A DNA stretch of 40,994 bases, from NCBI GenBank assembly GCA_030833725.1, contig JAURGP010000018.1, forward strand, positions 1-40,994, read 5' to 3'. This stretch comes from Candidatus Kapaibacterium sp. Lineage in GTDB: Bacteria; Bacteroidota; Ignavibacteria; Kapaibacteriales; Kapaibacteriaceae. Positions 1-40,994 of the stretch are shown one piece after another. Position 1 is the stretch's first letter. Each line of letters starts with the position of its first letter. The notes under the pieces are model-generated. The model was given only the letters and a program-made list of their open reading frames with translations, had not been told where the DNA came from and did not search any database. The position numbers and the translations under genes were made by a program.

Positions 1-3000
1 ATTCGTAGCGCCTTCAGAGAAGTTCCCCTCGTACCGTACGAATGCAGAGGCAGTTACACGTGTGCTGATTGTGTACCGGGCACGTGGTTCGATGGTGATT
101 TGTGTTGTACCGTTTACGACTCTTCCTTGGAGCGCTGGAAACTCGTCAATCTCATAGCGCGACTGTTTGTTCTGACGCACCTGTGCCAAGAACGTGAACT
201 CCATATCGTTGTTGAGGTCCATACCGAGGAACTTTAACGACATTCCGCGACGCAGGTAGCTGGCCTGCAACTGAAACTCATGCGTATCCTCAAGTTGCAC
301 TGTGTTCCGAGCAGCGGCAGAAATCGAGTATGCCGACGTTACACTGTAGCGCAGGTTTGCCGTAAGTACCCCCTTCACCTTCTGCTCATCAAAGGACATG
401 TTCAATCCGATCAGCGGCTGGAAGCCTCTCCGAACCTCTTGGACGTCAATGATTCGACCGTTATCGTTCATGCGGGCATTCTCGCGATACGTCGACTGGT
501 ACGAATGCTCCAGAAACACGCGTTGGGCTACACCAGAGAACGGCCAGATCTTGTCGATGCCATCCCAACGCAACGTCCAGTTCAGTGCCGGTATCGCACT
601 GGCTGCATCACCACCAAAGAACTGGAGGGACTCGAATCCCTCGCGGAACGAGCGTGTCATTGCATCGAGCAGGCGCGTATTCGTTGTATTGGGGTCACCG
701 CCCTGTGCTTCAATCTCTGCTTTGCGTTCCGTGTAGAGCCGCACAACGTTTTCGATATTGTCGTTGAACAACCCGAATCCCAGGAAGTCTGGAATACTGA
801 TGAAGGTGCGCTCAATGGTTTGCCGTCGATTGACATTGCTGAACGTTGGAACCCCCACGGCATCAGTCACAACACGCCGATTCATGTTATACGCAACATC
901 GGAACGCATCGTCAAGTCCAGGGTCGCTCCCGGCCAGAGTGGACGGTTCGTCTGGAACTGGAATGTTGTTCTGGCCGTGTAATCATCTTGCATCACCCCG
1001 TTAGGCGGCCGTAGTCCTGGGCGCGTTTCAAACCGTATGAACGGGAAGACCGGACTGGACGCAAGATTGAGCTCACCGTGAGGATCGCCAATGAAGCCCA
1101 GTTGGTACGGTGTCGACGGTCCCCACATGGGATCGTTCTCGCGGAACGTGAGAGATCGTGCCCACAGATTCGTAAAGCCCGTTCCCCCCATCACTCCGCC
1201 ATTGTTTGAGGAGTTGGTCTGGTTAAACAGGAAGGTGAAGTTGTCGAAGCCAAACACCACATTCTGGATCACCGAAGTGATACTCCGCCCCACCGATGTT
1301 GCGCCGGTAGGCATCGGCCCAAAGAGGTTGGCACCGAACTGTTTCCACCGTAGGATCGGACTGAATCGCAACGAGGAATTCCACGATGCGGTGCGCACAA
1401 TATCACGTTGCAGTGGATCTTCTTGAAGCGGATCGTTGAGTGTGTATGTCGATGAATAGGATCCCGTTGTTTCCAGCAGTCGATCTAGACCTATGATGTT
1501 CGGCAACCGCGGTCGGAAGGAGAGCGTGACAGTCTGAACCATGTTGTTCGTAGCACCCAGATCCACCAGCGTTCCATTGCGGAAGAACATTTGATTGAAG
1601 AGTTCTTCCGCGCCGCGCTGTCGGCCGTCTTGGTCTAGCTCAAATGGGACGAGCGTTGAGCGAGACTGTACGCGATAGTCCAGAACCGGACTCAAGAAGC
1701 CGTTTTCAACAAGGCGCCAATTGAACCCCAACGACTGTTCTGATGTGAACTCTCGCACGATAGGACTTGGAAAACTCAGGAAGCGGTTTTGTTCGGTGGT
1801 GCGGCCACGCACAAAGCCCACGTTCGCCGTGATGTTTTGAGGTAGGAAATTGATCTTGGCATCCTTGTAGCTGCTCAGTCCGGGTACATCGGACAAAAAC
1901 GGCAAGAACTTCAGGTCGTACTTTGTAGGGATGGTCACGGCATAATCCACTTTCAGGCGCCACTGCCAGTCGAACCGCTGCTCGACAACCTGACTGCGTT
2001 CAAACTGCTGCGCGTACGAGAAGTTGAACCGTAGCTTATTGAACGTATCGTCGATCAGCCAATGCTTCACGGGGATTCCCAACTGCACATCGGTGATCGC
2101 CCACTGATCGCGAACAATCACTCGCTCCGATCTACGAACAACGCTGTCGGCTACTTGTGATGCCTGCTGTGGAGTCGCGCCTTTGCGCAACGTATCTACG
2201 CGTGCTGCCTCTGCTGCAGCTAGAAGTTGCACGTCGTTCTGTGCCTGATAGAGGGGGCGTTCGACCTGTTCGTAGTGCGTGTAGGTGATAGGAATCTTGG
2301 TGTTTTTCAATGCCTCCGGCAACAGCTTGTCGATGGAAGCATTGACCGTCACGTTCCAGGTTGTAGCCAAGTTCCGGTTGCCAAAGCGTTCTTCGAGTCG
2401 GTGGAAGTTTGGCGTGGAGTGGTTGACGTTGGCAGTAACGGTAGCAACATCAGCAAGTTTCATTTCCGCGTTGGCAATGGCGGCCCAATCGTTATCGTCG
2501 ACGGGCTCGACAACACGCAGCTCATCTACCCACATAGTGGTAGTAAGATCATTCGGGTACCGCTCAGCCGGATTGGCAATGCCAAAGGCGAAGAATGACA
2601 CGCGCGTCAGGATTGGATTCCCTTTGATGGCGAAAATCCCCTGTGGATCACGTGGAGCCGGAAACTCCTGACGATCACGCTGACGTGTGTTATCGCGTAT
2701 CTGCTTGATTGCCGTGATTTCATCGGCGATGATGCGGAGGTCCTGCCATCCGCGCAGGAGTGGTCGCTTGTACTCGTAGTAGTTTGCGGAGTCTACCCCA
2801 AAGCGAATGAAACAGTAGGCCGGAGGTGTAGCACCTGGAGCCACGGCATCCGGCATGGTGTTATCACCGTGAATGAAGAAGGCGATCTGGCGGTAGAAGA
2901 ACAAATCCCACGGTACGTAGTTCCGCGCCGTCATCCGTTCTTCGCCGTATCGCATGTTGTTCACCTTCACCACGAGCGATTGCTCATTGAGGAAGAGCTG

Positions 3001-6000
3001 TTGGTATGGATCTGGATTCTGGAGCTGTTGGGGTCGTTGTACACCTGGAGGCATGGTGTAGAAGTCCGGTGCATCAGCGTTCTCCTCGATGTTGACGTAG
3101 GCAATCGAGAGGACGGAATCGGTTTCGGTAATACCGGGCTGAAAGTTATGCCGACGCAGCCAATACGAGCCCACCACGCCCCAATCGGCAATGGAGGCTT
3201 TTACGCGGCCACCACGCATCGCGATCCGGGCATACTGAATGTTTGTAAACAGTGGATTACCCACCACCGTATCAGGACGACGTATCGGGATGCGGTACTG
3301 ATACCAGCCCTTGTCAGGGTTACCACCCACGATCTGTGGGTTCGTAGCCGGATCGGGCGTGAGGTTGATCTCATACCGGAAGTATGAGTTGTCCAGCATG
3401 ATTGTTTGACCGTTGTTCCGGTTGAGAATCTCCGTGTCAGGAAACTGTCCGAGTTCGGACTGAGCGGCGTTCCCCTCATAGTTATTGTACTGAATGAAGT
3501 CCGCTTCCTGCTGATTCTGTCGATCTCCAGCAAAGTTGAAGAAGTAGTCATCTCGTGCCGGATCTTCCTCCCGGTTCAAGGGTGGCGGATAGAAGCTCTG
3601 TTCCTGTGTGTTATCCAACGTGTCGAGACCGATATCCTCGCCGGGATCAATAAGGTTGTTCGGCGGAAAGCGATCCTCCGTATTGAGTTGCTGATTCGGG
3701 ATGATGTCTTCATTGATCATACCAAGATCAATGTACATCTTCGAGCCTGGCTCATAGTCCTCCACGCGCATCATGATTTCGATGAAATCAATGTTTTCGT
3801 TATCGAAGTTGGTCGTAAACGAGGACAACAGCCGCGTGAATCCACCCCAGATCTGGTGCCGGTGATCACGTTGGAACTGGTAGGACTCCTCACGTACGTC
3901 AAGAGAGTCGGGGTCATTCCATCGTGGAGTGGCAGCATCGATGAACTCTGGATTGGGGTTGTAAATGCCTCGCTGATCCGGATCAAACACCAGACGCAAT
4001 GGATTAATGTTCTGCCGACCCTGGACGCGAGCCCGATTCGGATACACATCTGCCTGCGGAACATCAGGGACAAACTTTTGAAACCAAAAGGTCCGACCAC
4101 GGTAGAATTGCGCAACTGTGTCGTGCTCCCAGAGAGTCTGATCCGGGAAAGGGGCTGAGTGGTGCCATACGGCTGGCGTGAGACCGAAATTCACGTAGCG
4201 TCGAGCGTTTTCAAAGTCGTCGACGTAGGCTACGGCCTTTCCGTTATCCGACGCCACGGTAGAGTACCGTTTGTTCGGTTCCGGCGACGTCATGGCATAC
4301 TCACCAGCGAAGGTGAACGATGACTTCGCCTTCGTGTCCAGGAACGGAAGATCGTCCAAGGCGCGTGTGAGCCACGGCAGGTCGGCATTCAACTTTGCAT
4401 CGAAGCCCAGCATGAGATTGGCATTCGGTTCCTGTCCTGGCTGTACTCGGTCGATGACGGCGGCCTGATCGTAGTTGAGCACCGTCATGCCGATGCTGCT
4501 GCTCAGCGTTCGTCCACGGAAGAGCTCGTAGTCGGCTCGAAGTCCTACCAACGTTCTAGTTGTGAGGTTGAACACGTCATTCCGCTCGTACTCCACACTC
4601 AGATTTGCATTCGGTAACGTCGCTCGAGGATTGAGCAGCGTCATGGTTCCCGTGTAGTAGTCAACAGTATAGTCTACCCCCTCGCGCAACTGCTGACCAT
4701 CTAGACGCACATTTACGGACCCCGGGGCAAGGTTGTAAGCAAGCGGAATGCGGTTGTTCGCCGTAGCACCGCTTGCCTGTCCCACGATGAGGAATCGGTC
4801 GCGCGCCGTGTTCAACTGCGCAGCCTGATACGTTGTATCGTACACCTCATTGAAGACATAGGCATCGGCTAACTGCTCATTCCCCTTGCTACGGAAGTAG
4901 TCTCGCAGTCCCAGACGAAATGGCTCACGACTTGGAAAGGTAATCTCCCCGGTCCGAGCGTTGAACACAGGCGGGCGAGCGTCGAATTTGCCATCTGGGG
5001 GCGCCGCACCGGTTCCGTTGTTGACCTGGTCAACACGAAAGATGGTGACGATCTTGTCGGGAGCCCCCTCCAGAACGTCAGTCGAGTCGTTTGTTTCGCG
5101 GTAGTACCACATGCCAACATCGGCATCATCTAGACTCACATTCGTCAAACCGGTAGTGTAGCGATTCTTCATCAGGCGCGCCCAGATAGCGCGGAAGCCT
5201 GGTTGCATTTGTGGCCGAGCAATGAGCTTCAGAACCAGCGTATCCTGCTGATTGGCATCACGTGCCAGTGTGCCGTAGTAGACGTCATCGAGAGACGTTG
5301 AGGAGGAGGCTCCCTCTGTTCGATAGGATACGGCGTAGTAACGGTCGGCGCGGAGATTAAGGATTGTGACGGTGCCAAGGTTGAGATCAACTTCATAGCG
5401 GCGCTCATCCAACAGTGTGAATCGTCCGCGTTCGACCTCGCCGGCTCGAATCTCCGTGGACTTGAGCGCTGGATCGTAGCGTTGGCCAGCTTCGAATTGG
5501 ATGCCAGGGAGTACGGCGTGTGCAACAGCTTCGCTGGCCTGCACTTCGCGCAGGTCGACTGTGGACTCCCATACCTGGATCTCCTTGATGACAAGCGAAT
5601 CGAAGGCGTTCGAGAGAGCTGGGGTGTTGGAGCGATAGTAGTCGTCCCACACTGCGAAGTACGCTTCGTCAACAAAAAAGCTGTTCCGGGTGTAGTCGTA
5701 GGCTCGAATCTTGAACGTCTGACGGTTGGATCCGCCCTGAGCGTTCAGAAACTGGCGTTCGCTCCGGCGCTGGGAGGCAATCGTCTTCAGGTAGAGTGGG
5801 CCAAACTGGAAGTCAGCCCGAACGCCGAAAAGTGTTTGTCCACCACCGATCAAAGCACTGTTCGACTCCAAATTGACGTTACCGAATTCGACCTTCTTGA
5901 CGATGTCGTCATCGTATCCCTCATATCCTACCTTGAATCGGTTGTCGAACTCAAACTGGTTCAACGTATTCCAATCAACGTTGAATCGGAACTTATCTCC

Positions 6001-6639
6001 AATCCGTGCCGACACATTCACCTGGATGTTTTGATTGAAGATGGGAGACGACTGCGTTTGGCCGAGTACGGAGGCCGTTCCGAGGTTCTGCGTGTCCCAG
6101 CGCCATCCGCCTCGAACGTTGACTTCGCCATTCACATTAATCGAAATCTCAGGCTTTCCGAAGATCCCAAACAGAGGGTTTTGAGGTAGTGGAATCTTCA
6201 AGTTTGTCACGGCATCCAGCAGCTTGAGAATCTCCCCTTCTGACAGTGGCTTCTTAAGCTCGTAGGCCGACAGCGCAGAATCCCGGAGTTGAGCAAACTG
6301 GTCGCTCGATCGCGTTTGTAGATACAGGTCAAAATCAAGGATCGTAGGTATACCGAGTGCAAAGCCATCGATTTGATCCGACAACCGCACGGACTGGAGC
6401 AGAGAGTCGATGCTTCCAACACGCTGGTAGCCGGGAATGATACTCTTTTGGGACGTGCTGGATGAGGATCTCAACGGAGGGAGATCCGTATTCGTCGGGT
6501 CTCCAAAATCGAGTCGCACCGAGTCTCCCCGGTACGAACCAGACAACAGCCTGCGGACCACACCCTGTGAAGGGGTGGGGGTACAAAACCAACACACCAG
6601 CAAAACAATGCTGGTGGCCGCCGACAGATATGATCGCAC
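1..6639 (-). CDS. sprA: T9SS outer-membrane translocon SprA/Sov, 3' end truncated by window edge
   Basis: Hand translation of the minus strand is open in one frame at every segment I checked between 6639 and 1. It contains SprA-like text such as FDNRFKVGYEGYDDDIVKKVEFGNVNLESNSALIGGGQTLFGVRADFQFGPLYLKTIASQRRSERQ and AYCFIRFGVDSANYYEYKRP. The probable start is GTG at 6639 (or TTG at 6651), giving a signal-peptide-like VRSYLSAATSIVLLVCWFCTPTPSQG; an in-frame TAG lies at 6654-6652. Confidence 0.9.
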   Translation of the reverse strand, partial: MRSYLSAATSIVLLVCWFCTPTPSQGVVRRLLSGSYRGDSVRLDFGDPTNTDLPPLRSSSSTSQKSIIPGYQRVGSIDSLLQSVRLSDQIDGFALGIPTILDFDLYLQTRSSDQFAQLRDSALSAYELKKPLSEGEILKLLDAVTNLKIPLPQNPLFGIFGKPEISINVNGEVNVRGGWRWDTQNLGTASVLGQTQSSPIFNQNIQVNVSARIGDKFRFNVDWNTLNQFEFDNRFKVGYEGYDDDIVKKVEFGNVNLESNSALIGGGQTLFGVRADFQFGPLYLKTIASQRRSERQFLNAQGGSNRQTFKIRAYDYTRNSFFVDEAYFAVWDDYYRSNTPALSNAFDSLVIKEIQVWESTVDLREVQASEAVAHAVLPGIQFEAGQRYDPALKSTEIRAGEVERGRFTLLDERRYEVDLNLGTVTILNLRADRYYAVSYRTEGASSSTSLDDVYYGTLARDANQQDTLVLKLIARPQMQPGFRAIWARLMKNRYTTGLTNVSLDDADVGMWYYRETNDSTDVLEGAPDKIVTIFRVDQVNNGTGAAPPDGKFDARPPVFNARTGEITFPSREPFRLGLRDYFRSKGNEQLADAYVFNEVYDTTYQAAQLNTARDRFLIVGQASGATANNRIPLAYNLAPGSVNVRLDGQQLREGVDYTVDYYTGTMTLLNPRATLPNANLSVEYERNDVFNLTTRTLVGLRADYELFRGRTLSSSIGMTVLNYDQAAVIDRVQPGQEPNANLMLGFDAKLNADLPWLTRALDDLPFLDTKAKSSFTFAGEYAMTSPEPNKRYSTVASDNGKAVAYVDDFENARRYVNFGLTPAVWHHSAPFPDQTLWEHDTVAQFYRGRTFWFQKFVPDVPQADVYPNRARVQGRQNINPLRLVFDPDQRGIYNPNPEFIDAATPRWNDPDSLDVREESYQFQRDHRHQIWGGFTRLLSSFTTNFDNENIDFIEIMMRVEDYEPGSKMYIDLGMINEDIIPNQQLNTEDRFPPNNLIDPGEDIGLDTLDNTQEQSFYPPPLNREEDPARDDYFFNFAGDRQNQQEADFIQYNNYEGNAAQSELGQFPDTEILNRNNGQTIMLDNSYFRYEINLTPDPATNPQIVGGNPDKGWYQYRIPIRRPDTVVGNPLFTNIQYARIAMRGGRVKASIADWGVVGSYWLRRHNFQPGITETDSVLSIAYVNIEENADAPDFYTMPPGVQRPQQLQNPDPYQQLFLNEQSLVVKVNNMRYGEERMTARNYVPWDLFFYRQIAFFIHGDNTMPDAVAPGATPPAYCFIRFGVDSANYYEYKRPLLRGWQDLRIIADEITAIKQIRDNTRQRDRQEFPAPRDPQGIFAIKGNPILTRVSFFAFGIANPAERYPNDLTTTMWVDELRVVEPVDDNDWAAIANAEMKLADVATVTANVNHSTPNFHRLEERFGNRNLATTWNVTVNASIDKLLPEALKNTKIPITYTHYEQVERPLYQAQNDVQLLAAAEAARVDTLRKGATPQQASQVADSVVRRSERVIVRDQWAITDVQLGIPVKHWLIDDTFNKLRFNFSYAQQFERSQVVEQRFDWQWRLKVDYAVTIPTKYDLKFLPFLSDVPGLSSYKDAKINFLPQNITANVGFVRGRTTEQNRFLSFPSPIVREFTSEQSLGFNWRLVENGFLSPVLDYRVQSRSTLVPFELDQDGRQRGAEELFNQMFFRNGTLVDLGATNNMVQTVTLSFRPRLPNIIGLDRLLETTGSYSSTYTLNDPLQEDPLQRDIVRTASWNSSLRFSPILRWKQFGANLFGPMPTGATSVGRSITSVIQNVVFGFDNFTFLFNQTNSSNNGGVMGGTGFTNLWARSLTFRENDPMWGPSTPYQLGFIGDPHGELNLASSPVFPFIRFETRPGLRPPNGVMQDDYTARTTFQFQTNRPLWPGATLDLTMRSDVAYNMNRRVVTDAVGVPTFSNVNRRQTIERTFISIPDFLGFGLFNDNIENVVRLYTERKAEIEAQGGDPNTTNTRLLDAMTRSFREGFESLQFFGGDAASAIPALNWTLRWDGIDKIWPFSGVAQRVFLEHSYQSTYRENARMNDNGRIIDVQEVRRGFQPLIGLNMSFDEQKVKGVLTANLRYSVTSAYSISAAARNTVQLEDTHEFQLQASYLRRGMSLKFLGMDLNNDMEFTFLAQVRQNKQSRYEIDEFPALQGRVVNGTTQITIEPRARYTISTRVTASAFVRYEGNFSEGATN

Positions 6640-6810
6640 GTGTACGATCAACTATTCAGACAAACACGACATATGGTGAATCGGTGGACGGATGGAAACT
6701 TCGGATAGACCGAAGGTGAACGTCGTATCAATCGTCGTGAATAGTTTTCCCCCGATCGTCCAATGAATACATCCTCAACATGATGCACAAAGATAGGAGG
6801 TGCCGTACTT

Positions 6811-9555
6811 TTGCCGTTGGCTTCCCCCCTTCATCATCTTCTCAATCACATGGCAACTATGCGCGCCACGAGGTCATCGAACGAATCCAGTTGCACAATT
6901 AGTGTACGCAGTTGCATTTCTTGGCTGCGTTCTGCCCCACACCAAGCGTACGTCATGGTAGGCCTGGCGGTTGCTGTTGTTGCCGTGTTGAGTGGTACTC
7001 CGGTTGCAGCAGTGGCTCAACTTCAATCCTATCAACCACTTGCGGCAGTACACGTCAATGCGATCACCTCCACGGCTACACGCACGGTGATTAACCTGTC
7101 CGGTACATGGGACGTTATCGAGGACGGTGATCAACATGGTTCCATGCGGGTACCGTCCACCTTGGAACCAGGGCCGGAGTTTACGATCCGACGATCCATC
7201 AAGATGGATCAAGTCACATTGCGGTCGCGTGCGTGGCACCTATGGTTTCTGGGCGTGTCGGATGATATTGACTTGAGTGTCAATTCCCAGAAAGTACTGC
7301 TGCCTAATCCTGGTGGCCCTGCCCCCTTCATGATCCGCATCCCTGACGATGCACTCCGAGCAGGTTCCAACATCATCGAAATCACGGTACGGCAACGTGG
7401 AGACCTTGTGTCCCTCGTGTCGTCGTTTGCCCCCTCTGCGCCCGCTACGCGTCGAGGGATCCTCCGCGAGATCTTTTTGATCGGCACGCCCCTTGTGTGG
7501 ACATCGGACATGCACGTTGGCACACAGGTTCAACTCCGACGCAACATGGCGTCCCTTTCGGCGGACGTTACCGTCAAAGGAGCGAACGTAGAACGGCTCC
7601 AAGGAGTCTCGGCCGATAGTCAACTCGTCCAGCAGCGATCCGCGACCATCGGGGCCGAAGCTGTACTCATCTCACGTCGCACTGGGGCGGTGGTTGCCCG
7701 CTCCGGAGTTGCATCGATCGAGGTAGGTCGTGCACGATCCATCAAACATACCTTCGATCTCACCCTTAGTTCACCGGATCTATGGTCGCCATCCCAGCCA
7801 CATTTGTACGATCTCGCGATCAACCTCTCCTATGGTGGTCGGCTGCTCGACCAATACAACCAGGTCGTGGGATTCTCTTCGATACAACTACACAGTGCTG
7901 AAGGGGGCTTACGGCTTCTTCTCAATGATTCTTCGTTCTTCGTCAATGCCATTGACTACTACGAGGAGTATCCCAGCACTGGTTCAACGTTATCGTGGCG
8001 TCAGATGGAGCACGACGTCAAGGTGATGAAAACGCTTGGCATCAATGCCATACGGTTCTGTTCCGGGGCGCCGCACCCGTATTTGCTGTACCTCTGCGAT
8101 CGCGACGGGATCTTTGTTCTCACAGAGATCGAGGCTCGGGGGATTCCGAAACATCTGCTGCTAGAGAAGGAAATCAGTGCCCAACTGTCAAACCGGCTGG
8201 ACCTACTACTGAATTACGTGGGGCCGCACCCGTCAATCCTGGGGATCGGCTTGAGCGACATGCTCGAAGAAGGCACGGATCAGACGAATACCTTTCATCG
8301 CAAGATTGCCGAACTCGTGCGATCGCGGAGTACCGCTCTGGTGTACAAGACGGTCTCTGGCCTGGGTTTGGATCAGACCAGTGAGGGAGGCTTCGACCTG
8401 ATTGTGATCCGCGTCAACACCAGAAGAAGTCGAGATCAACTTCCTGAGATCCTGGATGCAGCAGCACGGGTCGTGCGGCACGCAGCAACGATGGTGTTGA
8501 TAGGGTCGGTCGGCTCACCAGAGAACGAAAATGGATTTTCCGATCCGCTATCGATGGAGTCGCAGGCGGTGATCATTCGCGATGGATATCGGTTGGCAAA
8601 GCAACGGGCGCTATCCGGAGTGGTCGTCTCGTCCTTCAACGACTACCGTTTAGAGTTTCCAACCATGCTCGTAGAGCATTCGGATCCGTATGTGCATACT
8701 AGTGGGATCGTCGACGAGCAGCGCCAACCGCGTGTAGCCTACTCCATGTATAAGGCGTTGATCAACGAAGAGAAAGAACCACTGCTGCAGGCGCGCGATT
8801 TCAGCGATGCCACGCCACTGGTTTTCATTGCCACGGGAATCGTGCTAGCACTTATCTTGACTCTTGTGATCAACCGATCACGACGATTCCGGGAGTATCT
8901 CATTCGGTCGATTATTCGCCCTTTTAACTTTTACGCAGATATTCGCGACCAGCGGATCTTGTCTCTCGTTCAAACGGTGATCCTCGGCATTGTGGTGGCA
9001 GCAAGCGTAGGACTTGTCCTTGCTGCAGTAGGATACTACCTGCGGTCCGAACCGACGTTTGAGTACCTCGTTCATATCCTACTACCGAGCACCGGGCTTG
9101 CCGAGATTATTCGGTACATCGCTTGGCATCCTTCTCTGGCTGTTCTTACTGTTGGTACTACCATTTTTGCGGCGTTTTTGATTCTAGCTGCGCTCTTGCG
9201 ACTGGGCTCGCTGTTCGTGCGTGGAAGAATTCTGTACCGGGATACGTTTACGATTGTCGTGTGGTCGGCTGTGCCACTTCTAGCGTTGTTACCGGTAGGC
9301 ATAGCCTTGTATCAGGTCTTAAGTACCGACGCAGCTTCATTCTGGATTCCTCTCATTATCGCTGCTTCCATGCTCTGGACATTCTTGCGAACACTCCGGG
9401 CAACTAGCGTCGTGTTTGACGTGCCAGCGGTAATTGTGTACGGTCTAGGTTTTGGTGTTGTTGTCGTAGGACTGGCTGCCTTCATGGCATTATGGAATCT
9501 CAATGCCGAGGGATTCAGTTTCCTCCAGTACTACTTTGCTGTTGTGTCGCTGTAA
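6811..9555 (+). CDS. GH2-like (beta-galactosidase/glucuronidase fold) extracytoplasmic protein with C-terminal polytopic membrane domain (Yip1-like?)
   Basis: Sugar-binding-like N-terminus (GTWDVIEDGDQHGSMRVPSTLEPG...), TIM-barrel-like part (FFVNAIDYYEEYPSTGSTLSWRQMEHDVKVMKTLGINAIRF; HPSILGIGLSD), then about 6 hydrophobic segments at the C-terminus. The listed start is TTG at 6811; an ATG around 6850-6859 may be the real start. Confidence 0.7.
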   Translation: MPLASPLHHLLNHMATMRATRSSNESSCTISVRSCISWLRSAPHQAYVMVGLAVAVVAVLSGTPVAAVAQLQSYQPLAAVHVNAITSTATRTVINLSGTWDVIEDGDQHGSMRVPSTLEPGPEFTIRRSIKMDQVTLRSRAWHLWFLGVSDDIDLSVNSQKVLLPNPGGPAPFMIRIPDDALRAGSNIIEITVRQRGDLVSLVSSFAPSAPATRRGILREIFLIGTPLVWTSDMHVGTQVQLRRNMASLSADVTVKGANVERLQGVSADSQLVQQRSATIGAEAVLISRRTGAVVARSGVASIEVGRARSIKHTFDLTLSSPDLWSPSQPHLYDLAINLSYGGRLLDQYNQVVGFSSIQLHSAEGGLRLLLNDSSFFVNAIDYYEEYPSTGSTLSWRQMEHDVKVMKTLGINAIRFCSGAPHPYLLYLCDRDGIFVLTEIEARGIPKHLLLEKEISAQLSNRLDLLLNYVGPHPSILGIGLSDMLEEGTDQTNTFHRKIAELVRSRSTALVYKTVSGLGLDQTSEGGFDLIVIRVNTRRSRDQLPEILDAAARVVRHAATMVLIGSVGSPENENGFSDPLSMESQAVIIRDGYRLAKQRALSGVVVSSFNDYRLEFPTMLVEHSDPYVHTSGIVDEQRQPRVAYSMYKALINEEKEPLLQARDFSDATPLVFIATGIVLALILTLVINRSRRFREYLIRSIIRPFNFYADIRDQRILSLVQTVILGIVVAASVGLVLAAVGYYLRSEPTFEYLVHILLPSTGLAEIIRYIAWHPSLAVLTVGTTIFAAFLILAALLRLGSLFVRGRILYRDTFTIVVWSAVPLLALLPVGIALYQVLSTDAASFWIPLIIAASMLWTFLRTLRATSVVFDVPAVIVYGLGFGVVVVGLAAFMALWNLNAEGFSFLQYYFAVVSL

Positions 9556-9570
9556 GAGTCACATCTGTCC

Positions 9571-10623
9571 ATGGAACATGTTGCTGAACGTTTGCTGAAT
9601 GATCGTGAGCAAACCATCCTGCGCGCGATCGTTCACACCTTCGTGCGTCAGGCAAGTCCTGTAGGATCGCGTGCCCTGTCGAAACAGCTCCAGCGAGAGC
9701 TACATCTGAGCGCTGCTACGATTCGGAACGTGATGGCTGATCTTGAGGATATGGGATACATTGCGCATCCACATACGTCGGCGGGCCGCGTTCCCACCGA
9801 TAGGGGGTACCGTCTGTACGTTGATTCGTTGATGGAACGAGAGCTACTCACGGCAGCAGATACTCAGCAAGTAGACGTGCTCGCCCAGAGACCGAAGGAG
9901 CAACTGTTTCGAGAGGCCTCGCGGATCCTTGGATCGCTAAGCTACCATCTGGCTGTTATACAGATCCCCAAGGTACGCGATGTGCTCGTGCGCCGTGTTG
10001 AGCTCGTTCCCCTCTCGTCGGAGCGCATCCTTGTTGTGCTTGCCTTACAATCAGACATCCTCCGCACCATCACGATAGAAAGTGCCGGTGCTATTCCTGA
10101 TGCGCAGCTGCACGAGCTTGCTTCATTTATCAACGAGAGAGTCTCTGGTAGGCCCCTTTCCCATATCGATCAGGCACTGTCAGGTGGTTCTGATGCGATA
10201 CGTGATGCTGGGCCCGCCTTCATCCGATTATTCGTTGAACGCTTACAGGAGCTTGATCAACCCTCGTCGGGTGACCTCATCCACATCTCCGGGACTCCAC
10301 AACTGCTGCGCCACCCGGAGTTCGAGCACCCGGAAAAGGTGCGGAGTGTGATTGAGCTCATCGACAATGAGGAAGTGATCGTCCATGTGCTCGACCAGGT
10401 GGCAGATAACTCATCCGTGGCAGTGCGCATCGGCCAAGAACTGGGACACGAACGGCTGCAGGATTACAGCGTTGTCTCCACAACCTACTGCGTGGGAGAG
10501 GCGCGAGGGTCGGTAAGTCTCATTGGTCCAAAACGCATGCAGTACTCGCGCATGATGTCGCTAGTACAACTGGTGTCGGATACACTGCACACCTCCCTCC
10601 ATCAGAATGCTTCGTCATCATAA
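9571..10623 (+). CDS. hrcA: Heat-inducible transcription repressor HrcA
   Basis: LNDREQTILRAIVHTFVRQASPVGSRALSKQL...AATIRNVMADLEDMGYIAHPHTSAGRVPTDRGYRLYVDSLM; followed by grpE and dnaJ. Confidence 0.96.
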   Translation: MEHVAERLLNDREQTILRAIVHTFVRQASPVGSRALSKQLQRELHLSAATIRNVMADLEDMGYIAHPHTSAGRVPTDRGYRLYVDSLMERELLTAADTQQVDVLAQRPKEQLFREASRILGSLSYHLAVIQIPKVRDVLVRRVELVPLSSERILVVLALQSDILRTITIESAGAIPDAQLHELASFINERVSGRPLSHIDQALSGGSDAIRDAGPAFIRLFVERLQELDQPSSGDLIHISGTPQLLRHPEFEHPEKVRSVIELIDNEEVIVHVLDQVADNSSVAVRIGQELGHERLQDYSVVSTTYCVGEARGSVSLIGPKRMQYSRMMSLVQLVSDTLHTSLHQNASSS

Positions 10624-10689
10624 GATCGGCCGTAGCACGTCGTAGCCCGTCTCACTTCATACAGACCATTACCACACTGCGAAAGCCCC

Positions 10690-11202
10690 ATGTCAGATAC
10701 ACCGATCGACCCAGAAACGATTCCAGACGAACCTGCAAACCCTGTCGAAGAAGACCCCACTGAATCATTAGAGCACTGGAAGGATCTTGCTCTACGAAAA
10801 GCGGCAGAAGTTGACAACGTCCGCCGGCGTTCACAGCTGGAAATTGATCGCATGGCGCAGTATGCCGCCGAACACGTCATTGTGCATCTGCTGCCGATCA
10901 TCGACGACCTTCACGCGGCCGTCGACTCGGCAAAGTCGTCCCGCGATGTTGACTCGCTCATTCAAGGCCTGGAAATGATCTACGCCAAGGCGATGAAGGT
11001 TTTAGCTGATCGCGGCGTTCAAGCTATTGACACCCCTCGTGGTGAACCGTTCAATGTTGACCTCCACGAAGCACTCATGCAGATACCATCGCCAGACTTT
11101 AACGAAGGAGAGATCGTACAGGTAGTTCAACGTGGTTATTCACTCCACGATAAGGTGTTACGCCACGCCAAGGTGATTACGTCCTCCGGCAGTACCGTGT
11201 AA
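10690..11202 (+). CDS. grpE: Nucleotide exchange factor GrpE
   Basis: WKDLALRKAAEVDNVRRRSQLEIDRMAQYAAEHVIVHLLPIIDDLHAAVDSAK...GEPFNVDLHEALMQI; lies between hrcA and dnaJ. Confidence 0.95.
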   Translation: MSDTPIDPETIPDEPANPVEEDPTESLEHWKDLALRKAAEVDNVRRRSQLEIDRMAQYAAEHVIVHLLPIIDDLHAAVDSAKSSRDVDSLIQGLEMIYAKAMKVLADRGVQAIDTPRGEPFNVDLHEALMQIPSPDFNEGEIVQVVQRGYSLHDKVLRHAKVITSSGSTV

Positions 11203-11240
11203 ACTCCAATCCCACCTGAACCTTACCCCAACCATCAATC

Positions 11241-12395
11241 ATGAACAAAGATTACTATGAAATCCTAGGTGTTGAGCGCTCAGCCGATGCGGCGACGATT
11301 AAGTCGGCGTATCGAAAACTGGCCCTCACCTACCATCCCGACAAGAATCCTGACAACCCTGAGGCCGAAGAACGTTTTAAGGAAGCCTCAGCTGCCTATG
11401 CGGTGCTATCTGATCCGCAGAAGCGAGCTCGATACGATCAGTTCGGACACGCCGGTGTTCACGGTCAAGGTGGCCAACAGGGCGGAGGCCAGCCGTTCAA
11501 CGATCTCAACGATATCTTCAGTGCCTTTGGCGACATCTTTGGCAATGGCGTGTTCGGTGACGTGTTTGGCGGAGGCGGTGGGCGCTCACGAGGCCGCCGC
11601 CAGCGTGGGGAGCGCGGAACGGATTTGCGTGTACGGATGCCCCTTACGCTGGAGGAGATCGCCACCGAAGTGACGAAGACAATCACCGTCAAGCATCAGA
11701 TTACGTGCACCACCTGCTCAGGTAGTGGGGCATCGAAACCTGATGCCTTTCTGACGTGCACGGCATGTCAGGGAAGTGGCGAGGTACGTCAGGTTTCGCG
11801 ATCTGTGTTCGGCCAGTTTGTCCAGGTTGGACCGTGCGCCAATTGCAGCGGAACCGGAGAAGTCTTGACCAGTCCGTGTACTGAGTGCAGCGGAGAAGGC
11901 CGAGTTCGTGGAGAATCAACGATTAAGGTCACAATTCCTGCTGGTGTAAGCACGGGGAACTATGTGTCCGTGTCTGGCCAAGGCCATGCGGGACGCCGCG
12001 GAGGCTCAGCTGGAGATGTCATCGTTGTCATTGACGAGCTCGAGCATGAGGTGTTCACGCGAGAGGACGACGATGTCTTCATCGATTTGACGGTTGACTT
12101 CCCGACTGCGGCACTTGGTGGTACCGTGACCGTTCGTACGCTTGAGGGTTCTTCCGAGATCAAGATCGAAGCCGGAACTCAGCCCGGAACAATGCTGCGC
12201 ATGAAGGGGAAGGGAATCCCCCACCTGCAGTCAAGGGGCCGAGGTGATCAACTTGTTCGCTTCAACGTATACGTACCTTCCACCCTCACATCAGCCGAAA
12301 AAGCCACGATGAAGGAGCTGGCTGGTAGCAAGAATTTTCATCCAAAGGAGAAGGCATCCGGATTCTTCTCGAAAGTCAAGGAGGTCTTCTCGTAA
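11241..12395 (+). CDS. dnaJ: Chaperone DnaJ
   Basis: J domain with HPD ([42 protein letters not shown]), G/F-rich region, four CxxCxGxG repeats. Confidence 0.98.
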
Positions 12396-12431
12396 CAGCG
12401 TCTATAGTCGCACGCATTACTACAGTGCCGT

Positions 12432-12908
12432 ATGAGCATATTGGACCCGTTTCGTCGCGCTACTGGACTCACGACAGCGGAATCGGCCGTTGTTCTTACG
12501 ATTGCTGTGGTGTTTGTTGCCGGATGGATCGGACGCTCGCTCCTCCAACCGCAGACGTTGCATCAACAAGAGGCGGCTGAGCGAGTGATTGCCATGCTAG
12601 ACAGTCTTGCCCAACAGCTGCCTGTGGACACAACGGTTGACGTCGCAATAGCTTCGGCCCACACACTGAAACCTACGAGCACGGATGTCAGGGAACAAAA
12701 GCATACAACGGTCATCCACCGTATCAGCGTGAACTCCTCTTCCCTCCGCGCGTGGGAACAACTTCCTGGAATCGGTCCGTCAACAGCTCGAGCCATTCTC
12801 GCTGAACAGCGGGTTCGCCCCTTCCAAAGCATCGACGACCTCCAACGCGTGCGGGGTATCGGACCGAAAAAGCTGGAGCGCCTTCGCCCGTACCTCACCG
12901 TACCGTAA
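12432..12908 (+). CDS. ComEA-like helix-hairpin-helix protein with N-terminal TM segment
   Basis: One TM segment (AVVLTIAVVFVAGWIGRSLL) and paired HhH: LPGIGPSTARAILAEQRVRPFQSIDDLQRVRGIGPKKLERLRPYL. Confidence 0.8.
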   Translation: MSILDPFRRATGLTTAESAVVLTIAVVFVAGWIGRSLLQPQTLHQQEAAERVIAMLDSLAQQLPVDTTVDVAIASAHTLKPTSTDVREQKHTTVIHRISVNSSSLRAWEQLPGIGPSTARAILAEQRVRPFQSIDDLQRVRGIGPKKLERLRPYLTVP

Positions 12909-12916
12909 CTTCGCAC

Positions 12917-13726
12917 ATGAGCGTAGTAGTCTACACACATCCCTTGCGCACGATCTGGATGGAATGGCATCGGCAAGATGATGGCGTTGCCGTGGTCACC
13001 GCCTATGGTGATCAGGCACCGGAAGCTCAGATCCCTGATCATGACGTCCTGATTCTGCATAGCGAAGTCGTACACAGTCACCACTACCCCGACCCCGACC
13101 GAAACACGGAGCGGTGTCTGGCAGAGGTAGCGGCTTTTCTCCCCGAAATCAATATTTCTGATACCGTTTCTGATACGACGATTCGTGTGATATCGTCGTC
13201 GGCAACGTTGTACGATGCAGCGTGGACGACCCTTCTTGCGTGGTCCACGGACCTCTATGATCCTCAACGACCCGCTGAGAGTGCAGTAATGACGGATGTC
13301 GAAGCAGACCTTGTCGTCCTGAGCCACGAGGGGCCTGTGTTGTTTGCGGGACATCGAGGAAGTACCTGGTGGTGTGGGGCAATACACAATGAGGTACTCA
13401 TCCTCGATCGCCATCAGCCGCAGGAAGAGGACGTTGTCTCGTCGATCAGTACGCATCTAGCAGACATCCGTCGCCACGTGGACAACTTCTCCGACCTCGT
13501 CGTGTTTGGTGATCGTGTGCAACCTGATGTTCTCGCGCAGTTTGCTTCTTCAACCGATCTCCAGCTTACGCGTGTGCGTCGCCTTGAGCCGTTTCGGCAT
13601 GTACGCTCGGCACTGTCGCCTGAACAGGAGAAGTCAGTTCTTCAACGATCTCACCTACTCGGCTGCATGGTAGCTCCCATGATGGACGTCTGCGAGCTTC
13701 CCAACGCCTATACGATTCGTCCCTAG
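12917..13726 (+). CDS. DUF3822-like protein (tentative)
   Basis: 269 aa, 9 bp after the HhH gene and directly before rsmD-coaD, the location expected of DUF3822 in Bacteroidota. The assignment rests mainly on synteny. Confidence 0.5.
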   Translation: MSVVVYTHPLRTIWMEWHRQDDGVAVVTAYGDQAPEAQIPDHDVLILHSEVVHSHHYPDPDRNTERCLAEVAAFLPEINISDTVSDTTIRVISSSATLYDAAWTTLLAWSTDLYDPQRPAESAVMTDVEADLVVLSHEGPVLFAGHRGSTWWCGAIHNEVLILDRHQPQEEDVVSSISTHLADIRRHVDNFSDLVVFGDRVQPDVLAQFASSTDLQLTRVRRLEPFRHVRSALSPEQEKSVLQRSHLLGCMVAPMMDVCELPNAYTIRP

Positions 13727-13729
13727 ACC

Positions 13730-14293
13730 ATGCGTGTGACAGGTGGTACACTCCGGGGCAGACAGCTGCCCTCGCCTTGTAGCGATCTCACCCGGCCAAC
13801 AACCGACATGTGGCGATCCACAATCTTCGACGCGCTTGAACACATCCAGTCACTGCAAGGGGCTCGTGTACTTGATGTGTTCGCAGGCACTGGTGCACTC
13901 GGTTTCGAAGCTCTCAGCAGGGGTGCGTTATCCCTCACTAGTGTAGAGTCGTCTCGACAGCAAGCTCAGCAGATTCAGTACACGGCACACCAGTTAGAGG
14001 TCGCCACACGCTGCTCGATTATTCATGACGATGTACGTCGGTGGCTCCATGCTTTGCCACCCTCCCCTGCCTGGGATCTTGTCCTGGCCGACCCCCCGTA
14101 CGATCTCCGCATCGGCTCTAGGCTCCTCACCCTCATTGGTCAACAACACATTGTTACGAACAACGCCCTAGTGGTGTTGGAGCACAGCCCCGATGAATAT
14201 GTGGAGACTCCGCAGGGATGGCTACGCGTGTGGTCCAAGTGTAAGGGAGACACTGCCGTGGATATGTTCCGTTACCAGCAGCCGGCGCCGTAG
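13730..14293 (+). CDS. rsmD: 16S rRNA (guanine(966)-N(2))-methyltransferase RsmD
   Basis: MRVTGGTLRGRQLPSP...RPTTDMWRSTIFDAL...VLDVFAGTGALGFEALSRGA...LVLADPPYDL. Confidence 0.93.
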   Translation: MRVTGGTLRGRQLPSPCSDLTRPTTDMWRSTIFDALEHIQSLQGARVLDVFAGTGALGFEALSRGALSLTSVESSRQQAQQIQYTAHQLEVATRCSIIHDDVRRWLHALPPSPAWDLVLADPPYDLRIGSRLLTLIGQQHIVTNNALVVLEHSPDEYVETPQGWLRVWSKCKGDTAVDMFRYQQPAP

Positions 14294-14324
14294 TTTAGTG
14301 TCTCAGTGTTGAACGGAGTACCTC

Positions 14325-14807
14325 ATGGCACGACATGCGATGTATCCTGGATCGTTTGATCCAATCACGAACGGTCACGTGGATGTGATTAAACGTGCGG
14401 CACAGCTCTTTGATCGCGTAACGGTTGTGATTGCCGTCAACAGTAAAAAGACGCCCATGTTCACCGAGGATGAACGCAAGGACATGGCCACGGAAGCCCT
14501 GCAGCACTTGCCCAATGTTCAGGTTGCCGTCCACAGCGGACTCATTGTTGATTTTGCCGAAGAGAACCAGGTGGACGTCATCATCAGAGGTCTGCGTGCC
14601 GTCAGTGACTTCGAGTATGAGTTTCAGATCGCCCTCATGAACCGGAAGCTTCAGCCGCATGTATCGACAATCTTCATGATGCCACATGAGCAGTACACGT
14701 ATCTGAACTCATCCATTATTCGAGAACTCGGAAGGTACCAGCAAGACATCAGTGCATTTGTGCCAGCCGGTGTATCCCGCCGCATGAAGGAACGACATGG
14801 ATCGTAA
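14325..14807 (+). CDS. coaD: Phosphopantetheine adenylyltransferase
   Basis: MYPGSFDPITNGHVDVIKRAAQLFDRVTVVIAVN...IIRGLRAVSDFEYEFQIALMNRKL...YTYLNSSIIRELG. Confidence 0.97.
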   Translation: MARHAMYPGSFDPITNGHVDVIKRAAQLFDRVTVVIAVNSKKTPMFTEDERKDMATEALQHLPNVQVAVHSGLIVDFAEENQVDVIIRGLRAVSDFEYEFQIALMNRKLQPHVSTIFMMPHEQYTYLNSSIIRELGRYQQDISAFVPAGVSRRMKERHGS

Positions 14808-16122
14808 CGCAGCTCCCAAGGTTCACATTGTTACGCTTGGATGTAGCAAGAACACCGTCGACAGCGAGGTGTTGGCTGGGCAACTCAGAGCTCACCACCT
14901 CGATGTTGCACACACAATTGAAGATGCCGACAGCCTCGTCATCAATACCTGTGGGTTCATTGACGCAGCGAAGGAAGAGAGCATCAATACCATCCTCGAA
15001 GCGGTGGAGTTGAAGCGGCAAGGGGCTCTCCGCCAGGTAGTCGTTGCCGGTTGCCTCTCCGAACGCTATGGTGATGAGCTTCGCATCGAGATTCCCGAGG
15101 TTGACCACTACTTTGGCACGGAGGCATACGAGGGTATCATCAAGGCAATCTCCCCGAATCTCAAGTACTCCCTCATGGGTGAGCGCATCGTCTCGACCCC
15201 CACGGGATATGCCTATCTCAAGATATCCGAGGGGTGCGATCGACCGTGCTCATTCTGTGCCATTCCACTGATGCGTGGCAAACATAGATCTGTTGCAGCT
15301 GATGAGGTGGTGCGTCAGGCACAGACATTGGTTGCTCAAGGGGCGCGGGAACTGGTTCTGGTGGCCCAGGATCTGACGTACTACGGATTGGACATTCACG
15401 GTAAGCGCACGCTGGCCGATCTCTTGAGGCGATTGAGTGATGAATCGGGTGCTGACTGGATTCGTTGCATGTATGCCTTTCCGTCCGGGTTTCCACTTGA
15501 TGTCCTGGACGTGATATCCGAGCGATCGAACATCGTCTCCTATCTCGACATGCCGCTCCAACATGCTTCTGACGCAGTACTCAAGAGCATGCGTCGCGGG
15601 ATCACCAGAGAAAGGACAGAAGCGTTACTGGCTACGATTCGAGACCGAATTCCCGATATCACGCTACGCAGTACCTTCATCATCGGGTATCCGAATGAGA
15701 CGGAACACGACGTCGACGAGCTTCTGAGTTTTCTGGACACCGTTCAGCTTGATCGAGTCGGTGTGTTCCCGTATTCGCAAGAGGATGATACGTACGCCTA
15801 TATCCTTGGCGATCCGATTCCCGACTCAGTGAAGCAGGGACGCATTGAGCGTGTGATGGAACTCCAACGGAGCATCTCGGAATCGAAGAATCTGGCAAAG
15901 ATTGGCTCTACGGTAGAGGTCCTCATCGAGGAAGATGTTCTGCACCACGACGGTGCTGCAGTAGAATGGCGAGGCCGATCATCAGCCGATGCTCCGGAAG
16001 TGGATAACGACGTTTACGTGCGTAGTGAGCTACCGCTACAGATTGGGTCGATTGTTCATGTTCAGATCGACGATGCCGCTGAATTTGATCTGTTTGGGAC
16101 GGTGGCAACCACCAAGGAATAA
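14797..16122 (+). CDS. rimO: Ribosomal protein S12 methylthiotransferase RimO
   Basis: VHIVTLGCSKNTVDSEVLAGQL...NTCGFIDAAKEESI...YAYLKISEGCDRPCSFCAIPLMRGKHRS (radical-SAM CxxxCxxC), C-terminal TRAM-like region. Overlaps coaD by 11 bp. Confidence 0.96.
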   Translation: MDRNAAPKVHIVTLGCSKNTVDSEVLAGQLRAHHLDVAHTIEDADSLVINTCGFIDAAKEESINTILEAVELKRQGALRQVVVAGCLSERYGDELRIEIPEVDHYFGTEAYEGIIKAISPNLKYSLMGERIVSTPTGYAYLKISEGCDRPCSFCAIPLMRGKHRSVAADEVVRQAQTLVAQGARELVLVAQDLTYYGLDIHGKRTLADLLRRLSDESGADWIRCMYAFPSGFPLDVLDVISERSNIVSYLDMPLQHASDAVLKSMRRGITRERTEALLATIRDRIPDITLRSTFIIGYPNETEHDVDELLSFLDTVQLDRVGVFPYSQEDDTYAYILGDPIPDSVKQGRIERVMELQRSISESKNLAKIGSTVEVLIEEDVLHHDGAAVEWRGRSSADAPEVDNDVYVRSELPLQIGSIVHVQIDDAAEFDLFGTVATTKE

Positions 16123-16127
16123 CCGTC

Positions 16128-16499
16128 CTAACGACGGTACTCTTGGTACCGCAGCATCTTGAGAAGTTTCAGGCTCACCGGTGCTGTTGCCAGCGCCAAA
16201 GTCCCCATGAGTATGGCTAGACGCCCGTGATGCTGCGTCGGGTCATCCAAGAGTGATACGTGGTGCATTGTTCGCCAGAGGAAGGTCACAAGAAACACGA
16301 CTGTGGCCATCAATGAAGCCGGAACGGTCCACGCTCTGCCCAAGCGCATCTGAAAACCGATCCCAACAACAGCAACACCTACAACCATGCCATTCAAGAG
16401 TGCTGACGTGCTATTGCGCTCGGACATCCACCAGCCGACCAACCCCGCGAAGGCCAGCGCGACACCGTAGACCATCACCAACATGCCCAGGCGCTTCAC
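16128..16499 (-). CDS. Small polytopic membrane protein (possibly TMEM14-like)
   Basis: 123 aa with about 4 hydrophobic segments (VYGVALAFAGLVGWW..., LLNGMVVGVAVVGIGF...). ATGA overlap with the upstream ABC ATPase. The family is uncertain. Confidence 0.6.
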   Translation of the reverse strand: MKRLGMLVMVYGVALAFAGLVGWWMSERNSTSALLNGMVVGVAVVGIGFQMRLGRAWTVPASLMATVVFLVTFLWRTMHHVSLLDDPTQHHGRLAILMGTLALATAPVSLKLLKMLRYQEYRR

Positions 16500-17209
16500 T
16501 CGCTGTCACCTTCTAGAACGTGACCGTCGCGGAGATGAACCACACGATCAGCTCTCTCTGCAACATGTCGACTATGAGTTGCGATCACACAGGTGAGATG
16601 ATGATCACGCTGAAGATCTGTCATCATCTCCATGATCGCTTCGGCTGTGAGATGATCGAGATTGCCTGTAGGTTCGTCAGCAAACAGGAAGCGTGGGCGA
16701 TTGATGAGGGCACGTGCAATGGCGGTACGTTGTTGCTCGCCCCCACTGAGTTCCTGCGGACTGTGTTCAGTGCGATGTGCCATACCAACGCGCTCAACCA
16801 ACGCTACCGCTCTTGCGTATGCATCCGCGTGAGACGAGCCGGCGATCAATGCTGGCATCATCACATTCTCTAGAACCGTAAACTCTGGAAGAAGATGATG
16901 CGCTTGAAACACCATACCGATTTCGCTGTTACGTAGACGAGCAACAACATCCACCGATAGATCTTCCACGATAAAGGATGCGTTATCAACGGTGTAAACA
17001 ACAGTCCCCTCGTCGGGTTGATCGAGCGTAGCCAGAATGTGGAGGAGCGTACTCTTCCCTGAGCCGCTAGGACCGACCACCGCGACAAACTCACCTGACT
17101 GTACCTGGATGTTTGCCTGGTGCAGGACGCGCACCAATCCGTGCCCTGGCATGCGATAGGACTTGCCTATCCCGGTGGCAACCAAAACGTATGGCTGGTG
17201 ATCCTTCAT
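16496..17209 (-). CDS. LolD/MacB-type ABC transporter ATP-binding protein
   Basis: Walker [10 protein letters not shown], signature [19 protein letters not shown], Walker [13 protein letters not shown]. Confidence 0.92.
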
Positions 17210-18228
17210 CGGAACTGCTCAAGGATGCGTACATCGTTTTCATACAGCAAACGAATATCATCGATGCCTGTACGCATCATCACGACACGCTCAACTCCAA
17301 AACCAAACGCAAATCCCGAGTACACCTCTGGATCAATGCCACATGCACGAAGAACAGACGGATGCACCATGCCACACCCACAGATCTCCAACCAGCCACT
17401 ATGCTTGCACACCCGACATCCTTGACCAGAACACAAGAAGCACGTCATGTCTACTTCCGCACTGGGTTCGGTAAATGGGAAGTACGATGTGCGGAAGCGA
17501 AACTCTGCCGATTCGTTATAGAACCGACGTGCAAACGACATGATCGTTCCCTTAAGATCGGCCATCGTTACGTGTTTGTCGATGTACAGCCCTTCCACTT
17601 GGTGGAACTCGGCCAGGGAACGAGCACTCACAGCTTCGTTCCTGTACACACGTCCCGGCATGATACACCGAATTGGGGGCGGTGTGGACTGCATTACGCG
17701 CACTTGGACGCTGGACGTATGCGTCCGCAGCAGGATGTCTCCGCGATCTGCTGCTTCAACGAAAAACGTATCTTGCATGTCTCGTGCAGGGTGGTCAGGC
17801 GGAAAGTTGAGTAACCCGAAATTGTGGGCGTCATCCTCCACTTCGCCCCCTTCCGCCACCTCGAAACCCATGGAACTGAAAATACCAATGATGTCATTCA
17901 CCGTCTGGGTGATCGGGTGTATTGAACCAGAACTTGGTCTGCGTGACGGTAGCGTGACGTCAACACGCTGAACCTTCTGCTGATGAGCGAACGAGGATTC
18001 CAGCTGGTCGAATCTGTTTTCTACCCACGTACGGAGCTCATTGAGGGCCTTACCAACAGTTGGTTTGTCCTCTTTCGGTACCGAACGCAGTTGATCCACA
18101 AGGCCTTGAAGTGTACCTTTCTTGACCAAGTGACGCAGACGTAATGCCTCGAGATCGTCGGCACTCTGTACGGCGCGAAACTCATCGTCAAGGAGTGATC
18201 GCAGAGAATCTATCTGCTCCAGCATCAT
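17206..18228 (-). CDS. pheS: Phenylalanine--tRNA ligase alpha subunit
   Basis: LLRTHTSSVQVRVMQ, GRVYRNEAVSARSLAEFHQVEGLYID, SYFPFTEPSAEVDMTCFLCSGQGCRVCKHSGWLEICGCGMVHP, FAFGFGVERVVMMR. Confidence 0.96.
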   Translation of the reverse strand: MMLEQIDSLRSLLDDEFRAVQSADDLEALRLRHLVKKGTLQGLVDQLRSVPKEDKPTVGKALNELRTWVENRFDQLESSFAHQQKVQRVDVTLPSRRPSSGSIHPITQTVNDIIGIFSSMGFEVAEGGEVEDDAHNFGLLNFPPDHPARDMQDTFFVEAADRGDILLRTHTSSVQVRVMQSTPPPIRCIMPGRVYRNEAVSARSLAEFHQVEGLYIDKHVTMADLKGTIMSFARRFYNESAEFRFRTSYFPFTEPSAEVDMTCFLCSGQGCRVCKHSGWLEICGCGMVHPSVLRACGIDPEVYSGFAFGFGVERVVMMRTGIDDIRLLYENDVRILEQFR

Positions 18229-18268
18229 GATCTCCGAAAAATGGGTCCGTTACAAATATGGCACATAG

Positions 18269-18301
18269 AAAAGGGCGACTGAACTGCGTTCGTCGCCCCT
18301 T
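18269..18301 (-). terminator. Rho-independent terminator/possible attenuator after rplT, upstream of pheS
   Basis: Minus strand reads AAGGGGCGACgaacgcagttcaGTCGCCCTTTTCT: a GC-rich stem of about 9 bp with a one-nt bulge, followed by a T tract. Confidence 0.75.
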
Positions 18302-18351
18302 GAGTCGCCTCATGTCTTTCTGACGGTGCGTGTTCTTCCTACGAACCTTGG

Positions 18352-18696
18352 CTACGACACCTGCTTGACAATCGTAGCAAACACCTCAGGCTGGTTCATC
18401 GCCAGGTCGGCGAGGACCTTGCGGTTGATTTGAATGTTGTGTTGCTTCAGACCGTGCATCAAGCGCGAGTATGTGGTACCATTTAAACGGGCACCGGCAT
18501 TGATGCGGACAATCCACAGCTGGCGGAATGTGCGCTTTTTGTTGCGACGGTCACGGTAGGCGTACTGTAGACCCTTCTCAACGTGGGTTTTGACAATCGT
18601 CCATACCTTCGATCTGGCGCCCCAGTAGCCTTTTGCAAGCTTGTAGTATTTCTTCTTCTTCTGAAGCGCCGTTGCTTTGTTGACTGCACGTGGCAT
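18352..18696 (-). CDS. rplT: 50S ribosomal protein L20
   Basis: [70 protein letters not shown]. Confidence 0.98.
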
Positions 18697-18759
18697 GACA
18701 AACCTCCTGTATGAACCACCGGGAGAACGGCTTCCCCGTGTGGTGTGATAAAAAATGCG

Positions 18760-18957
18760 TTACCGCAGTGCTAGTGCACGCATGACGCCTTGCTCATTGT
18801 GCGGATGAACTAACGTGTCGCTCCGCAGCTGACGCTTACGCTTCCGCGTCTTGCTCGTGAGGATATGGCTACGATTGGCCTTTTGGCGCTTGATCGAACC
18901 ATTTCCCGTGAGCTTGAACCGCTTCTTCGCAGCAGATACCGTGCGCATTTTAGGCAT
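18760..18957 (-). CDS. rpmI: 50S ribosomal protein L35
   Basis: [45 protein letters not shown]; between infC and rplT. Confidence 0.97.
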
Positions 18958-18981
18958 GGTAGATCCTTCACTCGAAAAACA

Positions 18982-19566
18982 TTATTGAGAATCACCAGTG
19001 GGTTCCACTGGTCGTTGTGGTTTATCCTTCTTCTTCTCCTTCTTCACGTCGGGCGCAAGTGTCACACTCAGCACACGACCCTCGGTACGCATATCCTGGT
19101 CGACCTTCGATACCTCCACCAGTCCGTCAATGAACTTTTGCAGGAGCTCGCGTCCCAAATCTTGGTGCACGATCTCCCGACCGCGGAAGAAGACGGTCGC
19201 TTTTACCTTATGACCTTGCTCGAGAAACTCTTTCGCATGGCGCGTCTTGAAGTCTAGGTCATGCGTATCGGTACCGGCCCGTAATCGAATCTCCTTCAGC
19301 TCCTTTTGATGCTGTGCCTTCTTCTGCGCCTTTTCTCGTTTCTGCTGTTCATACGAGAACTTGCCGTAATCGATGATTTTGCACACCGGAGGAACAGCTT
19401 GGGGGGCAATCAGGACGAGATCCATCTCGCGATCCCGAGCCGCCTGCAGCGCATCACGTCGACTCAAAACGCCCATTTGGCCGCCCTCTTCATCAACAAC
19501 TCGAAGCTCTGAGGCTGTAATCTCCTCGTTGATCTTGTGTTTTCGTTGTAGCTCGGGACGCGGCAT
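18982..19566 (-). CDS. infC: Translation initiation factor IF-3 (start codon uncertain; may begin upstream at a non-AUG codon)
   Basis: KINEEITASELRVVDEEGGQMGVLSRRDALQAARDREMDLVLIAPQAVPPVCKIIDYGKFSYEQQKR...KEIRLRAGTDTHDLDFKTRHAKEFLEQGHKVKATVFFRGREIVH. Confidence 0.93.
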   Translation of the reverse strand: MPRPELQRKHKINEEITASELRVVDEEGGQMGVLSRRDALQAARDREMDLVLIAPQAVPPVCKIIDYGKFSYEQQKREKAQKKAQHQKELKEIRLRAGTDTHDLDFKTRHAKEFLEQGHKVKATVFFRGREIVHQDLGRELLQKFIDGLVEVSKVDQDMRTEGRVLSVTLAPDVKKEKKKDKPQRPVEPTGDSQ

Positions 19567-19747
19567 GGGACCACGGAAGTAGGGACGACGCAAATGATTA
19601 CCTATGAAGTGGCACAAACGACCAGGCCTCCGGAGCGGAAACCCAGACAAACAACAAACATACGGGAAAATACCCCGCCTACCAAGGCCCCTTGCCAATC
19701 ACCTGGCAATGTAATTTTGCGCCTCTTGTTTCGTCACCAGTCCCCTT

Positions 19748-22225
19748 ATGAGCAATACAACCGACGACGTCCTCCACTCGATCGAGCAGGCAGGAAAACG
19801 CAACCACACAGTACCGGCATCCATGCCAGTTCTGCCATTGCGAGACATTGTCATTTTCCCTCACATGATCTTTCCGGTGTTGATCGGACGTCCGTCATCG
19901 CTGAAGGCCGTTGCCAATGCCTTGGAAGGTGACAAGTACGTGCTACTGGTATCACAGCACCAGTCGCAGGTCGACGAGCCTACCTTCAACGATCTCTACC
20001 AGCATGGAACGGTTGCCAAGATTCTCCAGGTATTGCGTCTTCCGAACAACCTGCTAAAGGTACTAGTGGAGGGAATGCTTCCGGCTCGTATCGGCACGAG
20101 TTTGAAGACTGATCCATACCTGGAGGCTGAAGTTCATCCGATCTCTGTGTCTGCCACCGGAACCGATGGGCAGGAACAACAGCTCAAGGCTTTGATGCGC
20201 CATGCCGACGACCTGTTCACGGACTACGTCAAGCATCATCGTCAGCTCCCGCCAGAGGTATTGGCCGCATACGAGAACCTTGATGACCCCATTCGAAAAC
20301 TGTACTACGCCGCGGCGAATGTCCAGCAAAAGGTGGAGGTGAAGCAGCGCATCCTGTCAGCGGAGACGCTCCACGATCAGTATCTAGAGCTGGTGCAACT
20401 GCTTACAAGTGAGTTGGAGATGCTGAAACTTGAAAGTGAGATCGACTCCAAGGTTCAGGATCAGATTGCAAAGTCGCAACGCAAGTACTTTATTCAGGAA
20501 CAGATCCGCGCCCTGCAACACGAGCTTGGCGAAGAGGACGACGGTGGGCCTGAGTTAGCGGCTCTCCGCGAGAACCTCGAGACAGCCGGTTTGCCGGAGG
20601 CCGTACATACGAAGGTCATGGAGGAGTTTGAGCGGCTCAAGAAAACGCCGTCCATGTCGCCAGAGTTTTCCGTCAATCGTACATGGCTCGAGACAGTAGC
20701 TGCTACACCGTGGTCCCAGCGCAGCCCGGACTCTCTTGATGTGCGCCACGTGCGAACCATCCTCGATCAGGATCACTACGATTTGTCCAAGCCCAAGGAT
20801 CGTATCGTTGAGTACATCAGTGTGCTCAATCTCGTGGGTTCAATGAAAGGGCAGATCCTCTGTTTTGTTGGCCCTCCGGGTGTGGGCAAGACGTCCCTTG
20901 CCACGTCGATCGCACGAGCACTGGGCCGACAGTTCGTGCGAATCTCTCTGGGTGGTGTACGCGATGAAGCCGAGATTCGAGGACATCGTCGCACCTATAT
21001 CGGGGCAATGCCCGGCAAGATCATTCAAGCAATGAAACGAGCTGGAACGGTAAATCCCGTGATCTTGCTCGATGAAGTCGACAAAATGTCGATGGACTTC
21101 CGTGGCGATCCTTCATCGGCCCTCCTCGAAGTTCTCGATCCAGAACAAAACACCTCCTTCAATGACCACTACTTGGAAGTTGACTACGATCTGTCCAACG
21201 TGCTGTTTATTGCCACGGCCAACGTGCTCTACGACATTCCAGCTCCCCTGTTGGATCGTCTGGAAGTGATTCAACTATCGAGCTACCTTGAGAACGACAA
21301 GGTGCAGATTGCTCAGCACCACATCCTGCCGAAATTGCTGGAGCGGCATGGACTGTCGGACTTCAAAATCACTTTTACCGATAAGGCAATCCTCCGCATT
21401 ATTCGTGGCTACACTCGAGAATCTGGCGTACGAAACCTCGAGCGAGAAATGGCATCAGTCCTGAGAAAGGTGGCTGCAAGTGTTGTCGATCGCGTCTCGG
21501 AGCAAGCCGGCAGTATTGGGTCGTCGGCCGAGCTGCGGTCCACGTCGGCCTTCAAGAGCGTGCGTCGCAGAGCCGTAAAAATCACCGACCAGAACATTGA
21601 AACCTATCTCAAGGCTCCCCGTTTTAAAGAGAAGCCGACTGAACTATCGAACAAGGTGGGCGTTGCCACTGGATTGGCATGGACCTCGGTAGGGGGCGAT
21701 ACGCTGCCCGTTGAAGTAACATTCATGACCGGACCGGAGAAACTCACGCTAACGGGTCAACTTGGGGACGTGATGAAGGAGTCTGCAATGGCCGCCCTTT
21801 CCTACTTGCGAAGTCATGCGGCTACCCTAGGCCTAGCAGAAGACTTTGCCAAGGGTAAAGAGATTCACATCCACGTTCCTGAAGGTGCGATACCGAAGGA
21901 TGGCCCGTCGGCCGGGATCACCATGACGCTCGCCCTGTATTCCGCTGCATCGGGAACGTCATTGCGTGGCGACGTAGCTATGACAGGCGAAGTGACACTG
22001 CGAGGAACAATCCTCCCAATCGGTGGCCTCAACGAGAAGTTACTCGCTGCAAAGCGTGCCGGCACAACAACGGTACTCATCCCAGAGGGTAATCGGACGG
22101 ACGTTCAGGAACTGGATGCAGGTGTGACTGATGGACTGACCATCGTGTTTGTCTCCAGCATCGAAGAAGCACTGCCGATTGCCGTGCATCGTAAGACTCC
22201 GCGCAGTCGTGCAACATCCAAGTAG
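19748..22225 (+). CDS. lon: ATP-dependent protease La (Lon)
   Basis: LPLRDIVIFPHMIFPVLIGR; GPPGVGKTSLATSIARALGRQFVRISLGGVRDEAEIRGHRRTYIGAMPGKI; protease motif GAIPKDGPSAGITM. Confidence 0.98.
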   Translation: MSNTTDDVLHSIEQAGKRNHTVPASMPVLPLRDIVIFPHMIFPVLIGRPSSLKAVANALEGDKYVLLVSQHQSQVDEPTFNDLYQHGTVAKILQVLRLPNNLLKVLVEGMLPARIGTSLKTDPYLEAEVHPISVSATGTDGQEQQLKALMRHADDLFTDYVKHHRQLPPEVLAAYENLDDPIRKLYYAAANVQQKVEVKQRILSAETLHDQYLELVQLLTSELEMLKLESEIDSKVQDQIAKSQRKYFIQEQIRALQHELGEEDDGGPELAALRENLETAGLPEAVHTKVMEEFERLKKTPSMSPEFSVNRTWLETVAATPWSQRSPDSLDVRHVRTILDQDHYDLSKPKDRIVEYISVLNLVGSMKGQILCFVGPPGVGKTSLATSIARALGRQFVRISLGGVRDEAEIRGHRRTYIGAMPGKIIQAMKRAGTVNPVILLDEVDKMSMDFRGDPSSALLEVLDPEQNTSFNDHYLEVDYDLSNVLFIATANVLYDIPAPLLDRLEVIQLSSYLENDKVQIAQHHILPKLLERHGLSDFKITFTDKAILRIIRGYTRESGVRNLEREMASVLRKVAASVVDRVSEQAGSIGSSAELRSTSAFKSVRRRAVKITDQNIETYLKAPRFKEKPTELSNKVGVATGLAWTSVGGDTLPVEVTFMTGPEKLTLTGQLGDVMKESAMAALSYLRSHAATLGLAEDFAKGKEIHIHVPEGAIPKDGPSAGITMTLALYSAASGTSLRGDVAMTGEVTLRGTILPIGGLNEKLLAAKRAGTTTVLIPEGNRTDVQELDAGVTDGLTIVFVSSIEEALPIAVHRKTPRSRATSK

Positions 22226-22245
22226 TAGAAGGACCTCCGCTCCTT

Positions 22246-22273
22246 GCACGTTTCCCAGTTTGACGTATCTTTG
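22246..22273 (+). promoter_or_regulatory. Putative Bacteroidota-type sigma-A promoter for rpmG (TTG-N19-TATCTTTG)
   Basis: TATCTTTG at 22266-22273 matches the TAnnTTTG -7 consensus. A TTG lies 19 nt upstream, as expected for the -33 element. Confidence 0.6.
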
Positions 22274-22370
22274 CTGATTCGTGGCAAGTTTATGCACAGC
22301 TGTGCTTGAACATCACCCGTTCGACTTCATCAAGACTCTCCAACAAGACTTTTGCGCAGTAGAGGATACC

Positions 22371-22550
22371 ATGGCTAAAAAAGGCAGTCGCGTGATCATC
22401 ACGCTTGAGTGTACCGAAGCAAAGAAGGAAGGCAAGCCAGCCTCCCGGTACACGACCATGAAAAACAAGATGAATACCACGGAGCGATTGGAACTGAAGA
22501 AGTACAATCCGTTCCTGCGCCGTCACACGGTGCACAAAGAGATTCGTTGA
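22371..22550 (+). CDS. rpmG: 50S ribosomal protein L33
   Basis: [59 protein letters not shown]; starts at the internal ATG at 22371, not the track start at 22281. Confidence 0.96.
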
Positions 22551-22568
22551 TTCTCTGCGCCGTTTTCC

Positions 22569-22916
22569 CTACTCGTCGGCAACCGCTGACGGTCTGATAC
22601 GATCGATCTTGCGAGCCACAGCTGTTGCAAGGTCGATACCTGCTGCGTTGCAGAAGTTCATCAGCGAGATGAGGACGTCAGCTGCTTCATCTGCCCGGTG
22701 GTCGTAGTCGATGTCCGACCCTCTCCATCGTTTCTTCTCGATATTGGCCAACTCCCCTGCCTCTCCACACAGCTCAAGAGCAAAGAACTCTGAAGGCCGC
22801 TCGATGAAGGCCCTGCGTTGATATGCATCAAAGTCTGCCTGCACGACGGCGAGGCACTCGCTGACGTGCTGTTGTAGTTGCTGACGCAGCTCCGGGATCG
22901 TCATCGGAATCGTCAT
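22569..22916 (-). CDS. MazG-like nucleotide pyrophosphohydrolase
   Basis: ELCGEAGELANIEKKRWRG...DHRADEAADVLISLMNFCNAAGIDLATAVARKID: EAGE and EAADVL motifs of all-alpha NTP-PPases. Confidence 0.82.
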   Translation of the reverse strand: MTIPMTIPELRQQLQQHVSECLAVVQADFDAYQRRAFIERPSEFFALELCGEAGELANIEKKRWRGSDIDYDHRADEAADVLISLMNFCNAAGIDLATAVARKIDRIRPSAVADE

Positions 22917-23641
22917 CGAACATCTCCGTTGTTAGGATCATCGACACCATTACTCAACGCTGAATCAGCGTCGGGTTCTCGCATTCGGTAACCAACGCCC
23001 CGAATGCTCTGTACGAGCTGAGGTCGGTCTGGATGTTCAATCTTCTGCCTCAACCGTTTGATGTAGACGTCGATGATGTTCGACTCTGGGTCGAAGTTGT
23101 GTTTCCAGACATGTTGCATGATGAGTGAGCGACTCAGGACCCGCTCCTTGTTCCGCATCAGATACTCGAGCAAGGCATACTCTTTTGTCGTCAGCTCGAT
23201 CTCCTGGTCGTCACGGTAGGCAAAATGAGACACCAGATCAAGTGTGAGGGGGCCGCAAGAAAGTTTCGTCGTTTTCTCTGTCGTCGTTCGACGGAGGATC
23301 GACCGCAGTCTGGCTGCCAACTCCTCAAAGTGAAATGGTTTGGCAAGGTAGTCATCAGCTCCCAAGTCCAATCCTTGCACCCGGTCTTCCGTGGTACCAC
23401 GAGCGGTGAGCATCAGTACTGGCGTTGCATGACCAGCAGTGCGCAATCGAGACAGGACCTCGAATCCATCCATCTTTGGTAGCATCACGTCGAGTACGAT
23501 GGCATCATACCCTCCAGCGGTAGCCATGCTGAGTCCTAGCTCACCGTCAGCTGCCGTATCTACCAGATACCGTTCTTCTTCAAGACCGCGCTTGATGAAG
23601 GATGCAACTTTCCGCTCATCTTCGATCACAAGAATTCTCAT
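22913..23641 (-). CDS. OmpR/PhoB-family response regulator
   Basis: MRILVIEDERKVASFIKRGLEEERY...DAIVLDVMLPKMDGFEVLSRLR...GADDYLAKPFHFEELAARL, winged-helix C-terminus (ELTTKEYALLEYLMRNKERVLSRSLIMQHVW...VDVYIKRLRQKIE-like). Confidence 0.95.
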   Translation of the reverse strand: MRILVIEDERKVASFIKRGLEEERYLVDTAADGELGLSMATAGGYDAIVLDVMLPKMDGFEVLSRLRTAGHATPVLMLTARGTTEDRVQGLDLGADDYLAKPFHFEELAARLRSILRRTTTEKTTKLSCGPLTLDLVSHFAYRDDQEIELTTKEYALLEYLMRNKERVLSRSLIMQHVWKHNFDPESNIIDVYIKRLRQKIEHPDRPQLVQSIRGVGYRMREPDADSALSNGVDDPNNGDVR

Positions 23642-23668
23642 AGTCTGAAGAACCTCCGATATTTGCTT

Positions 23669-24841
23669 ATGCCTTGGTCACACATCACCGGACAACATCG
23701 CGCTAGTGCGATGTTACAGCTATCCCTCGTCCAGAGACGGATACCTCAAGCGCTGTTACTCATCGGTGATGATGGGGCTGGTACCGTGGCCCTTGCCCTT
23801 GAACTGGCGCGTACGCTTTTGTGTGAAGCTCCACACATCACGGAGCGAACATACGACAGGTGTGGAGATTGTCACTCATGCCGTCAGTCGGCACAGTTGC
23901 AGCATCCTAATCTCCAGTTCGTGCTCCCGCTTCCAGCGGGCAAGGCCGCGTCGGAAGGCGAACTCACGACGGCATTGGTTGAGGAATGGCGGGATGTGGT
24001 GTCCGAAGTTTCGATCGATCCGTACGTCCCACTTCGTCTTCAACAGGCTTCTGCCATACGCATTGGGCAGATACGCGAGTTAAAACGCATGTTGGCCATG
24101 TCGTCGGCTGCTGGAGGCCGGCGGGTTGTGATCTTGCATCATGCCGATGACATGAATACTGAGGCGGCGAACGCCTTCCTCAAAACACTCGAAGAGCCCC
24201 ATACTGATGTAACACTACTCCTCACCTGCGAACGGCCTGAAGTCCTCCTGCCCACGATACGTTCGCGGTGTCAGGAGTTGATCATTCCTCCTATTGCGGA
24301 TGAAGATCTCACACGCTACCTCATCAAGTCGGAGTCCCTTGCTGAACAAGAGGCACGGCTTGTTACGGCATTTGCTCAAGGTTCGCTGTACCGGGCTCGC
24401 CGCATGGCACAGGAGCAGGTAAGCGATGAGCGCCGGCTGGCCTTGGAGTTGCTGCGTACGGCACTACGAGGAAAAGACTACCGCATAGACCTTGTGACAC
24501 TGGTCGATCACATCTGCGAAGGCAAACAACGTGATCGCGTGGACAACGTGTTGTCGCTGTTGAGTGTGTGGCTTCGCGACGCTCGTTGTGTGGCCGTGTC
24601 CGAGCATCACGCCACGCTGGTGAACTCCGATCAGTACGATGCACTACTCCGGTTCTCTCAAGGTTTTGGCCAGGCTGACTTTGATCAGGCACTGTCTGTA
24701 CTTGAAGAGGCTGCCGCAGACATCCATCGCAACGTCGCGCTTCCCCTTCTCTTGCTTAGCTGTGCTCTGCAGTTGCGAAGAGTGTTTGCTGCCGCACGCC
24801 AAGGATCGCCAACACCATCGTCTCACCCGGTTGCAGTGTGA
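23669..24841 (+). CDS. holB: DNA polymerase III subunit delta' (HolB/DnaX-like clamp-loader subunit)
   Basis: HITGQHRASAMLQLSLVQRRIPQALLLIGDDGAGTVALALELARTLLCE...DRCGDCHSCRQSAQLQHPNLQFVLP...ANAFLKTLEEPHTDVTLLLTCERPEVLLPTIRSRCQ. Confidence 0.88.
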   Translation: MPWSHITGQHRASAMLQLSLVQRRIPQALLLIGDDGAGTVALALELARTLLCEAPHITERTYDRCGDCHSCRQSAQLQHPNLQFVLPLPAGKAASEGELTTALVEEWRDVVSEVSIDPYVPLRLQQASAIRIGQIRELKRMLAMSSAAGGRRVVILHHADDMNTEAANAFLKTLEEPHTDVTLLLTCERPEVLLPTIRSRCQELIIPPIADEDLTRYLIKSESLAEQEARLVTAFAQGSLYRARRMAQEQVSDERRLALELLRTALRGKDYRIDLVTLVDHICEGKQRDRVDNVLSLLSVWLRDARCVAVSEHHATLVNSDQYDALLRFSQGFGQADFDQALSVLEEAAADIHRNVALPLLLLSCALQLRRVFAAARQGSPTPSSHPVAV

Positions 24842-26654
24842 CGGTAAGTGTAGGAGGGGTCCAGTGCACATCCTTATGGACCGCAACCGCCTGCACGCGC
24901 GCGGGCAAGACACATGTCCACGTGACAGGTTGCAGTGTGGCATTCCAGCAGAACAAGACACCCCGTGAACACTTCTCGACCCATCTGATGTACGCCGGAA
25001 CGGCAGCGTTATCTTCAAGTGCATCAATAGTATCGAAGGTGGAGAATCGACTCACTACATCTAAAGCACGGAACGCTCGGAATCGATGTATGAACTCGGC
25101 AGGAGTGGCATGATCCCATCGCAGTGGTGCATCCGAAAACAACGGCAAATCATGTGGTTCCCACTGCAGACGTTCTTCTTCGCTAAACCCCAGACCTGTG
25201 TTGACGGGAGTCGTTTCACCAAGCTCCATCCCGGCATGGAGAACACATACCGTACGTGGTAGACCCTGGAGAAACAGCCACAAACCTTGCCCATGTGCGA
25301 CGCTTCCCCACGCTGAACATGCGCGCGGAGTGTTATGGGTTTCCGGCGTTGCAAACACGTACTGTGCAGGTGCCGCGACGGCATAGTCACGGATCATTTG
25401 CCAGACTGCCTCAACAGAAGGTTCCAGTAGCGGAAGAAATCCCACGACGGCATCGTACATCTTGGCGTCTTCTGACGCATCCGGGACGAAACTCTCAGAA
25501 ATCACCAGAGCGTCCGGACGAATGCGACGAAGCGATCCAATCACTTCGCGGGCGAGATCCTTTGGCAACGCATGTCCCATGTCGATGGTGGTTCCGTCCA
25601 GGTTGAGCATGCGCATCATGGTTGGGATGATGGCGGCGATGGTGTTCCACAGCGATGTGCGCCGGTAGTCCTCCTGATCCAGTTCAGCATCGTACATGCG
25701 GATAGTGTTGTAGGCCATGTAGTTAAAGCGCGGATGATCGTGCAGCTTGAGGTATGTGACATCCGACCATGCCGGTTGTGGATCATCGACCGGCCAATCG
25801 GCAAATGCCGGTGGAATCCGAACGATACGTTCGTACGCTCCGAATCCCTTCCACCCATGACCATCGCGCTCCAGACGCCACGGTGGTGGCGCAAACTGGT
25901 TGGTGTACGTTGGAGGAGGTGATGGTAACTGGCGGAAGATCTTGTGCTCTACCATGTCATGGAGACGAGTGATATCCTCCGCGTGAAACTCGGGAGCACG
26001 GAAGCCACCATCGGCGGCTACGCGTTCCTCATCAATCCAGTAGAACCATTCAGGATGCTGTGCTACGAGATCGGAATCGAGACTCGCCGTGCGTAGCACT
26101 CCCTCTACGAGAACCCTGATACCTACGTGATGGCACATCTCAACACACAACCGAGCCTGGTCTTCTATGGAAAGTGCAATCTTTGGCTCTGCCAACATCG
26201 GATCAAGATGCAACGGATGTTTCACAGCATAGGGAGAACCAAGCGTTCCCTTTCTGCCAATCACACCGATCTCCGTGATGGGAAGGAGGGAGATCGTCGT
26301 CACCCCCTGTTCCAGGAGATATGGTAGCAGGGCGACCAGCTTCATAAACGTTCCGGTTGAACGCCAGCCACCATGACCGCAGGCGGCTCCATGATCATAC
26401 GACGTTACATGACGCACCGAGGCAGAATACACGACGAGCCCTTCCATCGACGCATGATCATACAATCGTGATCCGCCGTTCATGGCCATTGTTCGAATGT
26501 GTGTTAACTGATGAAGTAGGTACTCTGCACCTGATCGAAACACGACCGGATGCGTTGTGCCCACCCATGCACCGGGTACGGTATACGGATGATCGTCACT
26601 AGGAACGAGATCCTCAAGAAGCTGGATGACTGTTCGCTGGAGTGGTGTCGTCAT
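24756..26654 (-). CDS. Alpha-amylase-superfamily (GH13-like) protein with divergent active-site motifs
   Basis: LLPYLLEQGVTTISLLPITEIG...GSPYAVKHPLHLDP; RTASLDSDLVAQHPEWFYWI; LDGTTIDMGHALP (motif II-like); DALVISESF (motif III-like); ATPETHNTPR (motif IV-like). C-terminal beta-domain-like region. Confidence 0.72.
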   Translation of the reverse strand: MTTPLQRTVIQLLEDLVPSDDHPYTVPGAWVGTTHPVVFRSGAEYLLHQLTHIRTMAMNGGSRLYDHASMEGLVVYSASVRHVTSYDHGAACGHGGWRSTGTFMKLVALLPYLLEQGVTTISLLPITEIGVIGRKGTLGSPYAVKHPLHLDPMLAEPKIALSIEDQARLCVEMCHHVGIRVLVEGVLRTASLDSDLVAQHPEWFYWIDEERVAADGGFRAPEFHAEDITRLHDMVEHKIFRQLPSPPPTYTNQFAPPPWRLERDGHGWKGFGAYERIVRIPPAFADWPVDDPQPAWSDVTYLKLHDHPRFNYMAYNTIRMYDAELDQEDYRRTSLWNTIAAIIPTMMRMLNLDGTTIDMGHALPKDLAREVIGSLRRIRPDALVISESFVPDASEDAKMYDAVVGFLPLLEPSVEAVWQMIRDYAVAAPAQYVFATPETHNTPRACSAWGSVAHGQGLWLFLQGLPRTVCVLHAGMELGETTPVNTGLGFSEEERLQWEPHDLPLFSDAPLRWDHATPAEFIHRFRAFRALDVVSRFSTFDTIDALEDNAAVPAYIRWVEKCSRGVLFCWNATLQPVTWTCVLPARVQAVAVHKDVHWTPPTLTVTLQPGETMVLAILGVRQQTLFATAEHS

Positions 26655-28461
26655 GGAAATAGTGATAAACAGATTCAGCGCGGCTCAGACCGACACACTG
26701 TTCGAGGTCACCCAGTGTTGCTTCCCGTACCCGCTCTACAGATCCAAAGTGGATCAACAAGTGTTCGGCTGTCTTCGTACCGATACCAGGAATCTGTGTG
26801 AGTTCCGTCTGTAGCGTGCGCTTGCTCCGTAGCGTTCGATGATACTGAACGGCAAAACGATGTGCCTCATCTCGCGCCTGCTGCAACAAGCGTAAACTGG
26901 ACGATGTCCTCGGTAGGATGATTGGATCGGACTGATCTGGTACAAACACCTCCTCGAGACGTTTTGCTAAAGCGACAACAGCCAAACCGCCATCGCGTCC
27001 CAATTCGCGAAGCACAGACATGGCTGCAGAGAGTTGCCCCTTGCCTCCGTCGATGACCAGCAGATCAGGCGTATCGCTGTCGTCAGTATGGGCAAAACGA
27101 CGCTTAAGGACTTCCTTCATGGCTTCGAAGTCGTTGTTGTACTCAACACTCTGCATCTTGTAACGTCGGTACTCGGATTTCCGCGGCTTTCCATCGATAA
27201 ACACCACCCGGGAGGACACATACTCCGAGCCCTGCATGTGGCTGTTATCGTAGCACTCAATCCGACGTGGCATCTTCTGCAAACGAAGATCACGCTGCAA
27301 GGAGAGCACGGCGCGCGGCAACGATTGGTCCTTTTGGGCAGCACGGAGCAAGTATTCACGCAGTTCAAGATCCGCATTCGTGAGAGCGAGTTGAACCAGC
27401 TTGCGTTTATCACCGATGCGCGGAACACCAAGATCTACCTTGATTCCGCGATGAGCAAAGAACGACTGCATGATGTCTGGATCTGGCAACTCCCACGGCA
27501 GTAAAATCTCCCGTGGTATCTCAGTCCGTTCAAGGTACCATTGTTCCAGCGTCGATTCAAGAAGGTCGGCATCCGAGATGTCCTCACATCGTGGGATCAT
27601 GAACTGACGCTTCCCGACCAACCTCCCTTCACGGACCTCTAGTACCGTAGCACATGCGGTAGGGCCGATGCGTGCAATGGCAAACACATCACGATCGATG
27701 TCATCGGACGATACCACCTTCTGTTTTGCTGAGTATTCTCTGAGTTTCTCTAGGCGTCGACGAATCACCTCAGCATCTTCAAAACGGAGTTGCGTGGCCA
27801 ACGCATGCATGTGCTGCTCAAGTTGCTGCTCCACGACGCGCGTTCTACCAGAGAGAATACTCATTGCGTGTTTGATGTGCACATTGTAGGCCGCCTGGGA
27901 TACATATCCCTCACAAGGTCCCTCACACTTCTTGATGTGATAATCGAGGCATACCTTAAATCGACCGGCAGCAATCGCATCTGTTGTCAATGCAAGGTCG
28001 CACGACCGCAGGGGAAACAACGAGCGAAGCGTCTTCAGTACGTAGTGCACGTAGGTTCCATCCGAGTACGGGCCATAGTACGTACTCCCGTCACGCAACA
28101 GACGCCGTGTCTTGAAGATTCGGGGGAATGGTTCCGCTGTGACGCAGATGTAGGGATAGGTTTTGTCATCGCGAAGCAGAATGTTGTACTTCGGCCGGTG
28201 CTCCTTGATCAAGGTGTTCTCAAGCAGCAGCGCCTCAGGTTCCGTATCCGTCAGGATGACGTCAACGTCGGCAATGTGCTTCTGCAAGGCTCGTGTCTTT
28301 GCGTCTGCGGGTCTACCCTCCTGAAAGTAACTCTTTACGCGTGCTCTCAGGTTTTTCGCCTTTCCCACATACAGGATCACTCCGGCACTGTTTCGATGCA
28401 GGTACACGCCGGGCGACGTCGGCAGCCGTGATACTTTTTGGAGTAACTCTTCCCGATCCAT
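26614..28461 (-). CDS. uvrC: Excinuclease ABC subunit C
   Basis: From the ATG at 28461: MDREELLQKVSRLPTSPGVYLHRNSAGVILYVGKAKNLRARVKSYFQ (GIY-YIG), UVR motif, IECYDNSHMQGSEYVSSRVVF, C-terminal HhH (IPGIGTKTAEHLLIHFGSVERV). Confidence 0.96.
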   Translation of the reverse strand: MDREELLQKVSRLPTSPGVYLHRNSAGVILYVGKAKNLRARVKSYFQEGRPADAKTRALQKHIADVDVILTDTEPEALLLENTLIKEHRPKYNILLRDDKTYPYICVTAEPFPRIFKTRRLLRDGSTYYGPYSDGTYVHYVLKTLRSLFPLRSCDLALTTDAIAAGRFKVCLDYHIKKCEGPCEGYVSQAAYNVHIKHAMSILSGRTRVVEQQLEQHMHALATQLRFEDAEVIRRRLEKLREYSAKQKVVSSDDIDRDVFAIARIGPTACATVLEVREGRLVGKRQFMIPRCEDISDADLLESTLEQWYLERTEIPREILLPWELPDPDIMQSFFAHRGIKVDLGVPRIGDKRKLVQLALTNADLELREYLLRAAQKDQSLPRAVLSLQRDLRLQKMPRRIECYDNSHMQGSEYVSSRVVFIDGKPRKSEYRRYKMQSVEYNNDFEAMKEVLKRRFAHTDDSDTPDLLVIDGGKGQLSAAMSVLRELGRDGGLAVVALAKRLEEVFVPDQSDPIILPRTSSSLRLLQQARDEAHRFAVQYHRTLRSKRTLQTELTQIPGIGTKTAEHLLIHFGSVERVREATLGDLEQCVGLSRAESVYHYFHDDTTPANSHPAS

Positions 28462-28525
28462 GATCCAAAATATGGACTCTGTTGATCGTGCCGACACGTA
28501 TATTGACAGGCACACAGGAGATTGT

Positions 28526-29842
28526 ATGAGCGCCCCTTCTACCGAACGAATCGCATCCATTGAACAGGTTGCAGCCGAGCTCAAGGAAGCTGCTGCCTTC
28601 ATCGGTTCGCGTGTGGTCAACCGAGAGGAAGTCATCGAGCAGGCGTTCTGCGCCCTCCTAACCGCTGAGCACGTCCTGTTGCAGAGTCGGACCGGAGCCG
28701 GCAAGTCGTTATTGGCTGAACAGATCTTCAACATGTTTGAGGGAGCTCGGACATTTCGGGTCCAAGCCAGCAAGGAGCAACAGCCCGACACCTACTTTGG
28801 TGGTCTGGATCTCGACGAACTCAAGAGAGGCCGGATCATCCACAACACCATGGGATCACTGGTTGAAAGCGAGTTCGGCTTCATCGATGAGATCTTCGAT
28901 GCGAACGATTTCACCCTTCGAGCACTGCTTTCTCTGTTGAATGAGCGACGTCTGCTTCGTGGAGTTCAAGATGTACCTTCGCCGCTACACACCGTGATTG
29001 CGGCAACGAACTACCTACGCGTATCGGAGGTCACAGAAGCCCTTCTGGACCGCTTCATGTTCAAGGCAGTGATCCTACCTGATAAGGATCCGTTCATTCA
29101 GTACAAGATTTCGCAACAGTATTTACAGCACGGTGGTAAAACCATCGAACCACCAGCTCGTATTTCCTATGCCCGACTGCAGAGTCTCCACGATATCATT
29201 CGTGGCAGGTCCGACGAGTTTAGTATCCGTGTGAGTAATGAGCTGCTCTACTTCACGAATATTACCATTCGTCAGTTTGAGTTTCTGCGCAATCGGCAGG
29301 CTGCCGACAAGCGGTCGGCCGGAGCCGGTGCTGATTTCTACATCTCACCTCGTACCCAGGCTAAGTCCCTTGACCTCCTCCGTGCCTTGGCACTCCTCAA
29401 AGGTCGTTCCGAGGTTGTTCATGACGATGCCAGTCGACTCTACTTCATCTTTGCAACCGTCGGACTTCCAGAAGAAGTGGCACTGTTCAAAAAGGCCTAC
29501 ACCACGGTGTTGAATTCACTTACGGCCTCTCGAGGGTTCGATCAGATTACTATGCTACTTGATTTCGCGGACGTTGTCGAGCGCCTACGTCAAGAGCCAC
29601 ATCGTGTGAAGCAACCCTTGTCGCAGTTCTCAACGGACCACGTTCGTCGCTCGTTCTTTGAGTGGATCAAAGAGAAGTTTGGCTCCGAGCAACCTCAGGA
29701 TCACAATCGCATGGTTCTGGAGCAATTCCTGACAGACTTTGTACCCGTGTGTGATGAAGTCCGTGAGCTCAAACACTCGGTGGAGATGATGCTACAGCAG
29801 GCACTCATCACCATCGAGCGTGAGTTGCAACGTCAGCAGTAG
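28526..29842 (+). CDS. MoxR-family (RavA-like) AAA+ ATPase
   Basis: Start ATG at 28526 preceded by CAGGAG. Walker A TGAGKSLLAEQ, Walker B-like FGFIDEIFDANDFTLRALLSLLNERRLLRG, sensor region VIAATNYLRVSEVTEALLDRFMFKAV. Confidence 0.9.
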   Translation: MSAPSTERIASIEQVAAELKEAAAFIGSRVVNREEVIEQAFCALLTAEHVLLQSRTGAGKSLLAEQIFNMFEGARTFRVQASKEQQPDTYFGGLDLDELKRGRIIHNTMGSLVESEFGFIDEIFDANDFTLRALLSLLNERRLLRGVQDVPSPLHTVIAATNYLRVSEVTEALLDRFMFKAVILPDKDPFIQYKISQQYLQHGGKTIEPPARISYARLQSLHDIIRGRSDEFSIRVSNELLYFTNITIRQFEFLRNRQAADKRSAGAGADFYISPRTQAKSLDLLRALALLKGRSEVVHDDASRLYFIFATVGLPEEVALFKKAYTTVLNSLTASRGFDQITMLLDFADVVERLRQEPHRVKQPLSQFSTDHVRRSFFEWIKEKFGSEQPQDHNRMVLEQFLTDFVPVCDEVRELKHSVEMMLQQALITIERELQRQQ

Positions 29843-29852
29843 CGAGATCATC

Positions 29853-31418
29853 ATGTCGCGCGCCCTCATCGAATCGTCGGCCTTTTTCAAGCAGATGGAG
29901 GAGTTTGGCTTCTTCGACACTGTTGAAGAACACTTGCCAGACGAATTCACCATGATCTACGAGATTGCGCGCATTCTCGATAGTACTGAGCACGGCATCG
30001 CACAAGCTCTAGCTCCTGTGATGGTACTCTCTGGCTCCAACGACCGTGACCACTCACTCGATCTTCATCCAATTCCTCAAGTGGCCGATGCTGAAGAGTA
30101 CGAGGCAGACCTCATTCGCAGCGTGACAGAGCTACAGCGGATCTATCCCTATCAGCACCTTCTTCCTGAGCCAGTGTTTTTGCAACGGGTTGCCGAGCGA
30201 TCACTATGGATGCCTCGGCCAAGGGTGCCGAAGAACTATCGCTATCAATCCGACTCGGACCGGTTCGCCCCAGACGATCGAAAGCAGAAGGTGTATGTCC
30301 TATTCGACACCTCCAGCTCGATGCGGCAGCACTATCGGATCCACCTCGCACGAGCCATCACGTACCTTTTTCTGCAACGTAATCAGCGAGAGTTGGGTAC
30401 GATCTTTTTTCGAACGTTCGATTTGACGGTCGGAGAACTGCGCTCCGCACGGGATGTACCGGGCTATGATCAACTCATCAGCGACGTCATGCACGTGCGT
30501 GCTCTCGGCAACGGCACAGCATTGCAGAGGGCTCTCGAACAGGCCATCGACGACATCTCCCACGAGTCGATGCTTTCAGACACGCAGATCTTGGTGATCA
30601 CCGATGGTGTTGCACACGTAGACGTCGATGCCTTGCGAGCAAGGATGGGGTCATCCATCACGGTCAATACTGTCAAGATTGGCCATTCACGGATGCATGT
30701 CGATGCCAAGATCATCGAAGATCAGGTCTACCATTCATCGTCGGAAGACGCGATGCGCCTTCGTGCCCTTCTCGACCAGCGACACCAGTTGGAATCATCC
30801 CTTCGAGTGGCCTCTGGTAACATGCGTTCTGAGAGCATCAAGAGTCAACTTGGACTTGTTGAACGGCAGATCTCCTCGCTCATGGATCGCCTCAGTGCAC
30901 ACGTAGAAACCAGCTACGGACTCGAGATACAACAGCTCAGCTCGGTGTATGTCGAAATCGATGATATCTCGGCTCGTGAAATGTTCTCGTTGCCGGAGGA
31001 ACAGGTGGCAGAGTTGGAGCAGCTGGCAGAGGCACTACTCCATGAGTTACGCACGGAGCATCTGATTGAGGACATCAAGCGTGCTGCCATCCTCTACGAC
31101 CACCTCTACCTCTTGATGGAGTACAACACCGTAGATGCGCCACGACTGGAACACGTTGCCCGTGAACTCGAATCCATGCTTGATCAGATTCTCAACCGTC
31201 CGGCTAACGATGCAGCATCCCTCTCGATCTCAGAAATGGAACGCATGCAGGTGCGTCACATGCTGGAAGGGAGCGTCTCCTCCGGTGGCATGTCGCTTGC
31301 TCGACTCCTCCACATGTTCTGGATACGCTTCCAGCGCTGGCTCGCCACGAAACGGCAAGATCGATTGTTCTTCAAGATGCTCCATAGGCGCATCAATAAA
31401 CGTCCGGTTGGGCGCTAG
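29853..31418 (+). CDS. VWA-domain protein (ViaA-like partner of MoxR)
   Basis: MIDAS-type motif KVYVLFDTSSSMRQHYRIHLARAITYLFLQRN...LGNGTALQRALEQAIDDI...TQILVITDGVAHVD; starts 11 bp after the MoxR gene. Confidence 0.87.
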   Translation: MSRALIESSAFFKQMEEFGFFDTVEEHLPDEFTMIYEIARILDSTEHGIAQALAPVMVLSGSNDRDHSLDLHPIPQVADAEEYEADLIRSVTELQRIYPYQHLLPEPVFLQRVAERSLWMPRPRVPKNYRYQSDSDRFAPDDRKQKVYVLFDTSSSMRQHYRIHLARAITYLFLQRNQRELGTIFFRTFDLTVGELRSARDVPGYDQLISDVMHVRALGNGTALQRALEQAIDDISHESMLSDTQILVITDGVAHVDVDALRARMGSSITVNTVKIGHSRMHVDAKIIEDQVYHSSSEDAMRLRALLDQRHQLESSLRVASGNMRSESIKSQLGLVERQISSLMDRLSAHVETSYGLEIQQLSSVYVEIDDISAREMFSLPEEQVAELEQLAEALLHELRTEHLIEDIKRAAILYDHLYLLMEYNTVDAPRLEHVARELESMLDQILNRPANDAASLSISEMERMQVRHMLEGSVSSGGMSLARLLHMFWIRFQRWLATKRQDRLFFKMLHRRINKRPVGR

Positions 31419-32770
31419 TCGACGTTCACATCAGGCGGGTGTACCGTTGATCGGCCAATGGAATGATACTCGAAGCCCTCAGCCTGCATCTCGTCGAGGG
31501 TGTACAGATTACGACCATCAAAGATGAGCGGTCGCGTCATCGTCGAACGAAGCTTTCCAAAGTTTGGATTCCGGAACTCATTCCACTCCGTCGCAATCAC
31601 GAGCACATCGGCGTCGACGACGGCATCGTACATCGTATCAGCATAACGGATACGATCGCCATAGATCCGTTCCACATTCTCGCGTGCCTCTGGGTCGTAG
31701 GCATGAATCCGTGCGCCGTCCGCCAGGAGAGCATTGATCACCGTAAATGATGGTGCTTCGCGCACATCGTCGGTGTTTGGCTTAAAGGCCAACCCCCATA
31801 TCGCCACATCGCGCCCTTCTAACTTGTGATCGAATCGGTGACGCAGGCGCTCGATGAATCGGTCGGCCTGGTGGCGATTCACCACTTGGGTTGCTTCGAC
31901 GATCTCTAGGGGCGTATCCATGGCACGTGCCGAGTGGATAATGGCCTGCACATCCTTGGGGAAACACGAGCCACCATACCCCAAGCCAGCAAACAGGAAC
32001 CGGCGTCCGATACGATCATCTGATCCGATGCCCAGACGGACATTCTCGATATCAGCACCCACACGTTCGCAGTACTCGGACAGATCGTTCATGAATGAGA
32101 TCTTCACGGCCAGAAACGCATTAGCTGCATACTTGGCAACTTCGGCACTCCTCTCGTCGAAGACATAGATCGGGGAACCTCCGCGCACGAAGGGTTGATA
32201 CAGGTCCCTCATGATTTCACGCGCATACGGATCCTGAGTTCCTACGATCACCCTACCCGGCTTCATGAAATCCTCAACAGCAAAACCCTCGCGCAGGAAC
32301 TCCGGGTTACTCACCACGTAGAGATCACGCTCCGGAGCAATGGCCTGCATGATATCCCGCACACGTTGCGTGGTTCCCACCGGAACCGTGCTCTTGTTGA
32401 CAATGATCCGTGGTTCAGTAATGTTATACTGTTCCACGATACGTGCCAATTCGGCAGCTACGTGCTCTACGGCAGCAAGGTCGGCCTGACCATCCTTACC
32501 TGGAGGAGTAGGCAGACAGAGCATGATGATGGAACATGTTGTAACGGCTTCATGCAGATCAAGCGTGAAACGGATACGCTGCTCTCGCACATTTCGCTCG
32601 AGAACCTGATCCAGTCCTCTCTCGTAGATCGTTGGGATTCCAGCCGAAAGCATCTCTACCTTAGCTGGGTCGACGTCGACACACACAACTGTGTTTCCAA
32701 CCTCTGCGAGGCACGTACCCGTCACGAGACCGACATATCCGGTTCCGATGACGCCAATGGTATACGACAT
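31415..32770 (-). CDS. ugd: UDP-glucose 6-dehydrogenase
   Basis: From the ATG at 32770: MSYTIGVIGTGYVGLVTGTCLAEVGNTVVCVDVD...NPEFLREGFAVEDFMKPGRVIVG...GLGYGGSCFPKDVQAI...WGLAFKPNTDDVREAPS. Confidence 0.96.
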   Translation of the reverse strand: MSYTIGVIGTGYVGLVTGTCLAEVGNTVVCVDVDPAKVEMLSAGIPTIYERGLDQVLERNVREQRIRFTLDLHEAVTTCSIIMLCLPTPPGKDGQADLAAVEHVAAELARIVEQYNITEPRIIVNKSTVPVGTTQRVRDIMQAIAPERDLYVVSNPEFLREGFAVEDFMKPGRVIVGTQDPYAREIMRDLYQPFVRGGSPIYVFDERSAEVAKYAANAFLAVKISFMNDLSEYCERVGADIENVRLGIGSDDRIGRRFLFAGLGYGGSCFPKDVQAIIHSARAMDTPLEIVEATQVVNRHQADRFIERLRHRFDHKLEGRDVAIWGLAFKPNTDDVREAPSFTVINALLADGARIHAYDPEARENVERIYGDRIRYADTMYDAVVDADVLVIATEWNEFRNPNFGKLRSTMTRPLIFDGRNLYTLDEMQAEGFEYHSIGRSTVHPPDVNVD

Positions 32771-32799
32771 AGACTCTTTCGAAATGCGATGAGAGACAA

Positions 32800-32979
32800 T
32801 TACTGCAAGCCGGAGGATAACACGACGGCTACAAAAATCAGGACAATCACCACAGTGACAAACAGTGCAAGCTTCACAATACGTTTCACCAAGGCGAAAG
32901 CAAGGAGTACCAATGCTATCCAGATTACCACTTGTGTAAGTCGAGGGAGACTGTGGTATATCTCGAGAATGTCCTGCAT
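32800..32979 (-). CDS. 59-aa small membrane protein (below the track's length cut-off)
   Basis: Hand translation: MQDILEIYHSLPRLTQVVIWIALVLLAFALVKRIVKLALFVTVVIVLIFVAVVLSSGLQ*. Two hydrophobic stretches. The ATG immediately follows the tonB-like TAA, and ugd starts about 30 bp downstream. Confidence 0.75.
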   Translation of the reverse strand: MQDILEIYHSLPRLTQVVIWIALVLLAFALVKRIVKLALFVTVVIVLIFVAVVLSSGLQ

Positions 32980-33735
32980 TTACGACCCCCTGAACACAAA
33001 TGTGATGGTACCTTCCATATCGTCGCGGGAGTTCAGCGGATTGAACCGCCACTGCCGCAGTGCATGGCTTGCTGCCTGGTCAGCGGCGGGGTTGCCGCCT
33101 TTCCGCACAGGAACAACCATACTCACCGACCCGTCGGGACGTACACGAAAACGCAGGCGTACTTCCGTGTTCATCGTTCCTGGGGGGAACATGGGTTTGA
33201 CCTTGTGTAGGACAATGCGATTACCACCTCCACCCCAGTCGATATCCCCGTACCCTAGCCCCTTCCCTTTTCCAGCTCCCACTAAACCGAGGCCTGTTCC
33301 ATTCTGGTCCCCGGAGCCACCACCAACAGTAACAGCTCCGTCCTTCGAGGCGGTATCCCCTTTGGGTGCACCGACATCTGGTACTGCCTGAAGGTTGGTT
33401 GATTGAGAAAGGTCGTTCGCAGGAGATGATCGAGACGATGCAGCAGCCTTCGATGCGTCAGTGAGAGGGTCCTTTGGGACTGCTCCACGCTGAGCGGCAC
33501 CCTCCGCGGCAAGGTTCCCTTTGCGCTGGCCAGTGCCGTCGCCGTCACCTAGGATCAAGACCGTCAAGGGCGTTGTTGGAGGGAGTGGCCTCGATGTAGG
33601 GGGCTCGACGCGTGTACACTTCGACACCAACATGATCACAACGAGCACGAGCACTGCAGCAGCATAGCCCTTCAGTGCATTCGGACTCCAGACAAGCTGT
33701 ACTTGTAAGGTGGAGTGATCACGATCGATGTTCAT
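32980..33735 (-). CDS. TonB-family energy transducer-like protein
   Basis: N-terminal TM (GYAAAVLVLVVIMLVSKC), Pro/Gly-rich linker, TonB C-terminal domain: KPMFPPGTMNTEVRLRFRVRPDGSVSMVVPVRKGGNPAADQAASHALRQWRFNPL. ATGA overlap with the upstream gene. Confidence 0.85.
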   Translation of the reverse strand: MNIDRDHSTLQVQLVWSPNALKGYAAAVLVLVVIMLVSKCTRVEPPTSRPLPPTTPLTVLILGDGDGTGQRKGNLAAEGAAQRGAVPKDPLTDASKAAASSRSSPANDLSQSTNLQAVPDVGAPKGDTASKDGAVTVGGGSGDQNGTGLGLVGAGKGKGLGYGDIDWGGGGNRIVLHKVKPMFPPGTMNTEVRLRFRVRPDGSVSMVVPVRKGGNPAADQAASHALRQWRFNPLNSRDDMEGTITFVFRGS

Positions 33736-34577
33736 CGTACGCGGGCGATCCATGGCTGACGAAATCCACGACGCAGCGCCTCGGCCTCGGCCTCAACTCT
33801 CGACGAAAACCGACCAAACCGCACGCGATACCACGTTTCTCCCTTGAGCTCTTGCTCGGTGAGATAGGCATCATTCACCTGTTGCTGCTCCAATCGCTTC
33901 AGCCACTCGTCGGCATCTTGCCGCGATGGACTGCTGAAGACCTGTACAACGTATACTGCAGCTGCATCGCTGCTGGTTGTTGTTGGTGCTTGAACGCGCG
34001 TGGGCTTGGATGCTGGGGCTGGTGCCGGTTTGGTGTCCGGTTTGGTGACTGGTGTTGTAGTTGGTTTCGGAGTAGCACGTGGAGCTGGGTCCGAAACCTT
34101 CTCCGCGGGAGGCGTCTCACCATAGAGTGCCGACACTGCTGCTGGTTGATGCTCGGCAGAAGCCACCACGTCATCCGTTGTAAGGACTGAGTCTGGCGGT
34201 GCTACAGCCGGAGAGGTGGTATCACCACGGGTGCTATTTGTCGAAGGCGTTGTTGACGACGACGTATATGTGTCAATCGGTCGGAAGGCAATGTCCTCGA
34301 TCGACGGCTTACTCTGGAAGTAGATCAGACTACCACCGATAGCAATGATCAGCACGATCAGTGCCAAGGCCATAGCTCCGATCATAAGCGTTGGAGATCG
34401 TCGCCTATCCGTGCGATGTCCAGTGCCCTGCTCTGATAATGGCGCTATTGGGGGCTCTGTATGGATGCGCCTACGCCCACCTGCTTCTGGCTGTGAGGCG
34501 TCTGGTGATTTGAAGCCTCCCGACGATGAGCCGTCGGAGAATTCAGTGTCGTCCCATGAGGGTCCGTTTGCAGACAT
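33732..34577 (-). CDS. Single-pass membrane protein with C-terminal SPOR domain
   Basis: TM segment LMIGAMALALIVLIIAIGGSLIYFQ, low-complexity Pro/Thr linker, SPOR-like C-terminus YVVQVFSSPSRQDADEWLKRLEQQQVNDAYLTEQELKGETWYRVRFGRFSSRVEAEAEALRRG. Confidence 0.87.
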   Translation of the reverse strand: MSANGPSWDDTEFSDGSSSGGFKSPDASQPEAGGRRRIHTEPPIAPLSEQGTGHRTDRRRSPTLMIGAMALALIVLIIAIGGSLIYFQSKPSIEDIAFRPIDTYTSSSTTPSTNSTRGDTTSPAVAPPDSVLTTDDVVASAEHQPAAVSALYGETPPAEKVSDPAPRATPKPTTTPVTKPDTKPAPAPASKPTRVQAPTTTSSDAAAVYVVQVFSSPSRQDADEWLKRLEQQQVNDAYLTEQELKGETWYRVRFGRFSSRVEAEAEALRRGFRQPWIARVR

Positions 34578-34579
34578 AT

Positions 34580-36187
34580 CTACATCCTCCAAAGTATACC
34601 AGCCGACAAGAAGAAGCTTCGCTCTCGATAGCCTTCCCACAGGAACATCGTACTACCAACCAGGTTCCTACCCTGTAACGTCACATCGAGTATCGACGAC
34701 AGTGTGTATGAGGCGTCCAGCTTGACGTCGATGAAGCCAGCGAGCTGACGCGTGTGTTCTAGGTCAGCCCACCGATCTCCAACATACACAAGAGCAAGGT
34801 TGGTCTTGAACGCAGTAGTCCATTGATGATCGTACCCCACCGACACCTCGGCCAAAGGCACATAGGGCTGTTGTGCGTAGTCATCGATCGTAGCCATCGT
34901 GAACCTACCATCGATGGTGAGTGCATCGGTAGAAGAGAACACCCAACGGGCGTCCCCTGCGAGACGAATCGTGGTAGCCTGAAGGTAGGAAAGGTCAAAC
35001 AATCCGCCCCCGGCATTCACCCATACGGGGGTACGTTCAGTCCGTCCGGCTTCTATCGAGAGTGTAGCACCCACAGTCATCGTAGGATGCCACTCGACAC
35101 CTGCACGGATGCGAGCGAGGTCGTACGAAGCATCGATCCTTGCGGTATCAGACAGGTAAGGATTCTCTGCAAGGAGTTCCTCATGCTGACGGTTTTGCAG
35201 GCCAGAACGAATTGAACCATACACCGAGAATTCCGGTGACACCGGCAGACGGAGTTCACCATCGATTCCCAGACCGAATCGTGAATCTCCGGATGTGGAC
35301 TCAAACCATTGCGGGCCGATCCTGACTGATGCGGTACCACCAATCCACGGCATGTCGTAGGAAGCCATGACCGAGATCCACGGATACGATCTGTCACCGA
35401 AGGATCGCACGGAGAGGTCCGCTTCTGCCGATACTCTTCCATCTGACCACGGGGTCCATACGCGAGCCTGTCCGTGCAAGATACTCGCCGTACGATGTTG
35501 ATCCGCCGTGGCAAGTGCTCGCGTCGACCAATTCAGCGTGCCCTCAAAGGCGACGGAATCAACCATGCCCTGATTATGCACCGTCGCTGAAATCAGCTGT
35601 GTCGATCGCCGCGGGGAATTGGTCAGGGCATACAGACCGTAGTTGCGATGATCAGCCGTCACAGATGCCGTTGTCACACTTCCGCCGAAGAGAATGAACT
35701 TTTCCGGTGCAAGGTACGTGCTCATCAACCCAACATGCGCCTTCGTGTACTCCGCACCGGGCTGCCAGCCGGTACTTGCTTCGAAGCCCCCTACCAGATC
35801 GATGAGGTACCGATCGGCGTGCAGCGAATAGCCTCCATGCACGATAGGTGTGATGTAGTTTCCGATCCGCGCCTCGAGCCAACCAGGAACCCAGGCGTCC
35901 TGGTACTGATACTGTGGCCATGCCTGGCTAGTAAGTGGTGGCAATGGAGATTTCTGAAGCGGATTAATGGTATCCAACATTGCTGCTGTCAAACGGGGTG
36001 GTCGCGACGGGGCCTCCTTCGATCCACCAGGCACATCCACTGCGGCTGCACCTTCAATGATGATCTGTGGCAATTCGACTGGCTGATTCGGAGCCGATGA
36101 AGGCTGTGTTGGCTGCTGAGCGTGACCATACTCAGCGACGAACACGAACATCGTGACGATGATGATGACGGTGCGTTGAACTCTCAT
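34580..36187 (-). CDS. Outer-membrane beta-barrel protein (TonB-dependent-receptor-like barrel without an evident plug)
   Basis: Signal peptide (VIIIVTMFVFVAEYGHAQQ), then alternating amphipathic strands throughout, e.g. FILFGGSVTTASVTADHRNYGLYA, RFGLGIDGELRLPVSPEFSVYGSIRSGLQ, LDASYTLSSILDVTLQGRNLVGSTMFLWEGYRERSFFLSAGILWRM. Confidence 0.78.
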   Translation of the reverse strand: MRVQRTVIIIVTMFVFVAEYGHAQQPTQPSSAPNQPVELPQIIIEGAAAVDVPGGSKEAPSRPPRLTAAMLDTINPLQKSPLPPLTSQAWPQYQYQDAWVPGWLEARIGNYITPIVHGGYSLHADRYLIDLVGGFEASTGWQPGAEYTKAHVGLMSTYLAPEKFILFGGSVTTASVTADHRNYGLYALTNSPRRSTQLISATVHNQGMVDSVAFEGTLNWSTRALATADQHRTASILHGQARVWTPWSDGRVSAEADLSVRSFGDRSYPWISVMASYDMPWIGGTASVRIGPQWFESTSGDSRFGLGIDGELRLPVSPEFSVYGSIRSGLQNRQHEELLAENPYLSDTARIDASYDLARIRAGVEWHPTMTVGATLSIEAGRTERTPVWVNAGGGLFDLSYLQATTIRLAGDARWVFSSTDALTIDGRFTMATIDDYAQQPYVPLAEVSVGYDHQWTTAFKTNLALVYVGDRWADLEHTRQLAGFIDVKLDASYTLSSILDVTLQGRNLVGSTMFLWEGYRERSFFLSAGILWRM

Positions 36188-39100
36188 CGTTTACGCTCCA
36201 GTCGTTCCAAGCGCTCGATCCGTGCACCAGCAGTCTTACCGTAGTCATCCTCGGGATGCAACTGCTGGACGATTCGGTATACGTCCATTGCCGCGGAGCG
36301 GTCGTCGAGTTGTTCGTAGCACGCTCCAAGACCAATCAGGGCCAAGGTATACCAATCTTCCTGGCCAGCATACTCCTCACGTACCTTCGTGAAGATGTCT
36401 GCCGCTTCTTCCCACCGTCGCTGGCGAGCGAACATGTCGCCAATGTCGTACAGCGCGTTGGCTGCTACCAATGGGTTGACGGTGGTGCGCACAAGCGTTC
36501 CTAACTGCACCTGTGCCTGTTCGACTTTTCCAGCTCTGCGAAACGCCGTAGCCACCTGATAGCGCGACTGGTCGCCATACTCCGACCCCGGATATCGATC
36601 TGCGACATCAACGTATGTAGCAAGCGCTCGAGACGTATCGCCGCGCATGCGAAACAGCGTTGCACGTTGAAATCCCGCCCGCGAGGCTTGTGCAGAGTCG
36701 TCCACAAATGAGGTCATCACTGTTGCGTACAGCGAGTCGGCCATCTCTGCCTGGGCATGGTCCTCGTGGTATCGAGCCAGTTCCATCAGAGCACGTGGTA
36801 CGTAACCACTCGTTGGAAACTTCTTCCGCAATTCAGACACGGCGCTTCGGGCTGGATCCAACTCATCCATCGACATGTAGGTCTGCGCAAGAAGGAACAG
36901 TGCCTCGTCGGTTCGTTGGGACGATGGAAACGCTGAAACATAGGCCCGTAACTCGGCGGCGGCTGTGCCATACTGAGCCCCGGTGTAGAAGATCTCTGCT
37001 TTCTTGAAAGCAAACTCCTCAGCAACACGAGAGTTGGGATTTGCTAAGATCAGGTCATCGGCTACTTTCACTGCCTCTTCGGTTCGCCCCATCCCGACCA
37101 AAGCCATCTGCATACTTCGAGCTGCCTCAGCAGCTAATGGGTGGGCTGGATACGACGCCAAGAGCCGACGGTACGTAGAAATGCTCTCCTCGACGTTGCC
37201 GAGATTATACTGCGCATCAGCAATCGTGTATAGGGCGCGCTCTGCATGGTCGCCATCTGGATACGCTTGGAGCAAGCGTTGAAACTCTACAATTGCCTCG
37301 GCATCTCGTTGTTGCTGGAAGGCAATCCATCCGATCAGAAACAGGGCATCGTCGGCCAATCGGCTCTTGGGATGTGTGCCAACAAACTGGCGGAGGATCG
37401 TCACAGCTGACTCGAATGTGCCGGCGAGGTACAGTGCTTTTCCGGCCTGATAACCGGCGTACTGACCAGCCTCGCTGCGGCTGCCGCGTGCAGAGGCTTC
37501 CTGATAGCGTTTCGCCGCCGCTGCATAATCCCGGAGGATGTAGAGTGCATCACCTAAACGGACCAAGGCATCCGTGATGTACAAGGACGTTGGATACGTC
37601 TCCACAAACCGCTCAAAGCTTCGCACAGCCTCACGAAGCCGCTTTCTTCGGAACTGCGTCCAGGCCAGACCATACATCGCCTCTTCGCGGCGCGTGCTAG
37701 CCGTCTGATCAAGCACCAATTCGTTGTACAGTTGTTCCGCATTCGACAGCAGGTTCTCGCGGTACATTGCCTCGGCAAGCCAAAACGTTGCCTCATCTCT
37801 CTGCGCATCGGTTGGGTGGTTGCCGAGATACGTGGTGAGTGCATTGATCGACTGACGTGCTTCACCAGCCTGAACCAGACAAATTCCTCGCTTCAACCGC
37901 GATTCAGCCAGATACCGGTCACGGTGAGGGAGGAAGGCGATGTTGGCACGTTCGGCCAAACTTCCTGCACGGGCATAGGCCCCTGCTGCGTCTACCCATC
38001 GCTGTTGTTCAATGCGTGTTGCTCCGAGCAACAACTCTGCACGAATCGTCGTAGACGCTTCCTCGGAAGCTCGAATAGATCTCTCGAGGGCCTGTGCTGC
38101 ATCGGCGAATCTCCCGTCAGCGTACGCTAACTGCCCTACCTCCAACAACGCTTGGGCTCGGTACGCATAATCAGACCGAGCTCCCAAATCCAGGAGGATT
38201 TGGCGCGCCTCGGCACCACGACCCAAGCGAACTAGGCCGATCGCACGATACAACTGCGCCTGTTGCCGCACTGGGGATACTTCATCCGGAACGGAATCCA
38301 GAATGATAGAACATCCCTCCACGGCTCGTTCCGTTCGTTGCACTGACAAGTCAGCGAACGATCTCTGCAAGTACACGAGCATGCGATACGGTGAACTTCC
38401 ATAACGCTCGAGGAACGCCGAACAGGAGTCGGACGCGCGTTCCACCATTCCCCGTCCTAACAGTGCCGTGATGCGCACGACCGATAACTCCTCAGCCAAG
38501 CGCAGCGTGGTAGTATCATGATGTGGCAACTGATCTTCTACACCGGTAAGGACATCAAGGCACCTCTCTGGCTGACCAAGTCGCAAGAGTAGCTGTGCTT
38601 CACGAATTCGGGCACGCACAGCGGCCACAGACCATCCGTATGCCGTTCGTACGTCGCGATAGGCGCGTTGAGCTTCGGCAATAGCTCCGTTACGCTCATG
38701 GACGACGCCAATCATGAGCAATGCAACGTCGGCATAGATGCCCACAGAATCGGCGCGAACGCAGGCCTGAAATGCCTCAATCGCTTCTCGGTAGGTACCC
38801 ATGTTGGCTAGCGAAACACCGTCCCAGAAGGTAGCGAGGTGCTCAAGTGGTTGGTACGCCCTATCACCACGACGAAGTCGATCTGTGCGGGACTGCTGTG
38901 CACCTATCGCTAGTGAGGCGTGAGCCTGTGGAAACTGTTGTTCCTGCAGAGCCAACAATCCCCTCTCGATCATCGCCTTCGAAACGTGGGGCGACGATGG
39001 TCGCTCGGTGATCATCCTTTTGAGCACGTCATCTGCCATTGTAGGATAGCCGGAAACGCGATACATGGCACTGTGCTCGAGCCGAAGGGCATCACCGGCG

Positions 39101-39351
39101 GACGTGTGCTGTCGTTGATCGTTCTGCTGCAGTTGAAGGAGTGCCTTGCGCACTAACCCCTGAAGCATGTCGCTCAGCAGACGCCGCTCCTCATGCACGA
39201 CTGCATGGTACGGGTGGTCAGTCACTTGTGCGAGGAGCTGCGCCGTAGCACCACTGCTGAGTGCCATGACACACACGAAAACTGCCGCGACCATGCACTG
39301 GACACGGCCACTGTTGCACCGGAGGCACCGGAGGATGGGAGCCCTTACCAC
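36184..39351 (-). CDS. Large secreted tetratricopeptide-repeat protein (YbgF/BamD-type TPRs)
   Basis: Many degenerate TPR units (e.g. AIVEFQRLLQAYPDGDHAERALYTIADAQYNLGNVEESISTYRRLLASYPAHPLAAEA). Likely start GTG at 39351 (AGGA 7 nt upstream), followed by the hydrophobic export signal MVAAVFVCVMALSSGATAQ. Confidence 0.85.
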   Translation of the reverse strand: MVRAPILRCLRCNSGRVQCMVAAVFVCVMALSSGATAQLLAQVTDHPYHAVVHEERRLLSDMLQGLVRKALLQLQQNDQRQHTSAGDALRLEHSAMYRVSGYPTMADDVLKRMITERPSSPHVSKAMIERGLLALQEQQFPQAHASLAIGAQQSRTDRLRRGDRAYQPLEHLATFWDGVSLANMGTYREAIEAFQACVRADSVGIYADVALLMIGVVHERNGAIAEAQRAYRDVRTAYGWSVAAVRARIREAQLLLRLGQPERCLDVLTGVEDQLPHHDTTTLRLAEELSVVRITALLGRGMVERASDSCSAFLERYGSSPYRMLVYLQRSFADLSVQRTERAVEGCSIILDSVPDEVSPVRQQAQLYRAIGLVRLGRGAEARQILLDLGARSDYAYRAQALLEVGQLAYADGRFADAAQALERSIRASEEASTTIRAELLLGATRIEQQRWVDAAGAYARAGSLAERANIAFLPHRDRYLAESRLKRGICLVQAGEARQSINALTTYLGNHPTDAQRDEATFWLAEAMYRENLLSNAEQLYNELVLDQTASTRREEAMYGLAWTQFRRKRLREAVRSFERFVETYPTSLYITDALVRLGDALYILRDYAAAAKRYQEASARGSRSEAGQYAGYQAGKALYLAGTFESAVTILRQFVGTHPKSRLADDALFLIGWIAFQQQRDAEAIVEFQRLLQAYPDGDHAERALYTIADAQYNLGNVEESISTYRRLLASYPAHPLAAEAARSMQMALVGMGRTEEAVKVADDLILANPNSRVAEEFAFKKAEIFYTGAQYGTAAAELRAYVSAFPSSQRTDEALFLLAQTYMSMDELDPARSAVSELRKKFPTSGYVPRALMELARYHEDHAQAEMADSLYATVMTSFVDDSAQASRAGFQRATLFRMRGDTSRALATYVDVADRYPGSEYGDQSRYQVATAFRRAGKVEQAQVQLGTLVRTTVNPLVAANALYDIGDMFARQRRWEEAADIFTKVREEYAGQEDWYTLALIGLGACYEQLDDRSAAMDVYRIVQQLHPEDDYGKTAGARIERLERLERKR

Positions 39352-39377
39352 ACGTACTTCCTGATCATTGCTGCTCA

Positions 39378-39385
39378 CAAATCTA
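39378..39385 (-). promoter_or_regulatory. Putative -7 element TAGATTTG for the TPR operon
   Basis: Exact match to TAnnTTTG on the minus strand, 27 bp upstream of the proposed GTG start; no clear -33 element seen. Confidence 0.4.
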
Positions 39386-39411
39386 CAAAAGCCCCTTGAA
39401 GGTCTTGATCG

Positions 39412-39419
39412 TACTTTTG
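39412..39419 (+). promoter_or_regulatory. Putative -7 element TACTTTTG for trhO
   Basis: Exact match to TAnnTTTG, 26 bp upstream of the trhO start; no well-spaced -33 element seen. Confidence 0.4.
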
Positions 39420-39444
39420 CTCTGACGCCTAAGAAAGGATCACC

Positions 39445-40323
39445 GTGTATCACGTACTGCTTTACTACCACTTTGTGGCCATTGACGACCCAGAACTACT
39501 CGCTTCCGAACAACGGGAGCAATGTGAGACACTGGGCTTGCGTGGCCGTATCCTTGTGGCACCTACGGGCATCAACGGTACGGTGTCGGGGCCTCGTGAG
39601 AGCTGTGATCACTACCGGCAATTGATGCTCGCCGATGAGCGTTTCGCGACGATGGTGTTCAAGGTGGATGAGGTGCCTTCCCACGTCTTCCAGCGACTCA
39701 GCGTGCGGGTCAAACCGGAGTTGGTTACGTTCCGCACAGCCACGCCACTGAATCCGGCACACCGAACTGGCACGCACCTCTCACCACGTGAATTCTATGA
39801 AATGCTGCAACGCGACGACGTTGTGGTGGTGGATGGACGGACTGATTACGAGTACGACCTCGGTCATTTCCGCGGGGCTCTTCGTCCTGATATCGCATCG
39901 TTTCGCGAGTTCCCTGCATGGATTGATGAACACCTCACCACTGTGCGTGATCGCCCCATTCTTACGTACTGCACCGGCGGAATTCGATGTGAACTTCTCA
40001 CTGCCTACCTGTTGGAACAAGGTTACTCCGACGTGTACCAGCTAGATGGTGGGATTGTGTCGTACGGAAAAGATCCTGATGTGAAAGGGGCTCTCTGGGA
40101 TGGAACCTGTTATGTTTTTGATGAACGCATTTCTGTAGACATCAATCACACTGATGATCGGCGTGTCGTTGGACGATGCTTCCATTGTGACGCCCCGACT
40201 GAGCGATATGTGAACTGCGCCAACCTCGACTGCCACAAACAGCATTTAAGTTGTGAACTGTGCGAGGAACGCACAGACCGCTCTTGTTCTCCGTCGTGCA
40301 TGGAAGCTGAACGGCGGGAGTGA
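39445..40323 (+). CDS. trhO: tRNA uridine(34) hydroxylase TrhO (rhodanese-domain, YceA family)
   Basis: GRILVAPTGINGTVSG...VDGRTDYEYDLGHFRGA...ILTYCTGGIRCELLTAYLLEQGYSDVYQLDGGIVSYGKD; C-terminal Cys cluster CFHCDAPTERYVNCANLDCHKQHLSCELC. Confidence 0.95.
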   Translation: MYHVLLYYHFVAIDDPELLASEQREQCETLGLRGRILVAPTGINGTVSGPRESCDHYRQLMLADERFATMVFKVDEVPSHVFQRLSVRVKPELVTFRTATPLNPAHRTGTHLSPREFYEMLQRDDVVVVDGRTDYEYDLGHFRGALRPDIASFREFPAWIDEHLTTVRDRPILTYCTGGIRCELLTAYLLEQGYSDVYQLDGGIVSYGKDPDVKGALWDGTCYVFDERISVDINHTDDRRVVGRCFHCDAPTERYVNCANLDCHKQHLSCELCEERTDRSCSPSCMEAERRE

Positions 40324-40331
40324 AAACAACA

Positions 40332-40363
40332 AACCCCGCAGTCTCAGATGAGACTACGGGGTT
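40332..40363. terminator. Hairpin between convergent trhO and T9SS-cargo genes
   Basis: AACCCCGCAGTCTCAgaTGAGACTACGGGGTT: near-perfect inverted repeat with one mismatch. On the minus strand it is followed by TTGTTGTTTTC, so it mainly suits the minus-strand gene. Confidence 0.75.
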
Positions 40364-40387
40364 GCTGCTGTTACGTGCTATGGAGAT

Positions 40388-40994
40388 CTACCTACGGATG
40401 GTCACCGGCATGCTGGCCGTCTGGCCGTTGCTGCTGGCTACCAGCGTGTAGGTGCCCGTGGCCAGCTCAGCGGCACTCAGCTCTAGCTGCGTGCTACCGG
40501 CTGCCAACTCTCCGTTGTGCAGCGTAGCTACCACACGACCACTCAGGTCGATCAGCTGGACGGTGGCTACGCCTGCCTCGGCAAGCGTGACCGTTACCAG
40601 CGACTGGCTTACCACGGGGTTCGGCATGATGCTCTCGATGCTCAGGCTCGTGCCCTGGCCACCGATGACCACTTCTACCGCTCCCGTACGGCTGGTGCTA
40701 CCATCACGATCTACACTTGCAAGGCGGTACAGGTACCGGCCAGGGGCCAGGTTCCGATCCGTCGTGCTGTAGTCCGTGCGCTCTGTCGTCGTGCCGGCGG
40801 CTGGGACCGTAGCAATAGCTACGTACCCCGTCTCCGTGCCACGCTCTACCAAGAAGTGATCGGCATCCTGCTCCGAGGCCGTCGACCAGAACACGTCTAC
40901 GTCCGTATTGCGAGCCTGAGCATCGAAGCTCACCAGCTCGACAGGGACTACCGTGCCGCCGTTCTCTTCGAAGAAGTCGATCACACCGCGCAGT
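40388..40994 (-). CDS. 3' portion of a secreted protein with T9SS type A C-terminal sorting domain (truncated by window edge)
   Basis: Frame is open through the right edge (...LRGVIDFFEENGGTVVPVELVSFDAQARNTDVDVFWSTASEQDADHFLVERG...). C-terminus MPNPVVSQSLVTVTLAEAGVATVQLIDLSGRVVATLHNGELAAGSTQLELSAAELATGTYTLVASSNGQTASMPVTIRR is T9SS CTD-like. Confidence 0.85.
   Translation of the reverse strand, partial: LRGVIDFFEENGGTVVPVELVSFDAQARNTDVDVFWSTASEQDADHFLVERGTETGYVAIATVPAAGTTTERTDYSTTDRNLAPGRYLYRLASVDRDGSTSRTGAVEVVIGGQGTSLSIESIMPNPVVSQSLVTVTLAEAGVATVQLIDLSGRVVATLHNGELAAGSTQLELSAAELATGTYTLVASSNGQTASMPVTIRR

Follow-up and report, generated by a model that had tools for sequence, protein, structure and literature searches.

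A membrane-anchored GH2-fold protein of Candidatus Kapaibacterium, probably non-catalytic, and its relatives across the phylum

The window analysed here is the whole stretch of 40,994 nucleotides taken from the start of a contig of Candidatus Kapaibacterium sp. (contig JAURGP010000018.1 of assembly GCA_030833725.1). The gene under study occupies one open frame, as the sequence-only reading of this DNA had proposed; it encodes 914 residues, begins with TTG, and has AGGAGG ten bases ahead of the start (Table 1). It is flanked by a divergent sprA, a giant frame absent from the program-made ORF list because it runs past the contig start, of which about 2217 residues are present and the 3' end is missing, and by hrcA, which is followed in the window by grpE and dnaJ (Pfam GrpE and DnaJ). 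We searched for orthologues within the phylum and refer to families by anonymous codes (f1, f23, and so on). The divergent sprA also accompanies the gene in f1, f3, and f9. The hrcA-grpE-dnaJ group lies next to it in f1 relatives and in f5 and f8 too, and in the window the gene probably shares an operon with these three. A search of the window for CIRCE elements that tolerated up to 3 mismatches found none, which gives no sign of an HrcA/CIRCE regulon, and genome-wide the CIRCE half-site pattern was no commoner than a reversed control. Scans for promoters and terminators gave no excess over shuffled sequences, and an Rfam search of the window returned nothing. Elsewhere in the window, three long frames have no Pfam match (24759-26654 and 34583-36187 on the minus strand, 12917-13723 on the plus strand), some of which may be shadow frames, and positions 36187-39471 (minus strand) encode a protein of 1095 residues made largely of TPR repeats.

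Table 1. Features of the locus, in positions of the window, with the basis of each assignment.
Feature	Position	Strand	Basis
sprA (T9SS translocon), divergent neighbour, 3' end cut by contig start	1..6651	-	SprA_N E=4e-45
AGGAGG ribosome-binding site, 10 nt before TTG start	6795..6800	+	direct sequence reading
CDS, pseudo-GH2 ectodomain and six-TM Yip1-like domain, 914 aa	6811..9555	+	open frame, single copy in own genome
N-terminal hydrophobic segment AYVMVGLAVAVVAVLSGTPVAAVA, residues 46-69	6946..7017	+	by inspection
GH2 N-terminal beta-sandwich (sugar-binding-like), residues 91-228	7081..7494	+	PF02837 in family members, hhalign to ordinary GH2s
GH2 Ig-like domain, residues 276-355	7636..7875	+	PF00703 (Glyco_hydro_2) E=2e-9
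GH2 TIM-barrel domain, residues 367-652, active site erased	7909..8766	+	PF02836 and whole-barrel profile alignment
Acid/base position: canonical Asn-Glu is Asp483-Met484	8257..8262	+	alignment
Nucleophile strand: canonical (S/T)E(Y/F)G is VLIG 562-565, Leu563 (8497-8499) for Glu	8494..8505	+	alignment
Family motif NxNGYSDPxSxExQA, residues 572-586, invariant G575 and S581	8524..8568	+	family alignment
Six-TM Yip1-like domain, residues 670-895	8818..9495	+	averaged hydropathy, loop charges, Yip1 PF04893 in 24 of 44 family members (window below cut-off)
Conserved basic cytoplasmic loop NRSRRFREYLIRSIIRPFNFYADIRDQRILS, residues 688-718	8872..8964	+	conservation in 62 full-length homologues
hrcA, start 15 nt after pseudo-GH2 stop	9571..10623	+	Pfam HrcA

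The N-terminal hydrophobic segment is, by inspection, a putative signal peptide or signal anchor. The bulk of the protein that follows resembles glycoside hydrolases of family GH2 across the sandwich, the Ig-like domain, and the barrel, which places it in that fold and family. In the window protein, Pfam matches PF02836 (Glyco_hydro_2_C) at E=9e-13 on the first barrel strands (residues 368-446); PF02837 matches 36 of 42 family members but not the window protein itself. A profile of the 42 members aligns end to end with GH2 enzymes of the PDB (E down to 1e-67), and hhalign joins the family to ordinary GH2s over 533 columns (E=6e-76). The best match of solved structure is the LacZ of E. coli (E=5e-16), in which HPSILGIGLSDM is aligned to HPSVIIWSLG(N/D)E. 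With LacZ, beta-glucuronidase, beta-galacturonidase 6ncw, and 8dhe, the protein has in common the domain order and the barrel register over about 550 residues, and these alignments, far above chance, show the ectodomain to be a true GH2 descendant. It differs from these enzymes in having six transmembrane helices and in lacking the catalytic pair and six more active-site residues. An AlphaFold model built from two sequences (the window protein and L031) reached a pLDDT of 36 and was discarded.

The loss of the active site depends on the register of the alignment, which we fixed with relatives that retain the catalytic residues. The acid/base motif had been placed at residues 473-484 (8227-8262), with Asn-Glu replaced by Asp-Met, and this assignment holds, because HPSILGIGLSDM and the HPSVLAWGIGNE of the f23 orthologues form an ungapped alignment. 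The nucleophile motif had been read as GSVG. That tetrapeptide is indeed present at residues 565-568 (8503-8514) and contains no Glu, but it begins two residues downstream of the nucleophile column, which falls on L563 in VLIG. The evidence comes from f1 family-mates that retain the Glu with identical spacing: RSAAVLTEFGSRLSPSN of L007 aligns ungapped with RHAATMVLIGSVGSPEN of the window and sets the Glu on this Leu, and the longer comparison of AAVLTEFGSRLSPSN in L007 with AATMVLIGSVGSPEN in the window has the same spacing. BLASTP against the more distant L069 introduces a one-residue gap at this position, whereas the f1 family-mates need none. Under either register, the window protein lacks both catalytic Glu.

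The damage extends beyond the two glutamates. The active-site columns (H, D, H, W, N-E, E, W) are near-invariant in 14 ordinary GH2s of the phylum, and all eight are substituted in the window protein. The acid/base Glu after Asn and the nucleophile Glu that characterise a retaining glycosidase are both missing (D483, M484, and L563 stand in these columns), and the His, Asp, His, Trp, and Trp of the pocket are replaced by Y384, E386, S418, I479, and S607. Scaffold residues, in contrast with those of the active site, are kept: W325, N372, G391, N412, R415, D430, E439, D611, and G632. The sequence-only reading had suggested checking the substitutions in homologues, and the loss of the catalytic pair proves common to almost the whole family. 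Of the 86 homologues compared, 52 have Gly at the acid/base position and 7 have Glu there; 17 have Glu at the nucleophile position, and a single one (L069, of family f23) has both. The residues that replace the canonical ones differ among relatives.

The gene is under purifying selection, since differences from an orthologue of 60% identity are distributed as 0.36/0.21/0.64 over the three codon positions. A pseudogene is ruled out by the intact frame, this codon-position pattern, and the conservation of the protein. The protein thus combines a glycosidase fold, the disappearance of the catalytic residues, and purifying selection, and the suggestion that it is a membrane-anchored pseudo-glycosidase is well supported, its inactivity being read from the sequence.

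How this state arose can be approached through f23, whose orthologues carry the full active site (H/D/H/W/NE/E/W) in 6/6 sequences: L069, which is among the 86 homologues, and L171-L175, from five further f23 genomes added afterwards. They match beta-glucuronidase at 224 bits and are probably active membrane-bound GH2 enzymes, judging from these residues. A tree of the ectodomain was inferred with the active-site columns omitted and rooted on ordinary GH2s; in it all family members form one clade (support 100), from which f23 branches first (support 81). This tree and the larger one below come from quick searches, with modest support for deep branches. Because f23 keeps the active site and the tree puts it first, the family ancestor was very likely an enzyme that was later disarmed. 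A tree of ectodomain and membrane domain together (80 rows) requires at least 3 changes of state at the Asn-Glu position and at least 9 at the nucleophile. How many independent losses the trees imply depends on the deep position of f23, which could reflect attraction to the outgroup. A domain swap as the source of the f23 active site is disfavoured: f23 has the NxNGYSDP motif and sits inside the family clade. The complete GH2 active site of the f23 orthologues stands on the same membrane anchor.

About six C-terminal transmembrane segments had been predicted, and hydropathy averaged over 44 sequences bears this out, with peaks at residues 673-684, 724-736, 775-800, 816-833, 840-860, and 875-893. 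The charges of the successive loops (+3.9/-0.4/+2.3/-0.3/+2.1, over the same number of sequences) show a strict positive-inside alternation, a pattern that places the GH2 part outside, in the periplasm. Few stretches of the protein are as well conserved as the first cytoplasmic loop, in which E695, R699, D710, R712, and D713 each reach at least 90% conservation across 62 full-length homologues. The proposed comparison of the C-terminus with Yip1, itself a multi-helix membrane domain, supports homology at the level of the family, where 24 of 44 members match PF04893 at E<=0.01 (best 1.4e-9). The window protein aligns over the full length of the model (residues 699-893, E=2e-4), but its score of 21-25 bits lies below the gathering cut-off of 28.6. 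It differs from Yip1 further by an extra first helix, by the RRFRE/DIRDQR loop, and by the large ectodomain attached to it. A search of the PDB with the profile of the transmembrane domain gave matches at chance level only, to cytochrome oxidase subunit 2.

Within its class the gene belongs to the core genome as a single copy, and it is present beyond the class as well. An orthologue was found in 98 of 99 genomes of the same order and in 140 of 149 class-mate genomes, nearly all carriers having one full-length copy; outside the class, orthologues occur in several families (f31, f34, f49, f61). A GH2 barrel was matched in 24 of the 25 nearest relatives searched, with exactly one match in 23 of those 24, and in the window's own genome this gene is the sole GH2-barrel gene. 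We therefore rejected a role in regulating an active GH2 paralogue, as the genome has no other GH2 barrel. In f19 the match covers the transmembrane part only: genus g50 encodes this domain alone, in 287-294 residues (L065:8821-9702, L080:9346-10206). The search of class-mate genomes found no match in the other f19 genera, so the gene can be lost. A scan of genome contigs for related loci yielded at least one relative, and a search of viral contigs found none.

Between the full-length and the transmembrane-only proteins, the phylum-mates f50-f53 and f56 (L137-L145) have forms of 530-580 residues that keep the barrel and the membrane domain and are devoid of the sandwich (profile-profile E=9e-40); by their domain content, these would be intermediates. 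The existence of both reduced forms identifies the membrane domain as the constant core across the phylum, to which the GH2 ectodomain is an attachment that can shrink or vanish. One might then regard the ectodomain as evolutionary ballast, the membrane domain alone being important and the dead GH2 part a slowly disappearing spacer. Both reduced forms fit this idea, as does the faster evolution of the GH2 part, which is 58% identical to that of a close orthologue, against 74% for the transmembrane part. We nevertheless find it doubtful: an ectodomain of about 650 residues persists in almost all members of the class after the catalytic loss, and it contains invariant non-catalytic residues (W100, P115, N158, G216, W325, G433, P446, G575, and S581).

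The gene has a different neighbourhood outside the window's order. There, smc lies directly downstream on the same strand in 21 of 22 sampled families (the exception is f13), a count drawn from one to three genomes per family with enough flanking sequence, and thus a measure of breadth rather than of frequency within families. The gene and smc are separated, stop to start, by -1 to 80 nt in most cases and by 377 nt in one, and the transmembrane-only form of f19 is likewise directly upstream of smc. Beyond smc come genes for HAD and PEMT proteins, lpxB, a DUF374 gene, and lpxK, with tpiA upstream of the gene in some genomes. Given smc, lpxB, lpxK, and further envelope genes as ancestral neighbours, the likeliest setting for the protein would be cell-envelope or growth homeostasis.

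The same operon could suggest an accessory or transporter-like function. In amino-acid transporters the heavy chain is a dead glycosidase fold, and on this model the six-helix domain would move or flip a lipid-linked glycan bound by the pseudo-GH2 domain. The genes lpxB and lpxK, the DUF374 acyltransferase, and the PEMT-type methyltransferase in the ancestral operon are in line with it, and so are conserved prolines and arginines in the transmembrane domain. However, no transporter family matched that domain in the Pfam and PDB searches, and we consider such a function unlikely.

A coupling of envelope and chromosome, in which the basic cytoplasmic loop would give SMC or the nucleoid a docking site on the membrane, draws on the adjacency itself, direct and sometimes overlapping in families inside and outside the class and extending even to the transmembrane-only form, and on the conservation of the loop. 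Adjacency by itself is yet no proof of interaction. Moreover, smc adjoins the gene in none of 10 families of the window's order, which retains the protein, so the adjacency is not needed for function. In four genomes of that order (G008, G000, G004, G028), smc sits elsewhere, behind a mreD-like gene identified by eye. We regard this docking as rather unlikely, and any tie of the window protein to SMC would be conjectural. At the loci L150, L151, L162, and L163, where smc follows the mreD-like gene, mreC (also recognised by eye) lies further upstream in L150 and L162.

The reading that we prefer, with a probability of roughly 0.6, is that of a non-catalytic pseudo-glycosidase anchored in the inner membrane and acting as receptor or scaffold. 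The membrane domain would do the conserved work through its cytoplasmic RRFRE...NFYADIRDQR loop, and the pseudo-GH2 ectodomain would be a periplasmic module for recognition or assembly, directed at a glycan, a glycolipid, or a partner protein. A role as a sensor or scaffold for sugars or peptidoglycan, as first suggested for the window protein, may be one instance. A more specific version, in which a class-wide single-copy receptor reads an envelope glycan or glycolipid with its disarmed pocket and signals through the Yip1-like domain to SMC or the chromosome machinery whose genes lie next to it in most lineages, seems a long shot. That the protein is still a glycosidase working through other residues is very improbable: the acidic D483, E386, and D611 lie near the pocket and some homologues retain the nucleophile, but all eight active-site columns of the window protein are altered, and the substituted residues vary from one relative to the next.

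Klotho and 4F2hc/rBAT of animals are membrane-anchored glycosidase-fold ectodomains that serve as receptor or scaffold, and the mode of action proposed here would resemble that of Klotho or 4F2hc, in which a dead glycosidase is kept for such a purpose. The likeness lies in the membrane-anchored glycosidase-fold ectodomain and is one of analogy only, because the animal proteins have GH1 or GH13 folds and a single membrane pass. Klotho is described as a transmembrane co-receptor (PMC8302672). Among open-licence papers, we found no description of a GH2 ectodomain joined to six transmembrane segments.

Automatic annotation is likely to file the gene under beta-galactosidases or GH2 enzymes. Metabolic reconstructions of these bacteria, most of which are uncultured, would then include a breakdown of sugars that the gene probably cannot perform; within the window's family, every genome checked has it as its sole GH2-barrel gene. 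What lies behind such a label is a near-universal core membrane protein without a name, with an evolutionary series that runs from active and disarmed forms to barrel-and-membrane and membrane-only ones, and with a deep operon link of the gene family to smc. The f23 orthologues provide a natural positive control that makes the claim of lost catalysis directly testable. In one single-contig genome (G024, L081:8330-11115), the gene lies in three pieces in different frames, reflecting either sequencing errors or a decaying copy.
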